Below are positions 1 through 64,000 of a stretch of 64,000 nt of DNA, piece by piece. Source of the DNA: Candidatus Nitrosocosmicus oleophilus (lineage in GTDB: Archaea; Thermoproteota; Nitrososphaeria; Nitrososphaerales; Nitrososphaeraceae). The stretch lies in the NCBI RefSeq assembly GCF_000802205.1, contig NZ_CP012850.1, positions 1,984,001 to 2,048,000 of the forward strand. The letters run 5' to 3'. The position numbers and the translations under genes were made by a program. The first letter of the stretch is position 1, and the number at the start of each line of letters is the position of its first letter. The notes under the pieces were generated by a model, which saw nothing but the letters and a program-made list of their open reading frames with translations, ran no database searches and had not been told where the DNA came from.

Positions 1-702
1 TTCGTTGTTCCTTAACCTATTGTTTTTAGGAGAAACAATAGAGTTCCTTCTTACCTTTATACCTGGATTGATCTTTTTGTCCTCAAGATACACAAAGTTT
101 GGATTTGAATCATAGGCTCCATCAGCTAGTACCGATTTTATCTTTACAGTGTTTGGTTCTCTCGAATCCAAAACATGATTGACTAGTTTCTTTAGCATTT
201 TCCCATCATGTACCTTCTCATCTGTCACTTCCAAAGCAATGATTTTCCTGGTCTTTATGTCTACAGCAACGTGGATCTTGAGATATCCTTTTCTATTTTG
301 TGTATTCCATTTCTCATCCATCCACTGACCTCTGTTAGTAATCTTGATACCTGTACTGTCTATTGATATTATTAGGTCATCATCGTCATCCATCTTGTCT
401 CTTTTAATATCGATGTTTAGCTTGTTGATTCGTTTACAGATGTGACCATAACTTGGTGGATTAGCAGGTAACCTTTTTCCTGTGGCCTTAATTATACCTT
501 GGGTTTGTCTGTATGGTAGGTGAAATAAATAGCGAATGTAACCAATGGCCAAGATGAAAGAATCTGGAAATACAAATGGTTTACCCTTTTTGTTTATATT
601 CATATTCTCTATCTCTGAACCCCAACCATCAAGGAAATCATACGAGAAGAGGATCTCACCGCGTTGAACTAATGAGCGATTGTAAGAGGGCCAGTCTATC
701 AC
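1..702 (-). CDS. DDE transposase (IS5-like), 3' part outside window
   Basis: The minus strand is open from a GTG at 702 to the window edge (234 codons), so the C-terminus is missing. The product begins MIDWPSYNRSLVQRGEIL, a typical N-terminus of IS5-type transposases. The first catalytic Asp is seen in the SIDSTGI segment and the second in LADGAYDS, the usual spacing for a DDE RNase H-like fold; the third acidic residue lies off the edge. An in-frame TGA two codons upstream of the GTG supports this start. The upstream (right-hand) end of the element lies somewhere in 703-860, but I could not define a terminal inverted repeat or target duplication. Only the boundaries and C-terminus are uncertain. 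Confidence 0.87.
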   Translation of the reverse strand, partial: MIDWPSYNRSLVQRGEILFSYDFLDGWGSEIENMNINKKGKPFVFPDSFILAIGYIRYLFHLPYRQTQGIIKATGKRLPANPPSYGHICKRINKLNIDIKRDKMDDDDDLIISIDSTGIKITNRGQWMDEKWNTQNRKGYLKIHVAVDIKTRKIIALEVTDEKVHDGKMLKKLVNHVLDSREPNTVKIKSVLADGAYDSNPNFVYLEDKKINPGIKVRRNSIVSPKNNRLRNNE

Positions 703-860
703 AAATAATCAATCTGTTCATTCCAGCTAAATATGTTGAGTTAGGCGACAAAGCATAAATCTTAATAAAAAAATAGCAGAAAAATAAAAAAGGTATATCA
801 CTCCGGCCAAAAAAATTAGATAACCTAACTGCTTATTTATAATAAATTAGAAAATGTATT

Positions 861-1181
861 ATGACCAAAAATTCAAAAGGGTTTAAAGTACAAAAACTAA
901 AAAATTCTATAAAATTTTACTTACCTCGAAAGGAGGGATATCTTGAAGTTGTAAAAAAGTTATCAAACGAGTTTGAAGGGATGACTCTAATAGAATTTGA
1001 TGGATATTTTGAAAATAAAATCGAACCCACTAAATATGTTCGGGTAGAAGTACATAAGAATAAGCTAACCGAGAAGGACTTGATAAAACAGGCAAACGAT
1101 CTCAGAAAAATTTTAAAGCAAAAAAGTATCGCTATAGAGATAAACAATGAAATGATTTTGGTGGAGGCTGATAATGGGTGA
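861..1181 (+). CDS. hypothetical protein, 106 aa
   Basis: A lysine-rich 106-residue protein starting at ATG, with no membrane segment, no cysteines and no motif I recognise. The pattern of short beta-like stretches (IKFYLP, MTLIEFDGYF, YVRVEVHK, IAIEINNEMILVEA) around a helical KDLIKQANDLRKILKQK segment suggests a small alpha/beta fold. It sits immediately beyond the transposase on the opposite strand and could be element cargo or a host gene. Its function is unknown. Confidence 0.5.
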   Translation: MTKNSKGFKVQKLKNSIKFYLPRKEGYLEVVKKLSNEFEGMTLIEFDGYFENKIEPTKYVRVEVHKNKLTEKDLIKQANDLRKILKQKSIAIEINNEMILVEADNG

Positions 1182-1499
1182 TCTTCTTAAACATCCAGTC
1201 CTTTTGAGTGGTTAGTCCGGTATTATTTACTCCCAATCCAATTAATATGTAAAGTCAGTTTTGTGCATATACTTACCTTAACTTGACTATTTACATTCTT
1301 TATCATTTATCATCATGTTCGCTATGATAAATTATTACGATAATGGTCAATAAATCTAAATAATTCTCGATATTTTACAAGTTAATTGATCTAAATAGTA
1401 GTTGAAAAAGGTTCTTATGTTGTAGTACGTATTTCTATCTGGGTATTTCTTGAGATCATCACAAAAAAAGGAGGATCATGAAAGAATAAAATAATTATG
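1182..1499. other. intergenic, nothing recognised
   Basis: A 318-base AT-rich gap between the converging 106-aa gene and nadE. I see no tRNA, C/D box pair or open frame of note. A TGATGA-like string on the minus strand near 1310 has no partner D box. Confidence 0.5.
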
Positions 1500-2273
1500 T
1501 TACTTTAGTTTAAATTTGCATCTTGGGATTGGCAACTCATGTTTGTGTCTATTGCTCTTTATCCACTCAATAACGATACTAACGTCTTTCTGATCCACGC
1601 CTATTATTTCAGGGAAAGAGGAATTTTTCAATGTCTTGTCAAAATTTATTTGACTTAGAATTTTATCAATGGTTTCATAAGATAATCCGATTTCGCCTTC
1701 GGCTGTCTGTCCCTTCCATAACCTTGCACTACTTTGTTTTTCAATAATATGCTGTGGAACCTCCATGTATCTGGCAATTTTTCTAACCTCTGTTTTATAG
1801 AGATCTGCAATTGGAAAAATATCAGCTCCTCCATCTCCGTATTTTGTAAAGTAACCAAGTTGCAATTCACTTTTGTCAGCAGTTCCCACCACTATGCCTC
1901 CACTAGCAGCAGCATAGTAGTACAGAATTGCCATCCTTAGCCTGACTAGGAAGTTGGCTCTTGCTAGCTTATTTCGGGGGAAGTTCTTTATTATATGATG
2001 TTTACCCTTACCGATATCAATCAACTCATAACCAATTTCCAATTTTTTTGAAATTTCTAAGCCATGTTTTACGTCAACCTTTGGAGTAACAGAATAGTCC
2101 GGGAGTAACAGACCTAAAACCTTTTCAGGTCCCAATGCTTGTGCTGAGAGATATGCTGTAACGGTCGAATCTATTCCGCCGCTAATCCCAATTACAACAC
2201 ATTTAGCGTTTCTTGAACTAGTCTCTTTGGTTAAGAATCTTGAGATTTTTTTTATTACTTTTCTTTCATCCAA
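1500..2273 (-). CDS. nadE: NH3-dependent NAD+ synthetase
   Basis: This cytosolic enzyme amidates nicotinic acid adenine dinucleotide to NAD+ using ATP and ammonia, the last step of NAD synthesis. The PP-loop SGGIDST lies at residues 31-37, and the family block GTADKSELQLGYFTKYGDGG followed by ADIFPIADLYKTEVR is present. At 257 aa it is the short form without the N-terminal glutaminase domain, so ammonia must come from solution or a partner. It stands alone, with long AT-rich gaps on both sides. A 16-bp perfect palindrome 22-37 bp before the ATG suggests specific transcriptional control. The family assignment is firm. Confidence 0.95.
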   Translation of the reverse strand: MDERKVIKKISRFLTKETSSRNAKCVVIGISGGIDSTVTAYLSAQALGPEKVLGLLLPDYSVTPKVDVKHGLEISKKLEIGYELIDIGKGKHHIIKNFPRNKLARANFLVRLRMAILYYYAAASGGIVVGTADKSELQLGYFTKYGDGGADIFPIADLYKTEVRKIARYMEVPQHIIEKQSSARLWKGQTAEGEIGLSYETIDKILSQINFDKTLKNSSFPEIIGVDQKDVSIVIEWIKSNRHKHELPIPRCKFKLK

Positions 2274-2845
2274 GTTTCCTCATACCGCTTCTAAATGCAA
2301 CATGTTGCATATGACTCAAAGGGTAAATATCTTTCATAATTTAAGTTAATAGCTCGAAAACCAAATCAAAAATTGCACAATGGTAATTGTGTTCATGTTC
2401 AAAGCACATATTCTCAATAATTGAATAATTTAAGTTTTCCTTGACTTTGCACAATCTACTACGCAGATTTTATCAATAAAATTTCATAATGGATGGACAA
2501 TTGTTTTATCTTTGATACCTTATAACAGTCCAAGCCTTGTTTACGTGTTTGATTTTCTAAGATGTCACAAATTAAGAAACATTAAAAGGTCAGACAGAAG
2601 TTTAACAACCTCTTTTAAAACAAAAAATATGAGTTGCAGGGGCAATCATTTGATAACTGTCCCCATGTGAATAAAATATGGACTACCTATCAATAAATCA
2701 ATAGATACTTATTATACTACGCACCAGTCGGGTTTCTAAGTATTATATGGTAATTATCATCTTCTAATAATAGTTCTAGAATCACGCTTCTTCACATGTA
2801 GTGGGATATGAAAACTTCTCTAAAAATTCTTGTTCGTAATTCACG
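2274..2845. other. intergenic region, 572 bases
   Basis: This gap lies upstream of both nadE and the HAD gene's 3' end. Besides the palindrome at 2295-2310 it holds a weak imperfect hairpin (GGGGCA at about 2639 with TGTCCCC about 13 bases on) and much A/T-rich sequence. No gene, tRNA or convincing C/D box RNA was seen. Confidence 0.45.
2295..2310. promoter_or_regulatory. 16-bp perfect palindrome upstream of nadE, candidate operator
   Basis: ATGCAACATGTTGCAT is its own reverse complement over 16 bases. It ends 22 bp before the nadE start codon, just downstream of an AT-rich TATA-like stretch around 2320-2330, where a bound dimeric repressor would block initiation. The position and symmetry are seen; the regulatory role and the protein that binds are inferred. 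Confidence 0.5.
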
Positions 2846-3541
2846 TCATATTGTCTGAACATCACGACAGCACCAATCAATTAGAAATTTTGCCGCTGAT
2901 TGAGTATCTTCATACACATTTTTAGTTGCAAAATCATTATCATTTAGGACACGAAAATCTGAGAGTTCTAGTGGGGTATTATTCAGTGTAACAATGTACT
3001 CAATATTGGCCTTTACAGCTGATTCAACGCCTAGAGGCGCATTTTCGACAACTAATGCTTCAGAAGGATTCAATTTGAGTTTAGATAACGCCATGATAAA
3101 CGGCTGAGGATTCGGTTTGCCTTCTTCTAGATCCTCGCTAGATATGATTAGGTCAAATTTGGAAAGGTTGTTTTGTTCTAACAGCGACTCGACCTCTTTC
3201 CTAGATGCTCCACTTACTACTGCTGTTAAACAATTCTTACAATTGAGCGATTCAATTAATTCTTTTACCCCCGGAAAAGCTCCTGCTCTTTGAAGCTCTT
3301 CAAATAATCCTTTTTTCCGGTTACTAATATTTTCTACAAGTTTCTCATCAGGCGATTCGAGATTACTTCGTTTGAAAATTTCCCGTATTAGTAAGGGGCC
3401 AGGCATTCCCTCAAGTAAAAACACATTTCTTTTGTCTATATCAATTTTAACGATTTCTCTAAATGCCTTTTGAAAAGCTTCTGCATGAAATGGCATCGCA
3501 TCTATGAGTACGCCATCCATGTCAAACAAAATTCCTTTCAA
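2846..3541 (-). CDS. HAD-superfamily phosphatase, beta-phosphoglucomutase-like
   Basis: A 231-aa HAD hydrolase with all four motifs in order: DMDGVLID near the N-terminus (nucleophile Asp7 and acid/base Asp9), VVSGAS (motif II), the EEGKPNPQPF lysine (motif III) and VVENAPLGVESA (motif IV, with Glu-Asn in place of the common Glu-Asp). The helical cap between motifs I and II is the type seen in beta-phosphoglucomutases and phosphoglycolate or sugar phosphatases. The substrate cannot be told from sequence. The gene is isolated, with about 400 bases or more of non-coding DNA on both sides, so context does not help. Confidence 0.85.
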   Translation of the reverse strand: MKGILFDMDGVLIDAMPFHAEAFQKAFREIVKIDIDKRNVFLLEGMPGPLLIREIFKRSNLESPDEKLVENISNRKKGLFEELQRAGAFPGVKELIESLNCKNCLTAVVSGASRKEVESLLEQNNLSKFDLIISSEDLEEGKPNPQPFIMALSKLKLNPSEALVVENAPLGVESAVKANIEYIVTLNNTPLELSDFRVLNDNDFATKNVYEDTQSAAKFLIDWCCRDVQTI

Positions 3542-3943
3542 CTTTGATTAACAAGTCACTTTTCAACAATATAAAGTGTGATAATAGATTCTCCTCTGAT
3601 TCTGCCATTTCGGAACAGAAAAAGCACTACTCGTAAAAGAGGATCGTATAAAGTTTGTTGAATAAATATTTTCCCAATAACATACTAAGATTTGACATTT
3701 GTCTTAATATAAGTAGATATAATTCCAGTTAACATATGATGATAAAAAAATGAAAGAAATATGTTTCATCATTGCAATAAATAGACTGTTTACCAACATC
3801 AGTAACATAGTAAATAGTAAATAGATATATCATGATTAGTTCAAGGTGGACTTGAGTCATATATGAACCAAATATCCATTAAATCAAAGATTGAATTATA
3901 ACCCTTGAAATAATCGCAATATCAAAATATTAACGCACCATAA
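3542..3943. other. intergenic, nothing recognised
   Basis: About 400 A/T-rich bases with short internal duplications such as ATAGTAAATAGTAAATAG near 3808. A TGATGA at about 3737 has no matching CTGA box. No open frame or RNA gene was recognised. Confidence 0.45.
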
Positions 3944-4327
3944 TTAATCCCTCTGCAATACATTTTCGATGATTTCTTTTAAGGCTGAAATCTTGACTGG
4001 TTTTTGCACTATGTCGTCTATCTTGGCGATCTTATAAGTCTCACTTATCATTAGATCCTCAACCATAAATGCTGTTATCAAAATGATCTTAATTTTTTCA
4101 TTAATTTTTCTGATTTCAGCAGCAAGATCTAGTCCTGACATCTCTGGCATCCTTAGATCAGTAAGTATTAGTGAAAATTCCTTCGTACCTTGTTTAAAGA
4201 ATTCAAGTGCCATAATTGGATCAGTGAAAGTGATAGGCTCATAACCCATTCTTTCTAGAAATGCTTTAAATAATGAAGCCAGTTCCTTTTCGTCTTCAAC
4301 CACCATTACAGACGCAGGTTCCGACAT
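3944..4327 (-). CDS. single-domain response regulator (CheY-like)
   Basis: The 127 residues form one receiver domain and nothing else. The acidic pair is at residues 11-13 (EDE), the phospho-acceptor Asp57 is in LILTDLRMPEMSG, the switch Thr85 is in LITAF and the conserved Lys109 is in VQKPV. A stand-alone receiver must act by protein contact, as in CheY or Spo0F-type relays. No histidine kinase gene is adjacent, so its partner is elsewhere. A TATA-like TTAAATATT lies about 25 bp before the ATG, consistent with a leaderless transcript. Its output is unknown. Confidence 0.9.
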   Translation of the reverse strand: MSEPASVMVVEDEKELASLFKAFLERMGYEPITFTDPIMALEFFKQGTKEFSLILTDLRMPEMSGLDLAAEIRKINEKIKIILITAFMVEDLMISETYKIAKIDDIVQKPVKISALKEIIENVLQRD

Positions 4328-4554
4328 ATCGAATACTTTAGTGCATGCGTGAATATTTAACCGTTTTCAATACTAATTTTAACCAATACATTACATCAAT
4401 TGACGCAAATTGCATTAAATGTACTATACACTGAAATGTTCTTTAATTCTAAAAGGATCAAATATTTGTCTTAATTATGGACCTTCTAATTTTTACTTGA
4501 CTACAATTTTGACATACAGTAAATATGTTGAGAATATATCAAGTTCGGATAAAG

Positions 4555-4875
4555 TTACTCCAAATATAAAAGAATTTCACTAGTTGTAATCTTTTCTGTT
4601 AGCTTTTTACGTTCTATCTTAAATAATAAATTTACTCCCGCGTTGCTGGTATAAAACGAGTGATTAGTACCATTATAATTTATCAATCTATATTCAATGA
4701 GGTAAAAGAGATATTTTTTTATTAATTCTTCAGAGATAGGTAACAATCTTTGAATTTTCCAATAAATATGCTGGATCGGAGTACCTTTCACACACATTAG
4801 CAAAATAGGCTGAAATATAACGGCCTGCATAACTAAAATGTTTTGAGTTTTCTCTTCATCCTTAATAAGTTTCAT
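4555..4875 (-). CDS. small winged-helix-like protein, 106 aa
   Basis: The 106 residues are mostly helical, with a central IYWKIQRLLPISEELIKKYL segment and a following YLIEYRLINYNGTNHSFYTS stretch that resembles the recognition helix and wing of archaeal winged-helix regulators; the YxTSNAG ending is common in such proteins. Its ATG overlaps the stop of the upstream 65-aa gene by one base (TAATG), so the two are translationally coupled and probably function together. No ligand domain is present. The DNA-binding role is an inference from the pattern. Confidence 0.6.
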   Translation of the reverse strand: MKLIKDEEKTQNILVMQAVIFQPILLMCVKGTPIQHIYWKIQRLLPISEELIKKYLFYLIEYRLINYNGTNHSFYTSNAGVNLLFKIERKKLTEKITTSEILLYLE

Positions 4876-5072
4876 TACAATATCCCGCCGATTTCACTCA
4901 TATTATTCAGACCAATCTTTGTCCTCAGAATAATGGAACTATAATTAAAAGGAACTTTAACGGTGTTCAAACCTAAACATTTGTTTAAGGTCTTGCATCT
5001 CCGATCCGTTTCCCCTACAAACTCTAGATGCATTTTAGACAAATTGATTTCATCTAAACTGATCTTGACCAT
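4875..5072 (-). CDS. hypothetical protein, 65 aa, coupled to the wHTH-like gene
   Basis: A 65-residue protein (MVKISLDEINLSKMHLEF at the start) with two cysteines (RRCKTLNKC) four residues apart and no recognised domain. Two features support its being a real gene: a good TATA element CTATATAAG at 5097-5105, about 25-33 bp before the ATG, and a TAATG stop-start overlap with the next gene. It might be a small partner or antitoxin-like protein, but nothing in the sequence proves that. Confidence 0.5.
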   Translation of the reverse strand: MVKISLDEINLSKMHLEFVGETDRRCKTLNKCLGLNTVKVPFNYSSIILRTKIGLNNMSEIGGIL

Positions 5073-5475
5073 GTTTGAAAATTTTAGCGCAACATTCTAT
5101 ATAAGGAGTGATCCGTCTAGTTTCCTAGTGACTACTTTGCTATGCACATAGAAATTAGACCACACAAGCTGTCTTTGAAAATAATCGACCGACTTTTCAC
5201 ATTTTGTCAATTAAGTATACATGTCAATTCCATTAACAAGTAACAAAACAAAGTATCATAGCAAAACTAATCTGTAACGTAGTCTGAATTCGGACAAGTC
5301 TGGTTTGTTTTGTAACTTAGTCTATGAAGTAAAAATGATTTTGCTTGTATTATACATAACGTAGGGACGGGTCATCTAATCGAGGCGTCACCATTTTGTT
5401 AATATACAAATATACAAATCCGAATAGTTTAATGATTCGATGAACCTTTCACAGTATGTCGCACTCAATGTTATT
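5073..5475. other. intergenic region, about 400 bases
   Basis: Apart from the promoter at 5097-5105, this gap contains an imperfect direct repeat (TGTAACGTAGTCT near 5274 and TGTAACTTAGTCT near 5312, 38 bases apart) and a tandem AATATACAA duplication near 5400. No gene was recognised. Confidence 0.4.
5097..5105 (-). promoter_or_regulatory. TATA element for the 65-aa/106-aa gene pair
   Basis: On the minus strand this reads CTTATATAG, a strong archaeal TATA box. Its spacing to the ATG at 5072 places the transcription start at or within a few bases of the start codon, typical of leaderless archaeal mRNAs. Confidence 0.55.
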
Positions 5476-6042
5476 TTAGCTTTCGGGGTTAATATCTCCA
5501 ATAAGTTTTGAGGATTCAATTACACTTACAACTTGTAAATCATCGCTACCTGAAATAATTTTCGACAAAGTAGGTTTTGCCTCCTTCCCCAATATCATTG
5601 CCTCCTTTCCTCTTCGCATTAATACTAAAGTCATGTTATTTTCTGTCAATGTATGTGCAAAATTCTTGGCTAAATCTAACTGCTGTTGGAAAGAAGATTC
5701 TTTATCAGTCATGGAGTGAATGAATTCCTTAGCACCATCCAGTTTATCTAATATTTTATTTACCGAACTTTCGTTTTCCTTGCCATTTGGCAAACCTTTA
5801 TCCTCGTGACTATCGCTGATACCTCCTTTAAGGAAATCAAACAAATCAGGTTCTATTATGTCGATATTGATCCTATTTGCATTGTTTCCTGAGGTTGCAA
5901 CAATATCTATAGCTGATTTGTCCTGGATCTCAATATGTAATTTTCCACTCTTTATCGCTTTAACCGATTTTACTAACTTATCAATCAATGAATTACTAGA
6001 CTTCTCCATTTTTTTGTGTTCAATGTTTGTCAATCCAACCAA
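5476..6042 (-). CDS. hypothetical protein, 188 aa
   Basis: A soluble, charged 188-aa protein. An N-terminal helix is followed by a beta-rich stretch (KLHIEIQDKSAIDIVATSG, INIDIIEPDLFDFL) and a helical C-terminal half ending in NMTLVLMRRGKEAMILGKEA and a further strand-helix unit. I recognise no family. The frame opens at TTG 6042; the ATG at residue 12 (6009) is an alternative. It lies 64 bases downstream of the 109-aa gene on the same strand, and both combine a KLxxEI/KIEM-type strand with long helices, so they may be partners in one operon. Confidence 0.55.
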   Translation of the reverse strand: MVGLTNIEHKKMEKSSNSLIDKLVKSVKAIKSGKLHIEIQDKSAIDIVATSGNNANRINIDIIEPDLFDFLKGGISDSHEDKGLPNGKENESSVNKILDKLDGAKEFIHSMTDKESSFQQQLDLAKNFAHTLTENNMTLVLMRRGKEAMILGKEAKPTLSKIISGSDDLQVVSVIESSKLIGDINPES

Positions 6043-6106
6043 ATCTCAATTATTTATTGGGAAGCCTCCAAAGGCCAGGTTGTCATAGGGTTCAGATTCA
6101 TTATTA

Positions 6107-6436
6107 TCATCGGTTGACATCATTGTTACTATCATAACCTTGAATATTCTCTTCTATCGTGGTCTCATTACCTTTTGTCTCTTTAACGCTACCTTTGTTT
6201 TTCTTGTGAACTTCGGCGGAAATTCTAATTGAACCGTTCACAGTAAGGTTGCCACTGCAAATCTGACACCCTTCATGACCTTCAGCTTTAGGCATCTCTA
6301 TTTTGAGGTTATCAAATGAATATGTAATAACTGCACCCTTTCCAGTTAACTTTTCAACTAATTGTTCTAAAATGGGCACACCCTCTTCGGATATTTTATG
6401 GGTTATCTTATTTAGATTATTATTTAATTGATTCAT
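6107..6436 (-). CDS. hypothetical protein with CxxC motif, 109 aa
   Basis: The 109-aa protein has an N-terminal amphipathic helix (residues 1-35), a beta segment (AVITYSFDNLKIEMPK), a GCQICSG motif that could bind a metal or form a disulfide, another beta segment (NLTVNGSIRISAEV) and a polar tail rich in Lys, Glu and Asn. A TTTATAA element lies about 30 bp before the ATG. The 188-aa gene follows on the same strand. I cannot assign a function. Confidence 0.55.
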   Translation of the reverse strand: MNQLNNNLNKITHKISEEGVPILEQLVEKLTGKGAVITYSFDNLKIEMPKAEGHEGCQICSGNLTVNGSIRISAEVHKKNKGSVKETKGNETTIEENIQGYDSNNDVNR

Positions 6437-6741
6437 TCTGTATACGGTTATATTATAACATGAAACGTTATAAATCGTATATGTTTTGTTTTCTATTATC
6501 TAGGTTTATCTTCATGCATTTTCTTCCCCTATCAGGGAATAAGTCTATATCAACAAGTCGCATAGATGATAAGGTTGCTCCATGGAACTTTATACAGAAT
6601 TAACATTTGGGCTTTGATATACGGTTCTAATTTAACAATTAATCCTCATCTTTCATACTCCGCGATACTTATCTGGAAAGTCCCAAGGGTTAACCAGAGA
6701 AACAGAGAACTTTAAATTGATATGATGGATTATTTTAATAG
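6437..6741. other. divergent intergenic region
   Basis: About 305 bases between the divergently transcribed 109-aa and 96-aa genes, so it should hold both promoters; TATA-like strings lie near 6465 (minus) and 6712 (plus). Nothing else was recognised. Confidence 0.4.
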
Positions 6742-7032
6742 TTGATCCCTGAACATTGCTCTTTTGTATCAGACGGCCTTGCATGCCGTCTTCCTCCTGA
6801 ATTTATTATTGAAGTAGAAGATAAAACTGACCACAACGGTAAATTTATGATAGGAGTGACCTGTTCAGATCACAGGGCTTTATTAGAAGATAGGTTTCAT
6901 TTACTGCAAAAAAAGAATGTTATTCCTTCGGGTAAGATAAGTTTGACGAACATACGAATAATCCATACGGATTGTGTTAAGGGCAACCGAGAAGATGAGG
7001 AAGAGGTTCGGATCAAGAGACTAGATGTATAG
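6742..7032 (+). CDS. hypothetical protein with Cys/His residues, 96 aa
   Basis: A 96-aa protein starting at TTG (IPEHCSFVSDGLACRLPPEF) that carries Cys6, a Cys near residue 14, a VTCSDHR segment and a late Cys. The CxnC...CSDHR arrangement could form a small metal site, and the IIEVEDK and FMIGVTC strands suggest a small beta-fold. No family is recognised. It converges on the dehydrogenase gene with 12 bases between their stops. Confidence 0.55.
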   Translation: MIPEHCSFVSDGLACRLPPEFIIEVEDKTDHNGKFMIGVTCSDHRALLEDRFHLLQKKNVIPSGKISLTNIRIIHTDCVKGNREDEEEVRIKRLDV

Positions 7033-7044
7033 CTGGTAGAGATA

Positions 7045-8037
7045 TTATCTTAGTAGTAATGCCTTGGCTTGACGACCTTTCAACACGTCAATAATATTAG
7101 AAGCAGCAATTACTGACATTTTGTTTCGCGTTTCAATGCTTGCGCTACCTATATGTGGTAATAGAACTACATTTTGCATTTTGATTAGCGGATTGTTACT
7201 CTTGATTGGTTCATCTTCAAAGACATCTAAGCCGGCTCCTGCGATCAACCTCTCCTTTAAACCACGAATCAAATCACGCTCATTAATAATTTTGCCCCTT
7301 GAAATATTTATTATAAAAGTATTCCTTTTCATCATTTTTATCTTATCATAATCTATTAAATGATAACTATCTTTATTGAGGGTACAACTAATTACAACAT
7401 AATCTGATTCTGAGACAAGTTTTTGTAAATTGCAATATTCTAACTTGTCAGACGATTTATTTCTATTAAAATCATTCTGATCAAAATTCCTTTTTGTAAA
7501 TAATATTTTCATTCCAAATCCTGTTGCCCGTCTACAAATTGCGCTGCCTATTTTTCCCAAGCCAATGACTCCTAGAGTTTTATGATGCAAATCACTCCCA
7601 ATCATAAGGTCTGGATTCCAGCCATATTTCCATTTACCTTTTCTGAGGTAGTTGTCAGCTGCAACCATTCTTCTTCCAAGACAAAGCATGAGCCCAATTG
7701 CTAAATCAGCAGTAGTATCAGTAAGGATGTCTCCGGTATAACCTACCCTTATTCCTCTCCTCTTAGCTTCTGATATATCGATGTGTTCATATCCTGTACT
7801 GAATGTGCTAATTACCTTGAGTGATGGACCAGCAGCTTCCATGATTTGTTTATCAATCTTATCGTTAAGAAAACACAAAATCGCATTTACACCCTTCACT
7901 TTCTTTAATAATTCCGGATACTGAAGAGGAGCATTTCTTCGATTTATGATTAAGTCACAATGAGGCTCTAAGATGTTTAAACCTGCTTCTGGAATCGGTC
8001 TCGTTACCAACACAATCGGTCTAATTTTCTTTGACAA
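7045..8037 (-). CDS. D-2-hydroxyacid dehydrogenase (glyoxylate/hydroxypyruvate reductase type)
   Basis: A 330-aa NAD(P)-dependent enzyme that reduces 2-oxo acids to D-2-hydroxy acids. The Rossmann motif GLGKIGSAICRR lies in the middle. The catalytic triad is visible: Arg in INISRGKIIN, Glu in DVFEDEPI and His in LLPHIGSAS, and the substrate-binding STGYEHIDI loop is present. Length and order fit the GyaR/GhrB group, which acts on glyoxylate and hydroxypyruvate, but phosphoglycerate or lactate dehydrogenase activity cannot be excluded. It lacks the ACT domain of long SerA enzymes. There are no functionally linked neighbours. Confidence 0.88.
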   Translation of the reverse strand: MSKKIRPIVLVTRPIPEAGLNILEPHCDLIINRRNAPLQYPELLKKVKGVNAILCFLNDKIDKQIMEAAGPSLKVISTFSTGYEHIDISEAKRRGIRVGYTGDILTDTTADLAIGLMLCLGRRMVAADNYLRKGKWKYGWNPDLMIGSDLHHKTLGVIGLGKIGSAICRRATGFGMKILFTKRNFDQNDFNRNKSSDKLEYCNLQKLVSESDYVVISCTLNKDSYHLIDYDKIKMMKRNTFIINISRGKIINERDLIRGLKERLIAGAGLDVFEDEPIKSNNPLIKMQNVVLLPHIGSASIETRNKMSVIAASNIIDVLKGRQAKALLLR

Positions 8038-8463
8038 ATGTTGTCTATTGAGCTTCCGTTATATTATTTGTTAATTTTGTAGGAATGATTTATTCAAAAA
8101 TTTATGTCTGCAGCATTGTTGGAGCAAAAGGTTATGGTTTATGTAATGATGACCATCTTTTCAATCTCTAAATTGAATCAAGTGTACTTTTCTAGACCAT
8201 CAAGATTCTATATTCGTCACTACAAGTGCATGGGGACATGATAATCCACCAGCTCAATATCGCATATTATTTTAAGTAATACAAATGAATTGTTTTGTAT
8301 ATTTAAGGCTCTGAACGCTACTTGATATTTTTAAAGAAAGTCCGTTGAGGCCCAACAAAAGATAGGGAATGTAGTTGCGATCTTAAATATATAAAAGTAA
8401 AAGCAGCAACCGTATGTTTATTTTTACAAGTATATTTTTATAGACTACTGATTATTAGAATTC
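8038..8463. other. divergent intergenic region
   Basis: A 426-base gap between divergently transcribed genes. It contains TATA-like TTAAATATATAAAA near 8381-8396, probably upstream of the AAA ATPase. A TGATGA near 8146 lacks a partner CTGA box. No gene was recognised. Confidence 0.4.
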
Positions 8464-9279
8464 ATGCAAGACCATTCTACGAATGTGCAGGAGAATGGAA
8501 TTAGTAACCGTAAGAAGGTTGGAATCCGAAAAAAGACTGAGTATGAGGATGAAGATGATCAAGATAATTTAGAGTCCTTGATGATTGAAAAAAATTCTAA
8601 AGAATCATCAGAAACCTTATTTGCAAACATAGTGGGGTATGATGATGTTAAGAAAATTTTTAATTATGCATTTAATTCATCGTTACCAGTTCATATATTG
8701 CTTGTAGGTCCTCCTGGTTCTGCTAAGACGCTATTTTTGATGGAATGTATGAAACTTTCTCGTTCCTATTTTACGTTGGGTAGTCATAGCACGAAAGCAG
8801 GAATGTTAGATTACTTATTCAATAACAGACCAAAAAATCTAATCGTCGATGAAATTGAATATATGGCAATAAAGGATCAGGCAGCACTTCTTAGCTTGAT
8901 GGAAACAGGAATATTAAGCGAAACTAAATATGAAAAAACTCGTAATTCGATCATGAGGACATGGGTTTTTGCATCTTGTAATGATGAAAAAAAACTTCTA
9001 ACCCCACTCTTGTCGCGCTTCTTTGTACTTTATTTTAAGAAATATGACTATCCTACTTTTGAGAAGATAGCAAACCACATTTTAGCAAGTGAGTGTAATA
9101 TGGATTTTGAAGTCTCAACTCTGATTGCGAGATTGGTTTGGAATAAACTGAAATCTAGGGATATAAGAGATTGTATCAAAATAGGTCGAATTTGTAATAA
9201 TAAAGAAGATGTTTACACGATAATAAAGACCCTTATTAGGTATGATAGTACAAACGCTGGTAACAGTAAAAATATTTAG
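8464..9279 (+). CDS. AAA+ ATPase, RuvB/MoxR-like
   Basis: This 271-aa protein has a charged, probably disordered N-terminus (residues 1-50) and one AAA+ module: Walker A GPPGSAKT at 82-89, Walker B LIVDE at 126-130, a sensor-1-like FASCND and an LLSRF arginine-finger-like segment, then a small helical lid. It resembles archaeal RuvB/MoxR-like ATPases that remodel proteins or nucleic acids, but its target is unknown. It lies 85 bases upstream of the ligase-acetyltransferase-HemB-like run on the same strand and could be cotranscribed with it, or it could be independent. Confidence 0.8.
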   Translation: MQDHSTNVQENGISNRKKVGIRKKTEYEDEDDQDNLESLMIEKNSKESSETLFANIVGYDDVKKIFNYAFNSSLPVHILLVGPPGSAKTLFLMECMKLSRSYFTLGSHSTKAGMLDYLFNNRPKNLIVDEIEYMAIKDQAALLSLMETGILSETKYEKTRNSIMRTWVFASCNDEKKLLTPLLSRFFVLYFKKYDYPTFEKIANHILASECNMDFEVSTLIARLVWNKLKSRDIRDCIKIGRICNNKEDVYTIIKTLIRYDSTNAGNSKNI

Positions 9280-9364
9280 TTGCAAGTAAAAGCGACATAT
9301 AATTGAATTTCATGGCCCGGTTTTTCCTTTTACAAACAAAGTAGAATAATCTAGTGTTCCATTT

Positions 9365-10534
9365 TTGAGTAAAGAACATGAAAAATTGAAAATTTTTATC
9401 TGTGGTCCAACCTTGTATGAAAAAAGCCACTTGGGGCATGCCCGAATTTTTATTTTTTTTAACTTTTTGATCAATTATTACAAATTTCTGGGAAAATCTC
9501 CAATTGCTGTAGTACAACTGACTGATGTCGATCCCAAAATATTTGCCAGAATCAAGGCAGATGCAGGTGCTAGTGGTAATCTCTCACTTGAAAATATAAC
9601 AAAGAATTATCTTACCCAATTGATCAAAGACTTACAAAAATTACAAGTTATCAACAATTTCACATTCACCAGAGTATCTAGTTTCCAAGTTCAAATGTTA
9701 AACCAAATAATAAACTTGCTTGAACTTAAGAAAGCTTACTCCTATGGGGGTAATATTTATCTTAAAATAGACCCAGATACTCAGAGTCCTTTTGGTTTTA
9801 CAACCAAACAATTGGATAACATGCCAATTGATATCGCGCCAGGTAAACAGGATCAAAAAGACATTATGCTTTGGAATGCTGAGAATTTCTATGATTTATC
9901 TATGAGGGGCGACGAACGCTTCGAATTCTATTTTAGGAATTTAGTTAGCGGGATTCCTGGATGGCATTTTCAAGATTATCAAATAATTAAGTCTGTTTTT
10001 AATCTTGACTATGACATACACGGGGGGGCAGACGAACTAGTTTATCCTCACCATGAATTCATTTATAGAATTTCTCATCAAATCCAAAAGATTAACCATC
10101 AAAATGAAAAAAAACCAAAATGGATTCACATAGGTATTTTGAAAATCAAATCTGAAAAGATGTCTAATTCTAGAGGTAATACTATTACTATAAGCGATTT
10201 CCTTAACAAATATTCTCCAAATTCTTTAAAGATACTTTTTCTAAGCGAATGTTACGACAAAGACTTTAGTCTTAATAAAAGGAAATTGTCGGATGCTGTT
10301 CTTGTAGATAATGAAATTTCATCATTTTTCATGTTGGAAAATGTCAAGAACGGAAAATCTACGGAAACATTAAATGATTCTGAGTCACAAAAATTTTCCG
10401 AGTTTTTGAGAATAATTAATAATAATTATGACACCAAATCCGCGATCAACTACATAAGAAAGTGTATAAGAGATCTAGAAAATGCTAATTATGTAAAGAA
10501 GATGACTGATTTACTTGGATTGCGATATTATTGA
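9365..10534 (+). CDS. divergent cysteinyl-tRNA synthetase-like ligase (MshC-like architecture)
   Basis: A 389-aa class I aminoacyl-adenylate-forming protein of the CysRS/MshC family starting at TTG. The catalytic core is present: CGPTLYEKSHLGHAR at 13-27 (HIGH motif as HLGH, first zinc Cys13), GWH at 199-201, HGGADE...PHHEF at 219-232 and KMSNSRGN at 265-272. Two of the four E. coli CysRS zinc ligands are changed: the Cys of GWHxECS is Asp204, and the Glu of HHENE is Ile233. The HHEF and KMSxSRGN variants are what I recall from MshC, the mycothiol ligase. Only about 90 residues follow KMSNS, so the tRNA anticodon domain is reduced or absent. It is more likely a small-molecule or peptide ligase than the housekeeping CysRS; its amino acid substrate is unknown. 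Confidence 0.82.
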   Translation: MSKEHEKLKIFICGPTLYEKSHLGHARIFIFFNFLINYYKFLGKSPIAVVQLTDVDPKIFARIKADAGASGNLSLENITKNYLTQLIKDLQKLQVINNFTFTRVSSFQVQMLNQIINLLELKKAYSYGGNIYLKIDPDTQSPFGFTTKQLDNMPIDIAPGKQDQKDIMLWNAENFYDLSMRGDERFEFYFRNLVSGIPGWHFQDYQIIKSVFNLDYDIHGGADELVYPHHEFIYRISHQIQKINHQNEKKPKWIHIGILKIKSEKMSNSRGNTITISDFLNKYSPNSLKILFLSECYDKDFSLNKRKLSDAVLVDNEISSFFMLENVKNGKSTETLNDSESQKFSEFLRIINNNYDTKSAINYIRKCIRDLENANYVKKMTDLLGLRYY

Positions 10535-11366
10535 TATCTTAAAATCAAATGAAATTGAATTTTGCAAGAGTTGGAGTAATAAGACAATTACCCTTACCGA
10601 CTCTTTTCAAATCTTAGCCTATCGAGCGTTAAAAGGCGACTATTTCCTCAACAGGGTCATTCTACTTCAGGGGATTGAGGAGTCTAAAAGGGGAGAAGAG
10701 CTTATTTTATCAATCGTATCACAACTTAAAGAAATTTCCAAAGTACAAGAAATAGATGTTTACATCCATATCGATGATAACCTTTCATTTATTAAATCAA
10801 TCCTTGAGAAGAACGGCTTTAGAAGTATCGATAAATTGACAGGATTGATCAATGTAGTTAGAGACCAAAAATACTTTTCAAAGAATGATTATGAAAAACA
10901 AGAACAGGTCGTTGATATCGAATCTTGTAAGGTGGTCAGCTCCGTCGAAGAATTCGATGATTGGCTAGATATTTATTTAAATTCATTTGGAATCGACATA
11001 CAAAAAAGAACCACTATTCGAACTAGTCTCCAAAAAGAGAATTTTAGTCAAAGTAAACTAATTTTGTATGAACAAGAACTCGATGATAAAAAAAATAACC
11101 ATAATAGTTTAAGAGCTTTGGGCTGTTGCTTGCTTTTCCCTTCAAATGGTGTCTTAGGTCTGTACTGCTTAGGTACCGATAAAAAGTTCCGAAATACTGG
11201 TATTGCTTCAAGCATTATAGACTTCGCAATATCTTATGCTAATACGAAAGGATATGATTTTCTAGGCCTTCAAGCTTTGCATAGCGATAATACAACAGGA
11301 TTTTATCAAAGACGAGGTTTCAAAAAAGTTTACATCAAAACTATCTTTTCTCTTTCTATCAGTTAG
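10515..11366 (+). CDS. GNAT-family acetyltransferase with two GNAT-like lobes
   Basis: The 283-aa product has a clear C-terminal GNAT domain: a strand pair (LGCCLLFP, GVLGLYCLGTD), the acetyl-CoA loop KKFRNTGIASSIIDFAI at about 223-239 and the closing GFYQRRGFKKV. The N-terminal half has a degenerate GNAT-like end (FIKSILEKNGFRSI) without the CoA loop, so the layout is that of tandem GNATs such as MshD. Its TTG start lies inside the 3' end of the CysRS-like gene (20-base overlap), implying coupled translation and a shared pathway. It probably acetylates an amine made by its neighbours; the substrate is not known. Confidence 0.82.
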   Translation: MDCDIIDILKSNEIEFCKSWSNKTITLTDSFQILAYRALKGDYFLNRVILLQGIEESKRGEELILSIVSQLKEISKVQEIDVYIHIDDNLSFIKSILEKNGFRSIDKLTGLINVVRDQKYFSKNDYEKQEQVVDIESCKVVSSVEEFDDWLDIYLNSFGIDIQKRTTIRTSLQKENFSQSKLILYEQELDDKKNNHNSLRALGCCLLFPSNGVLGLYCLGTDKKFRNTGIASSIIDFAISYANTKGYDFLGLQALHSDNTTGFYQRRGFKKVYIKTIFSLSIS

Positions 11367-11403
11367 ATTTAATATATCATTTGGTCCACTTATTTAAAAT
11401 CTA

Positions 11404-12378
11404 TTGACATTTCTTGAAGGTATACAGGGGGATCTAATTTTTCCTATATTCGTATATGAGGACGAGCAGGCTTACAAGCAAAGCTTAGATTCTGGATACA
11501 TGAATAATTCAAAAGTATTTTCGAAAAATTTGGTCAATAGGTTTGAGGAGTTGGCTCAACTTAAAATATCAAACATGTTGCTATTTGGCATTCCAAAAAA
11601 AAGAGACCGCTCAGGAAGTGAAGCTTTCAAAAAGAATGGAGTTATTCAAATTGCAATTCAAACAATAAGAAAAAATTTTGACAAAAAATTTAACATTCTC
11701 TCAGACGTTTGCATATGCCAGTATAATACAAGCGGCCATTGTGGTGTTACAAATGGCTCTAGAGAAGGTAACAGCCAGCCTAAGTATGGAATGCGAATAG
11801 ACAACGACAAGACCATAAATATTCTTGGAAAAATTTCATTAAGTCTTTGCGAAAGCGGAACCGATTTCATTGCTCCATCGTCAATGATGGACGGTCAAAT
11901 CTTGTACCTTTCTAATTTGTTAGAGAAGAGTGGGTTTAAAAAAGTAAAGATCATGAGTTACTCTGCTAAACATAATTCTTGTCTATACTCCCCATTTCGT
12001 AATTATAATTATCATAGTCCTAACTTTATTGATAAATCAAGTTATCAATGTAACTTTAACAATCCTAGGGAATCAATGCGAGAAATTTTATATGATATAA
12101 AAGAGGGTTCGGATTGGGTAATGATTAAACCATCATTTTGGTATATGGATTTAGTGAGATTAGCTAAGGATTTAGTGGACGTTCCTCTAGTAGTTCAGAA
12201 TGTCTCAGGTGAGTATGCTTTACTAAAGGCAGGCTCAAAAATAGACCCTATTGACCAAATGGAATGGACAGTTCAATATCTCAAAAGTTTAAGAAGGGCT
12301 GGTGCCGATAAAATAATTTCTTACTTAATATTTGATTTGCTTGTAGACTTTGAGAATGAATCTACATTATCAGTTTGA
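11404..12378 (+). CDS. divergent HemB-like (porphobilinogen synthase family) protein
   Basis: A 324-aa HemB homologue starting at TTG, 37 bases after the acetyltransferase gene. Family blocks appear in order: LIFPIFV (11-17), DVCICQYNTSGHCG with zinc-type Cys103, Cys105 and Cys113, APSSMMDGQ (157-165), SYSAK with Lys189, MIKPSFWYMD with Schiff-base Lys242, NVSGEYALLKA (266-276) and RRAGADKIISY. The substrate-binding DRKxYQM block is altered to DKSSYQC, replacing the Arg. The N-terminal arm that holds HemB octamers together is mostly missing. It retains aldolase-type chemistry but may condense something other than 5-aminolevulinate. Its setting, away from other heme genes, supports a specialised role. 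Confidence 0.82.
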   Translation: MTFLEGIQGDLIFPIFVYEDEQAYKQSLDSGYMNNSKVFSKNLVNRFEELAQLKISNMLLFGIPKKRDRSGSEAFKKNGVIQIAIQTIRKNFDKKFNILSDVCICQYNTSGHCGVTNGSREGNSQPKYGMRIDNDKTINILGKISLSLCESGTDFIAPSSMMDGQILYLSNLLEKSGFKKVKIMSYSAKHNSCLYSPFRNYNYHSPNFIDKSSYQCNFNNPRESMREILYDIKEGSDWVMIKPSFWYMDLVRLAKDLVDVPLVVQNVSGEYALLKAGSKIDPIDQMEWTVQYLKSLRRAGADKIISYLIFDLLVDFENESTLSV

Positions 12379-12813
12379 ATTCTCATTTGATCTTGCTGGG
12401 TTTAAGATCATTTGACCACTTGTAGAATCGATGTAATATTTTGTATTATTTGCAGTAATTTCCCAACCATAGTGATTACCGCCAGTTAGAGGTTCAACCG
12501 TACTGCCTAATACCTTCCCTGTATCGTGAGTATCTTTATCTGCTTGGTATATTGTCCCATTAGCATCTACCATTACATATTGAGATGTAAATTTTCCATC
12601 AAGATCAGCAAATGTAATCTTGCTTAATTGATCCAAGGATTGATTGTATACGTCATGTAGAATTATTAGATAAGCTTCCTCTGGTATGAGTCTAGGAGAA
12701 GAAGAATTGGTTTGACTTAATGAGTAACTCAGTACCCAATACATTGCCAAAGTAAATCCAATGGATAAAAGAACAATGAATATTACTTTATTGCGGGCAT
12801 TATCAAGCTTCAT
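12370..12813 (-). CDS. membrane-anchored PepSY-like protein, 147 aa
   Basis: A single N-terminal membrane segment (about residues 10-33, VIFIVLLSIGFTLAMYWVLS) is followed by an extracellular domain. The end, WEITANNTKYYIDSTSGQMI, resembles the last strands of PepSY domains (YYVDAxTGEV). The middle contains KFTSQYVMVDANGTIYQADK, another paired-strand element. It converges with the HemB-like gene, overlapping it by 9 bases at the 3' ends. PepSY modules often restrain extracellular proteases, but no protease is encoded nearby. Assignment is by pattern only. Confidence 0.65.
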   Translation of the reverse strand: MKLDNARNKVIFIVLLSIGFTLAMYWVLSYSLSQTNSSSPRLIPEEAYLIILHDVYNQSLDQLSKITFADLDGKFTSQYVMVDANGTIYQADKDTHDTGKVLGSTVEPLTGGNHYGWEITANNTKYYIDSTSGQMILNPARSNENSN

Positions 12814-12905
12814 TAAGGTATTTTATTGACAGAAAAACACTATATAATCATTGATTTATGCCGTTACGATTAGAATATATATCATTTCTTTTAAATCCTA
12901 AATAT

Positions 12906-13067
12906 CCCGCGGTAGCTCAGCCTGGTAGAGCTTTCGGCTGTAGTTGTTGGCAAAATATTGCTAATCGTACATCAGCCTATCAGGCTTACATTCAACAGTA
13001 ACCGAAGAGTCGCAGGCTCAATCAAGAAATAAGAGATTATTTTTTGGAGTAAATCCTGCTCGCGGGA
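12906..13067 (+). tRNA. tRNA-Tyr (GTA) with two introns
   Basis: Acceptor stem CCCGCGG (12906-12912) pairs with TCGCGGG (13060-13066), discriminator A13067; no CCA is encoded. The D stem is GCTC/GAGC. Anticodon stem TTCGG/CCGAA (13002-13006) with anticodon GTA at 12940-12942. Intron 1 is 12944-13000 (57 nt), at canonical position 37/38: CTGT pairs with ACAG at the intron 3' end, flanked by 3-nt bulges AGT and TAA. A second 31-nt insertion interrupts the T loop, best placed at 13022-13052 (position 58/59); it folds as CAAGAAATAA/TTATTTTTTG plus a CTC/GAG helix with an AAT bulge. Removing both gives a 74-nt tRNA with T arm GCAGG-CTCAAAT-CCTGC. Confidence 0.88.
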
Positions 13068-13089
13068 TACAAACAGATAAAAATTTTGT

Positions 13090-14217
13090 TTATTGGTTGG
13101 GATTTATTATGGCACGTCCAATGATTTTACCATTCTTTAAATCATGTAGAGCTTCATTGACCTGGTCGAGCGCAAATGTTCTATCTAAAACTGTACGTAC
13201 CTTTCCATCTGATGCAAGTTCCACTAATTCAGTCAAATCCTGAAATGTTCCAGTATAAGCTCCTGTCAATGTATACCCTCTCAAGGGGATCATTGGCAGG
13301 TTCAACTCCATTGATCCGCCAAATAATCCAACCATAATTAGCTTACCTCTTTTTCGTAACATATTAAATGAATTTACCGATGTAACGTTGTTATTTACAA
13401 AGTCTATAACAACGTCAGTTCCAAAACCATTGGTAAGATCTTTGACCTCTTTTACAACGTCTTGTTTCTCTTTTGTATTGATAATGTTATCTGCACCAAG
13501 CTTTCTTGCTTCTGCCAGTTTTTGATCATTGACATCTATTATTGTTATTTTTGATTTGAATATGGCTTTAGCGACCTGTACTGCCATAAGCCCTAATCCA
13601 CCAGCTCCTACGATTACGATATTATGTCTATCTTCTAAACCTGGTATTGACTTTGCCTTTTTTACAGCGTTATATGCTGTCAATCCCGAACAGGCCAATG
13701 AAGAGGCAGAATCAAATTCAAGATGGTCGAGTCTTATCAAAAATTTTGAATCTGGGATTAGAACATATTGTGCATACCCTCCATTTTGATAAATCCCAAG
13801 GGTTCTTGGATTATCGCATAGATTCTGTTCACCAGACAAGCAAGCGGGACATTTGCCTTCACCTAGCCACGGATATACAAGCACCTTATCACCTACGTTG
13901 AAATTTCTTACGCCGTTACCTACCTCTTCTATTGTTCCAGATATTTCATGGCCGGGTATAAGAGGAAATTTAACACCTCTATCTTCAACCTTCATAAAGA
14001 CGCCTTTGGGTCCTGCATAACCGCCTTCCCATAAATGAAGATCACTATGACACACACCCGTTGCTGCAACTCTAACTAGAACCTGATTTCCTTCAGGTTT
14101 AGGTTTTTCTACTTCGTTAATTACTAATGGTTCATTTGTCTTAATAATTTGAGCCCCTTTCATATCAAAGTCATGGTCTCCTAGTTTAATTATCTTTACT
14201 GACGATTCTGTTTTCAA
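13090..14217 (-). CDS. adh: zinc-dependent alcohol dehydrogenase, Sulfolobus type
   Basis: A 375-aa medium-chain NAD(P)-dependent alcohol dehydrogenase. The catalytic zinc site is seen in TGVCHSDLHLWEGG and GHEISG, and the Rossmann motif in VGAGGLGLMAVQVAK. The structural zinc loop reads GEGKCPACLSGEQNLCDNP: the first of the usual four cysteines is replaced by Glu, as in Sulfolobus solfataricus ADH where Glu is a zinc ligand. About 20 extra residues precede the usual start region. It probably interconverts primary or secondary alcohols and aldehydes; the physiological substrate is unknown. It converges on the tRNA-Tyr gene. Confidence 0.92.
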   Translation of the reverse strand: MKTESSVKIIKLGDHDFDMKGAQIIKTNEPLVINEVEKPKPEGNQVLVRVAATGVCHSDLHLWEGGYAGPKGVFMKVEDRGVKFPLIPGHEISGTIEEVGNGVRNFNVGDKVLVYPWLGEGKCPACLSGEQNLCDNPRTLGIYQNGGYAQYVLIPDSKFLIRLDHLEFDSASSLACSGLTAYNAVKKAKSIPGLEDRHNIVIVGAGGLGLMAVQVAKAIFKSKITIIDVNDQKLAEARKLGADNIINTKEKQDVVKEVKDLTNGFGTDVVIDFVNNNVTSVNSFNMLRKRGKLIMVGLFGGSMELNLPMIPLRGYTLTGAYTGTFQDLTELVELASDGKVRTVLDRTFALDQVNEALHDLKNGKIIGRAIINPNQ

Positions 14218-14249
14218 AAGAATATATTAATTCATATTCCTAAAATATT

Positions 14250-14319
14250 GATGTCAATGATGACGACGAAGAGCCGTCTGAAATTATATGGTGACGAAGA
14301 TTATGAGTACTGAGACATC
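14250..14319 (+). ncRNA. C/D box guide sRNA, predicted to direct Cm34 in elongator tRNA-Met
   Basis: All four boxes occur in order: C ATGATGA (14257-14263), D' CTGA (14278-14281), C' GTGACGA (14291-14297) and D CTGA (14310-14313). They are closed by a 6-bp terminal stem, GATGTC (14250-14255) with GACATC (14314-14319). The D guide AGATTATGAGTA (14298-14309) can pair with the anticodon loop CUCAUAA of elongator tRNA-Met; by the N+5 rule G14305 selects C34, a known archaeal 2'-O-methyl site. The D' guide (14264-14277) contains GAAGAGCCG, complementary to CGGCUCUUC, which I recall from archaeal 23S rRNA near the peptidyl transferase centre; that match is tentative. Nop5 and fibrillarin, encoded at 59.9-62 kb, would be its protein partners. 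Confidence 0.82.
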
Positions 14320-14564
14320 AAACTTTTCAACCGATATATTTTGTAGACTTGTTCCACTCATTTATTAGATCAAACTAACCTCAAAAGCACACTCTACTAT
14401 GATAATACTCTCCTTGCTAGTGGGAAATGAGGTAGGTACTCAATTCAAGTATAGTACTGCCATTTTGATTTCTTTAGCAGTACCGGAATTGACATTATTT
14501 GGTAAAATGTATTGTAACCTATCTTTAAGGATATTTGTATTTGTGAGATGTAAAATTATATACG

Positions 14565-15263
14565 GTGAAAGTTCATGGTAAATCAAATTTAATGAATTCG
14601 ATACAACGGTTCCTATTATGTTCGATATATAGCAACAATTTGATTGATAGCCGAATTCCTAGTCCAATATTGCCATATTTGATGAAAAAATTGGAACTCG
14701 AAGTGACCTTTTATAATAATCAATTAGCTAGTCTTGAAGACCTAGGCTTAATTGTTATAAAGCAAAATGAACAAGATTCTGGGACAGGTTCAGCGAATAC
14801 AACGTGTACACTTACTAACTTGGGTCGTGAACAAATTAAAGTTGTGCTAGTGGGCGGGGTATTTGACCTACTTCATGTTGGTCATATTCATACATTAAAA
14901 TCTGCAAAATCATTAGGCGATGTCCTGATAATTGTAGTCGCAACTGATTCCACCGTTAGCAACTTGAAAAAAAATCGCAAGATTTATCATGATGAAAAAA
15001 GTCGTTTAGAGCTAGTTTCATCTATAAAATTTGTAGACAAAGCAGTAATAGGGAGAAAAAAATCGATATATGATACAGTAGAATTTGTTAGGCCAGATAT
15101 CATCGCTTTGGGATACGACCAAACCCATGATGAAATAGCTATGAAAAAGAACTGTCTTGATCGAGGTTTGAACCTTGATGTTGTCAGACTTTCTTCACCA
15201 ATTCCAGAACTCAAAAGTTCTTTAATTAAAAGCGAATTGGGAAATTCCTTTTATGATCTTTGA
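14565..15263 (+). CDS. ribL: archaeal FAD synthetase with N-terminal HTH-like region
   Basis: The C-terminal two thirds of this 232-aa protein is a cytidylyltransferase-type nucleotidyl transferase: GGVFDLLHVGHIHTLKSA with the HxGH signature, and LGYDQ near the end. This matches RibL, which adenylates FMN to FAD. The first 85 residues (LMKKLELEVTFYNNQLASLEDLGLI and following) look like a winged helix and precede the catalytic domain. The start may be GTG 14565 or ATG 14592. The gene converges with the riboflavin kinase gene, overlapping by 13 bases, so the two enzymes that turn riboflavin into FAD are side by side. Confidence 0.87.
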   Translation: MKVHGKSNLMNSIQRFLLCSIYSNNLIDSRIPSPILPYLMKKLELEVTFYNNQLASLEDLGLIVIKQNEQDSGTGSANTTCTLTNLGREQIKVVLVGGVFDLLHVGHIHTLKSAKSLGDVLIIVVATDSTVSNLKKNRKIYHDEKSRLELVSSIKFVDKAVIGRKKSIYDTVEFVRPDIIALGYDQTHDEIAMKKNCLDRGLNLDVVRLSSPIPELKSSLIKSELGNSFYDL

Positions 15264-16024
15264 GTGTTTCTCACAGATTCTTTAATTCTTATTACAACAC
15301 TATCTCCATTTTTTAGATTGGAAGACTCTTTTAAGTTCAGAGGACCAATGACCTCTATCAGGTTGTTGTTATGATGGGTCCTTTCTAATAAAAGAACATG
15401 AACATCATTTAAAATATCAGGCTGCTGTGATTCAATCATCTCTCTAGGAAGCTTTGGCTCTTGAGTTATCGTAGCTGGATAGCATCTAACCCAGCCAAAA
15501 GTTCTATCAGAATTTTTGAACCCATCAATGTAAATAGAGGGGTAATTTATCAAATCTTTTCTTGAATTCATATAGTTCTTATCTTCAATCTTTACATTAA
15601 GCGTTCCAGGGAATGGCTCATACCCTAGTTTATTTTGGAACTGTTTCTTGTATCCTTCTAATGACATATAGTAAGCTCCTTCTCCCATCCCAGTAACGAT
15701 CTTTCCCTTAAAAAGCACAGGTTTGATGCGAGATTCCTCCATAGATATTTTTAACAAATCATAAATATTCTGTAATATTTCAAAACCTGATTCTGTAAGC
15801 TTCATTCCAAATTTCTTTTTGTTTTTTACCCTCTCTATTAGGTCTTCTTTCTCTAGGTCGATTAATATCTTTGAAGCTGTTTGTTGTGACCTATTTATTA
15901 GACTACTTATTTGAGTACTGGTTATTTCCAAATAACTATCCTTACCCCCATTTGACAGTAAATGAATCATAACTAAAAAATGATAATAGTTGAAGTGGGA
16001 ATGATCCCTAACCATCATAAGCAA
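15251..16024 (-). CDS. rbkR: CTP-dependent riboflavin kinase with N-terminal HTH (RbkR)
   Basis: This 257-aa protein joins an N-terminal winged-helix domain (about residues 1-95; SLINRSQQTASKILIDLEKE) to an archaeal CTP-dependent riboflavin kinase domain. The kinase signature is GKIVTGMGEGAYYMSLEGY, followed by LGYEPFPGTLNVKI. RbkR proteins phosphorylate riboflavin to FMN with CTP and also repress riboflavin genes, so autoregulation is plausible. The frame opens at TTG 16024 immediately after the dnaG stop; ATG 16018 or 16015 are possible starts. It is likely cotranscribed with dnaG. Confidence 0.92.
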   Translation of the reverse strand: MLMMVRDHSHFNYYHFLVMIHLLSNGGKDSYLEITSTQISSLINRSQQTASKILIDLEKEDLIERVKNKKKFGMKLTESGFEILQNIYDLLKISMEESRIKPVLFKGKIVTGMGEGAYYMSLEGYKKQFQNKLGYEPFPGTLNVKIEDKNYMNSRKDLINYPSIYIDGFKNSDRTFGWVRCYPATITQEPKLPREMIESQQPDILNDVHVLLLERTHHNNNLIEVIGPLNLKESSNLKNGDSVVIRIKESVRNTQRS

Positions 16025-17401
16025 TTATCTGCTACTAATAGGTTGACTAATTAACCCCATATCCGAAAATGTTTGAACACGAACATCTGGGTTTGTCCTT
16101 TTCAAATTACTGGTTCTATGGCCTATAATGTACCTTATACCTGATTTATTAGCGGCTTCAACGAGCCTTGGAGTTACTATGCCGTCAAGTATCAACAAAT
16201 TTCCGTCTTTTAATTCAGATATTTTTTTCATTATTTCAGAAATAGGAATTTTGACTATTCTTTTCATTGACTTGTCAAAAACCATTGCTTCTAAAGTTTC
16301 ATTTATCTCTTGAAACACTTTCTTCACAATGGAGATGACTTCTTCGTCTTCTTTAGAAATCATGTTATCTGGACTTTGTTTTTGGTCGCTATTGTCATAA
16401 TTATTGTGTTTGTTTAAACTTTGATTAGTTAAATTTCTATTATATGTAATCGAGCTATTTTGGTCTTGATTGTTTGATTGATTTTGGCTATGATCAATTC
16501 TGTGATGATTCCTAATTTGTTGTACGTTAGATGGGATGGTGTTGGTATCGTTGATTTTATCATTAATAAATTGTTCAACGTCCTTTAATATTTCTGAAAT
16601 CTCCAGTGGAGTACACTCTTCTACCTCTCTGCCCGGAGGAGCTCTGTATACTTTTTCTATATCTACTAACCCTTGCAATTCCTTTAGTATCAAATCTCCC
16701 GCCCGATCGCCGTCTATAAATGCGATAGTTCTCTTACCCTGGGTCAATTTTAATATGGTTTCATCAATTTTTGCACCTTCTATCGCTATTGAATTATCGT
16801 ATCCTGCTCTTAGGAGATTAATAACATCTGCCCGACCTTCAACGAGTATTATCCAATCGCTGTCAAAAACGCCAACACCACATGCTAATTGCGCCTTTCC
16901 AAATGTTGTCAGTCTGCCTGGTTTGCTCGCATCGTAGACATCCTTCAGCATTTCTTCTCCTTCACTAATCGTTTTAGTAGCCCATTCTTGAACAATTTTC
17001 TTGGCCCTGTCTACTATTACTTTTTTCTTTATTGCTCTAATATCATCAATCCCCACCAATGAAAATTTTGCCTGGAAAGGTCCCACTTTATCGATACTTT
17101 CAATAGCCGCCGCTATTAACGCTGCAGTAGATATATCAGTACTCATAGGAATCAACGCATCTCCACGTGCTGAGTTGGATTTTGTATCAACGTTTACCTC
17201 AATTCTGCCGACTTTCGAAACCTTTTGTAATTCATTCAAGTTCATCTCTGGACCTAAAAGACCCTCAGTTTGGCCAAATATTGCTCCAATAATATCTGCC
17301 TTCTCCACTAGCCCATCGACATCAAATTTTAGCTTGACATGATATTTTACAATACCAGTATTTGGCATTTTTATAACTTCATTATTAATTTTATTTATCA
17401 T
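16025..17401 (-). CDS. dnaG: DnaG-type primase (archaeal)
   Basis: A 458-aa archaeal DnaG. The Toprim domain lies in the middle: IILVEGRADVINLLRAGYD with the catalytic Glu, and IAFIDGDRAGD with the DxD acidic pair. The N-terminal YHVKLKFDVDGLVEKADIIG region is typical of the archaeal family, and the C-terminal part ends in the ILDGIVTPRLVEAA / IIGHR block. Between them an Asn/Gln/Ser-rich linker of about 75 residues (about 290-345) looks disordered and accounts for the extra length. Archaeal DnaG associates with the exosome and may also prime DNA synthesis. The gene is followed directly by rbkR. Confidence 0.95.
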   Translation of the reverse strand: MINKINNEVIKMPNTGIVKYHVKLKFDVDGLVEKADIIGAIFGQTEGLLGPEMNLNELQKVSKVGRIEVNVDTKSNSARGDALIPMSTDISTAALIAAAIESIDKVGPFQAKFSLVGIDDIRAIKKKVIVDRAKKIVQEWATKTISEGEEMLKDVYDASKPGRLTTFGKAQLACGVGVFDSDWIILVEGRADVINLLRAGYDNSIAIEGAKIDETILKLTQGKRTIAFIDGDRAGDLILKELQGLVDIEKVYRAPPGREVEECTPLEISEILKDVEQFINDKINDTNTIPSNVQQIRNHHRIDHSQNQSNNQDQNSSITYNRNLTNQSLNKHNNYDNSDQKQSPDNMISKEDEEVISIVKKVFQEINETLEAMVFDKSMKRIVKIPISEIMKKISELKDGNLLILDGIVTPRLVEAANKSGIRYIIGHRTSNLKRTNPDVRVQTFSDMGLISQPISSR

Positions 17402-17553
17402 ATTTCACTGATTATCATAACTATAATGTCTTACCTTGATTAAGTTTTTTGTTTTAAAATTTTTCAGCCTTTGTTTACACCTTTAAACGGTTATATAATA
17501 AATATCTGGTAGACCTTGAAATTATTCAAAAATCTCTTAACTTTTTTTTAATT

Positions 17554-17943
17554 TCATAGCATACTATTATAAAATGATCTTAACTCTTCAATTGTCCTTA
17601 TTTTCCCTTGTGTGATTCTAATTATCTTATTTCTGTAATAATTATCAATATATCTTTGATTTAATAAATAAGAAATTTTTCTCGTCATTATTCTACCAGT
17701 ATCGTCCAAATCTAAAAGCAAAATTAACTTCTTGTATTTAACTCTAAAATTGTCCGCCAAATCGACAATATTTTTGTAATTATGATATGCTTGTATGTTC
17801 CCAGAACAGCCCAAATATGATAATGCCTCCAAATCTCTTTTACCTTCTACCAAAATTAACGAATTTTTGGTAGATTCATTGTTAATCTGATCCACAAATT
17901 CTTTTAATTCTCTAATTTTCTCTAGTCGTTGGATCTTATCCAT
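17554..17943 (-). CDS. small Toprim-domain protein (UPF0292-like)
   Basis: The 129-aa product is little more than one Toprim fold: SLILVEGKRDLEALSYLG gives the conserved Glu and KLILLLDLDDTGRI the DxD pair. Length and pattern match the archaeal UPF0292 family. Toprim proteins cut or join nucleic acid backbones or bind nucleotides; for this small family the activity is not known to me. It is on the same strand upstream of dnaG, also a Toprim protein, separated by about 150 bases, and follows the 100-aa zinc-ribbon membrane protein gene by 18 bases. Confidence 0.82.
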   Translation of the reverse strand: MDKIQRLEKIRELKEFVDQINNESTKNSLILVEGKRDLEALSYLGCSGNIQAYHNYKNIVDLADNFRVKYKKLILLLDLDDTGRIMTRKISYLLNQRYIDNYYRNKIIRITQGKIRTIEELRSFYNSML

Positions 17944-17961
17944 TACTTTATTCTGTTCTAA

Positions 17962-18264
17962 TTACGAGCCTACTCTCTTCATTTTTGATCCGCATTTTGG
18001 ACATGAAGACTGATTATGTTTTGTTCCGCAACTCATACAATAATAGCTAACGGAGCTGCCATTTCCTCCAAATACAGAGCCTGCCATCCCCATCTTCTTC
18101 ATGGCTCTATTTCTAATGTAATAACTAAGCAAAATGAAAACTACTATTATTACCGGTAAAGATAACGGAAACGGGAGCAAGAACGAGATTGCAAGACTTA
18201 TTCCTAAGGATATACCAATCCACAATAATTGTTGAGACAAGAATTGTTTGTTATTATCTATCAC
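17962..18264 (-). CDS. membrane protein with C-terminal zinc ribbon, 100 aa
   Basis: Two adjacent hydrophobic segments (about residues 12-30 and 33-50, LLWIGISLGISLAISFLL and LPVIIVVFILLSYYI) are followed by a Gly/Ser linker and a zinc ribbon, CMSCGTKHNQSSCPKCGSK, with two CxxC pairs. The small hairpin-in-membrane plus cytosolic ribbon design is common in archaea, but its role is unclear. It is likely cotranscribed with the Toprim gene 18 bases downstream. Confidence 0.7.
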   Translation of the reverse strand: MIDNNKQFLSQQLLWIGISLGISLAISFLLPFPLSLPVIIVVFILLSYYIRNRAMKKMGMAGSVFGGNGSSVSYYCMSCGTKHNQSSCPKCGSKMKRVGS

Positions 18265-18332
18265 TATCTCTCAGTGTTATATTTAAGAAACATTATATAT
18301 AAAATGTTTCCCATGCTGACTAAAGTCACAAT

Positions 18333-18638
18333 TTAACTATATTCTGCGTAATATTTGTATCTCTTCTCTACTTCTTTATTCTTCCCTTCGCGAACTTTAT
18401 CGATTTCAATCTTCAATAGACTCTTGGCATATTCTTTAAACTTAATTCCCTCTTCTGTATTTGGGAATTTGCCAAGTGAAAAATCGAATTGACTCATAAA
18501 CTCGATAACCAGATCTCTAAATTCCTCTTTCGAGGGTTTCTTGTTATTGTTAACCTTTAACCATGAGACAGCTAATTGTGAGGCATAAATTTTGGCTACA
18601 TCTTCAGCTAGCCTGTCAACTTCAAAGTAATCAGCCAC
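18333..18638 (-). CDS. hypothetical protein, 101 aa
   Basis: A soluble, mostly helical and acidic/basic protein (MADYFEVDRLAEDVAKIYAS at the start) with a KPSKEEFRDLVIEFMSQFDF segment and a Lys/Glu-rich end. No motif or family is recognised. It is probably transcribed from the region divergent to L40e, since less than 100 bases separate the two starts. The start at ATG 18638 is the only sensible one. Confidence 0.6.
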   Translation of the reverse strand: MADYFEVDRLAEDVAKIYASQLAVSWLKVNNNKKPSKEEFRDLVIEFMSQFDFSLGKFPNTEEGIKFKEYAKSLLKIEIDKVREGKNKEVEKRYKYYAEYS

Positions 18639-18735
18639 TAAATAACCGCAATCGGATAATTTATAAATTTTATGAGGGGATTCAAGTTCGCAGAATAGAA
18701 AGATAAAAATGTGAATAGGTTATAAAAAAATTATT

Positions 18736-18903
18736 ATGCCAATTACCGATGTAACGAAAAGAAGTATTGCACAAAAGCGCCGATTGTTTTTCAAAATCTG
18801 TTTTGATTGCGGAGCAAAAAATCCAATAGGCGGAACTAGATGTAGAAAGTGTCATGGCAGCCAAATGCGATTAAAGAATAGAACCCTAGGTGCAAAGAAA
18901 TAA
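18736..18903 (+). CDS. rpl40e: ribosomal protein L40e (eL40)
   Basis: A 55-codon gene. The peptide begins MPITDVTKRSIAQKRRLFFK and contains the zinc-binding pattern CFDCGAKNPIGGTRCRKCHG, four cysteines at residues 22, 25, 36 and 39. The conserved GAKNP and basic C-terminus (LKNRTLGAKK) are typical of eL40 of the large ribosomal subunit. The TATA-like AT-rich stretch just upstream suggests a short leader. It is transcribed divergently from the 101-aa gene. Confidence 0.93.
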   Translation: MPITDVTKRSIAQKRRLFFKICFDCGAKNPIGGTRCRKCHGSQMRLKNRTLGAKK

Positions 18904-18999
18904 TCTAGTATTTGGTATATAGTTGACAATTTTTTGATTTTTAAATAAGAAAACTTTAATTATCTTTTTTGTTTCCTACACTTTGAGATAACAAATAAT

Positions 19000-20724
19000 A
19001 TGAAGTACCCAAAGGTTGTTCTTACTGCTGATAGAACATTAATGTCTCCATATCGAGGAATTTCACTCGCATCATTTTTTGGATGTGCTCCTGCACTGGA
19101 TCCAAATCGTAGTCATGATTCTATTTGGTATAAAATATTAGGAAATCAAGTAACTCCTAAATTGCTTTTTGATTTTATTTGTAATCCTATTGCTAATTCA
19201 AACGGATTGGCTGACTTCGCTCCCTATGGCTTGAGAAAACTTGAAGCCGCCTTACTGAGGGACGGGTATTCTAGAGATGATGTAGTTGTTGCTCATCCCG
19301 ATCATATTGATAAGTTTATTGGGCCACAAACTGAATTCGTAGGTACTTATGAAATGGACCCCCTGGGAATGGGCCCTGTTACAATGACATTTACTTATGG
19401 CAGAAAACAAATGTCATACGCTGAATTTTATAATCGTGATCTCCATCATCGAATTAATGCTGCCAAACAAAAGAATGGAAGCAAGGCCAAAGTTGTGGTA
19501 GGGGCCTCCGGAACTTGGCAGTATAATTATGACCCAGCCAAAATTGAAGAGTATGGATTATACGCAATCGTAGAGGGAGATTTAGGAGGTATTGGACCTG
19601 AACTCGATGGAGTAGGAGGAAGGTTTTTTGATGCTGTAATCAATAACGAGTTAGAAACCGCTAATCCATTCAAGAAATCTGAGTTTAAAGTTGAAGTTAA
19701 AGAATTTGATAGAAACGGCAGGAAATATCATGGTAGGTTTCTTCATTATTCTAGAGAACCAAAAGTGGATGAAATTCCTGACATAGTCAACCCAAGTATG
19801 CACGGGATGGTTGAGGTAATGAGGGGATGTGGTAGAGGGTGCAAATTTTGCGATGTTACACTTCGACCCTTACGTTATTATCCAGTAGAAAAAGTACAGA
19901 ATGAAATCCGAGTAAATATGAAATATGGTGGATTAAAAAATGCTTGGATTCATAGCGATGATATTTTTGTTTATGGGCTAAATCCCAGGACAACCAAGAA
20001 TATGCAACCCAATAGGGAAGCAATAGAAGAACTCTTCAAAGGAATTATGGAAACAGGAGTAGAACATACTAACCCTACACACGGGACTTTAGCTGGAGCC
20101 ATTGCAGACGAAAAACTAATCCCTAATCTTTCGCGGATAATAAAATCGGGTCCTACTAATCATATTGGTGTGCAGTGTGGATTCGAAACGGGGAGCATAA
20201 GACTAATTGGTAAATACGCTGATAGAAAGTTAGCCCCATTTAGGCCATCTGAATGGCATTGGGTAGTAAAAGAAGGTGTAAAAACCTTGAACGAAAACTA
20301 CTGGGTACCTGCATTCACTCTGATCATGGGATTAGATAACAACGAGACTGCTGATGATAGCTGGGAAACTATCCAGCTAATCCATCAATTAGAGAAAGAA
20401 CAACCTGATTCCAAATTTACCGTAACACCATTGACTTTTGTCCCGATTGGTCTATTAGAAAAGTCCGACTTCTTTGACATAGGAAACACAATGGATCCAG
20501 CAAAATTGGGAGTAATGTATAAAACGTGGCAACACAACTTTAAATATGCCATTCATAAATTCATGCATAAAGTAGGTCAAAATGACCCCATCAAGAAATT
20601 CTTTTTTGCATCACTCGCTAGGACACTAGGTGGTGTACCTCTAAATGCTATGGAAAGATATGCTCGTAGGAAGAGTCCTGAACACGAGAAAGTAATTGAA
20701 AAAATTAAGGCGCAGTATGCATAA
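19000..20724 (+). CDS. B12-binding-type radical SAM protein
   Basis: A 574-aa radical SAM enzyme. The [4Fe-4S] motif CGRGCKFC puts Cys at 277, 281 and 284, and IHSDDIFVYG follows in the barrel. The roughly 260 residues before it resemble the Rossmann-like cobalamin-binding half of B12-dependent radical SAM proteins (GLRKLEAALLRDGYSRDDVVVAHPD), though the DxHxxG cobalamin motif is not obvious. Late motifs include FTLIMGLDNNETADDSW. Related archaeal proteins are annotated only as radical SAM proteins; the reaction is unknown. A regulator-like gene converges from downstream with 6 bases between stops. Confidence 0.85.
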   Translation: MKYPKVVLTADRTLMSPYRGISLASFFGCAPALDPNRSHDSIWYKILGNQVTPKLLFDFICNPIANSNGLADFAPYGLRKLEAALLRDGYSRDDVVVAHPDHIDKFIGPQTEFVGTYEMDPLGMGPVTMTFTYGRKQMSYAEFYNRDLHHRINAAKQKNGSKAKVVVGASGTWQYNYDPAKIEEYGLYAIVEGDLGGIGPELDGVGGRFFDAVINNELETANPFKKSEFKVEVKEFDRNGRKYHGRFLHYSREPKVDEIPDIVNPSMHGMVEVMRGCGRGCKFCDVTLRPLRYYPVEKVQNEIRVNMKYGGLKNAWIHSDDIFVYGLNPRTTKNMQPNREAIEELFKGIMETGVEHTNPTHGTLAGAIADEKLIPNLSRIIKSGPTNHIGVQCGFETGSIRLIGKYADRKLAPFRPSEWHWVVKEGVKTLNENYWVPAFTLIMGLDNNETADDSWETIQLIHQLEKEQPDSKFTVTPLTFVPIGLLEKSDFFDIGNTMDPAKLGVMYKTWQHNFKYAIHKFMHKVGQNDPIKKFFFASLARTLGGVPLNAMERYARRKSPEHEKVIEKIKAQYA

Positions 20725-20730
20725 AGATAT

Positions 20731-21639
20731 CTAAATAGTGTTAATCATTTCTAGCTCGCTTAAGAATTGTTCAATGTCTGAATAAATCGGACTAGATACC
20801 GATTTTTCTAATTTTTCCTTCATTAACTTATTAGAGAATACAATGATTTGATATTTTTGCTTGACATCCATATTAACAAGAGCCGAGTGTAAAAATCTAA
20901 TGGCCGTTTCGTTATGTGAAACAACTATGATACTAGTTTTCCCCTTCGCTCTTTTAGATAATTTGTTGATATAACGCTGAAAATCAATATCAAAAAAGGG
21001 ATCAATTAAATTTTCAACATTCCCTATCACTGTAGGATTCAGTCCCTCTCGCCTAGTCAGTATGTCAATCATGATGCAGATCGGTAAAGATTCGTCATCT
21101 CCTGATACTATTGCAAGTAAGGCGTTACTGACCTTTCGTTCATGACTATTATTTGTATTGATAGTGTTTCTCAATAATCTAAATGAGTCTGTAAGATTGG
21201 TAAGTAAATGAATTTTTTCGGTTTTACCTATTTTTCCTCTGTTAAACAACTCGAGGATGGTATTCAAAACCGGAAAACTAACATCTGTAAAAATTTTTCT
21301 CAAATTGATATTACGGTTGATCAGACTAAGAATTATGTTGTCTGTGATTTCCTTTTGACCATTGATTAGAGATTCAATGAGCTTTTGCTGAATCTCAAGG
21401 AAATTTTCATCTTTTAAATCTAAATTGATTATCCCGGGGTCTAAAAACCAGAAGTTTACGGAGCCGATTTTTTTTTTGTTTAGGATTTTTTGGAAATATA
21501 AAATATCAAGATATTTAGACATTGTAATACGATTAGTTCCAAGTTTATGCGAAATTTCACTACTAGACATAGGATTATTATTTTGTAAGAGATCTATTAC
21601 TCTTTTCTGGATATCCGATAAGTCGTACTTCTTATACAT
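20731..21639 (-). CDS. winged-helix regulator with large C-terminal domain, 302 aa
   Basis: Residues 1-70 form a clear winged helix (DLSDIQKRVIDLLQ, MSSSEISHKLGTNRITMSKYLDILYFQKIL). The remaining 230 residues start with a helical bundle and then appear Rossmann-like: ALLAIVSGDDESLPICIMIDIL, TVIGNVENLID, KTSIIVVSHNETAIRFLHSAL, YQIIVFSN. That sequence of parts recalls regulators with a helical plus cobalamin-type Rossmann half (CarH-like), but the cobalamin His motif is absent. It converges on the radical SAM gene. The ligand is unknown. Confidence 0.7.
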   Translation of the reverse strand: MYKKYDLSDIQKRVIDLLQNNNPMSSSEISHKLGTNRITMSKYLDILYFQKILNKKKIGSVNFWFLDPGIINLDLKDENFLEIQQKLIESLINGQKEITDNIILSLINRNINLRKIFTDVSFPVLNTILELFNRGKIGKTEKIHLLTNLTDSFRLLRNTINTNNSHERKVSNALLAIVSGDDESLPICIMIDILTRREGLNPTVIGNVENLIDPFFDIDFQRYINKLSKRAKGKTSIIVVSHNETAIRFLHSALVNMDVKQKYQIIVFSNKLMKEKLEKSVSSPIYSDIEQFLSELEMINTI

Positions 21640-21701
21640 TGGTCACAATGTTTTGGCTAGAATCATTTAAAAAGAATTTTTTTGTCGTGAGAATATTACT
21701 T

Positions 21702-22376
21702 TCAAAATTGTGATGCCAATTCATTAATTTTTTCGTACCAATTTTTTGACTTTACCACGCTACTAGCTGCGAGGATCCCTTTTGAGCCCAATTTGATTGC
21801 AATTCTTATGTCTTCAGAAGAATTAATTCCGGCTCCGCAAATCAATTTGGACTGACTTGCAACCAATTTTAAGTGTTGAAAAGAATCAGAAATTAAGGAA
21901 GGTTTTTCTGTAGCAATAGATTTTGTAGTTCCGATCAGTTCTGGGGGCTCTATAGCTACATAATCTGGACACATAGAAGTAATGTTTTTTAGCTCAGGCA
22001 AGTTTTTGGCACAAACGATGCTTAAGAGACCCAACGAACGCAATCTGGGAACTAAATCTTTTATGATCTCTTGGTTTACTGGATGCTCGCTATGATTAAT
22101 TAGTGACCCAACTCCTCCTGCACCTTTAACAATCTCTGGAATTGAAAAGCCAGTACTTGGCCCTGGTTGTTGTGTATCTACATGCTGTGCAATTACACTT
22201 AATTTTGTATTTTTTGTAATCCATGCTAAAAGGGGTAGAGGTGGCGAAAGGATTATTTCAATATCCGTCCGCTCGCTAACCCTTTCAGCTTCTCTTGTAA
22301 GGGATAATGCCTTGTCGCCAGAAATCTCCAAGTAGTTTTTCAAATTGATTATGAGTGGCCCCTTTCTTTCGGACAT
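21702..22376 (-). CDS. tpiA: triosephosphate isomerase (archaeal type)
   Basis: The enzyme interconverts dihydroxyacetone phosphate and glyceraldehyde 3-phosphate. From ATG 22376 the protein is 224 aa, the usual size of archaeal TIM. Visible sites are LIINLKNY (substrate Lys), LINHSEH (catalytic His), YVAIEPPELIGT (catalytic Glu and mobile loop) and ICGAGINSSEDI (phosphate-binding loop). An upstream ATG at 22409 would add 11 residues and overlap the preceding gene. It follows the FBP aldolase/phosphatase gene on the same strand, giving a gluconeogenic pair. Confidence 0.93.
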   Translation of the reverse strand: MSERKGPLIINLKNYLEISGDKALSLTREAERVSERTDIEIILSPPLPLLAWITKNTKLSVIAQHVDTQQPGPSTGFSIPEIVKGAGGVGSLINHSEHPVNQEIIKDLVPRLRSLGLLSIVCAKNLPELKNITSMCPDYVAIEPPELIGTTKSIATEKPSLISDSFQHLKLVASQSKLICGAGINSSEDIRIAIKLGSKGILAASSVVKSKNWYEKINELASQF

Positions 22377-22392
22377 TGCGCCTGTCGTAGGT

Positions 22393-23475
22393 TTATTTGA
22401 ATTTTTCATTCAATTTAGCCATTCTAGCCTCATATCCTTTATTATATTCTAATTCATCAGGTACAAGAGTCGCTGGGTGGATAAATCCCTGAACTCTTAA
22501 TACCGTTGCCCGCTCAGATGCCAATCTGCGTTGATATTCCCAATCTGCTGTCCCGAATCCATCATGAGGACCAGTAAGCTTGCCGTTATGCATGCTAAAC
22601 AACAAGCAGGAAACTATGGGAATGGAGTAATTCAAACTAGCTGCGGAATTTAACGCAACCGGCATGAATGGCATGTGATGGCTACCCCTAGTGTTGCCTG
22701 CTACTATGTGAGGATCATTAAAAGCACTACCTGCTTCTTCTGTGGCGGGAAAATTCTTTTGGGTTCTTACGATTGCTATAGGATCATCTTTTCCCACATA
22801 AGTTCCTGCTATATTGTGAAGCCTGTCGGTAGAACAAGAGACAATCTGTTCGCGCTGGTGAGTTAGCACAGAATGAACTACGAATCTGCCTGGATACATC
22901 AAAGCGGCCTCTAACTCTGGTTTATCGTTCCATAGTTTAAGATCGGCAATTTTGCCTGACATTACATCCATGATCCTAAATATTACACCCTCGGCCAGCT
23001 CCTCGTTAATAATCAGTCCTGTATTGCTTCTTGCGTCGACAAACATTCTCCAAAAGGGAAAATTATAGGCCCCTGGTTCAGTCTTGTCTGCAGCAAATAC
23101 ACAAAATACTTCGCTAGGTCTTTCTTCCATTTCTATTTCAGCAACTCCCGGACCCATTCCTTTTACATTTCCAGAGAAAGAGTCTTTAAGTAAATCCTGC
23201 CCTGCGCCGTATAATCCCTGTTCCTTAGCAATTTTTGTCCCCTCGGTAAATGCTTCCCAGGCGAGTTTGTGAATTTCTTTGTTGTCAGTCCCAAGCGTAT
23301 GAGTCATCACAATGTGGATATCATCGCCTGTGTAGCCTATATAACTATCAATCAAAATTCCTTTTCCATTTTTAATCACAAAATCTTTAACAGTCTGAAC
23401 CAATCTATCACTCGGTCTGGTGTGTCCTCCGATTCCTCCAATGTCTGCTTTTATTGCTGAAACAGTGATCTTCAT
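22393..23475 (-). CDS. fbp: fructose-1,6-bisphosphate aldolase/phosphatase (archaeal type V)
   Basis: This bifunctional gluconeogenic enzyme condenses triose phosphates to fructose 1,6-bisphosphate and removes the C1 phosphate. The protein from ATG 23475 begins MKITVSAIKADIGGIGGHTR, the exact N-terminus expected for the family, whose N-terminal Asp and His help bind the substrate and metals; it is 360 aa. The frame is open a further 50 codons upstream (to ATG 23625), but that extension would bury the conserved N-terminus and is probably not translated. The YIGYTGDDIHIVMTH and EYQRRLASER blocks are also present. tpiA follows in the same direction. Confidence 0.95.
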   Translation of the reverse strand: MKITVSAIKADIGGIGGHTRPSDRLVQTVKDFVIKNGKGILIDSYIGYTGDDIHIVMTHTLGTDNKEIHKLAWEAFTEGTKIAKEQGLYGAGQDLLKDSFSGNVKGMGPGVAEIEMEERPSEVFCVFAADKTEPGAYNFPFWRMFVDARSNTGLIINEELAEGVIFRIMDVMSGKIADLKLWNDKPELEAALMYPGRFVVHSVLTHQREQIVSCSTDRLHNIAGTYVGKDDPIAIVRTQKNFPATEEAGSAFNDPHIVAGNTRGSHHMPFMPVALNSAASLNYSIPIVSCLLFSMHNGKLTGPHDGFGTADWEYQRRLASERATVLRVQGFIHPATLVPDELEYNKGYEARMAKLNEKFK

Positions 23476-23708
23476 ACTCAACTTGAATTCTACGAGGGTT
23501 AAAAATTTTTGTTTCCCATTATTTCCTGCTAATACCTCTACGACCTCAAGATTCTGAGCTGCAGTCTTGTTTTCTCTGGTAAAAAGAGTTGGATCTCCTG
23601 TTTTGTTACTGTTATTTTTTTCCAATGATCATACTATTCTGTGATTAATATCGATATTTGTTGCCAAAAAAAGTAACCAATAAATAACCTTAATATCACT
23701 TTACTGTC

Positions 23709-23966
23709 ATGCGTGACGCAAATTTAATAAAAATAATGATCGAAGAAAGAGCTTTAGTGAAATTGATAAAAACTATAGGGGAAAAAGAGTATTCAACAAG
23801 AGACTTATTAAAGAAATTGGGCGCTTATGGGTATGGTCATAAATTACTCATAAAAGCAGAGGAAAAGGGACTAGTTGAACGAAGTAACGTTAAAAACAAA
23901 ACTTACAATAAATTGACAAAAGAAGGAAAGAAAATAATAAGATTAGCCAAGGAAATAGGAGTATAA
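23709..23966 (+). CDS. small winged-helix DNA-binding protein, 85 aa
   Basis: The whole 85-aa protein fits one winged helix: ALVKLIKTIGEKEYSTRDLL, LGAYGYGHKLLIKAEEKGLV (recognition helix region) and the wing VERSNVKNKTYNKLTKEGKK. It is strongly basic. It is divergently transcribed from fbp, separated by 233 bases counted from the fbp start used here, and lies 96 bases upstream of argG, so it could regulate either. No ligand domain is present. Confidence 0.75.
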   Translation: MRDANLIKIMIEERALVKLIKTIGEKEYSTRDLLKKLGAYGYGHKLLIKAEEKGLVERSNVKNKTYNKLTKEGKKIIRLAKEIGV

Positions 23967-24062
23967 CTTATTTTAATGGATTAACAAATCTTTTGATAAA
24001 CCTTTTCTCCTTTTTTGTTTCACAAAGATTAAATTATTAATTATACTACGGACCCGTGTTTA

Positions 24063-25250
24063 ATGAGTAAAGTAATTCTGGCTTTTTCTGGCGGATTAGA
24101 TACATCTGTTTGTGTAAAATATTTGCAGAATCTTCATAAACTCGATGTTATTACGCTTACTGTTGACGTAGGTCAAAATGATGACTTTGACGAAATCAAA
24201 AAAATTTCATCAGAATTGGGTGCTATAGAACACATTTATGTAGACTCAAAAAAAGAATTCATCCAAAACTACGTTACTCCAGCAATTAAGGCAAACGCCC
24301 TATATCAACAAAAATATCCACTTGCAACCGCGTTAGCTCGACCGCTAATTGCTAGTAAAGCTGTCGATATGGCAAAAAAATTTAATGCAACGTCTATTTC
24401 CCATGGGTGCACAGGTAAGGGTAACGATCAAGTGAGATTTGATCTTACAATTAGATCTTTGGATCCTAGTTTGAATATAATTGCTCCAATTAGAGATATG
24501 AACCTTACAAGGGATAAGGAATTAAAATATGCAAATGAGAATGGAATTAAAATAAGCGAAATAGCAAAGAAATATAGTATTGATGAAAATCTTTGGGGTC
24601 GGGCCATTGAAGGAGGCCTCTTGGAGAATTTGGAGAACGAACCTTCTAGTGATTCTCTAAAGTACGTTCAGCAGGACAATACCTCTACTGAATATATAAC
24701 GATCGGATTCGAAAAAGGGATACCTATTTCTTTGAACAGTCAAAAAATGGATCTCGAAAAGCTAATCGATGACCTCAATAGTATTGCTGGATCACATGGA
24801 GTTGGCATAATTGACCATATTGAGGATAGAGTAGTGGGCATAAAATCACGTGAAGTATATGAGGCTCCTGCTGCACTGGTATTAATAGAAGCCCATAAGG
24901 ACCTTGAAAAATTGGTGTTGACTAACTCCGAACTCCGTTTCAAACTATTAGTCGATGAACAGTGGGCATGGTTATCATATTCAGGATTATGGTTGGACCC
25001 GCTATTATCTGATTTGAATGCGTTTGTCGAGAAAACACAACAAAGAGTAAACGGTGAAATAAAGGTTAAAATGCATAACGGATCCTATCGTGTTGTAGGA
25101 AGAAAATCAATGTTTTCGCTATATAGCAATGACACAGTAACTTATTTGTCTAATTCTAATTATGATCAAACGTTGGCGAAAGGTTTTGTCGCACTTTGGG
25201 GCTTACAATCTACTGCTGCTAATTCAAAAATCATGGAAAATAAGGAGTAA
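24063..25250 (+). CDS. argG: argininosuccinate synthase
   Basis: A 395-aa cytosolic enzyme that joins citrulline and aspartate with ATP in arginine synthesis. The N-terminal PP-loop AFSGGLDTSV is at residues 8-17; SHGCTGKGNDQVRFD, LWGRAIEGG and YEAPAALVLI, all typical of ArgG, follow. The gene is separated by only two bases from the downstream ATP-grasp ligase gene (argX), so the two are one operon, which ties that ligase to arginine synthesis. Confidence 0.96.
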   Translation: MSKVILAFSGGLDTSVCVKYLQNLHKLDVITLTVDVGQNDDFDEIKKISSELGAIEHIYVDSKKEFIQNYVTPAIKANALYQQKYPLATALARPLIASKAVDMAKKFNATSISHGCTGKGNDQVRFDLTIRSLDPSLNIIAPIRDMNLTRDKELKYANENGIKISEIAKKYSIDENLWGRAIEGGLLENLENEPSSDSLKYVQQDNTSTEYITIGFEKGIPISLNSQKMDLEKLIDDLNSIAGSHGVGIIDHIEDRVVGIKSREVYEAPAALVLIEAHKDLEKLVLTNSELRFKLLVDEQWAWLSYSGLWLDPLLSDLNAFVEKTQQRVNGEIKVKMHNGSYRVVGRKSMFSLYSNDTVTYLSNSNYDQTLAKGFVALWGLQSTAANSKIMENKE

Positions 25251-25252
25251 AA

Positions 25253-26125
25253 ATGGCAAAATTAGATATCCTTTTTGATAAATTAAGATTTGAAGAAAAG
25301 GCTCTCTATAATACTGCAGTTAAAAAGGGAATTGACGTGAGGTTAGTCGATTCAAGAAATATCATTATTGATACTGATGATTTGGATTCAAATGAATTTG
25401 AATTCGGAGATGTACTTTTGCAGCGTAGCATAAGTCACTTTCGGGGACAATTTCTAACCTATTGCTTAGAGCTGTGTGGCTATAATGTAATAAATAGTTC
25501 AAGAATCGGGGAGATATGTGGTAACAAATTATTAACCTCAATGATCCTAAAGAAAAACGACATCCCTACTCCTAAATCTTATTTCTCATTTAATTCTGAT
25601 TCTGCATTTAACTTTATAAGTACAATAGACCTTGAACAGAATCCATTAGTATTCAAACCAGTCATTGGCTCTTGGGGACGAGGTGTATTCCCTGTGCGGA
25701 ATAAAGAAATAGGAAAGATAATTGTAGAAATGAGACAAGAAAGTACTAGTCCGTTCTCAAGTATTTTCTATTTTCAGGAATTGATTCATAGGCCACCAAG
25801 AGATATTCGTTGTATAGTAGTGGGTGAAAAATTGATTGCAGCAGTATATAGATATTCATCTGATGATGAATGGCGGACCAATGTAGCCAAAGGTGGTAAG
25901 GCTGAATTAATTGAAGTAACATCCGAGTTAGAGGAGTTAGCTCTAAAGGCTGCTAGGGCGGTAGGGGCAGGAGTTCTAGGCATAGACATGATGGAGGATG
26001 AAAAACGGGGACTAGTAGTGCATGAAATAAATAATACCGTCGAGTTTAGGGGAGCAAGCCTGGCTACTGGAATTGATATTGCCGATATGATAATTGAATA
26101 TGTAAAAGATCGTGGTAAGAAATAG
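25253..26125 (+). CDS. argX: ATP-grasp ligase, glutamate-LysW ligase (ArgX)
   Basis: A 290-aa RimK/LysX-family ATP-grasp protein. It keeps the family blocks GSWGRGVFPV, RPPRDIRCIVVG and the Mg/ATP HEINNTVEF at the C-terminus. Compared with the paralogue at 31273, the substrate-proximal stretch after that block reads RGASLATGIDIADM rather than KNTVRVTGVDIPG, the latter being closer to Thermus LysX. Together with its place directly behind argG, this suggests that it attaches glutamate to LysW for the arginine/ornithine branch. The family is firm; the branch assignment is inferred. Confidence 0.88.
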   Translation: MAKLDILFDKLRFEEKALYNTAVKKGIDVRLVDSRNIIIDTDDLDSNEFEFGDVLLQRSISHFRGQFLTYCLELCGYNVINSSRIGEICGNKLLTSMILKKNDIPTPKSYFSFNSDSAFNFISTIDLEQNPLVFKPVIGSWGRGVFPVRNKEIGKIIVEMRQESTSPFSSIFYFQELIHRPPRDIRCIVVGEKLIAAVYRYSSDDEWRTNVAKGGKAELIEVTSELEELALKAARAVGAGVLGIDMMEDEKRGLVVHEINNTVEFRGASLATGIDIADMIIEYVKDRGKK

Positions 26126-26252
26126 AAAAAACTATAATCGACAAAAAATTTAAATGAGGATTATTGAACGATTTATTATTTATGAAATTCATTATCGATA
26201 CATACTTTTTATCTGAAAGAGAGGTAAATGGATATACATTGAGGAATTCTAA

Positions 26253-27305
26253 ATGAAAATTGGAGTTATAGGCGCTTCCGGTTTCGTGGGTGGAGAGTTG
26301 CTTAGGCTACTGGTAACTCACCCCAAAGTCGATGTATCGATGGTTACATCAAGACAGAGAGTAGGTGAATATGTTCACAGGATTCATCCAAGTTTAAAAA
26401 GTTTTATTAATTTAACATTTTCAGAGCTTAATATTGACAAATTAACTGACACATGTGACTTAGTTTTTGTTTCTGTTCCTCATGGGAAATCTAATAAAAT
26501 TGTTGTTGAACTATTTAAGAGAGGTATTAAGATAATTGACCTTTCTGCAGATTTTAGATTAAAGAGTCCAGAGGATTATGTCAAATGGTATGGGTGGGAA
26601 CATCCATATCCTGAAATGTTGGCAAATTCTGTTTATGGAGTTCCCGAATTTCATCGCGAACAAATAAAAAATGCAAAGTTAGTCTCTTGTCCTGGATGCA
26701 TGGCCGTTACTTCTCTACTTGCATTAAAACCGTTAGTTGAGAACGATGTGATAGATACCGACCACCTTGTAGTAGATAGTAAGATCGGTTCATCAGGTGC
26801 AGGGGGGCAAGCCAACTCTGCTACACATCATGCCATGCGCTATGGCGTTATTCGTCCTTACAAACCTGCTAAACATCGTCACACTGGAGAAATAGAGCAA
26901 GAATTAAGTTTGCTCGGTGGGAAGAAAATTCATGTAAGCATGACTCCTCATGCTGTTAATATGGTTAGGGGGATATTGACTACAAACCATGCATTTTTGA
27001 AGAAGGATCTAAGTGAGTTGGAACTTTGGAAAATGTATAGAAATTCATATAATAATGAGTCATTCGTGAGATTGATAAGAGACAAGAATGGAATATACAA
27101 ATTCCCAGATCCGAAATTTGTAATAGCATCTAATTTTTGCGATGTCGGGTTCGACTTGGACGAGGACAATAAACGAATCGTAGCAATGTCTGCTTCTGAC
27201 AATTTAATGAAAGGTGCAGCCGGCTCTGCAATTCAAAACCTTAACGTAATGTCAGGGTTTGATGAAATGACAGGGCTAAAATTCACTCCAGTTACTCCAG
27301 TATGA
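26253..27305 (+). CDS. lysY: LysW-aminoadipate/glutamate semialdehyde dehydrogenase (ArgC/LysY)
   Basis: A 350-aa ArgC-family reductase that converts the LysW-bound acyl phosphate to the semialdehyde with NADPH. GASGFVGGELLRLL is the N-terminal dinucleotide site, CPGCMAVTSLLAL carries the active-site Cys, and GSSGAGGQANSATHHAMR and KPAKHRHTGEIEQ are family blocks. Its stop overlaps the start of lysZ by 4 bases (ATGA). As the only such gene here, with both argX and lysX in the cluster, it probably serves both lysine and arginine branches. Confidence 0.93.
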   Translation: MKIGVIGASGFVGGELLRLLVTHPKVDVSMVTSRQRVGEYVHRIHPSLKSFINLTFSELNIDKLTDTCDLVFVSVPHGKSNKIVVELFKRGIKIIDLSADFRLKSPEDYVKWYGWEHPYPEMLANSVYGVPEFHREQIKNAKLVSCPGCMAVTSLLALKPLVENDVIDTDHLVVDSKIGSSGAGGQANSATHHAMRYGVIRPYKPAKHRHTGEIEQELSLLGGKKIHVSMTPHAVNMVRGILTTNHAFLKKDLSELELWKMYRNSYNNESFVRLIRDKNGIYKFPDPKFVIASNFCDVGFDLDEDNKRIVAMSASDNLMKGAAGSAIQNLNVMSGFDEMTGLKFTPVTPV

Positions 27306-28099
27306 TTGTAATCAAAATAGGAGGTAGTATAGTGGAGGGATTGAACCCTACTATCTTTGAAGACTTTAATGATTTGGTAAAAAAACAAAAAGTTGTAATA
27401 GTTCATGGGGGCGGAAAAGACGTTACTAGTATAGCAAACAGCATGGGGAAGGAACAGAAATTCATAATGTCCCCCGCAGGTAAGCGTAGTAGGTATACCG
27501 ATAAAGAGACTGCAATGATTTACACTATGGTTATGTCGGGTAAGATCAGTAAGAACATTACTGGGATGCTGCAAAGTAAAGGTATATCTTCTGTAGGGAT
27601 AACTGGTATTGACGGGGAAATGATTAAGGCAGATCGAAAAAAGAAATTGATGATACTTAATGAAAAAGGTAGAAAAATGTTAATAGAAGGGGGATACACT
27701 GGTAAAGTTTCAACAGTAAATCCTAAGTTGATTAATTGCTTGTTAGAAAACGATTACGTGCCTGTCATTTCCCCTATAGCCATTAGCGATGAGTTTGAAT
27801 TTCTGAACGTAGACGGCGATCGGGCAGCGGCTAATGTAGCTGGAGCCCTCCAATCTGATGTGGTAATCTTCATTACCAACGTAAATGGGCTATTGATGGA
27901 TGATCATTTGATACCTAGTCTTTCTCTGGAGGAGGCAAAAAGCATGATGCCACAAATTGGGCCAGGGATGGAAAAAAAAGTGCTTGCTTGTACAGAGGCC
28001 TTGGCTATGGGCGTAAAAAAAGCTATAATAGCCTCTGGTTCAGTACAAAATCCTATAATGTCTGCTCTTGAAAGCAAGAATTGCACAGTGATCTCATGA
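27302..28099 (+). CDS. lysZ: LysW-aminoadipate/glutamate kinase (ArgB/LysZ)
   Basis: A 265-aa amino acid kinase that phosphorylates the LysW-carried aminoadipate or glutamate side chain. The motifs IKIGGSIVEG (N-terminal Lys), VHGGGKDV (Gly-rich substrate loop), NVDGDRAAANVAGAL and VIFITNVNGLL are typical of the ArgB/LysZ family. The gene overlaps lysY at its start and lysJ at its end by 4 bases each, showing tight coupling. Confidence 0.94.
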   Translation: MIVIKIGGSIVEGLNPTIFEDFNDLVKKQKVVIVHGGGKDVTSIANSMGKEQKFIMSPAGKRSRYTDKETAMIYTMVMSGKISKNITGMLQSKGISSVGITGIDGEMIKADRKKKLMILNEKGRKMLIEGGYTGKVSTVNPKLINCLLENDYVPVISPIAISDEFEFLNVDGDRAAANVAGALQSDVVIFITNVNGLLMDDHLIPSLSLEEAKSMMPQIGPGMEKKVLACTEALAMGVKKAIIASGSVQNPIMSALESKNCTVIS

Positions 28100-29295
28100 T
28101 GCAAGGTGTAGAGAGTGAAGAGTCCTTTGTCGGGGATTTGTATCAGAGATTCCCTGTTACTATCTCAAAAGGAAAAGGATGCAAAGTTTGGGATACCAAT
28201 AACAAAGAATACCTTGACTGTATGGGTGGCTATGGAGTAGCCCTGGTAGGCCATTGTAATGATCGGGTCATTAAGGCAATTACTACTCAGGCTCGGGAAT
28301 TAATTACATGTCACATGTCTGTTTATAATAACGTCCGACTTAACTTTCTTGAGAAATTCTCCAAAATAGCTCCAATAAATCTGCAAAAAACCTTTTTCAC
28401 AAATAGTGGGACTGAATCTGTAGAGGCTGCTTTAAAATTTTCTAGGAAATATACTGGTAAGCCTGGCGTTTTGGCTTTGAATGGCAGTTACCATGGAAAG
28501 ACTTTTGGATCTTTATCTGTAACTTATAATGAGAAATATAGAAAGTCGTTTTTGCCCTTGTTGGACAATATACAATTCATTCCATACTCTGAATCAAACA
28601 CAATTTCAGAGATTGTGACAAAGACAAATAACAAGATAGGGACTGTAATAGTGGAACCTATTCAAGGCGAAACTGGTATCATTATGCCTCCACCCGATTT
28701 TCTAAAGGATATTAGAAATATTTGTAATGAAAATGACTTGGTCCTTATTTTTGATGAAATCCAGTCTGGATTAGGGAGAACTGGCAAAATGTGGGCGGGG
28801 CAACATTGGAATGTTGAACCAGATATAATGTGCTTGGCGAAAGGTATTGCAGGTGGTGTTCCGATGGGACTTACGGTCATGCGTTCTGAAATTTTAGACT
28901 GTCTAAAGGTTGGAGAACATTCCTCTACATTTGCTGGAAACCCTTTAGCCTGCGCGGCAGGCTCTGCAACTATAGATTCTTTAACTGAGGATAATCTCGT
29001 CTCAAATTCAGAATCAATGGGTCGTATTTTTAAGTCCGGCTTATTAAAAATCAAAGAAAAATATAAGATTGTTCGAGAGGTCAGAGGACTAGGAATGATG
29101 CTTGGGGTAGAAATGAGGTTTGATGTAAAGGACATTCTTCTTGATGGTATCAAAAACGGTATATTGTTGCTTTATTCAGGTAGAAACATTTTAAGATTGC
29201 TACCTCCAATAGTCATGAAAGAAGAAGAAGTGAACAAGTCTCTGGAACTAATTGAAAAGCTAATATATAACGAGGAGAAGAGACGATTTGGTTGA
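28096..29295 (+). CDS. lysJ: LysW-lysine/ornithine aminotransferase (ArgD/LysJ)
   Basis: A class III PLP aminotransferase of 399 aa that transfers an amino group to the LysW-bound semialdehyde. FFTNSGTESVEAALKF, YHGKTFGSLS, FDEIQSGLGRTG and CLAKGIAGGVPMG, with the PLP-binding Lys, are visible. I take the ATG at 28096, which overlaps the lysZ stop as ATGA; an in-frame TTG at 28081 would add five residues. It overlaps the following regulator gene by 8 bases. Confidence 0.93.
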   Translation: MMQGVESEESFVGDLYQRFPVTISKGKGCKVWDTNNKEYLDCMGGYGVALVGHCNDRVIKAITTQARELITCHMSVYNNVRLNFLEKFSKIAPINLQKTFFTNSGTESVEAALKFSRKYTGKPGVLALNGSYHGKTFGSLSVTYNEKYRKSFLPLLDNIQFIPYSESNTISEIVTKTNNKIGTVIVEPIQGETGIIMPPPDFLKDIRNICNENDLVLIFDEIQSGLGRTGKMWAGQHWNVEPDIMCLAKGIAGGVPMGLTVMRSEILDCLKVGEHSSTFAGNPLACAAGSATIDSLTEDNLVSNSESMGRIFKSGLLKIKEKYKIVREVRGLGMMLGVEMRFDVKDILLDGIKNGILLLYSGRNILRLLPPIVMKEEEVNKSLELIEKLIYNEEKRRFG

Positions 29296-29722
29296 TAATC
29301 TGAATAGTATAGATGAAAAAATAATAGGAATACTGAAAAGTGATTCACGAAAGTCGTTTGTTGAGATCGCGAATTCTATAGGAATGTCTGAATCTGCGGT
29401 TCGTCGTAGGGTAAAAAACTTACAGGATACCGGTATAATCCGAAAATTTACAATCGATATGGGCCCTTCCAATAAGACCAGTGCCATAACGCTAATTTCT
29501 GTAAGTTCTGTAGCTGATACGTCTAAGGTGTCTGATCAATTATTAAAACTCAAAGGTGTGGAAATCGTATACGAGATAACAGGTCAATATGATATAGCAA
29601 CCATAATAGTAGCACCTACTATATTAGAAATAAACTCATATATCGATGAAATTCGGAAAATTGATGGCGTATCTGATACTAATACGGTAATAATCTTGAG
29701 AACTTTGGGAAGTTTGAACTAA
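29288..29722 (+). CDS. lysM: Lrp/AsnC-family regulator (LysM-like)
   Basis: A 144-aa regulator with an N-terminal helix-turn-helix (IGILKSDSRKSFVEIANSIG, SESAVRRRVKNL) and a C-terminal RAM/ACT-type domain (ITLISVSSVADTSKV, YEITGQYDIATIIVA). Its TTG start lies inside the end of lysJ, so it is made with the lysine/arginine enzymes. LysM of Sulfolobus senses lysine and controls lysWXJK; by position this is a good counterpart, but the ligand is inferred. Confidence 0.88.
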   Translation: MVDNLNSIDEKIIGILKSDSRKSFVEIANSIGMSESAVRRRVKNLQDTGIIRKFTIDMGPSNKTSAITLISVSSVADTSKVSDQLLKLKGVEIVYEITGQYDIATIIVAPTILEINSYIDEIRKIDGVSDTNTVIILRTLGSLN

Positions 29723-29898
29723 ATTTAAGTTTCCAACCTTGTATCAACGCCGTTGTTGGTTACTTGTTTATTCAATGAAATGAATGGTAAATCCTAATCA
29801 CTGTATTGCTTTAGAAGGAGCCAATATATAGTTGATTTGATCTAATTTTTAACGAAAACATACATTAAATAATCGATTATAGTAGTATTATACATCTA

Positions 29899-31107
29899 AT
29901 GTCACTAAAAACAGATGACCCTAACTACTTTGCTCATCAGTATAATAATTCTGAGAAGGATAAGAAAAAAATTAGAATTCTGGACTCTACACTTAGAGAA
30001 GGTGAACAGCATCCAGGTGTATCCTTTTCCAATAAACAAAGAATCCAAATAGCCTGGATGTTGGACTCCTTTGGGGTAGACCAGATTGAAATTAGTCCAA
30101 TAGTTTCACCTGATCATCATGAAGCAACAAAAATTATCATGAAACAAGGTTTAAGAGCTGACATTGTAGCGCATGTAAGAGCTATAAAATCTGATGTAGA
30201 TAGAGCATTAGATTGTGATACTAATTGGGTTGCAACCTACATGGGTATTTCGGATATTCACTTGTTAGCAAAGCTCCGGATATCGAGAGAAGAGGCAAAA
30301 CAGAGGGCACTCGAAGTGGTGGATCATATCAAGTCTCATGGCCTAAAATCTCGCTTTACTATGGAAGATGCGAGCAGAACGGATCCTGAATTTTTATTGG
30401 AAATGTGTAAAGAAATGAATCAGAGAGGAATAGAAAGAATTAGTATTCCAGATACGGTCGGAATTATGAGACCACAAGGAATGTATAACTTAGTTAAAAT
30501 GGTGTACGATAATATTGACAGTTCTAAAACTTCTTTAGATGTGCATTGTCATAATGACGTCGGTTTGGCACTTTCCAATGCGTTATCCGGGTGTGACGGA
30601 GGAGCTGACCAGATCCACACAACCATAGATGGGCTTGGTGAACGGACCGGAATTCCTACGTTAGCTGAAACTGCCGTTGCATTAAACTTGATTTATAAAT
30701 CCAATAACAGTTTCAGGCTGCACTTATTAAAGGACCTGTCTAGAACCATATCAGACTACACTGGAATTCCAATCCATGAATCAAAACCTTTGGTTGGAGA
30801 TAGCGCCTATAAACATAAGGCTGGAACCCACTTGGCAGCAATATTGAGAAATCCCTCAGCTTATGAAATTATTGAACCTAAACAAGTAGGGAATCGCCGT
30901 AAAATAGTATTTGGGGAGTTATCAGGAAAGAATGGTTCTGCTTACTTGTTGTCACTTTTAGGTTTGGATTCGAACAAAGAAAATGCAGAGTCTTTGGCCA
31001 AAGGATTGAAAGAGTTAAGGATGGGTGATATATTGGAATTATTTTTGGACGAAAAATTGGAGAGAAAAATACTTAATGAGGATTATGTCAAAAATAATAA
31101 GGATTAA
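29899..31107 (+). CDS. lysS: homocitrate synthase
   Basis: This 402-aa TIM-barrel enzyme condenses acetyl-CoA with 2-oxoglutarate, the first step of the aminoadipate route to lysine. RILDSTLREGEQHPGVSF is the family N-terminus (REGEQ followed by His-Pro is usual for homocitrate synthase, in contrast to isopropylmalate synthase). DVHCHNDVGLALSNAL holds metal ligands, and GLGERTGIPTLAE and the HKAGTHLAAI block follow. The position directly before lysW supports lysine rather than leucine synthesis. The C-terminus lacks the long LeuA regulatory domain. Confidence 0.92.
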   Translation: MSLKTDDPNYFAHQYNNSEKDKKKIRILDSTLREGEQHPGVSFSNKQRIQIAWMLDSFGVDQIEISPIVSPDHHEATKIIMKQGLRADIVAHVRAIKSDVDRALDCDTNWVATYMGISDIHLLAKLRISREEAKQRALEVVDHIKSHGLKSRFTMEDASRTDPEFLLEMCKEMNQRGIERISIPDTVGIMRPQGMYNLVKMVYDNIDSSKTSLDVHCHNDVGLALSNALSGCDGGADQIHTTIDGLGERTGIPTLAETAVALNLIYKSNNSFRLHLLKDLSRTISDYTGIPIHESKPLVGDSAYKHKAGTHLAAILRNPSAYEIIEPKQVGNRRKIVFGELSGKNGSAYLLSLLGLDSNKENAESLAKGLKELRMGDILELFLDEKLERKILNEDYVKNNKD

Positions 31108-31111
31108 AAAA

Positions 31112-31285
31112 ATGGCAAAAGTTAATTGTAAGGAATGTGATGCGGAAATTCCAATACCCTCTGACTCGATGCAAGGTGAAATCGTTACCTGTCCTGATTG
31201 CGGAGAAAGTTTTGAACTGGTAAAATCTGGTGACGAATTTAGTATAAAACCTGCACAAGTAGTTGGAGAAGATTGGGGACAATAA
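31112..31285 (+). CDS. lysW: amino-group carrier protein LysW
   Basis: A 57-codon gene four bases after the homocitrate synthase stop. The acidic protein has a zinc ribbon with Cys6/Cys9 and Cys27/Cys30 and ends in GEDWGQ. LysW carries the growing amino acid on its C-terminal residue while LysX/ArgX, LysZ, LysY and LysJ work on it and LysK releases it. In Thermus and Sulfolobus the end is EDWGE and the terminal Glu side chain is the attachment point; here the last codon is CAA (Gln) before TAA. The lysX start overlaps this end by 13 bases. Confidence 0.93.
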   Translation: MAKVNCKECDAEIPIPSDSMQGEIVTCPDCGESFELVKSGDEFSIKPAQVVGEDWGQ

Positions 31286-32154
31286 ATATAGAGGAAGATG
31301 CATCTTCTCTCTATATCCTTTTTGACAATATCCGTTGGGAAGAGAAATCTATTATTGAAAAAGCAAAACAGACAGGAATAAACGTAAAATCCATTGATTG
31401 CAAAGACCTTGTACTTTTTCTAAATGAAGATACAAAAAAATTTAAGGATAAAGTGATTTTACAACGATGCATAAGCTATTTTAGAAGTTTGCATTCAACT
31501 GGAGGACTAGAAGGATTAGGTGCTAGAATGATTAATTCGTTGTATACATCTTTCATGTGCGGAAATAAGTTGATTTCACATATAGAACTTCAGAGAAATG
31601 GAATACAGACACCAAACGCTATGTGCGCTTTTAATGCTGGTTCCGCTATTGAGGGCATCAAAAAATTTGGGTATCCCGTAGTCATAAAGCCCACTGTGGG
31701 AAGTTGGGGCCGATTAATCGGACTATTAAACGATGAGGAAGCGGCTAAGGCGGTGCTGGAAGATAGAGAACATATGTTTCCTATTTACCACATTAATTAT
31801 TTCGAAGAATTCATTAAGAGACCACCTAGGGATATTCGTGCTATCGTAATTGGTGATGAAGTTGTGGCCGCAATCTACCGTTATTCTGGAACTAATGAAT
31901 GGAAGACAAATATGGCCTTAGGGGGTCACGCTTCGCCTTGTCCCATTACTACAGAGTTAGAAGAAATTTGTATGAAGTCTTCAAAAATTTTTAAGGGTGA
32001 CATAGTAGGAGTAGACCTGATGGAAAGCGAAAAATATGGATTAGTTGTTCACGAAGTTAATAATACCACGGAATTCAAGAATACTGTGAGAGTAACCGGA
32101 GTTGACATACCCGGGTTAATTGTGGACTATATGACTAATATTCTCAAGAAATAA
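31273..32154 (+). CDS. lysX: ATP-grasp ligase, aminoadipate-LysW ligase (LysX)
   Basis: A 293-aa paralogue of the ligase at 25253. GSWGRLIGLL, RPPRDIRAIVIG and VHEVNNTTEFKNTVRVTGVD are present; the last block is very similar to Thermus LysX (EFKNSVHTTGVD). Next to lysW, homocitrate synthase and lysK it is best assigned to attachment of alpha-aminoadipate to LysW. No ATG occurs early, so the TTG at 31273, inside the lysW 3' end, is the likely start and implies translational coupling to the carrier. Confidence 0.9.
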   Translation: MGTINIEEDASSLYILFDNIRWEEKSIIEKAKQTGINVKSIDCKDLVLFLNEDTKKFKDKVILQRCISYFRSLHSTGGLEGLGARMINSLYTSFMCGNKLISHIELQRNGIQTPNAMCAFNAGSAIEGIKKFGYPVVIKPTVGSWGRLIGLLNDEEAAKAVLEDREHMFPIYHINYFEEFIKRPPRDIRAIVIGDEVVAAIYRYSGTNEWKTNMALGGHASPCPITTELEEICMKSSKIFKGDIVGVDLMESEKYGLVVHEVNNTTEFKNTVRVTGVDIPGLIVDYMTNILKK

Positions 32155-32165
32155 GTATCTATAAA

Positions 32166-33311
32166 ATGGTCTCCCCAAATTTTGCTATAGAATTACTAAA
32201 AAATACTTTAGAAATTTATACTCCATCACGATCAGAATCCCAGTTGGCCAATTTCTTGAAAGATATTTGTATGGATTTAGGATTTGAAACGGCAAATATT
32301 GATAGCGTTGGAAACATGGTTGCAGTCAGAGGTAACGGAGAACCGATAATTCTCTTGTGTGGTCACATGGATACTGTCCCTGGGATTGTACCTGTAAGAC
32401 TCGAGGGTGATTATTTGTATGGACGTGGTGCTTCCGATGCAAAGGCTCCTTTAGTTTCAATGTTATTAGCAGCTGCGGACATTCCAAAACAAGCTGGGAC
32501 AATTATTTTCGCTGCTGTAGTAGACGAAGAAGGCAATGCTACCGGAATAAAAAATTTGGTAAAAGACACTACATTAAATCCTGACTATGCCATATTTGGG
32601 GAACCAAGCGGAATAGAAAATATCACTATATCGTACAAAGGTCGCTTAGAAATTCGCCTTATGTGTGATGTTGATAACAGTGCACACGCGAGTGCTCCTT
32701 GGTTATCACTAAACGCAATTGATGAATTATACAATGTATGGAATGAATTGAAAAGTGTATTTCTGAAGCCGGAAATTGCAAACGCAAAAAATAAGGCAGA
32801 CCAAATAAGCTATAGCGTTACGGAAATAAACGGAGGCACAAGTCATAATGTAACTCCGCAAAAATGTAGGATAACCATAGATATACGTATTCCACCGAAT
32901 TTATCTTGTGACAAAGTATTAGAACTGATTGATGTACGTATAAACGAGATTAAAGATTTCATTCATGGAGTAAAGATCAAATACCGGGTTGAGGATAAAA
33001 CCGAACCCTTTCAAGCAAAAGTGTCTTCTCCGTTAGTACGGGCACTGGTTTTATCTATCTTGGATCAAAGAAAAAAAAGACCGTTGTTGTTAAAGAAAAC
33101 TGGTACAGGTGACATGAATATTCTGGGAAATATTTTAAATATTCCTGTTGTTACTTATGGTCCTGGTGACCCTCATTCATCTCACACAGTTGATGAAAAA
33201 CTCTTTGTTCCCGACTACTTGACTGGTATAGAAATATACAAAGGGGCGTTATTACACATGGCAAGGCTTCACAAAAATCTTCAAGAAAAATCTAATACAG
33301 TAAACTCATAG
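32166..33311 (+). CDS. lysK: LysW-lysine/ornithine hydrolase (LysK), M20 peptidase
   Basis: A 381-aa M20-family metallopeptidase that releases lysine or ornithine from LysW. LLCGHMDTVPG carries the first metal His and catalytic Asp, YGRGASDAKAPL the bridging Asp, VVDEEGNATG the catalytic and metal Glu pair, FGEPSG a further ligand, and GPGDPHSSHTVDE the last His. It is 11 bases downstream of lysX, closing the cluster. The protein is about 30 residues longer than Thermus LysK. Confidence 0.93.
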   Translation: MVSPNFAIELLKNTLEIYTPSRSESQLANFLKDICMDLGFETANIDSVGNMVAVRGNGEPIILLCGHMDTVPGIVPVRLEGDYLYGRGASDAKAPLVSMLLAAADIPKQAGTIIFAAVVDEEGNATGIKNLVKDTTLNPDYAIFGEPSGIENITISYKGRLEIRLMCDVDNSAHASAPWLSLNAIDELYNVWNELKSVFLKPEIANAKNKADQISYSVTEINGGTSHNVTPQKCRITIDIRIPPNLSCDKVLELIDVRINEIKDFIHGVKIKYRVEDKTEPFQAKVSSPLVRALVLSILDQRKKRPLLLKKTGTGDMNILGNILNIPVVTYGPGDPHSSHTVDEKLFVPDYLTGIEIYKGALLHMARLHKNLQEKSNTVNS

Positions 33312-33381
33312 GATGATTCACAATGTGCATCATATATTGATATAAATTAGAATAATTACTAAGATGAATTAATATCATAAA

Positions 33382-34491
33382 ATGTTGTATATAATTGGCA
33401 TCGGTATCAATGAGTTCGAATCCTTACCACTAGGATCAATCGAAATACTAAGAAATAGTGATATTGTATATGTTGAGAGATTTACAGGATTTATTTCAGA
33501 TGAATTTATTGAGAGTCTACCTGATAAATTACAAAATACAAACGCATCAAAATCGATAATCAATACCAAAATTAAGTTCATTAAGAGATGGTTTATTGAA
33601 GACGGAAGAGAGATCCTTGATAATGCTCGAAAATCCCAGGTTTGTGTTCTAGTCTACGGTGACCCTTTAGTAGCAACCACATACAACGAGCTACTTGTAA
33701 GGGCCAGAAAATTATCCATAGATTTTAAAGTTGTTCATTCTTCCTCTGGAATCTTGTCACTAATGGGAGAATCTGGTCTTCAACCTTACAAATTTGGGAA
33801 AATGGTCACCATGATGGACGATCCAATGTCTTCAATTACTGTCTATAACACAATCTATGAAAACATGTGCCTTGGGCTGCATACCTTGATTCTTACCGAA
33901 TATAACAATGATGATGGAATAAACAATTTTCAATCAAGTTCTGATCCATTTTTTTTGCCTCCCGGTAGGGTAATAGAACTCTTACTAGAAAGAGAAAAAG
34001 AAATGAAACTACTGAATTTTTCTGATGATTCATATGGAATGGTAGCAAGCAAAATAGGACAAAAGGAATCAACTTTTAATTCCGGCACAATAAAGTCACT
34101 ATTAAAGTTGGATTATAGAGGTGGACCCAATTCGATTATTATTCCAGGAAGACTACATTTTACCGAAATAGATTCAATCAAATATCTTACTACAATGTTT
34201 GATGAGCCAACTGATAATACCATGCGTCTCTCCCGGTTAGCATACCGTATGTTGGACAAATACATCCCAAATACAAAAATCGCCGTTGATAACATGTATC
34301 AGCTTATAAGAACAGCTACGTCCGGGCTTTCAAAGGACTTTGCCCCAGTCATTGAAAATGCCGAAAACTACTTACTCGACGCACAAGATTTTTACAACCA
34401 AGGAAAACTTGAACTAGCTATATTGAGCGTGGGGTACGCTGAAGGACTGATCGATTCTATTCGATTTCAAAAAAATATGAACCCTTGGTAA
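33382..34491 (+). CDS. dphB: diphthine synthase with C-terminal DUF357-like domain
   Basis: The first 265 or so residues are a class III SAM-dependent methyltransferase of the DphB type (LYIIGIGINEFESLPLGSIEIL, VLVYGDPLVATTY, VHSSSGILSLMGESGLQPYKFG). It methylates the precursor of diphthamide on elongation factor 2. The family is normally about 265 aa; here about 100 more residues follow, predicted helical, with DMYQLIRTATSGL and LAILSVGYAEGLIDSIRF, matching the archaeal DUF357 pattern. The fusion is unusual and may link translation-factor modification to whatever DUF357 does. The frame is continuous with no sign of an error. Confidence 0.9.
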   Translation: MLYIIGIGINEFESLPLGSIEILRNSDIVYVERFTGFISDEFIESLPDKLQNTNASKSIINTKIKFIKRWFIEDGREILDNARKSQVCVLVYGDPLVATTYNELLVRARKLSIDFKVVHSSSGILSLMGESGLQPYKFGKMVTMMDDPMSSITVYNTIYENMCLGLHTLILTEYNNDDGINNFQSSSDPFFLPPGRVIELLLEREKEMKLLNFSDDSYGMVASKIGQKESTFNSGTIKSLLKLDYRGGPNSIIIPGRLHFTEIDSIKYLTTMFDEPTDNTMRLSRLAYRMLDKYIPNTKIAVDNMYQLIRTATSGLSKDFAPVIENAENYLLDAQDFYNQGKLELAILSVGYAEGLIDSIRFQKNMNPW

Positions 34492-34567
34492 GTATTTATA
34501 TACTAATTTTTTATAGTTGATAGTTTAGAATTGTTAATAGAATATCTTAGTTTAAATCTATCAAGGA

Positions 34568-36070
34568 ATGTCCGAGAGCAACAGAAATTCTGCCAATGAT
34601 GATAACAATAACATCAATAATACGGACGTCGAAAAACCCAGACGGAGAAAGAGAAATCCAGTGGGTCATTTTCCAAGGGAGCTCCTTAAATTTGTCAAAA
34701 ACGATTCCTATTCGTTACTCATCAAAGGCAACCCTGGAACTGGTAAAACTACCCTTGCACTAACTTTATTAGATAATCTTAACGATGATAGTAACTACTT
34801 TTATATTTCAACTCGTTTGTCTTTGAAACAATTATTATTGTACTATCCTTGGGTCGAAAAATTTTTCTCCAAGGATGAGAACAAATCTGGCTATAGATTT
34901 GAAGATGCCCGGCTAGATGAACCTGAATCATTATTTGAAAGAATCACTAATCAATTAATGGATGTAAAATCTCCGGTCATAATAATCGATACATGGGACA
35001 CTATTGCATCTTTTATGGACCGAGAATCTCGATTAAATAATGAGAGAGTGTTGCAGATCTGGAGGGAGCGAGCAGGTGCTAAATTAATCTTTCTAAGCGA
35101 AACATTCGATCTAGGAATATTAGATTCGATTGTTGATGGAGTTATTACTTTGAATAATAGTATATCTGAATCTACTAACAACAGACTAATGACAATCAAT
35201 AAACTCAGGGGGCTACCAATTAGGTGTAGTAGTTACTCATATTCGTTGTATGAAGGAGTATTTTATACATCTGACCTAGTTAGGGATCTAAACTTGTTTT
35301 CATCATTTGAAAAAATAAAACCATTTCATGAGAGGTCAAATCTATCTACTGAGGGGTCAAAACAGTCAAAGGCCAGGAAAGTTGACAAATTTGAATTAAG
35401 GGAACTTTTTATGAAGAATAGTTTTATTATAATTTTTGTAGAAAATGAGATTAGTAATGAACTGTTGATATCATTGTTATTAAAACCGCTCTGTTTTTGG
35501 ATGGACAAGACCGATCACAAAATGATGTTAAATAATTTCGGCCTGGGTTTCAGGTATTCTTGTGCGCGGATATTGAATTATCACTTGTCTAAGGATAAAG
35601 TTACCAACAAACTAATAACCCAAGAAATTGATTTTTCAAGCTCTTACGGAATCCATAGGGACCAATCTGATATGGAAAATTTTCATGGCCGTGAGAACGG
35701 GATTGTTTTTGAAAAAATAAAACAATTAAGTGTAAACTCAAAGACAAGCAATGATCCAAAACTTTACAATTCTTTACCCAAACAAGACGAAACAAAAATC
35801 CTTAATATCTTAAATGCGGCTAATTTGTGGTCTCTTATAGAAAATGAATCTATCTTAAAAATATTGCAAGATAACTTTGCCAAGAATGTGATCATTGTCA
35901 ATAACTCCAAACAGAACTTAAATCACCAACTCATGGTGAAAGGTATTATTGTAAAAATGAACTTGGTTGGAAAAAACGTTTTGATAAGACTTTTGGATGA
36001 TGATATTACACTGTTTGAAACTATAGTCGAAAGATCACAATTGTTTGTCGAATGGCGTCCTGTTCTTTGA
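34568..36070 (+). CDS. GvpD-like P-loop ATPase (RecA/KaiC fold)
   Basis: The N-terminal 240 residues form a RecA-like ATPase: FPRELLKFVKNDSYSLLIKG leads into Walker A GNPGTGKT at 54-61, and VIIIDTWDTIASFMDR gives Walker B. The P-loop preceded by PRELL and SLLIKG is the GvpD signature. The C-terminal 250 residues have no recognised domain. Thaumarchaea carry several GvpD-like proteins without gas vesicles, and no gvpA is near here, so a signalling or regulatory role is more likely. A PPP phosphatase gene follows 57 bases downstream. Confidence 0.78.
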   Translation: MSESNRNSANDDNNNINNTDVEKPRRRKRNPVGHFPRELLKFVKNDSYSLLIKGNPGTGKTTLALTLLDNLNDDSNYFYISTRLSLKQLLLYYPWVEKFFSKDENKSGYRFEDARLDEPESLFERITNQLMDVKSPVIIIDTWDTIASFMDRESRLNNERVLQIWRERAGAKLIFLSETFDLGILDSIVDGVITLNNSISESTNNRLMTINKLRGLPIRCSSYSYSLYEGVFYTSDLVRDLNLFSSFEKIKPFHERSNLSTEGSKQSKARKVDKFELRELFMKNSFIIIFVENEISNELLISLLLKPLCFWMDKTDHKMMLNNFGLGFRYSCARILNYHLSKDKVTNKLITQEIDFSSSYGIHRDQSDMENFHGRENGIVFEKIKQLSVNSKTSNDPKLYNSLPKQDETKILNILNAANLWSLIENESILKILQDNFAKNVIIVNNSKQNLNHQLMVKGIIVKMNLVGKNVLIRLLDDDITLFETIVERSQLFVEWRPVL

Positions 36071-36127
36071 TCATATATGGTCCTCGTGCGTCAATAAATT
36101 TAATTTTATCAGTGATGAAATTAACAA

Positions 36128-37075
36128 ATGGATAGTTTGCTAACATCTTTCGATTATACATTTGAGGAGAGCAGAAAGTTATTCGAAAAGATAACTTTAA
36201 TTCACAATGATCAAAATCTTCAAGGATTCATTTCAGACATTGGTATGAGTTCAGGTGACTATCTCAATTTTCAAATACCAGATAATTTAGTTGTGATTGG
36301 AGACTTGCACGGTGATTTTACTTCTTTGAAAAAAATAATGAATAAGATTACCTATAAAGAGTATCTAGAGACCGAGTCAAACATCCTAATTTTCTTGGGT
36401 GATTATGTAGATAGAGGAAAATATTCCCTGGAAGTTCTGCTTTCCCTGTGTAGTATAAAATCTCAATTTCCTAATAATATGTTCATGTTAAGAGGTAATC
36501 ATGAAGCTTATCATCGATTCCCATTTTCGGCCTTTGATTTTCTCAGTGATCTCCATAAAAAATTTGGTAGTTCTGCCCAAACTCTTTATTCTAATACAAT
36601 AATACCATTTTTTGATTCCCTCTCTAGTATTTGCGAAATAAATGGATTTGGACTTTTAGTGCATGGAGGGTTACCAATCATAGAAGATGTGGAATTTTTT
36701 AAAAACTATAAATTCAGATTGTCTGACATGAAATCAGACGAAGAATTGTTAGAAGAGTTCCTTTGGAATGATCCTAGGGAATTTACCGATAGAAATTGGC
36801 AGGCCTCAAATAGGGGCCTAGGTAAATACTTTGGAATCAATATCACAAAGAATTGGCTCAATCATACTAATACCAAGTTGATAATAAGAGGTCATGAACC
36901 ATGTATGGGTTACAAATTCAATCACGAGAATAAGGTGCTGACACTTTTTTCATCCAAAGATCCATATCCTAAATTTGAATCCGCTTATTTGCAAATTTCA
37001 AAAAAACAAATAGAATCTCTGAACTTAACTGCCGATATTAAAAAATTTGTTCATGGGGTTGAGGATGTATTTTAA
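36128..37075 (+). CDS. PPP-family serine/threonine protein phosphatase
   Basis: The 315-aa protein carries the three PPP signatures: GDLHG (58-62), GDYVDRG (91-97) and RGNHE (122-126), followed by VHGGLP and IIRGHEP, which complete the two-metal site. Eukaryote-like PP1/PP2A-type enzymes of this sort dephosphorylate Ser/Thr residues. It lies downstream of the GvpD-like ATPase, probably in the same transcript, and converges with a TFB gene 16 bases away. The substrate is unknown. Confidence 0.9.
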   Translation: MDSLLTSFDYTFEESRKLFEKITLIHNDQNLQGFISDIGMSSGDYLNFQIPDNLVVIGDLHGDFTSLKKIMNKITYKEYLETESNILIFLGDYVDRGKYSLEVLLSLCSIKSQFPNNMFMLRGNHEAYHRFPFSAFDFLSDLHKKFGSSAQTLYSNTIIPFFDSLSSICEINGFGLLVHGGLPIIEDVEFFKNYKFRLSDMKSDEELLEEFLWNDPREFTDRNWQASNRGLGKYFGINITKNWLNHTNTKLIIRGHEPCMGYKFNHENKVLTLFSSKDPYPKFESAYLQISKKQIESLNLTADIKKFVHGVEDVF

Positions 37076-37091
37076 TTATTTCTATACCCGT

Positions 37092-38012
37092 TTAGAGCTC
37101 CGTCTTCGACTTTATTTCTTTACATCGTTTTCTTAATGATACAGTTGAAATCTCTGCAACTTGGCATATTTCGACTTGTCTTAAAAATTCATTACAATTC
37201 TGGGAAGCAAGATAAATTATGGATCCTGCCAGAGCCCTAGGATTTTTACCTATTGAAATTCTGTTTTGCTGTACTAGTGAGAATATCCGAAGAGCTTCTC
37301 TCTTGGTCTTTTCGCTTAGTTGCAGGCGGTTACATATCAGCGTAACATAATCAGGTCCATGCAAAACTGGCATCTGCAGAGAAAGTTCCTTTAAAATTAA
37401 TTTATAATGAGACATGATATCTTTGGTGGTTATATTACAAGCTGTTGCGATATCTGTAATGGTTTTAGGAGTAGCTGTTTCTCTGCATGCTGCATATAAA
37501 GCTGCCCCTACTAACCCCAGTGTTGAACGTCCCTTGGCTAATTTCTTGATTGCTGCCTTTCTGTATATGTAGGCAGCTCCTTCTATGACCGCTTGACTTA
37601 AGTATAATTTATCTCCAAAATTATTCAAGAGTTTTAACGCTTTTTCTAAATTCCTAGAAACAGAGTCATTAAGTTGAGCTCTGTTATTCCAAGTTCTTAA
37701 TCTTTGGATATTATTTTTTTGAGAAGAATCTAAGGCTTTCCCTCTTGCATCAGTGTCCCCGATTCCAATTAATGTAGAAAGCCCCTTGTTATGAATTGCA
37801 AGTGATTCAGGCATGCCTGTTCTAGTTCTGTCGTTATACCCTGAATTATTCCTAAAGCTTGCCATAGAGTCAGAATTCGGGTCCTGACTAGATACACAAC
37901 CGCACGATGAGCATACATATTCAAAAGATACATTATCAAAAATAACAGAATCACTTTTACAAAATTCACATACTAGTGGCTTTGAATTCTCTACCTTGCC
38001 TTCTGGATGCAT
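37092..38012 (-). CDS. tfb: transcription initiation factor TFB (first copy)
   Basis: A 306-aa TFB. The N-terminal zinc ribbon uses Cys15, Cys18, Cys34 and Cys37 (CEFC...CSSC), the B-finger region follows, and two cyclin repeats run from about residue 105 (LEKALKLLNNFGDKL..., ALAGSIIYLASQ). Compared with the copy at 51448 it has a Ser/Asn-rich linker and a more diverged second repeat (CNEFLRQVEICQVAEISTVSLRKR), suggesting a specialised factor. TFB recruits RNA polymerase to TATA/BRE promoters. Confidence 0.93.
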   Translation of the reverse strand: MHPEGKVENSKPLVCEFCKSDSVIFDNVSFEYVCSSCGCVSSQDPNSDSMASFRNNSGYNDRTRTGMPESLAIHNKGLSTLIGIGDTDARGKALDSSQKNNIQRLRTWNNRAQLNDSVSRNLEKALKLLNNFGDKLYLSQAVIEGAAYIYRKAAIKKLAKGRSTLGLVGAALYAACRETATPKTITDIATACNITTKDIMSHYKLILKELSLQMPVLHGPDYVTLICNRLQLSEKTKREALRIFSLVQQNRISIGKNPRALAGSIIYLASQNCNEFLRQVEICQVAEISTVSLRKRCKEIKSKTEL

Positions 38013-38181
38013 AAAACTATATTCAATCCTTTATCACTTATAACAGTTATTATTTATGTCTTTTCAAATAATTAAGTATAGCTATGTTAGCGTTAATAGT
38101 ACCATGTCTAAGTTTTCCTTGGGAAAATATTGAGTTAATAAACGATTAAATTATTAAATAATAATGATATTAATTATTTAA

Positions 38182-39570
38182 TTGATTGACAATCCTGCTT
38201 TATTGATAGCTATGATTCTATGGATATTCTTTATTCCCAATGCCGTTAAATTATTTTATAGGTTTGTCAGAAACAATAAACAATTTATAGAGAAAGATCT
38301 TAGGAGAATTCCCAATGATCCAAAGATTATTTTCCAAATTACTACAAAATCCGCTACTAAGACAAGTGTTGTAGAACGCGGAATTCAATCGATTATTGAT
38401 TCTTGCAAATCTACAAAGTACGGTAAGTATGAGATTCTAATTGTAACTGAAGATCCTAAAGATATTAAAACATTGGAATCAATGCCTTGTAAAGTTCTTT
38501 GCGTGGAAAAGAGTTTTTCACCTAACGCCATTAAGAAAGCTAGAGCACTCCAGTTCGCCATAGAGTCAAGAAGAAAACTAAAAAAGCAGAATTCTGACCA
38601 TTGGATTTTTCATATGGACGATGAGAGTTATGTGGTGCCTCAGACTATCCTCTCTATTTTGAAATTTATACGGGAAAAGAAGGGGATAGCAAGCGAGGGT
38701 CCGATATTTTACCCTCTTAAATTTGAAAAAGCTAATAGGATTACTGCTTTGGCAGAATCTATGAGAGCTTTCGGTTGTTTTGAATGTGTTACACATATGC
38801 ATAATCCTCCTCCAATACATATGCACGGGAGTAATCTTCTTGTCCGATCAGATGTGGAGGACAAAATTGGTTGGGAATTTGGACCTATCTTGGCGGAGGA
38901 TCAAAGATTTGGATATGAATTGTTTAAGAAATATGGAAGGAATTCCATGGGTTGGCATGGAGGAATTCTATTAGAACAACCTCCACTTGACATCAAAGAT
39001 CATTTTATGCAGAGGAGACGCTGGGTGATAGGTAACTTACAAAATATAGAGAATTTTTCAAGGCTTTTTAAGGCTCGTTTAATTTATAAATGTACATCAT
39101 TTTTTCTTGGGTTTGTGTCTGGAGTAATCTCTTTAGCCTTGGCCTTCTATATCAATATCCCTAAAATAATGAGTGTGTTTTCATATGCGAGTTTTGATTG
39201 GAACAATAACATTAATTTTGATTTGTATCTTTGGTTTGATAGAATAGTACATATCAACAGTTCATATAACGAGATTTTTAGACCACTTTTTGATATCCAG
39301 GTTTTTGATAGCACACTTGCATTGATCTTGCTTTTTTCAAGTACAGTTTGGCTATTGGGTTATCAAGTGGGACTCTTTCTTAATCTCAAGTATACCAGAA
39401 TTGGACGCTCAAAGCGAATATCTTTACATATTCAGACTTTTCTACTGGCCCCATTTTTGGGATTAATGGAATCGTTTCCTGCGTTTTATTCAATTATCGA
39501 ATTTTATTTCTTTAAGTTAATAAGGCATAATAAATTAAAATCTTATGATTTTTACGTTGTAAAAAAGTAA
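38182..39570 (+). CDS. membrane family 2 glycosyltransferase
   Basis: A 462-aa protein with an N-terminal membrane segment (ALLIAMILWIFFIPNAVKLF), a GT2-type catalytic region (FHMDDESYVVP as the DxD site, HGSNLLVRSDVEDKIGWEF, ILAEDQRFGYEL, and QRRRWVIGNLQN as the QxxRW motif) and at least three C-terminal membrane segments. The QxxRW box is typical of processive enzymes such as cellulose, hyaluronan or mannan synthases. It may build a cell-surface polysaccharide or glycolipid. The start is TTG 38182. Confidence 0.85.
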   Translation: MIDNPALLIAMILWIFFIPNAVKLFYRFVRNNKQFIEKDLRRIPNDPKIIFQITTKSATKTSVVERGIQSIIDSCKSTKYGKYEILIVTEDPKDIKTLESMPCKVLCVEKSFSPNAIKKARALQFAIESRRKLKKQNSDHWIFHMDDESYVVPQTILSILKFIREKKGIASEGPIFYPLKFEKANRITALAESMRAFGCFECVTHMHNPPPIHMHGSNLLVRSDVEDKIGWEFGPILAEDQRFGYELFKKYGRNSMGWHGGILLEQPPLDIKDHFMQRRRWVIGNLQNIENFSRLFKARLIYKCTSFFLGFVSGVISLALAFYINIPKIMSVFSYASFDWNNNINFDLYLWFDRIVHINSSYNEIFRPLFDIQVFDSTLALILLFSSTVWLLGYQVGLFLNLKYTRIGRSKRISLHIQTFLLAPFLGLMESFPAFYSIIEFYFFKLIRHNKLKSYDFYVVKK

Positions 39571-39668
39571 CACTCTATTTATCGAGGTTACAGGTCACTT
39601 AGAATTGCAATCCTTAGTGATCGTATTATTTTGGATATTCTTAAAACAGCGCAAATCTTGAAAAGCGA

Positions 39669-39766
39669 TGGAGGAGGTGGGATTCGAACCCACGAACCCC
39701 TAAAGGACGGGATTTCTTAATTTAATCTTGAGTCCTGCGCGTTTGACCAGGCTACGCGACTCCTCC
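39669..39766 (-). tRNA. tRNA-Leu (CAA) with a 13-nt intron
   Basis: Reading the minus strand, acceptor GGAGGAG (39766-39760) pairs with CTCCTCC (39676-39670), discriminator A39669. The D stem is GCGT/ACGC, the T arm GTGGG-TTCGAAT-CCCAC, and there is a long variable arm CCTTTAGG as expected for Leu. Anticodon CAA is at 39730-39728. Thirteen extra bases, ATTAAATTAAGAA, sit after position 37 (39726-39714, or shifted one base); removing them gives a normal CTCAAGA loop. The anticodon stem then has one A-C mismatch. No CCA is encoded. Confidence 0.87.
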
Positions 39767-39903
39767 TTTGTAAAACTAATGAATAAAACTCTGTATATAA
39801 TCTTTTGACCTTGGAATAGTGCCGAAACCCCGTATGCAGTTAAGAAAGTTGATAATTAGAATGATAAAATTTTATATTAATTAGAACTAAACATAATGAA
39901 AAG

Positions 39904-40203
39904 ATGGCAATGAAGATAAATGAACTAACGAATGATATGAGACATGTTACAATTGAAGGTAAGATAGAAAAAATAAGTGAACCTAGGACAGTGAATTTAC
40001 GCGCAGGAGGCTCGGCGCTTGTAGCTGATGCTATGATATCCGATGATACAGGTAGCATAAAGCTATCGCTATGGGATGATCAAATAAAGATGGTTAAAGA
40101 AGGTGACAAGATATCGATTGAGAATGGCTATACCCAAGCTTTTAGAGGGGAAAATAGTCTAAACATTGGACGATACGGAAAAATTGCAGTTTTGGATGAA
40201 TAA
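39904..40203 (+). CDS. OB-fold single-stranded nucleic-acid-binding protein
   Basis: A 99-aa protein that forms a single OB fold of the RPA/SSB type: VTIEGKIEKISEPRTVNL, LVADAMISDDTGSIKLSLWDD, KEGDKISIENGYTQAFRGE, LNIGRYGKI. The DDTGxIxLxLWDD strand is the hallmark of archaeal single-domain SSBs and RPA subunits. It lacks the acidic tail of Sulfolobus SSB. It probably binds ssDNA or RNA. It is a lone gene divergent from tRNA-Leu. Confidence 0.88.
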   Translation: MAMKINELTNDMRHVTIEGKIEKISEPRTVNLRAGGSALVADAMISDDTGSIKLSLWDDQIKMVKEGDKISIENGYTQAFRGENSLNIGRYGKIAVLDE

Positions 40204-40734
40204 ATAAATTCTTTTAACCTATCTTTATATATATTTTTATTAGGCCGAACGACAAGAAACACTTTGGATTGTTTTACTTACGATCCTTTCAATCTTGATA
40301 ATTGTTAATTAGATCCGACGGTTTGGAACTATTTGGATTCTGATAATTTATTCAAATAAAACACTAAAGTCCCTGCAGAAACTCAACATAATCTAATGAT
40401 AAATCTCCCTCAAAATTCCATAGATTTACATGCAGATATGTCTGTACACATTGATTATTGATCCTGGACCTCTATTTAGGTGGCTTTGGTTTCAAAAATT
40501 CATCGTTCCCAGTTTCTGAAGTTATTACTATCATATTTTTATTGAGTGGCTTCAGAATGAAAATTTGATTATTCTTGAAATAATCTTAATCTGATTTGCT
40601 ATTTGCTATTACGGTTAATATTCTTCTTTTACTGCTACAAAATCACACTATAATTTTATTTTATATCATAACGAAATCATTTTGTTATGCAATTATTATA
40701 AACCCCTATATTTTATAGATTGTTTTTCATAATA
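40204..40734. other. intergenic region before the repeat protein
   Basis: About 530 bases without a recognised gene. A TATA-like ATTATAAACC at about 40694-40703 lies about 30-40 bases before the repeat-protein start. The rest is AT-rich; a TTCTGAAG...CTTCAGAA inverted pair (about 40513 and 40547) is the only structure I noticed. Confidence 0.4.
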
Positions 40735-42009
40735 ATGCATTATCTTAAATGTTGTTCTATTCTTTTTCTAATTATTCCAACTCTTTTCTTGGCAAGTTCT
40801 TATAGTTCGGTTTCTTTTGGGGCAACTGATAAAGCCCATGTTATAACCCCATCAAAAATCATTTGTTGCAAGGATGATACTAGTGCAGGTTCAGATTCTA
40901 CTTCCACTTCTCTTGCAAGCCCATTAAAGAAAGTAAGTACTAAACCTATCCAATCAGATGAGGCAGTTGAAACAGAGAAAACTGATTCTACTTCCACTTC
41001 TCTTGCAAGCCCATTAAAGAAAGTAAACACAGATGAGAAAAAAATCATAACCCCATCAAAAATCATTTGTTGCAAGGATGATACTAGTGCAGGTTCAGAT
41101 TCTACTTCCACTTCTCTTGCAAGCCCATTAAAGAAAGTAAGTACTAAACCTATCCAATCAGATGAGGCAGTTGAAACAGAGAAAACTGATTCTACTTCCA
41201 CTTCTCTTGCAAGCCCATTAAAGAAAGTAAGTACTAAACCTATCCAATCAGATGAGGCAGTTGAAACAGAGAAAACTGATTCTACTTCCACTTCTCTTGC
41301 AAGCCCATTAAAGAAAGTAAACACAGATGAGAAAAAAATCATAACCCCATCAAAAATCATTTGTTGCAAGGATGATACTAGTGCAGGTTCAGATTCTACT
41401 TCCACTTCTCTTGCAAGCCCATTAAAGAAAGTAAGTACTAAACCTATCCAATCAGATGAGGCAGTTGAAACAGAGAAAACTGATTCTACTTCCACTTCTC
41501 TTGCAAGCCCATTAAAGAAAGTAAGTACTAAACCTATCCAATCAGATGAGGCAGTTGAAACAGAACAGTTGAATCATGAATCTTCCAAGGAAGATAATGA
41601 GAAAGGAAACCTTTCTGACCTAATTCAAACTAACCTAGGCAAATTGCGTAATGTAAATCCAAATGAGATTGAAGATAACGACATAGATGCAAAAGACAAC
41701 AACAATGATGATAACACCAATGATAACGACATAGATGCAAAAGACAACAACAATGATGATAACACCAATGATAACGACATAGATGCAAAAGACAACAACA
41801 ATGATGATAACACCAATGATAACGACATAGATGCAAAAGACAACAACAATGATGATAACACCAATGATAACGACATAGATGCAAAAGACAACAACAATGA
41901 TGATAACACCAATGATAACGACATAGATGCAAAAGACAACAACAATGATGATAACACCAATGATAGATTAGATGAATTGAGAACGATTGTAAGCTCAGTT
42001 TTCTCTTAA
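40735..42009 (+). CDS. secreted low-complexity repeat protein, 424 aa
   Basis: From ATG 40735 the protein begins with a secretion signal (MHYLKCCSILFLIIPTLFLA), probably cleaved near SFGATD. The mature part is repetitive: seven Ser/Thr/Lys units of two kinds (30 aa ending SDEAVETEKTD and 38 aa containing IICCKDDTSAGSD), then an acidic spacer and six identical 16-aa units (NDIDAKDNNNDDNTND). There is no membrane anchor at the C-terminus (RTIVSSVFS). The Ser/Thr-rich part suggests O-glycosylation, the acidic Asp/Asn part suggests calcium binding, and the paired Cys in each long unit could crosslink chains. An upstream TTG at 40720 is a less likely start. No homologue is recognised. Confidence 0.75.
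   Translation: MHYLKCCSILFLIIPTLFLASSYSSVSFGATDKAHVITPSKIICCKDDTSAGSDSTSTSLASPLKKVSTKPIQSDEAVETEKTDSTSTSLASPLKKVNTDEKKIITPSKIICCKDDTSAGSDSTSTSLASPLKKVSTKPIQSDEAVETEKTDSTSTSLASPLKKVSTKPIQSDEAVETEKTDSTSTSLASPLKKVNTDEKKIITPSKIICCKDDTSAGSDSTSTSLASPLKKVSTKPIQSDEAVETEKTDSTSTSLASPLKKVSTKPIQSDEAVETEQLNHESSKEDNEKGNLSDLIQTNLGKLRNVNPNEIEDNDIDAKDNNNDDNTNDNDIDAKDNNNDDNTNDNDIDAKDNNNDDNTNDNDIDAKDNNNDDNTNDNDIDAKDNNNDDNTNDNDIDAKDNNNDDNTNDRLDELRTIVSSVFS
40897..41564 (+). repeat. coding tandem repeats, 90-bp (A) and 114-bp (B) units, order A-B-A-A-B-A-A'
   Basis: The units share the same first 39 bases (STSTSLASPLKKV) and then differ. A copies lie at 40897-40986, 41101-41190, 41191-41280, 41395-41484 and a truncated 41485-41564; B copies at 40987-41100 and 41281-41394. 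Copies of the same type are identical or nearly so at the DNA level, including synonymous sites, which points to recent duplication or gene conversion of a 294-bp A-B-A superunit. Confidence 0.93.
41677..41964 (+). repeat. six tandem 48-bp coding units (Asp/Asn-rich 16-mer)
   Basis: Six head-to-tail copies of a 48-base unit encoding NDIDAKDNNNDDNTND, with no visible sequence differences. The length is a multiple of three, so gain or loss of units keeps the frame; copy number is probably variable between strains. Confidence 0.93.
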
Positions 42010-42025
42010 TTCATAATTAATTTAG

Positions 42026-42352
42026 TTATTTTGAATTAATCAGACATTCTAGAATCTTGAACATGTTTTTTACTTCTTTTGAAGGCCCTTTGATGTCTAG
42101 CTTAATCCCACCATTAATTGATATCTTTGCCAAATTTAGTAATCCACCTTTTTCCTTGTATTCTAAACCTTGCAATCTCTCAATTTTTTCGCAAATAACA
42201 TCCTCTGATTTGTTTATAAATCCGCTTTCTCTGTAAAGTAAAATCCTCTTATTTGTAATGAACAAGTCATACTTTTTGTTGGCATATCTAATGTCCCTTC
42301 GACAAACAAATTTCACTTTTTCTTCAGGTACTAAGAAATCTTTAAGAGGCAT
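42026..42352 (-). CDS. PH-like domain protein, 108 aa
   Basis: The 108-aa protein is one small beta-rich domain: FLVPEEKVKFVCRRDI, YDLFITNKRILLYRES, VICEKIERLQGLEYKE, LAKISINGGIKLDIKG, then a C-terminal helix VKNMFKILECLI. The LFITNKRILLY strand is typical of bacterial/archaeal PH-like (bPH) domains. Its partner or ligand is unknown. The 3' end converges on the repeat-protein gene. Confidence 0.7.
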   Translation of the reverse strand: MPLKDFLVPEEKVKFVCRRDIRYANKKYDLFITNKRILLYRESGFINKSEDVICEKIERLQGLEYKEKGGLLNLAKISINGGIKLDIKGPSKEVKNMFKILECLINSK

Positions 42353-42422
42353 TTTAGAATGATTTCTATTTAGCTATATATTGAATGTAGTCTATGGATT
42401 TAATCTGTTTAGTAATTATATT

Positions 42423-43070
42423 TTAGCTTCTTTTGGACAAGAACTTGCTTGGTTGATATTGCAAACTATGATGATCTTGATTTAGCATTATAAATCTCCA
42501 TTTTTTTTCAATTCCTGTTGAGATGCCAATTCTGGTAGTTTGATCTACTATGAATTTGTGAAATTGAGAACTACTCTCGTTTTCCTCAAAATAAAAATAA
42601 TTATTTACTGCAATATCGGTTGTATCAAGATTGTTATGTTTGATGGTAATCTTAAAGGCCTGGGTTAATCTTCCTGGTCCCGTAGTCAAATTATATATAT
42701 TTTCTGATTTCCTTAACAACTTCATGAGGCTTATTCCTTCGATAGGCTCCATGGACCGAATTAAGACTGCTCCTGCCGTTTGATTGTGATTCCTTGCTAC
42801 GATATTGAGACAATAATGGTTTCCATAAACAAAGTAGACATATAGTCTTCCTACTTCTCCAAACATTGAGGCATTTCTAAGAGTCAATTTTTTATATGCA
42901 TGGCTTGCAGGGTCATCTGTATACCCATAAGCCTCTGTTTCTGTAATTATCCCAGTGGTCTTGAAATAATTGCCCATAAAATTTGTGTACTTGACTAACA
43001 CCTTGCCAATAAGAGAATAAGCTACCTTGACCGTATCATTCTCAAAAAAAGATTTTTTGAGCCTCACCAA
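42423..43070 (-). CDS. mpg: 3-methyladenine DNA glycosylase (AAG/MPG type)
   Basis: A 215-aa base-excision repair enzyme of the mammalian AAG family that removes alkylated purines. GIITETEAYGYTDDPASHAY contains the catalytic Glu, NASMFGEVGRLYVYFVYGNHYCLNIV contains the Tyr that intercalates in DNA and the base-binding residues, and GAVLIRSMEPIEG and TTGPGRLTQAF complete the family set. The length is normal. Transcribed divergently from ahcY with 40 bases between starts. Confidence 0.95.
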   Translation of the reverse strand: MVRLKKSFFENDTVKVAYSLIGKVLVKYTNFMGNYFKTTGIITETEAYGYTDDPASHAYKKLTLRNASMFGEVGRLYVYFVYGNHYCLNIVARNHNQTAGAVLIRSMEPIEGISLMKLLRKSENIYNLTTGPGRLTQAFKITIKHNNLDTTDIAVNNYFYFEENESSSQFHKFIVDQTTRIGISTGIEKKWRFIMLNQDHHSLQYQPSKFLSKRS

Positions 43071-43110
43071 ATGTGTTAAAGTAATATAAGGTTTCTATAT
43101 TTTTTTACCT

Positions 43111-44367
43111 ATGGAATATAGAATAAAGGATATTTCCTTGGCTGATAAAGGTAAAAAAAAAATTGAATGGGCTGAAGCAAATATGCCCGTATTACTATCT
43201 TTAAAGAATAAGTTCAAAGAATCAAAACCACTAAAGGATCTTGTAGTTGGTGGCTGTTTGCACGTAACGAAGGAAACAGCGGTTTTAACCAAAACACTTG
43301 CCGCTGCAGGAGCCACAATAGCATGGTCAGGGTGTAATCCGTTAAGCACCAGTGATGATATTGCTGCCTCACTAGTAAAAGATGAAGAATTGTCAGTTTT
43401 CGCTAGCAGGGGAGTATCAACTAGCGAATATTATGAAGATATATACTCAGTCCTTAAGTTCAATCCTGACATTACCATTGATGACGGAGCAGACCTTACA
43501 ATCGAATTTCATAAAACATTTGATAAATACGGAAAGAATATCATTGGTGGAACTGAGGAAACTACCACAGGAGTCTTAAGATTGAAGGCACTTGAAAAAA
43601 CATCAAAACTTAGTTATCCTATAGTAGCCGTTAATGATGCTGAAACCAAGCATGACTTCGATAATGTTTATGGTACAGGCCAATCTGCTTTAGATGGTAT
43701 TATTCGGGCAACTAATGTTTTGATTGCTGGTAAATCCGTAGTCGTTGCAGGGTATGGGCATGTGGGCAAGGGTATAGCTAGCAGGGCCAGGGGATTAGGA
43801 GCATCAGTAATTGTAACTGAAATTGATCCCATAAATGCCCTAAAAGCAAGAATGGATGGATTCATAGTTGCTACTATGGATGAAGCAGCCTTAATTGGTG
43901 ATTTATTTATTACATCAACTGGTTGCAAGGATGTTATTGTTGGTTCTCATATAGAAAAAATGAAGAATGGTGTGATCCTTGCTAACGCAGGACACTTCAA
44001 TGTAGAAATTTCTATTGAAGAAATCAATGGTATGGCCAAAAGTTCGAAACATGTTAATGAAAATGTGGAACAATTTGTTTTAAAAAATGATGCAAAAGTA
44101 AATGTAATTGGAGAGGGAAGACTAGTAAACCTGGTCGCTGCAGAAGGTCACCCATCAGAAGTTATGGACATGAGTTTTGCTAATCAATTCCTATCTGTAA
44201 TTAACCTTGTTAATAATAAGGGTAAATTTGAAAACAAAATTTACGAGATTGACAGAGACCAAGACTTGCTTATTGCAGGTCTAAAGTTAGAGGCAATGGG
44301 GATAAAGATTGATAAATTATCTGAAGTACAAAATAAATATCTTAGCGAATACGGTGAGGGGACTTAA
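43111..44367 (+). CDS. ahcY: S-adenosylhomocysteine hydrolase
   Basis: A 418-aa NAD-dependent enzyme that cleaves S-adenosylhomocysteine to adenosine and homocysteine, recycling the product of methyltransferases such as DphB, Trm1 and fibrillarin. The NAD motif GYGHVGKGIASRARGLGA lies near 211, and GGTEETTTGVLRL, VNDAETKHDFDNVYGTGQS and EGRLVNLVAAEGHPSEVMDMSFANQ are the family blocks. The length fits the archaeal/bacterial short form without the 40-aa insert. The start is ATG 43111. Confidence 0.96.
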   Translation: MEYRIKDISLADKGKKKIEWAEANMPVLLSLKNKFKESKPLKDLVVGGCLHVTKETAVLTKTLAAAGATIAWSGCNPLSTSDDIAASLVKDEELSVFASRGVSTSEYYEDIYSVLKFNPDITIDDGADLTIEFHKTFDKYGKNIIGGTEETTTGVLRLKALEKTSKLSYPIVAVNDAETKHDFDNVYGTGQSALDGIIRATNVLIAGKSVVVAGYGHVGKGIASRARGLGASVIVTEIDPINALKARMDGFIVATMDEAALIGDLFITSTGCKDVIVGSHIEKMKNGVILANAGHFNVEISIEEINGMAKSSKHVNENVEQFVLKNDAKVNVIGEGRLVNLVAAEGHPSEVMDMSFANQFLSVINLVNNKGKFENKIYEIDRDQDLLIAGLKLEAMGIKIDKLSEVQNKYLSEYGEGT

Positions 44368-44469
44368 TCATCCAATTACAATCTTTCACCACTTATCATT
44401 TTAGCGAAGGCTTGGTAGCCAAAAGTTAATTAATCTTCATATTTTATCTCTAGAAGAGCATTCGGTGCT

Positions 44470-44544
44470 GGATGGGTGGTCTAGTCTGGTTAGGATACCT
44501 GTCTCACACACAGGTGGTCGAGAGTTCAAATCTCTCCTCATCCA
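44470..44544 (+). tRNA. tRNA-Val (CAC)
   Basis: Acceptor GGATGGG (44470-44476) pairs with CTCATCC (one G-T), discriminator A44544. The anticodon arm is CCTGT-CTCACAC-ACAGG with anticodon CAC. The T arm is GAGAG-TTCAAAT-CTCTC. It has no intron, and no CCA is encoded. Confidence 0.93.
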
Positions 44545-44569
44545 CCTAGATTTATGCCTTAGTTCAAAA

Positions 44570-46351
44570 TCACGTAAAGAGTAGCATTAATATATAAACA
44601 ACAAAAGTAATTGCCAGAAAAATCTTAGTTACTAGAAATGATTTCTCTAGTGCGTTTGAATAATCGTCAAACTGGTCGTTTCCCATAACCATAACTTGAC
44701 TTTCTATCTTGAAAACATCAAATGTAGAAATATCAAGAGAATTCTTTGCTCTTGTAGCCAAGGATTTGAATACGTTCAATATTTTAGACTCTGGAGTCAC
44801 ATCACCTAATGTGTAATAACCTTTGATATTTCTCTTTCCAGATGTGGAATGTGTATCAGAGGTACATACTTCAATAACCTTCAAATTTTCTGCTTCAAGG
44901 GCGTCCACAATTTTTTCTCTAAATCCATTCTTCATATTATTAGAATCGATCCAACAGAGTGAATAATCTATCTTGTTGATTGAGATAATCAATAATCCAA
45001 ATTGGCCATGTCCGAGGTCAGGCTGTTTCAATAAATCTTTATTGGTCTGTTCTTCTATTTGATAGCTGTTTGCATATCCTATTTTGAAGGGAAATTGTTC
45101 TGATTCTCTTAGCTTTATCAAGCATTCCTTGCCAATTTTAATTAGTACTTCGATATTTTCTTGTTCGATTTTTTCCCCAAGAGAATTATGAGCATCGATA
45201 ATCAATATTTGTTCAAAACCGATCTGCTTCGCATACATTTCAAGTTCTGTTTTAACATCAGGAGGTATGTCCTCCATCCCTGAGGGAGATTTTGAAAACA
45301 TGATTATTACATTTTTCCCCAGGGCCAATCCACTACAATTACAATCCTGATTGCGGATTGTCAGCGGAATTGAGCATTTGTCACCTGCCTCTAGATGGTT
45401 GTGCTGGTCTAATGACATTAGGTATTTTTCAACCTCTTTTTTAGAGGGTATGTTCAAAGAATGATCAGAGACGCTGTGCATGACCATAGCAGAATTTGAA
45501 TAAAATTTAAAAATATCGTAAGGCAAATTGCTACCACCTATTGGATTAAATGGGCCCGGATGAAGTTCTGGCAGTACAATTGAAATTTCTTTTTGATTCT
45601 TAGGTCTTAATTTTACGATTAGGGTATTAACCATTTTAGGACTTGCCTTAGCTTCTGCAATCTTTTCCATTTCATCAGACTTGTTCTCGGTCCATGCAAT
45701 AAGAAAAGCTTGTAATATCTTAAAGGCACTAGTAAAATTGGGTCTACCAATTCTGTCTATTACTATCGTCCATAATACACCAATAAAGAGGATCACCGAC
45801 CCGAAAACATAAACCGTGAAGTTTGTGTAAAATATATGGTTAAAGTAAAAAAAGGAAAATAAAATGAAAATGATCAATGGTTGAATGAATGATATCGGAA
45901 TAGATCTCTTTAACGATGCGCCAAATACTGATACGAAAATACCTATTCTTAGACCTATGGCCATAAACATTCCTTGCAAAACGAAGTTAATGTTTGGTGT
46001 ATTGGTGTTAATAATAAATTCTGAAATATATCCACCGATTACGGTCAGAGTCCAAAGTAGATTTGCAAATGCAGCTACATGTAAGACTTTGGAGAATCTA
46101 TTTAGAGGCGTACCACGCAAAGAAAGATAGTCGAAAACAAGTGTCACTGAAAATACAGATGCAATAATTGGTAAGCTTATTAAGAAATCAGCAATGGAGT
46201 GCGGAGTTATTACGAAATTAATTAGCGCTATATTTGTAATTAAACTTAAGATTGCTATTAGAAAAGAAAATTTTTCTGAAGATGGGTTTATGTTTGTAAA
46301 AAGCCATCTTTTATGAAGGCTGGAAACACTATCAGACTCAAAATTACTCAT
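44570..46351 (-). CDS. DUF2070 family membrane protein
   Basis: The 593-aa protein has about six N-terminal membrane segments (residues 25-215), a soluble domain with VLPELHPGPFNPIGGSNLPYDI and HSVSDHSLNIPS, and one last membrane segment at the extreme C-terminus (VTKIFLAITFVVYILMLLFT). The LHPGPF block marks the archaeal DUF2070 family; conserved His/Asp/Glu residues in the soluble part suggest an enzyme, but no activity is established to my knowledge. It is 16 bases downstream of the Sec61-beta gene on the same strand. Confidence 0.87.
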   Translation of the reverse strand: MSNFESDSVSSLHKRWLFTNINPSSEKFSFLIAILSLITNIALINFVITPHSIADFLISLPIIASVFSVTLVFDYLSLRGTPLNRFSKVLHVAAFANLLWTLTVIGGYISEFIINTNTPNINFVLQGMFMAIGLRIGIFVSVFGASLKRSIPISFIQPLIIFILFSFFYFNHIFYTNFTVYVFGSVILFIGVLWTIVIDRIGRPNFTSAFKILQAFLIAWTENKSDEMEKIAEAKASPKMVNTLIVKLRPKNQKEISIVLPELHPGPFNPIGGSNLPYDIFKFYSNSAMVMHSVSDHSLNIPSKKEVEKYLMSLDQHNHLEAGDKCSIPLTIRNQDCNCSGLALGKNVIIMFSKSPSGMEDIPPDVKTELEMYAKQIGFEQILIIDAHNSLGEKIEQENIEVLIKIGKECLIKLRESEQFPFKIGYANSYQIEEQTNKDLLKQPDLGHGQFGLLIISINKIDYSLCWIDSNNMKNGFREKIVDALEAENLKVIEVCTSDTHSTSGKRNIKGYYTLGDVTPESKILNVFKSLATRAKNSLDISTFDVFKIESQVMVMGNDQFDDYSNALEKSFLVTKIFLAITFVVYILMLLFT

Positions 46352-46367
46352 TAATAGTCAAAAAAAA

Positions 46368-46538
46368 TTAGACTGGAATCAAAATTTTTATTGCTATTGA
46401 AATGGCAATTAAAGCACCTGCAATTCCTAATATTATTTCTGGTTTTACTTTAATACCTTTAGTTTCATCTTCAAAAAACCTTAAAAGCCCAGCACTTGAT
46501 GCAGGTAAAGGTGCATTCTTCTTCGCCTTCTTACTCAT
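46368..46538 (-). CDS. secG: preprotein translocase subunit Sec61-beta (SecG)
   Basis: A 56-aa tail-anchored protein, MSKKAKKNAPLPASSAGLLR to start, with a cytosolic half and a single C-terminal membrane helix (ILGIAGALIAISIAIKILI). The PxPASxAGLxRFFxDE pattern is the archaeal Sec61-beta signature. I chose the ATG at 46538 because it gives the standard N-terminus; the frame extends 11 codons further to 46571. It completes the SecYE channel, whose other subunits are not in this window. Confidence 0.92.
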   Translation of the reverse strand: MSKKAKKNAPLPASSAGLLRFFEDETKGIKVKPEIILGIAGALIAISIAIKILIPV

Positions 46539-46628
46539 ATTTAAAAATTTGTACAATGGAAATAAAAGCATTTCTGTATTAAAAAAAGAAAAAACATCTA
46601 ATCAGATTCTAAATTATATTTAAATTAC

Positions 46629-47165
46629 TTGTCTTTTACATTAACTAGATTGAAACGAGTGCAAATCGGTGTTATAGGATACAACAGCGGCTCTCTTCCA
46701 ATCAAATCGAAAACACTTGATTTGGCCTATGAGGTGGGTAGTTTTATAGCGAGAAAAAATGCTATTTTGGTTTGCGGGGGTTTAGGAGGCGTGATGGAAT
46801 ATTCGTGTAAAGGCGCTAAGGATAATAATGGTTTTACAATTGGAATAGTTCCACAAGAAGACTATTCCAGTGCCAACAAATACTGTGATGCGGTAATATG
46901 TACAGGCGTTGGATTGTCCAGGGATTTTATCGTGGCGTATTCTTCGGACGGTCTTATCTCAGTAGGAGGCGGTGTGGGGACCCTAATTGAGCTGTGCGTT
47001 GGATATATTGCAAAAAAACCAATGATCTCAATCTCTGATAGTGGTGGGATTTCTGATATTTACGGGGGGAAATATTTAGATGAACGCAATAGAATGATGA
47101 TCGAGAAAACAGAGTCTCCGATGGAGGCAGTGGAATACATATTAAAAAGGAATGAACTACGATAA
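46629..47165 (+). CDS. LOG/TIGR00725-like Rossmann protein
   Basis: A 178-aa single-domain protein of the SLOG/LOG superfamily. VIGYNSGSLP starts the nucleotide-binding fold, LVCGGLGGVMEYSCKGA is the PGGxGTxxE-like first glycine loop, and SVGGGVGTLIELCVGY is the second, with the Glu typical of ribonucleotide-binding members. LOG enzymes release bases from nucleotides; this branch (TIGR00725) is uncharacterised. Start TTG 46629, or TTG 46650 seven codons later. Confidence 0.83.
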   Translation: MSFTLTRLKRVQIGVIGYNSGSLPIKSKTLDLAYEVGSFIARKNAILVCGGLGGVMEYSCKGAKDNNGFTIGIVPQEDYSSANKYCDAVICTGVGLSRDFIVAYSSDGLISVGGGVGTLIELCVGYIAKKPMISISDSGGISDIYGGKYLDERNRMMIEKTESPMEAVEYILKRNELR

Positions 47166-47244
47166 ACGTAGGATTGATTGTACCTGATTAGAGTAAGAGT
47201 AAATATTGCCTTAAAAAAAATATCTTTAGTGGATCAAAATTACT

Positions 47245-48384
47245 CTATTTTATGGAGTACAGATATTGATTAGGATGATAGAAGGACCCATATTTTGATT
47301 CCAATTCTAGTAATTTACCTATGACGTGACTGGGCCCAATCTTTTTGAATATATCAAATATATCCATTTTTAAGCCCATGCCCAACCTCAATGCAACGTT
47401 CAGATCTTCAATACTACAAACCTGGTTTTCAATTAGCCATGAGGCATTGTTAGCTGCGACTCCTATAATCGAATAAGGATCGTATTCAGATGCCTTTTCC
47501 ATGGTAAGATCTATTCTTTCATAATTGTCGCCCTTGTATTCATAAAAGCCACTACCGGATTTTTGACCCAAGTTTTGATTATCATACTTCTCTTTTATTT
47601 TTGGATGAGGCAGAAGGACTGATTTGTCCCTTAGATTCATTTCATAAGAGGCCTTATGGATAACGTCAAGGCCTGTATAATCGGCAAGTTCAAAAATTCC
47701 CATTGGAAATTCCAATTTGAATTTAACTGCGGAATCAATTACCTCCTTAGAGACATGGTCTCTCTCCATCGAGAATAGTGCTTCATGTACCAAAGGTATA
47801 AAAACCCTATTGACGATAAATCCAGATACATCCTTATTACAAACTACTGGACGTTTGTTGATTTTATTGATATAATTTGTGACTTCTTGTGTTACTTTAG
47901 CATCGGTTCTGGTTCCTGGTATCACTTCAACTAATTTCATCAATTGGGGAGGATTAAAAAAATGAACACCAATGAATTTGTCCGGTCGGTCGGTTAGACT
48001 GCTCAATTCTGTTATGGGTAACGTACTAGTATTTGATGCAAAAATGATGTTCTTTTCTGCTAAACTATTCAATTCTTGATATACTTTTTTCTTTAAATTA
48101 AAATCTTCGGGTACCGCTTCAATTATCAGATCCGCTTCGTGTATTGCTGTCTGAAGGTCAACGAGAGGGGTAATATTATTATAAAAAATATCAACTTCTT
48201 CTACAGTAATCTTATTTTTCTCTGCAAGCTTTTGTAAAGACCATCTTATCTTTTCCATTGCCTTATCCAAGAATTTTTGTTCAATGTCACGTAATACTAC
48301 TTTGTAGTCTGCCATTGCCGAGACTTGAGCAATTCCGTGACCCATAATTCCTGAACCTAAAACCGTTATATTTTTTATTGACAT
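47245..48384 (-). CDS. 3-hydroxyacyl-CoA dehydrogenase
   Basis: The 379-aa enzyme oxidises (S)-3-hydroxyacyl-CoA with NAD+. The Rossmann motif VLGSGIMGHGIAQVSA starts at residue 8, VHFFNPPQLMKLVEVI carries the catalytic His, and NRVFIPLVHEALF begins the dimerising domain; a second copy of that domain fills the C-terminus. In autotrophic thaumarchaea such an enzyme acts on 3-hydroxybutyryl-CoA in the 3-hydroxypropionate/4-hydroxybutyrate cycle; whether this copy does so is inferred. It lacks the fused enoyl-CoA hydratase found in some archaeal homologues. Confidence 0.92.
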   Translation of the reverse strand: MSIKNITVLGSGIMGHGIAQVSAMADYKVVLRDIEQKFLDKAMEKIRWSLQKLAEKNKITVEEVDIFYNNITPLVDLQTAIHEADLIIEAVPEDFNLKKKVYQELNSLAEKNIIFASNTSTLPITELSSLTDRPDKFIGVHFFNPPQLMKLVEVIPGTRTDAKVTQEVTNYINKINKRPVVCNKDVSGFIVNRVFIPLVHEALFSMERDHVSKEVIDSAVKFKLEFPMGIFELADYTGLDVIHKASYEMNLRDKSVLLPHPKIKEKYDNQNLGQKSGSGFYEYKGDNYERIDLTMEKASEYDPYSIIGVAANNASWLIENQVCSIEDLNVALRLGMGLKMDIFDIFKKIGPSHVIGKLLELESKYGSFYHPNQYLYSIK

Positions 48385-48441
48385 ACTCAGCGGTTAGATA
48401 GAATCAAAATATAACTTTTGTTTTCTCCCGGCTAACTTGAT

Positions 48442-49788
48442 CTAAAATTCATCTGTAATTCGAGTTTGTTTCGTTCCCCTTCGTATGATTTTACTGCTTT
48501 TCTTTCCCACAGCCTTGTCTACCATTCTCAGGATATTATTATCTCTTGTCTCTTTAGCATGTATCAAATATATCCATGCACTGTCCTTTTCTTTTGTTTT
48601 CCTGATGACTCTACCAATCCTTTGAGCAATCTGATTAATGTTAGAAGTATTAGAAAGAATTATGGCTATTCTGACCTGCGGAATATCAAAACCTATCTCC
48701 AGCGTGTGGACGGACAATAGAGGATAAAAATCTACACCCCATTTTTCAAGGATCATTTTACGGTCCTTTGTCTTTATTTTTGAATGGATTATCTCTGATT
48801 TGATATTTTTCTTTTCAAGGGTTTCCTGCAAAGTTTTGATTGAATCTATAGTTTCACTGAAAACCATTATCTTTTCATTATTGTGTTTTTCAATTATGGA
48901 AACCGCTTTTTCTAATTTATGTTTAGATGAATTAAGTAAATCCTTTCTTAATCTTACTTGGTTAAACCATTCTTTCGCATACTTTGAGCGCATTCCCCCT
49001 TGGTAGAGGATCTTTGAGATAACGCCTGGATCATAAGCGTTTAGCTTGTATGAAATATTTCTTATGGATTCACTGGTTTTTTTGTATCTGTCTTTCTCTT
49101 CGCTTGTAAGGCTCACCTCCATGGAAACTACTTCAGGTTTTGCCAATCTGCCATCATCCACGGCTTCTTTGATAAGGTATTTTTTCACTGGCGGAATTAT
49201 GTCAATAATTTCCTTATACTTTGGGTCTAACTCATTAATGGTAGCTGTTAGACCTAAAATTTTTCTTTTCGGATCAGCAGTAATTATTTTAAATAGTCTC
49301 TTGAAAGAAAAGGCGGTGTTACTTAATAAATGAACTTCATCGAGAATGACCAATTTTGCATTTTCAATTAAAGGAAAATTATTTATTGCACTTTGATAAG
49401 TAGAAATAGTGATCTCTTTTTGATCTTTTTTTTCTCCATAGTATGTTCCTACATGTTCTTTTGAAATGTTGTATCTCAAGAGTCTGTTAACATTTTGTTC
49501 AATAAGGACGATCCGAGGAACAAGGAATAAAATGTTAAAAGAATTTGTTAAATCGTCTTTGATTTGCGCATTCCTCATTACTTCAAGACATGCTCTCTTA
49601 GCGCTCTCGTATGCAATTTCCGTCTTACCGGTACCGGTTGAATAAATAATGGATCCTCGATAGCCGTTCTTAATCCATGAATCGACTGCCGCTACTTGAT
49701 CTGGCTTTAACGCAAAGGGAAATCTAAGTGAGGATATGGCAGGAGACATATCATTATTTACGTCCTTTTTTATATAATCCTTCCACAA
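48442..49788 (-). CDS. SF2 DNA helicase, XPB/Rad25-like
   Basis: A 448-aa superfamily 2 helicase with Walker A STGTGKT, DEVH box in LVILDEVHLL, motif III GLTATI and motif VI QIAQRIGRVIR. Two RecA lobes are present, but the N-terminal damage-recognition region of full XPB is reduced. The order RPDQ-like (LKPDQVAAVDSW), GxGKT, DEVH fits archaeal XPB and phage-type helicases. It could act in nucleotide excision repair; no nuclease partner such as Bax1 is adjacent. Confidence 0.86.
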   Translation of the reverse strand: MWKDYIKKDVNNDMSPAISSLRFPFALKPDQVAAVDSWIKNGYRGSIIYSTGTGKTEIAYESAKRACLEVMRNAQIKDDLTNSFNILFLVPRIVLIEQNVNRLLRYNISKEHVGTYYGEKKDQKEITISTYQSAINNFPLIENAKLVILDEVHLLSNTAFSFKRLFKIITADPKRKILGLTATINELDPKYKEIIDIIPPVKKYLIKEAVDDGRLAKPEVVSMEVSLTSEEKDRYKKTSESIRNISYKLNAYDPGVISKILYQGGMRSKYAKEWFNQVRLRKDLLNSSKHKLEKAVSIIEKHNNEKIMVFSETIDSIKTLQETLEKKNIKSEIIHSKIKTKDRKMILEKWGVDFYPLLSVHTLEIGFDIPQVRIAIILSNTSNINQIAQRIGRVIRKTKEKDSAWIYLIHAKETRDNNILRMVDKAVGKKSSKIIRRGTKQTRITDEF

Positions 49789-50097
49789 TTAAGAGTGTAC
49801 TAGATTAAATTTACTATTTATCAAATAGAACACCGGTTTTCAAAATTCGTAGTAGATTTGAGCAAATCCTTGGAATTCAACAAAGAAAACATAGCCAAAA
49901 CTCGTTATGGTTTGGACCTTTTGAAATCTTGAGGTATCCGCGAAATTCTAATATTGATTTCGAAATAATGTGATATTTGTTAAATCCACTTCTATTCCAG
50001 ATTCAATTGTCCTTTTCGTAAAGATCGTTGACAGGCTAAAAAATTAATGGCTAAGGAAGGCTTAATAAGAGGAATTAGGTATATGAAGCAATAATAG
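49789..50097. other. divergent intergenic region
   Basis: A 309-base gap between the helicase gene and aIF1, transcribed away from each other. It should contain both promoters. No gene or RNA was recognised. Confidence 0.4.
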
Positions 50098-50406
50098 ATG
50101 GCTGTAATATGCAAAAAATGTGGCCTACCTGACGATTTATGTGCATGCGGAGAATTAGATAAAGAAGATACACGAATTGTAGTAAGATTGGAAACCAGAC
50201 GATTTTCTAAAACAACTACAATGATTGAGGGTTTAGATCCAAAAATTAATGACATTCATACAATTGTTAAAGAACTAAAAAGCAGGTTGGCATGCGGCGG
50301 TACAGCAAAAGATGGCTTTATCCTTTTACAAGGTGATCATAGGGATATTGTTAAAAATTATTTAGTAGTAAAGGGTTTTAACGAATCTTCTATAGAAGTA
50401 ATGTAG
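50098..50406 (+). CDS. translation initiation factor aIF1 (SUI1)
   Basis: This 102-aa protein assists start-codon selection on the small ribosomal subunit. The N-terminus has a zinc-knuckle-like pair (CKKCGLPDDLCACG), as in many archaeal aIF1 proteins, and the SUI1 core follows: TTTMIEGLDPKINDIHTIVKEL, LACGGTAKDGFILLQGDHRD and the end IVKNYLVVKGF. The CGGTAK-GDH pattern is diagnostic. A CPBP protease gene starts 24 bases downstream. Confidence 0.95.
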   Translation: MAVICKKCGLPDDLCACGELDKEDTRIVVRLETRRFSKTTTMIEGLDPKINDIHTIVKELKSRLACGGTAKDGFILLQGDHRDIVKNYLVVKGFNESSIEVM

Positions 50407-50430
50407 GATAATAAAATTAAGAAAATACCT

Positions 50431-51441
50431 TTGTTAAATAAATTATCTTTGAATAAAGTTTTAAGTGTTGTAGATGACATGTTAGTCGTTATCATTATTT
50501 TGGTAACGACTTTTTCTTTTTTTATAGGAGTCTTTTTGGTTTTTTTTACTAACGTTGGTGATGTAGTTCAATGGCATAGCGATGTTCCTCTGGATTTTTT
50601 GATATTGGGCCTTTTTGGACTTAGTTCAATAAATTTCAACTTAGGAATTTCCTTCGTGTTTTTTTTGATTGTTTACTTGGCATGTTATATAATTTGTTTC
50701 TTAAAACCTATTCCAATCTTTCAGTTATCTTCTGTGAAAAAGCCATTTCGCATGTTGGGACTTGAAAGAATCAATATCCAGCGAGATAATTATCTAGCCA
50801 TAACTATTTCTTGGTTTTCGGGTTATTTCGTACTCTCAATTTTGATTGATGTTATACAACAGTTATTTGGTGTAACGTTGGGAAATCCTTTAACGGCTAA
50901 CCCGTTATTGTCTTTTTTTTATCTGACTGCGGCTCCTCTTAATGAAGAAATATTCTTTAGGGTGATCCTTTTAGGATTACCTTTATTCATATTATTCGTT
51001 CCATTTGGTAAAGGTTTATTCCTTTCAACACTCTATCATCCATACAAGAATGTTCCGTATGAGAAAGGAAAATACACCACCTTAGCAGTAGCAATTATTA
51101 TTGTATTGAATTCACTGGCTTTTGGATTATCTCACGTACTATTTGGAGGAGGCTATGAATTAGGAAAAATAACTCAAGCTGCTTTGGGTGGCGTTATAAT
51201 AGCTTGGTTATACTATAGATACAGTCTTTCTTCAGCAATAACTTTCCACTGGATTTCTAATTTTGTATTTTTTGCTTACAGTATTTTTGGATTTTTCTTG
51301 TTCAAGAGTCCATGGAATACTGAATCGGACAATATATTCCTGGCTATAGTTTCAGTAGTTTTCATAGTAATGGGTATCATTTTTTTGTATGGGCTTACAG
51401 AACGGTTAATTAAAAAATATTTGAAAAAATCAAAAATATAA
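50431..51441 (+). CDS. CPBP-family intramembrane protease
   Basis: A 336-aa integral membrane protein with about eight hydrophobic segments. The three CPBP (Abi/CAAX protease) motifs appear in order: NEEIFFRVIL (EExxxR), AFGLSHVLFGG (FxxxH) and HWISNF (HxxxN). Such proteins cleave or process membrane-associated substrates. The start is TTG 50431. It lies just after aIF1, probably cotranscribed by proximity rather than function, and its end is 6 bases from the convergent TFB gene. Confidence 0.85.
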   Translation: MLNKLSLNKVLSVVDDMLVVIIILVTTFSFFIGVFLVFFTNVGDVVQWHSDVPLDFLILGLFGLSSINFNLGISFVFFLIVYLACYIICFLKPIPIFQLSSVKKPFRMLGLERINIQRDNYLAITISWFSGYFVLSILIDVIQQLFGVTLGNPLTANPLLSFFYLTAAPLNEEIFFRVILLGLPLFILFVPFGKGLFLSTLYHPYKNVPYEKGKYTTLAVAIIIVLNSLAFGLSHVLFGGGYELGKITQAALGGVIIAWLYYRYSLSSAITFHWISNFVFFAYSIFGFFLFKSPWNTESDNIFLAIVSVVFIVMGIIFLYGLTERLIKKYLKKSKI

Positions 51442-51447
51442 ATTTTT

Positions 51448-52362
51448 TCACAATTTCAAGTGTGTTTTAAGTCCTTTGTACCTATTTCGAATAGTAACTT
51501 CAGTGACACCGGCTGCTTCCGCTACATCTTTTTGTGTCTTATTTTCACCGTTCATTACACATGCCACGTACAGGGCTGCTGCGGCTAACCCCATCGGATC
51601 CTTACCAGCTGATATCTTACCTTCTTCTGCTTTCTTTAGAATTTCTAGAGCCTTTCTCTTGGTTTTTTCTGTAAGGCCGGCCTTGCTTGCTATTCTTGCA
51701 ACACATTTTACTGGATCAACCACTGGCATTTTAAGATCCAACTCTCTAATCAGTAATCTATAACATCTTGCAACGTCTTTCTTTTTTATATTACTGGCAT
51801 TTGCTACATCTTTTAGTGTTCTAGGTGTTTCTGTATCCCTGCATGCAGCATATAGTGCAGCTGCAACTAGTGCTGAGATAGATCTGCCTCTGACCAAACC
51901 CTTTTCTAACGCCTTTCTATAAACATAAGCAGCTTTTTCAATCACTGCATCGCCCACTGCCAATTTGTCTTTTAGTCTGTCCAATTCACTGAATGCTTGT
52001 CTAAAGTTCCTGTCAACCGGTTCATGGACTTGACTCCTGCTATCCCATGTTCTTAATCTTTCGATCGTGCTTTTCATAGACGCAGATAAAGGTTTGCCAG
52101 AAGCATCCTTATCCACCGGCCCAATAATCGTCGCCAAGCCCATATCATGCATTGCCAAAGAAGTAGGTACACCTGCTCTGCTTCTATCCTCGTGTTCTTC
52201 TTTGGAAAAGGCTCTCCATTCTGGTCCAGTTTCTTCTATCCTTTCTGTAACAACAAAACCACAGTTACCGCAGAACATTTCCCCAGTCGAATTATCTGTA
52301 ACCATTGGACCTTTGCCACACCGTGGACACCGGTCACCAAACATAGAAATATCTTTTACCAA
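51448..52362 (-). CDS. tfb: transcription initiation factor TFB (second copy)
   Basis: The second TFB of the window, 304 aa. The zinc ribbon is CPRCGKGPMVTDNSTGEMFCGNC, the B-finger GPEWRAFSKEEHEDRSRAGVP is canonical, and both cyclin repeats (ALAAAALYAACRDTETPRTL-like and GLAAAALYVACVMNGENKTQ) are well kept, ending in a basic RNRYKGLKTHLKL. This looks like the general-purpose TFB, in contrast with the diverged copy at 37092. The start is TTG 52362; ATG 52344 is an alternative six codons later. Confidence 0.95.
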   Translation of the reverse strand: MVKDISMFGDRCPRCGKGPMVTDNSTGEMFCGNCGFVVTERIEETGPEWRAFSKEEHEDRSRAGVPTSLAMHDMGLATIIGPVDKDASGKPLSASMKSTIERLRTWDSRSQVHEPVDRNFRQAFSELDRLKDKLAVGDAVIEKAAYVYRKALEKGLVRGRSISALVAAALYAACRDTETPRTLKDVANASNIKKKDVARCYRLLIRELDLKMPVVDPVKCVARIASKAGLTEKTKRKALEILKKAEEGKISAGKDPMGLAAAALYVACVMNGENKTQKDVAEAAGVTEVTIRNRYKGLKTHLKL

Positions 52363-52454
52363 TATTTATCACCATAAAACTTATAAACTAATTCCACATG
52401 TATTTATATCTTTCCTTACATATAAAGATATCGGAAATTATCGAAATAAATAAG

Positions 52455-52562
52455 TTAATACTTTGCTTTAGTTCTTTTTCTCCTCTCTACTTTAGCGTAT
52501 TTTTTGCTCTCGCTCCTTTGTGAACTGTAAGCATGAGTTCTTTTTTCACTTTTGTTGCTCAT
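52455..52562 (-). CDS. very small basic protein, 35 aa
   Basis: An ATG-to-TAA frame of 36 codons encoding a strongly basic, Ser/Lys/Arg-rich peptide: MSNKSEKRTHAYSSQRSESK followed by KYAKVERRKRTKAKY. Two points support expression: a TATA box at 52584-52592, 22-30 bp before the ATG (a leaderless arrangement), and separation from the neighbouring genes with its own strand and spacing. The composition resembles small ribosomal or nucleic-acid-binding proteins, but I recognise no family. Confidence 0.55.
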   Translation of the reverse strand: MSNKSEKRTHAYSSQRSESKKYAKVERRKRTKAKY

Positions 52563-52583
52563 GGATCAAAATGATAGGCGATT

Positions 52584-52592
52584 ATTTATATA
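52584..52592 (-). promoter_or_regulatory. TATA box for the 35-aa protein gene
   Basis: On the minus strand this reads TATATAAAT within AGTATATAAATAATCG, a consensus archaeal TATA element. Its distance from the ATG at 52562 predicts transcription starting at the start codon. Confidence 0.6.
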
Positions 52593-52668
52593 CTATAGTT
52601 TTTCCCAGCTGAAATGACAAAGCTAAAATAATGAATTTATACTGCATTATTCCTTCAATACTTTATTC

Positions 52669-55122
52669 ATGAGGAATATCTTGCATGTGCTGGCTTTTTT
52701 GACAGCACTTTTCGCTCTAATTCTTTTCACTTCCAATAATTATGCCTTTTCTCAATTGAATCAGACAGGCGGATATGCTGACCAGGTTAAATTCATAAGA
52801 TATTCTAACGAAAATGTCGCATACCAGGAAGTGAGCAATGGTCATCTTGACAGCTACTTTTTTCAAATTCCTTTGCAACTTGTTGAATCAGCTAAAAAAA
52901 ACCCAAACTTAGAAGTTTTTGAGAAAGAAGGGCTTTCTTATGGGCTGTTATTAAATCCATATGACGGAAACCAAACATTCAATCCTTTGTCGATCAAAGA
53001 AATTCGTTTTGCATTGAATTTTTTAATAGACAGGAGCTTTATTGTAAATAATATTTTAAAGGGGTTCAGTGATCCTATTGTAGAGCCGTATGGGCCCACT
53101 TCACCAGAATATCATAATGTGTTACCTGTGGTTGATCCCCTGAAAATCCGGTATGATGTAAATTTTGCTACTAAAAGTATCAATGATTCCATGACAAAAG
53201 CAGGAGCGGTAATGGACCAAACAGGTAAGTATGTCATAGACGGAAAGCCAGTAATAGTTAAGATTTTGATCAGAAATGACGATTTAATAAGAAAATCATT
53301 TGGTGATTTTGTTGCCTCTGAAATTGAAAAAGCAGGATTTACAGTCGTTAAAGAATATGGTGACCTGACAAAAGCCAATCGAGTTGTTTACGGATCAAAC
53401 CCTGCGGATCTAGAATGGAATGTGTACACGGAATCATACATATCCAGTTCGTTCTCAAGGTACAATCCAACAACTGTCAGCCAAATGTATGCCCCTTGGT
53501 TTGGAAATATGCCTGGCTCTCAGAATCCAGGCTTTTGGCAATACTCTAATTCGACAATTGATGATATTACACAAGATCTCGTTTTTAACAATTTTACATC
53601 TGAAACTGAAAGAAATAACTTGTTGCAGCAAGCGGAGTCTGTGGGTTTGCAAGAAGCAGTGCGTCTCTTTTTTGCGAGATCCTTTGATCCCTACATTGCT
53701 TCATCAAAAATTAGTGGCCTAATCAATGATTATTCTGCTGGTATCGCTAATAAATTGTCTTTAATAAACGCTATTAAACACGATGTCGATAATTCTACAC
53801 TCAATATAGGAATGAAGGAGGTATACCAAGGTGCCTGGAACAATGTTAAGGGATGCACAGACTTTTATTGTAGGATTATTTATTCACTTGTCACTGACAC
53901 CCCGACGATATCTAACCCATATTCTGGGGACCCTGAACCATCTAGAAACAAATGGACCAATCTATTCTCAAAAAGTCCCAATGATACTATCGTAGTTCCA
54001 AGCGATGCTGTTATTTGGAACCCTTACAATCAAAGCTGGGATAAAAATCAGAATCAGAGTACTTCTGCATTAACCAAAGTAACGATGGAGCCATTATTTT
54101 CAAAATGGCATAACGGGAAATTTATGGACAAGTACGATCTTCTGTACACTTATTATTTTCCATTCGAATGGTCAACTGATACTAAAAACAACGATAAGAC
54201 TTTCGATGCCGAATATTCAAGTTTGATTCTTCCTTCCCTATCTTTGATCAAAGGTGTAAAGTTCTATGACAATAGTACTTTTGATACATATGTTGATCTC
54301 TGGCATTACGACAAGAATTTAGTTCCCTCTTACGGGACATTGTGGCCATCTGAACCTTGGGAAATTACGGCTGCAACAGAACGATTAGTTGCTGGAAATA
54401 AATTATCTTACTCAAAATCTGACGCTAACATTAAACATATAGATCAGTTATCTCTGAATCTTCCTGTGCAAGCTGAAATGATAAAACAAGAGCTGATTGA
54501 TATGTTTAATGAAAAATATATACCCAATCCTTTGAAAGGATTGGTAAGTTTGGAATATGCACTTGAGCGCTACAAGTCATCTATAGATTGGATTACCACT
54601 CACCACAATGCGGTAATTGGAAATGGACCTTATTATTTGGAAACTTTCAATCCTACAGGAGGGGTTATAACCCTACAAGCTTTTAGAGATAGTACCTATC
54701 CTTTTAAAACAGGTATATACTCGGAATACGAAAATCCTCCTGAGATACAAATAGTTAGTCTGAATATTCCAAAGTTTCTAAAGATAGGAGAACCTTTTGA
54801 TTTTGACGTGCAGGTAGATGTTAAAAATCAATCTAATGGTACAAATAATTTAAAGGGAAGCATCGATTATTTTGTCTTTGATCGAAATAATAAGATCGTA
54901 ATTGAAGGTTCTTCTTTGATAGATAGTCCCTTTATTAATCAATCTAACAGTAGAGGTCAACCTCAAACTCAGATGGATGAACCAGGAACAGCTGCTATCT
55001 CCTTGAACGCGAGTCAGACACAGGAACTAATTCCTGGTCCTGCAAAAATAAAACTTATCATTACCTCTGCAGAATCGCCGAAACCATTAATCCAGGAAAA
55101 AACCTTGATTGCCAGACCTTGA
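52669..55122 (+). CDS. ABC transporter substrate-binding protein, peptide type (family 5)
   Basis: A large (817-aa) extracytoplasmic solute-binding protein. Residues 1-28 are a signal sequence (ILHVLAFLTALFALILF). The body matches family 5 peptide/nickel receptors: IRFALNFLIDRSFIVNNILKG, WHNGKFMDKYDLLYTYYFPF and the NGPYYLETFNPTGG block near the C-terminus. The unusual length comes from inserted segments and a beta-rich C-terminal extension after residue 690 (PPEIQIVSLNIPKFLKIGEP). It probably binds oligopeptides or similar. Two permease genes follow in the same direction. Confidence 0.87.
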   Translation: MRNILHVLAFLTALFALILFTSNNYAFSQLNQTGGYADQVKFIRYSNENVAYQEVSNGHLDSYFFQIPLQLVESAKKNPNLEVFEKEGLSYGLLLNPYDGNQTFNPLSIKEIRFALNFLIDRSFIVNNILKGFSDPIVEPYGPTSPEYHNVLPVVDPLKIRYDVNFATKSINDSMTKAGAVMDQTGKYVIDGKPVIVKILIRNDDLIRKSFGDFVASEIEKAGFTVVKEYGDLTKANRVVYGSNPADLEWNVYTESYISSSFSRYNPTTVSQMYAPWFGNMPGSQNPGFWQYSNSTIDDITQDLVFNNFTSETERNNLLQQAESVGLQEAVRLFFARSFDPYIASSKISGLINDYSAGIANKLSLINAIKHDVDNSTLNIGMKEVYQGAWNNVKGCTDFYCRIIYSLVTDTPTISNPYSGDPEPSRNKWTNLFSKSPNDTIVVPSDAVIWNPYNQSWDKNQNQSTSALTKVTMEPLFSKWHNGKFMDKYDLLYTYYFPFEWSTDTKNNDKTFDAEYSSLILPSLSLIKGVKFYDNSTFDTYVDLWHYDKNLVPSYGTLWPSEPWEITAATERLVAGNKLSYSKSDANIKHIDQLSLNLPVQAEMIKQELIDMFNEKYIPNPLKGLVSLEYALERYKSSIDWITTHHNAVIGNGPYYLETFNPTGGVITLQAFRDSTYPFKTGIYSEYENPPEIQIVSLNIPKFLKIGEPFDFDVQVDVKNQSNGTNNLKGSIDYFVFDRNNKIVIEGSSLIDSPFINQSNSRGQPQTQMDEPGTAAISLNASQTQELIPGPAKIKLIITSAESPKPLIQEKTLIARP

Positions 55123-55157
55123 GTACGGTTCAATAATACAATACAGATGAATTTGCC

Positions 55158-56228
55158 TTGATGAGCATTATCATTTATCTGGTAAAAAAAATTTCAATTT
55201 TGGTATTAGTCTTAATTATCACACTATTAGTTACAATATCCCTTTTGGGTTCGACTATTGACAAAATAATGGTTGATAATATCCGAATACAGGTGACTAA
55301 TTCTCTATCAGACTCCATATCTGAAAATCAAAGACTAAACCAGCTACAAGATCCACAGGAAAGGCAGTCAATCATAGAAGAACAAATTAATATCCAAACA
55401 AAAAGTTTGGGGTTAGACGAGCCTTGGTATTCTCCCAAAAAAATTAGTAATAGTCTCATTCAAATTGCTACCTTGAACCTAGGTAATTCTAGATTTTTTA
55501 CAACCAATGATGGTTCAAGCAGTGTCAATGAGCTAATAATTGAAAAACTGCCAAATACAATTTTATTATTTACCACCTCTTCAATAACTGTCATAGTCAT
55601 TGGGATAATATTAGGATCTTATTTAGCAAAAAGGGAAGGAAAAATTTCGGATAAATTGGTAGCCGGCCTTGCTTCTGCAAGCCTAAGTGTACCCCCATGG
55701 TGGTTTTCAATGATAATGATAGTCTTGTTTTCATATTTGTTGCAAATTTTTCCTGCAAGATCTACACCTTTAATTTCTCCAGGTACTCCAGGTTACATCG
55801 TTGATTTATTATACCATATGGCTCTGCCTTTTATTACAATGGTTATCATAGGTTTTGCCTCATCCGTTTATTATACTAAATATATTGTTTTGAGAGTAAT
55901 TGAAGAGGATTACATAAAAACCTTGGGAATTATTGGTTTGCCTCCTAGAAAAATTTTGCTCAAACACGCATTGAAAAATGCTGGACCCCAATTGATGACA
56001 ATGTTGGGAATAGGGCTTACAGCAACTTTAGGAGGTTCTATATTGATAGAAGAAATATTTGATTGGCCTGGAATGGGAAATCTGTTTTATAATGCGGTTA
56101 TTCAAAATGATTCTCCCTTAATTATAGGCCTTGTATACTTCTTTACACTGCTTTATTTATTGACAAGATTGGTACTGGATCTTACACTGTCATTTTTAGA
56201 TCCCAGGATTAGAACCGGAGAAGAATGA
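55158..56228 (+). CDS. ABC transporter permease, DppB-like
   Basis: A 356-aa inner-membrane permease. One N-terminal membrane helix is followed by an extracellular segment of about 100 residues (DSISENQRLNQLQDPQERQS) and then five or so helices containing the EAA loop that contacts the ATPase (VIEEDYIKTLGIIGLPPRKILLKHALKNAG). The arrangement matches DppB/OppB. It lies 35 bases after the binding-protein gene and 24 bases before the second permease. The start is TTG 55158 or ATG 55161. Confidence 0.9.
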   Translation: MMSIIIYLVKKISILVLVLIITLLVTISLLGSTIDKIMVDNIRIQVTNSLSDSISENQRLNQLQDPQERQSIIEEQINIQTKSLGLDEPWYSPKKISNSLIQIATLNLGNSRFFTTNDGSSSVNELIIEKLPNTILLFTTSSITVIVIGIILGSYLAKREGKISDKLVAGLASASLSVPPWWFSMIMIVLFSYLLQIFPARSTPLISPGTPGYIVDLLYHMALPFITMVIIGFASSVYYTKYIVLRVIEEDYIKTLGIIGLPPRKILLKHALKNAGPQLMTMLGIGLTATLGGSILIEEIFDWPGMGNLFYNAVIQNDSPLIIGLVYFFTLLYLLTRLVLDLTLSFLDPRIRTGEE

Positions 56229-56252
56229 GATAATGGACGTGCTTTACCTGAT

Positions 56253-57671
56253 TTGATGAATATAATGAAAGATCGCCTAAAAAACTACAAAGGTGGTATC
56301 TTGGGCTTTTCCCTACTCTTGTTCTTGATTGGGATCACTACTTATACCATTTTATATATCCCTGCAAAGGAACGAGCAGAATGGAATAATCCTTTTTTTT
56401 GGATTAACTATCCTAAAAATGCTGCACCTGCTTGGGTTAACTATTTCTTAATCCCATTTCAGCAGCAATTACCAGAGCATAAGATATATTCCAAGAACGA
56501 AGCTGTAACTTCCTCGTTTTCAGAAATCGACTTTAAAGAGGATAACCATACGTTTTTTTACGATTTTGTTTATGGGCAATTTCCATCTGGGTTTAGCATT
56601 CCATTTTCTTTAGAATTTGGTGAAATTCCTCCCGCGGTAGAAATTTCGGTTAAAAGGCCCGATGGATTGGAATTTGTTATATACTACAATTCTTTAGATT
56701 CTGTACCTAGCATTAGTAACGATGTTGGGGGTCAATTATCTAATGCTAGCAATCAACAACACGAAGTGTCTCAACGAGTTTTTTCCTCATCAAAAGAAGT
56801 GACTGATTCCTTGATGGAATATGCAGATTTATTTAACTTCACGATAAGCGATTTACCAGCGGAAAAAATAATATTTTCTGAAACTGATTCGAATAAACCT
56901 ATGAAAGGAATATACCAGTTCATATTTACTACTTATTCTTTTGATAGTGATACTATTTTAAAGGAAATCAACCTTATCATAGAAGGCAAAGTGTTTGGAT
57001 TGATGGGAACAGATGAATTTAGACGAGATATAACCTTTGGAATCATGATTGGAACTCCAGTAGCCCTCCTAATTGGCGTCGCAGTTGCTTCAACCGCTAC
57101 AACTATTGGTCTTTTCTACGGATTGATTGCTGGATATAAAGGAGGGAAAACAGGAACTCTCATGGTAATAATGATTGATCTTTTTCTTTCGATTCCAACA
57201 ATGGTATTATTCATAGTATTATCACTTAATTTTGGAAGCAGTTTGTTATTTTTGATTGGACTCTTTGTACTATTTGGCTGGCCCGGATTAGCCTTGATAA
57301 ATCGAACATTCAGTGTTCAAATTAAGAATTATCCATACGTTGAAGCTTCTAAATTGATGGGTGAATCTGACTTTAAAGTCGTGTTAAGACATATCATACC
57401 TCAGTTGGTCCCTTTTACCCTTGCCAATTTTGCCCTCGCGGTGCCAGCAGCAATATTAGCTGAAGCAGCATTAAGTTTTTTGGGATTTGGAGATCCATCT
57501 TTTCCCACGTGGGGTCAAATGTTGCAGGATGCTCACTTCTCATCAGCTGAAATTTTAGGATATTGGTGGTGGATTTTGGCTCCTGGACTTATGATCTCCA
57601 TCACAAGCTTGGCGTTTATTCTGATAGGAAGATCATTGGAGCATAGAGCAAAGTTGGGCAAAAAACAATAA
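56253..57671 (+). CDS. ABC transporter permease, DppC-like, with large extracellular insert
   Basis: The 472-aa partner permease. It has an N-terminal membrane helix, then about 220 mostly extracellular residues (far more than the usual DppC loop), then five helices with the EAA loop YVEASKLMGESDFKVVLRHIIPQ and FADPSFPTWG-like FGDPSFPTWGQML near the end. The extra domain could dock the oversized binding protein. No ATPase gene follows, so the nucleotide-binding subunits must be elsewhere. The start is TTG 56253 or ATG 56256. Confidence 0.88.
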   Translation: MMNIMKDRLKNYKGGILGFSLLLFLIGITTYTILYIPAKERAEWNNPFFWINYPKNAAPAWVNYFLIPFQQQLPEHKIYSKNEAVTSSFSEIDFKEDNHTFFYDFVYGQFPSGFSIPFSLEFGEIPPAVEISVKRPDGLEFVIYYNSLDSVPSISNDVGGQLSNASNQQHEVSQRVFSSSKEVTDSLMEYADLFNFTISDLPAEKIIFSETDSNKPMKGIYQFIFTTYSFDSDTILKEINLIIEGKVFGLMGTDEFRRDITFGIMIGTPVALLIGVAVASTATTIGLFYGLIAGYKGGKTGTLMVIMIDLFLSIPTMVLFIVLSLNFGSSLLFLIGLFVLFGWPGLALINRTFSVQIKNYPYVEASKLMGESDFKVVLRHIIPQLVPFTLANFALAVPAAILAEAALSFLGFGDPSFPTWGQMLQDAHFSSAEILGYWWWILAPGLMISITSLAFILIGRSLEHRAKLGKKQ

Positions 57672-57677
57672 TTAATA

Positions 57678-58115
57678 TTAATTCCTTCTTTCAAATAGCA
57701 CCTCCCTTCCTTGGCTATCGTATGCATGGATATCTTCCTCCTCGTAAGGATGGCATATAATAATAGAGATTATACCGTAAAAATGATTCAGATCTTCAAG
57801 GGAAGGTTGGCTTGAACCACTAGGATGGGAATGAGCTGTCCCAAGATAATTTAGGTCAAATGGTAATTCGTTTATTGGAAACCCGGAATAGAAGGGCCCA
57901 TGTACCGAGAAAGGAGGGATAACTAAATTGTTTATGAATATCTCTGTTTTTTTTCTCTCACCCCCTAAAATAAGTATTCCCTCAAAGGGATGATGCATTT
58001 TTGCATACGAAATTAGCCCGTTTATAACATTCTGGGTGATTGCGATAGTTTTCTTTTTGCGTCTATTTTGGTCTGGATCTTTATTTTTTTTCCCACCAAG
58101 AAACCCAAAATCCAT
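57678..58115 (-). CDS. JAMM/MPN+ domain metalloprotease-like protein
   Basis: A 145-aa stand-alone JAB1/MPN domain. The metal-binding motif HSHPSG...SLED (THxHPxG(x)7SxxD type) is in the stretch GTAHSHPSGSSQPSLEDL, and the upstream Glu of EGILILGG is the probable catalytic base. Related enzymes remove ubiquitin-like modifiers or cleave their C-terminal extensions. No ubiquitin-like gene is nearby. A basic N-terminal tail (KKNKDPDQNRRKKK) precedes the domain. It converges on the permease gene with 6 bases between them. Confidence 0.88.
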   Translation of the reverse strand: MDFGFLGGKKNKDPDQNRRKKKTIAITQNVINGLISYAKMHHPFEGILILGGERKKTEIFINNLVIPPFSVHGPFYSGFPINELPFDLNYLGTAHSHPSGSSQPSLEDLNHFYGIISIIICHPYEEEDIHAYDSQGREVLFERRN

Positions 58116-58253
58116 ATTAGATTTTAGAACTTACTAACTTAAAAATAATATTTGAATCTTATTTATCTCCTACTTAATCTTTATACGAAAAACACTACCT
58201 GAATTTTTATGTTATATTAAACGTGGTGATAAAATAACAAACTTTTAATATTT

Positions 58254-59711
58254 TTGGAAAGCATTATTTTTAGTTTGATTTATCAGATTTCCATCGTTCT
58301 TATTTTTTCTACTTTTATATTTCTTGGGGGGCTTTTGTCCGGTGCAAGCGCACAAATTCTTCCACAATCCAAAAGTCAAAATTCAGATGCTGCAACTATT
58401 ACTGCTCCTTCATCTACACCTTCTTTGGTAAAGAACCCTTACGGGATCAGAATTACAAATCCCACAACTGGTGACCAGGTTCTTATTAACGGTACAGATT
58501 ACTTTGATAGTACAGGTAAGAGGCTTTCCGTTGAGGGTTTTTCCATATCAAACAATGGTAATTTGACTAACTGTGATGTTTCGATAGTGACTAATAGCAT
58601 TTTTCCCTATCAAAGTGCAAATGGGTCCGGTCCGCTCGGTGTAAAGGACTATTCGAAATGGAACTACAAATTCAATTCCAAGTACGCAAACCTTCATGAG
58701 GGTTCAAATAAAATCACTTCAAAATTAGCTTGTGAAGGGGGTACTGCAAAGGCTTATTATAGTGTCAATGTGACAGGAACAAACTTTACTGGGACGTTTC
58801 CGAAATCAGCCACAAATTTGGCCTTAGCTAGCGAAAATCTTAAAAGTACATCTCAGAATAATTTAAGTTCTAGTGTTACCGATTTGGCTAGTGAAGATTT
58901 GGCACTTCCTGTGACTGGGATCGAAATCGATTCTCCATCTAATGGTGAAGTAATTAATATTGATAAACCTATTCATATTAACGGCAGTTCGGAATATCCA
59001 AACAATTATGATTGTGAAGTACTCTTAGCAGATGGGAATACTGCGGGTGTAATTGCACCAACTAGCGCGAACCAATCAAATTTTAAGAAAACAAACCCTG
59101 GAGGTATTAACGGAACTAGTGATTATAGAAGTTGGAGTATCGTGCTTGAACCTGGTTTAAATAACCTCAAAAATGGTTCACAGTCAATAACCGCAAAATT
59201 ACAATGCTATTCTCCACTGTCTTCTGTGAAATTTGCCAAAGTAAATGTTATTACAAATACTTCAAAACCCTTAGAACTCAAAACAATGGATGTCAGTATT
59301 GACAAAACTGGTCAAGGTGCAAACCAAAAAATCGTTATTGGAGTAAATGACGCAATTACAAATGATCCTTTGGCAAATAGTGAAATTACTGGTTCAATTA
59401 ACGACAATCCTTTCTCCGGTACTACAGATTCTCTTGGGAAATATAGTGTAACTATACCGTCTAGTGTCATAGATTCTGGTGCTACCATTGACGTATCTGT
59501 TTCGACATCTGTTGATGGTTACAAGATTAAGAAAACGAGTACTACTTTTGAAGGTTCACCTGCAGTAACTGACGAAACAACACCACGCACGTCCGATACC
59601 GATAATCGAGATATACCAAATAATGAAGAGGATCTTGCAGATAAAATATTTGATGATGTGCAAAAGCAACTAAGTGAACAGGGAATCAATATTCCTCTTC
59701 CATTTGGATAA
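58254..59711 (+). CDS. secreted protein with Ig-like repeats, 485 aa
   Basis: An N-terminal signal sequence (SIVLIFSTFIFLGGLLSGASA) is followed by two similar beta-domains: the first with YGIRITNPTTGDQVLINGTD and the second with GIEIDSPSNGEVINIDKPIHINGSS, each ending in a TSKLACEG/TAKLQCYS strand with a Cys that pairs with an earlier one. A third, carboxypeptidase-regulatory-like domain (VIGVNDAITNDPLANSEITG, TDSLGKYSVTIP) follows. The acidic tail ends with INIPLPFG. It is likely an extracellular adhesion or surface protein. Numerous NxS/T sites suggest N-glycosylation. No anchor is seen. Start TTG 58254. Confidence 0.75.
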   Translation: MESIIFSLIYQISIVLIFSTFIFLGGLLSGASAQILPQSKSQNSDAATITAPSSTPSLVKNPYGIRITNPTTGDQVLINGTDYFDSTGKRLSVEGFSISNNGNLTNCDVSIVTNSIFPYQSANGSGPLGVKDYSKWNYKFNSKYANLHEGSNKITSKLACEGGTAKAYYSVNVTGTNFTGTFPKSATNLALASENLKSTSQNNLSSSVTDLASEDLALPVTGIEIDSPSNGEVINIDKPIHINGSSEYPNNYDCEVLLADGNTAGVIAPTSANQSNFKKTNPGGINGTSDYRSWSIVLEPGLNNLKNGSQSITAKLQCYSPLSSVKFAKVNVITNTSKPLELKTMDVSIDKTGQGANQKIVIGVNDAITNDPLANSEITGSINDNPFSGTTDSLGKYSVTIPSSVIDSGATIDVSVSTSVDGYKIKKTSTTFEGSPAVTDETTPRTSDTDNRDIPNNEEDLADKIFDDVQKQLSEQGINIPLPFG

Positions 59712-59903
59712 AATGCGTAATGGTTAATTAGTTGTAAATTGTTTGGAATTGATCAAAAAACACATCAACACTCGCATAGGCTACAAAACGTGATTACATT
59801 TATTAGAATTTTTTAACTACTATTCCTTTTCTTAATCAGATTAGCATTAAGAAATGACAAGGTTATTATTCTTTATCTCTTAAGTTAACTTGAATTTAGA
59901 TTT

Positions 59904-61235
59904 ATGACTGACAATGTATACAAATTTTTGATTCTTGAATTAGGCATTGCTATTGTAGATGAAAAGAATCAAACTCAATCCTTCAAGAAATTTCTTGATC
60001 CTGTAAAATCCCACCTTAGAATCAAGAATAGGGACTATGAAGAAATTTCAGAAAGCTTGGAGTTTTTTAAAGTTAAACCAGAATTATTGAAAACAAATTA
60101 TCCGGAGTTGATAGAATTCCTAAAAAATAATACATTTAATGCTGAAAAAATTGCTGAAGTAGAGGAAAAGCAATTTCAGATCGATAAGATTAGTTCATAC
60201 AAACAAATGTTTGATTCATATCAACAGAACCATTCAGAATTAGCGGATGATATATCCGGTGATTTGAGAGAGTTTGCTCTTAAATGGTCTTCCATAAGGG
60301 TTCGGGAAGCATCAGAACAATTGGATCTGCATATCAGTCAATCCATAAATGCGTTGGATGAAATCGATAAGATATTAAATACGGTGGGAACTCGTATGAG
60401 AGAATGGTATGGCCTGCACTTTCCTGAACTAGATAATCTGCTTCAAAATATTACGACCTACGCAAACATTGTTTCTAAGGTTGGAAAGCGGGAAGAAATA
60501 ACTGTAGAATTCTTACAAACTTTGGAAATCCCGAACAATAAAATTGAGATTATTCAAATGACAGCGAATAGGAGCAAGGGAGGTAAGATTACAGAAGAAA
60601 ATTTATTAATATTGCAGAGTCTAGCCAATGAAGTCATTTCATTAGCACAAATTAGGAAGACATTAGAGGATCATATCGACATTACCATGGAAATAATAGC
60701 ACCAAACTTGAAGGAATTACTAACTGCCACTGTTGGAGCACGATTAATAGCCAAAGCAGGGAACTTAAAAAGGCTTGCGTCTTTGTCATCTAGCACTATC
60801 CAGATTCTTGGAGCAGAGAAGGCATTATTTAGAACTTTGAAAACTGGCGCTAATCCCCCAAAACACGGTTTGCTTTTTCAGCATCCGGTTATTCATTCAG
60901 CACCAAAGTGGCAAAGGGGAAAATTGGCAAGGGCCATTTCTTCAAAAGCTGCTATTGCTGCAAGAGTAGATCTTTATAGTCGGAATCCAGAATCAAACAA
61001 TGCATTGGCAAGTAAGTTGAATGATCGGATAACAGAAATTCAAGAAAAGTATAAGGAACCTTCCGAAATTCAACAGAGACAACAACAGCAGAATTTCAAG
61101 CGAAGCGAAAGGGATTCATATACTAGAAATAAAGGAAAGAAATACGGGAGAGATAGAGATAGAGATGGAGACAAAGATTTTAAATTCAAGAAGAATAAAT
61201 TCAAAAAACGATTCCACAAATCAAATAAAAAGTAA
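59904..61235 (+). CDS. nop5: Nop5 (Nop56/58-like) C/D box sRNP protein
   Basis: A 443-aa scaffold of the archaeal 2'-O-methylation complex. The N-terminal domain binds fibrillarin, a central coiled coil (about 115-220) mediates dimerisation, and the NOP domain carries the RNA/L7Ae contact region: LTATVGARLIAKAGNLKRLASLSSSTIQ, GAEKALFRTLKTG, and PKHGLLFQHPVIHSAPKWQRGKLARA. The C-terminal 45 residues are highly charged (RDRDRDGDKDFKFKKNKFKK). Fibrillarin follows 31 bases downstream, the expected operon. Confidence 0.97.
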   Translation: MTDNVYKFLILELGIAIVDEKNQTQSFKKFLDPVKSHLRIKNRDYEEISESLEFFKVKPELLKTNYPELIEFLKNNTFNAEKIAEVEEKQFQIDKISSYKQMFDSYQQNHSELADDISGDLREFALKWSSIRVREASEQLDLHISQSINALDEIDKILNTVGTRMREWYGLHFPELDNLLQNITTYANIVSKVGKREEITVEFLQTLEIPNNKIEIIQMTANRSKGGKITEENLLILQSLANEVISLAQIRKTLEDHIDITMEIIAPNLKELLTATVGARLIAKAGNLKRLASLSSSTIQILGAEKALFRTLKTGANPPKHGLLFQHPVIHSAPKWQRGKLARAISSKAAIAARVDLYSRNPESNNALASKLNDRITEIQEKYKEPSEIQQRQQQQNFKRSERDSYTRNKGKKYGRDRDRDGDKDFKFKKNKFKKRFHKSNKK

Positions 61236-61266
61236 TGGATCTTGTATACATTTGGAGGCGTGTTAG

Positions 61267-61968
61267 ATGAATCAATTATCTTTGTATAAATCATACGATA
61301 ATGGGTCATTTGTTATTTTGGTAGACCAAGCAAAAGAGAAATATTTGGCAACCCAAAATCTGGACACAGGAAAAAGCGTTTATGGAGAAAAAATAATAAA
61401 AATTGATGATCTTGAATATAGAATTTGGGAACCTTATAGAAGTAAGTTGGCCGGAGCCCTACTCAAGAATCTTAAGGAGAATCCAATCAAAGAAACTTCT
61501 TCAGTCCTCTATTTGGGAGCCTCAACGGGAACGACCGTAAGTCATGTATCAGATATAGTAGGAAATAAAGGATTGATATTTGCTGTCGAACCATCTGTCC
61601 GGGTTGCTAGGGAATTTTTGGAAAATGTGGCTTCAAGAAGAAAAAATATCATTCCTATTTTGATGGACGCAAGAAGATTTTTGCATTATTATTCGTACTA
61701 TGGATTGGTAGATGTGGTGTACTCAGATATTGCGCAGCCAGATCAGACTGATATTGCAATCAATAATTGCAAATGTTACCTAAAACCCGGGGGCGATTTG
61801 ATAATAGTCATTAAGACTAGAAGTATCGATGTATTGACAGATCCAAAGTTGGTAACTCAAAAAGAAGCTAAGAAACTGGAGAATAATCAATTCCAGATTT
61901 TGCAGATTATTAACTTAGAGCCTTTTGATAAGGATCATTCATTGATTCATGCCAAATATTTGGTTTAG
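61267..61968 (+). CDS. flpA: fibrillarin, rRNA/tRNA 2'-O-methyltransferase
   Basis: A 233-aa SAM-dependent methyltransferase, the catalytic subunit of C/D box sRNPs. YLGASTGTTVSHVSDIVG is the SAM-binding motif, FAVEPSVRVAREFLENVASRRKNIIPILMDAR follows, and DVVYSDIAQPDQTDIAINN contains the catalytic Asp region. KPGGDLIIVIKTRSIDV completes the fibrillarin pattern with the Lys. With nop5 it would act on targets of guide RNAs such as the one at 14250. Confidence 0.97.
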   Translation: MNQLSLYKSYDNGSFVILVDQAKEKYLATQNLDTGKSVYGEKIIKIDDLEYRIWEPYRSKLAGALLKNLKENPIKETSSVLYLGASTGTTVSHVSDIVGNKGLIFAVEPSVRVAREFLENVASRRKNIIPILMDARRFLHYYSYYGLVDVVYSDIAQPDQTDIAINNCKCYLKPGGDLIIVIKTRSIDVLTDPKLVTQKEAKKLENNQFQILQIINLEPFDKDHSLIHAKYLV

Positions 61969-61993
61969 GTAGTTTGATAAGCGAAACTTATTA

Positions 61994-62641
61994 TTAAAAA
62001 AGCTTGGTTTGCGCGCCTTCGTCTATTAGCTTCTTTACAGGGCTCCACGAAAATCTAATATAATTTTTATTATCGTTATCAAAAAGATGATTTCTCAGGA
62101 ATAATTTTGTTGATGGATCAGAGGGGTACCCTGACCCTATTTTTTTACATAAGATCTTCTCTATTTTCCTTATCTCTCTGTCCCTGGTTACCTTTGCCAT
62201 AATAGATGCTGCAGAGACAATCAAATTGTCTGTGTCAGCCTTGTGAAAGCAGTATATCTTGACTGACTTGTTTGTCAAGTTTTTTAATATAGACTGTTTG
62301 AACCGATCGGGTTTTACATCACATGCATCAATAATAATCTTGTCTGCTCTAATGTTATCTGCGATGATAGTCATGTATCTTGATTCTAAAACGTTCAATT
62401 TTTTGCGGTTCACATAATTGTCAATTGTTACAGGACTAATCCTACATACGAAAATAGAAACAGCAGTTTGTAAAATCTTGGTATACAAAGTTTCCCTCTT
62501 TAGTGTTGTAAGTTTCTTAGAATCTGTAATGCCATTGTCTCTAAGACTATCTATTCCAGTTGGGTCGAAAGAGATACCCGCGATTACTAGGGGGCCAATC
62601 ACAGAACCTCGACCGGCTTCATCAATTCCGCCCAACAACAA
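61994..62641 (-). CDS. rnhB: ribonuclease HII
   Basis: A 215-aa RNase that cuts RNA in RNA-DNA hybrids. The N-terminal GGIDEAGRGSVIGPLVIAG holds the first Asp-Glu pair; IIIDACDVKP carries a third Asp and VSAASIMAKVTRDREI is the family Ser/Lys/Asp stretch. The C-terminal GSGYPSDPST fits the archaeal type 2 enzyme. It converges with fibrillarin. The start ATG 62641 is the first methionine of the frame with the standard N-terminus. Confidence 0.96.
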   Translation of the reverse strand: MLLGGIDEAGRGSVIGPLVIAGISFDPTGIDSLRDNGITDSKKLTTLKRETLYTKILQTAVSIFVCRISPVTIDNYVNRKKLNVLESRYMTIIADNIRADKIIIDACDVKPDRFKQSILKNLTNKSVKIYCFHKADTDNLIVSAASIMAKVTRDREIRKIEKILCKKIGSGYPSDPSTKLFLRNHLFDNDNKNYIRFSWSPVKKLIDEGAQTKLF

Positions 62642-63186
62642 TGTTATCCACTCTTGTTGAATTCACTAAGCCTATATTAATGAAAAACTCAATTACTTTA
62701 ATAAATTAGATAGTTTAACATGTCAAAATAGAAAATATTCATAAATTTGACATAGATTTTTAACCTCATTCAAGTAACTCAAAATAATAAAACTATTTGC
62801 CAACGCTAGCAATCTACTTGTGGTTAGTTAGACTCCAAACCCTTTGCTTTGAGAGCTTACAGAAAAAAGTATCCCTGGGGACTTTCTACAATCACAATAT
62901 GTGATAACATGTGCTTAATCTGAAGAATATACTTGCATCAAGAAATGTTTGATTTGAGAAAATAAGAAAATTCTATATTTAAATTTTACAATCCGCTATA
63001 ATTTAATCTTCGCTTAGGTGCGTATTTTTCTATCTTAAAAAAAATTCAGTTCAATAAATTTCAATTCCCATAAAAATGAGTGTAACTAGATTTAAAAAAA
63101 ATGATATTGTTGAACTTGTCAAAGTAATGAAATGTTATTTTGATAATATCTTATTCACAAAGGGTGAAAATTGAGATTGAATAAAT
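62642..63186. other. intergenic region, 545 bases
   Basis: The gap between the divergent rnhB and trm1 genes. A TATA-like TATAATTTAA near 62997-63006 could serve trm1. An in-frame ATG-to-TGA stretch at 63076-63174 would encode a 32-residue peptide, but lacks supporting features. No tRNA or C/D box RNA was seen. Confidence 0.4.
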
Positions 63187-64000
63187 ATGGGACTGACCTC
63201 CTCATACTATTTGGAAAGAGAGAACACCATATATGATTGGTCAGAGATCAAAGAAGGGGAGGTCACACTTTTGGTTCCAGCACAAGCCGTAACCCAAATG
63301 GAGCCTCCAAAATTTCCTGCTTTCTTTAATCCAGCTGCAAAATTTAATAGAGATATTTCTATTTTGATATACCGACACTTTATTGATCAGTCAAGGAAAA
63401 ATATTTGCTTTGTTGATTCCATGTGTGGGTTGGGAGCTAGAGGAGTAAGAGTCGGGAAAGAAATCCCACAGATTCAGAAAGTGGTTTTTAATGACTTTAA
63501 TTTATTGTCAGCTCAAACTGCGAAGGTTAATGCCATGATCAACAATATCTACCACAAGTCTGATTTCTATACTTCTGAGACCTGTAATTTCCTTTCCTGT
63601 AGTGCCAATTTTGATAACCGTGCGACCGTAATTGATTTGGATCCTTTCGGAACACCTGCGCCTTTTTTGGATTGCATCTTGCGTGGGGTAGAAAATAACG
63701 GTATGATTTCAATTACTGCGACCGACACCGCGGTTTTGCAGGGTGTTTATCCTAGAGTTTGTTATAGAAAATATTATGGAATTCCTTTGAGAACTAGCTA
63801 TTCCTTGGAAATAGGTACGAGATTGTTATTATCCAGCACTGCTTTAGTAGCATCCAGGCTTGATCTATATATTAATCCAATATTTGCACATTCATACAGA
63901 AATTATGTTCGAATTTATTGCAAGGTATCAAAAAGTAATTATTTAGCTAATAAAATATCTGACAAATTAGGATATATTCTTCACTGTTTTGAATGTGGAT
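63187..64000 (+). CDS. trm1: tRNA (guanine26-N2)-dimethyltransferase Trm1, 3' part outside window
   Basis: The frame is open from ATG 63187 to the window end (271 codons). The start region has FPAFFNPAAKFNRDISI, followed by the SAM-binding SMCGLGARGVRVGKE and the characteristic DLDPFGTPAPFLD, then ITATDTAVLQGV. These blocks are specific to Trm1, which makes N2,N2-dimethylguanosine at position 26 of tRNAs. The C-terminal domain beyond FECG is not in the window. Confidence 0.95.
   Translation, partial: MGLTSSYYLERENTIYDWSEIKEGEVTLLVPAQAVTQMEPPKFPAFFNPAAKFNRDISILIYRHFIDQSRKNICFVDSMCGLGARGVRVGKEIPQIQKVVFNDFNLLSAQTAKVNAMINNIYHKSDFYTSETCNFLSCSANFDNRATVIDLDPFGTPAPFLDCILRGVENNGMISITATDTAVLQGVYPRVCYRKYYGIPLRTSYSLEIGTRLLLSSTALVASRLDLYINPIFAHSYRNYVRIYCKVSKSNYLANKISDKLGYILHCFECG

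Follow-up and report, generated by a model that had tools for sequence, protein, structure and literature searches.

An archaeal gene set linking a cysteinyl-tRNA synthetase relative to a small protein with an invariant C-terminal tyrosine: a possible aminoacyl-carrier system

When relatives of aminoacyl-tRNA synthetases (aaRSs) serve as ligases, as do MshC, GluQ-RS and the MetRS-like hydrazine synthetases, a new metabolite or modification usually comes to light. In the LysW and CysO pathways, an amino acid is built or modified on the fixed C-terminus of a small protein, with a release step of the peptidase type. Pearlins follow a similar plan, being small ribosomal carrier proteins that are modified at a fixed C-terminus, again with peptidase-type release (PMC9303977, PMC9016710). 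Here, we compare with these systems a locus from a 64,000-nucleotide stretch (the window) of the complete, 3,430,706-base genome of Candidatus Nitrosocosmicus oleophilus. We find that a ligase related to cysteinyl-tRNA synthetase (CysRS), called LIG, a two-lobed acyltransferase, GNAT, and a small protein ending in tyrosine, CAR, almost certainly constitute one functional system, shared by soil and other Thaumarchaeota; in most other lineages, an HExxH zincin domain, ZIN, completes the set. The genes concerned in this genome are the following:

8464..9279, plus strand: AAA/MCM-type ATPase, syntenic with HemB2 and judged outside the system
9365..10534, plus strand: LIG, CysRS-derived ligase, 389 aa, TTG start
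10515..11366, plus strand: GNAT, two-lobed GCN5-type acyltransferase, 283 aa, TTG start
11404..12378, plus strand: HemB2, second HemB paralogue, 324 aa, TTG start, judged outside the system
G000:C1:2079619–2079927, minus strand: CAR, in the window's own genome, lying about 32 kb beyond the window

As the preliminary description had reported, LIG, GNAT and HemB2 lie on one strand with TTG starts, the first two reading frames overlapping by 20 bases and the third following after a gap of 37 bases. LIG matches the Pfam family tRNA-synt_1e (E=1e-46), the class I catalytic domain of CysRS, and HemB2 matches ALAD/HemB (E=1.5e-90). The same genome has separate canonical genes for both functions, cysS at C1:2294945–2295823 (413 bits vs 161 for the window LIG) and hemB at C1:1164426–1165373 (453 bits vs 303 for the window copy). 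Since these score better, the window copies are paralogues rather than the organism's only copies, and the initial reading of LIG as a CysRS/MshC-like paralogue is upheld. In a tree that contained canonical CysRS and not MshC, LIG is monophyletic and separate from CysRS, with support of 100/99.

The LIG family keeps the class I catalytic motifs, HIGH and a KMSKS-type motif (KMSNS in the window copy), and it is missing the anticodon-binding domain, its chains measuring about 370–440 aa. With fold and motifs kept and the anticodon domain lost, LIG should form an aminoacyl-adenylate, though outside the usual tRNA setting; the fold leads us to expect that an amino acid is activated. The zinc site with which CysRS-type enzymes handle cysteine consists of Cys, Cys, His and Glu. 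LIG departs from this set: Cys28 and His234 are retained, Cys209 is replaced by Asp (GWHFQD in the window copy) in 54/54 family members, and position 238 is variable. One genome (G536) bears on the substitution, as the sole CysRS-type gene found there (L203:1480-2913) is full length at 477 aa, scores 516 bits, above the cysS cut-off, and carries Asp209, while CAR and ZIN are present as well. We considered SepRS as an explanation for a single CysRS with Asp209 and rejected it, no SepRS in this genome scoring above cut-off. If the assembly of G536 is complete at that point, Asp209 is compatible with cysteine.

The GNAT reading frame matches Acetyltransf_7 (2e-7) in its C-terminal lobe. Its AlphaFold2 model has two lobes (pLDDT 89.6), and the top PDB matches returned by Foldseek are tandem GNATs, MshD among them, which supports the MshD-like architecture first proposed for it. 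The C-lobe carries an acetyl-CoA loop (R226-x-x-G) and an invariant Tyr264 of catalytic type. Of 400 genomes sampled from the class, 119 give a GNAT match, and a similar set of them carries LIG in addition to, and distinct from, a first CysRS-like copy. At the loci examined, down to about 25–30% identity, GNAT follows LIG at its 3' end and in many cases overlaps it; LIG adjoins GNAT in 13 of the 15 families examined, and family f18 yielded no GNAT. This adjacency is far beyond chance, and LIG and GNAT are a conserved functional pair. When 84,980 species were scanned for DNA encoding PGWH(I/M)QDT, a diagnostic segment of LIG, 36 loci were recovered and all 36 encode LIG; nearly all the record titles name Thaumarchaeota, Nitrososphaeria or an unclassified archaeon, the others being one 'bacterium' and one 'Aenigmatarchaeota'. 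The pair also occurs in a sister lineage outside the class, in a genome (G549) where ZIN, CAR, LIG and GNAT stand together in one block. In a further genome (G584), LIG, CAR and ZIN fall within 7 kb, with a divergent GNAT-like gene between them.

The conservation of the LIG–GNAT order does not extend to HemB2, the third gene of the arrangement originally described. HemB2 stands beside the pair in ten Nitrosocosmicus-type genomes, but none of the loci outside the genus has a HemB gene next to LIG–GNAT. Moreover, HemB2 is kept in four congeners (G070, G093, G113 and G244) from which LIG, GNAT and CAR are all absent; in these, the ATPase gene, HemB2 and the downstream genes still follow one another in the same order, and LIG–GNAT alone is missing from the locus. 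Its relatives form a paralogue group that extends across Nitrososphaeraceae and is distinct from canonical HemB, occurring in several genera away from the pair and also in genera that have no LIG. HemB2 is thus very probably a genus-level neighbour and not a required part of the system, and we rejected it as a pathway partner on its presence without the pair in the congeners and its separate location in other genera. The AAA/MCM-like ATPase keeps strict synteny with HemB2 throughout the genus, even in genomes that have no ligase pair. The suggestion that it might be a member was dropped, as it stays with HemB2 where LIG–GNAT is absent.

HemB2 (the window copy and loci L158-L171) has features of its own. 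Both Schiff-base lysines (K189, K242) and the zinc cysteines (C103/C105/C113) are retained, and the NCBIfam score of 295.2 lies just below the HemB cut-off of 297. All HemB2 proteins have Lys for Arg in the DRxxYQ motif, where canonical copies have Arg; we take the substituted residue to correspond to the A-site carboxylate Arg (R216), and the A-site substrate of HemB2 may differ from 5-aminolevulinate. Some copies have a long insertion ahead of the C-terminal part.

The closest partner of LIG is CAR, which the preliminary description missed because in this genome it is encoded beyond the window. CAR proteins are 80–137 aa long, with the motif LDxDEGIRI, and at most loci outside the genus the gene lies on the opposite strand directly upstream of LIG, so that the two are arranged head-to-head in most other families; they are unlinked in Nitrosocosmicus-type genomes and in genus g4. 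A profile search found a CAR member in 40/40 genomes with LIG and in 0/27 without it (naive Fisher 2e-19, uncorrected for kinship). The sole match to the profile in a LIG-negative genome (G113, E=0.004) falls within a 300-aa frame and looks like the low-scoring second matches in other genomes. In the four LIG-negative congeners the CAR locus is syntenic and CAR itself is gone. One congener (G154), which has both LIG–GNAT and CAR, nests among these losers in the HemB2 tree, which means that LIG–GNAT and CAR were lost together more than once; such loss at two unlinked loci, combined with the nested position of this genome, is strong evidence for one function. The LIG–CAR association is the tightest of all and holds even in f18.

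Tyr is the last residue before the stop codon in 46/46 distinct complete CAR proteins, and also in all 21 complete CARs recovered through the LIG-motif scan, which were chosen by LIG and not by CAR; elsewhere in CAR, the frequency of Tyr is 3.9%. AlphaFold2 predicts with confidence (pLDDT 88) a small alpha/beta fold in which the C-terminus is the ordered end of a strand, Tyr closing the last strand at a pLDDT of about 89. A fold search against the PDB gave no match at E<=0.001, and no family in Pfam or NCBIfam reaches its cut-off with CAR.

Outside Nitrososphaeraceae, ZIN is found in 16 of 20 genomes with LIG and in 1 of 19 without it. It is absent from all sampled Nitrososphaeraceae genomes. 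ZIN is fused C-terminally to GNAT in families f20 and f22, and it is the next gene after GNAT in f4 and other families. Its HExxH motif makes it a candidate peptidase, with weak similarity to M78; some M78 peptidases cleave repressors. The ZIN gene is next to one for a Y-family DNA polymerase in two phylogenetically distant families, f2 and f68 (L077, L078, L181).

Other neighbours were also considered. A small thioredoxin/glutaredoxin-like protein with a WCPHC motif is encoded near LIG in three distant families (L084:11107-11448, L104, L151, L180:11243-11626); a thiol link is possible, although the association is not significant after multiple testing. Elp3 occurs within 3 kb in three families, its adjacency being near the level of chance and multiple testing, and we treat the thioredoxin-like, Elp3 and DinB neighbours, each found in three families, as leads only. 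A myo-inositol-1-phosphate synthase gene is found downstream of LIG–GNAT in Nitrososphaera-like genomes and in those of f2 (families f1/f2; L071-L074, L077-L079). As a partner of mycothiol type it was set aside, since it is not a neighbour in deeper families and its position is probably inherited synteny; a radical SAM/SPASM gene was rejected as it is upstream in g2 and g4 only. Across the neighbours of the families examined, no acceptor-making genes recur. PADLOC models matched none of LIG, GNAT, HemB2, CAR or ZIN, on which count we discarded a known anti-phage defence system, and a toxin–antitoxin module was discarded since CAR and the pair are unlinked in genomes of the Nitrosocosmicus type and of g4.

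How might these proteins work together? The system probably makes or delivers a metabolite. The best explanation of the whole, which we hold tentatively and at somewhat short of an even chance, is an aaRS-derived loader acting on a carrier-like CAR, followed by acylation and release by a peptidase. LIG would form an aminoacyl-adenylate, possibly cysteinyl; in place of a tRNA, it would charge CAR itself, or an acceptor that the C-terminal Tyr of CAR presents, with the amino acid. GNAT would then acylate the amino group of the loaded amino acid, and ZIN, or another peptidase in Nitrososphaeraceae, would release the product. The scheme would be analogous to those of LysW/LysK, CysO/Mec+ and the pearlins, with an aaRS-derived loader in place. 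CAR may be a covalent carrier or acceptor, an assignment to which we give less than an even chance; cysteine as the amino acid activated is slightly more doubtful. Class I aaRSs activate the carboxylate of a free amino acid, and loading therefore needs a nucleophile on CAR. Judging from the invariant positions, the only candidates are the Tyr phenol and the C-terminal carboxylate, either of which is chemically unusual. The ordered C-terminus predicted for CAR, the absence of ZIN from Nitrososphaeraceae and the missing GNAT in f18 count against the scheme. In its full form, a new aminoacyl-carrier system in which the aaRS relative would charge the Tyr region of CAR, GNAT would acetylate and the zincin would release a metabolite, possibly a cysteine-derived thiol, the proposal is a doubtful one.

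The main rival to the carrier model is that CAR activates LIG as a subunit, much as MbtH-like proteins are accessory subunits of adenylation domains. CAR would be an obligate accessory subunit with its Tyr in or near the active site, and LIG and GNAT would make a small N-acyl-aminoacyl metabolite in the fashion of MshC and MshD. The tightness of the LIG–CAR association, also where GNAT was not found, the predicted order of the CAR C-terminus and the resemblance of the GNAT fold to MshD among others all fit such an arrangement. It leaves the peptidase-like ZIN unexplained, however, and the lack of recurring acceptor-making genes nearby and of any tracking of LIG by PIG-L (MshB-type) genes leads us to consider it unlikely. 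Another reading starts from the fact that LIG is a truncated aaRS catalytic domain, like GluQ-RS, an aaRS relative that is also devoid of an anticodon domain and provides a precedent for base aminoacylation: LIG would aminoacylate a modified base in tRNA or rRNA and GNAT would acetylate it, CAR being an RNA-binding or specificity subunit. The Elp3 genes nearby in three families would suit this role, but at their near-chance level, and with the invariant Tyr of CAR and ZIN both left unexplained, we find it quite improbable.

The invariant C-terminal residue could also mark CAR as a protein modifier or regulated degron, with LIG or GNAT acting on the C-terminus, ZIN deconjugating or cleaving it, and a regulatory output; an HExxH protein with weak M78-like similarity in the cassette and its adjacency to the Y-family polymerase in two families agree with this. 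No CysRS-derived domain is known to activate protein C-termini, though, and CAR has neither a ubiquitin-like GG tail nor a confident fold match, so that a role of this kind is very improbable. Finally, the preliminary description had the ligase, GNAT and the HemB-like enzyme work on the same small molecule, with a pyrrole-like unit involved. While the operon-like layout is kept in ten Nitrosocosmicus-type genomes, HemB2 persists in four congeners that are devoid of LIG–GNAT, it lies away from the pair in other genera, and no HemB adjoins the pair outside the genus; a HemB-type step in the pathway is accordingly exceedingly improbable.

Whatever the chemistry, these genes tie an aaRS relative to CAR, a family whose C-terminal Tyr is invariant and which reaches no Pfam or NCBIfam cut-off. 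The system has been kept across ammonia-oxidising archaea and related lineages, with LIG and CAR lost together more than once. A literature search found no published description of the system, of a C-terminal-Tyr partner or of the four-gene cassette, and LIG is not among the enzymes described in the portion consulted of a class I aaRS survey (PMC2922099).

Among known systems, MshC is similar to LIG in being a CysRS paralogue that has no anticodon domain and is partnered with a two-lobed GNAT. LIG differs in its score against TIGR03447 (103.2 bits, below the curated cut-off of 485.1), in the Asp that replaces zinc ligand C209 and in its obligate C-terminal-Tyr protein. PIG-L, the MshB-like deacetylase, is absent from 8 of the 13 LIG-positive genomes tested and present in several LIG-negative ones; this distribution, together with the score and the zinc ligand, led us to rule out the mycothiol pathway. 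CysRS (TIGR00435) is the closest sequence relative, sharing HIGH, KMSKS, Cys28 and His234, but LIG scores 171 bits against a cut-off of 340, is truncated, carries C209D and coexists with a canonical cysS. GNAT resembles MshD in its two lobes, in the acetyl-CoA loop of the C-lobe and in having PDB 2c27 and 1ozp among its fold matches, whereas the window protein has no match to TIGR03448 (MshD) at E<=0.1 and other tandem GNATs fit the fold better. HemB2 is like porphobilinogen synthase (HemB) in both lysines and the zinc cysteines, and unlike it in forming a separate Nitrososphaeraceae paralogue clade with Arg replaced by Lys in DRxxYQ. As for the carriers, CAR shares with LysW, CysO and the pearlins a small ribosomal protein and an invariant C-terminal residue; its putative carrier role differs in the terminal Tyr and the aaRS-derived loader, and known carriers have flexible tails where the C-terminus of CAR is predicted to be ordered. 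Taken together, LIG is of a known kind, the aaRS-derived ligases, while its obligate partner with a C-terminal Tyr, and the cassette of four genes, appear to be undescribed in the literature searched.
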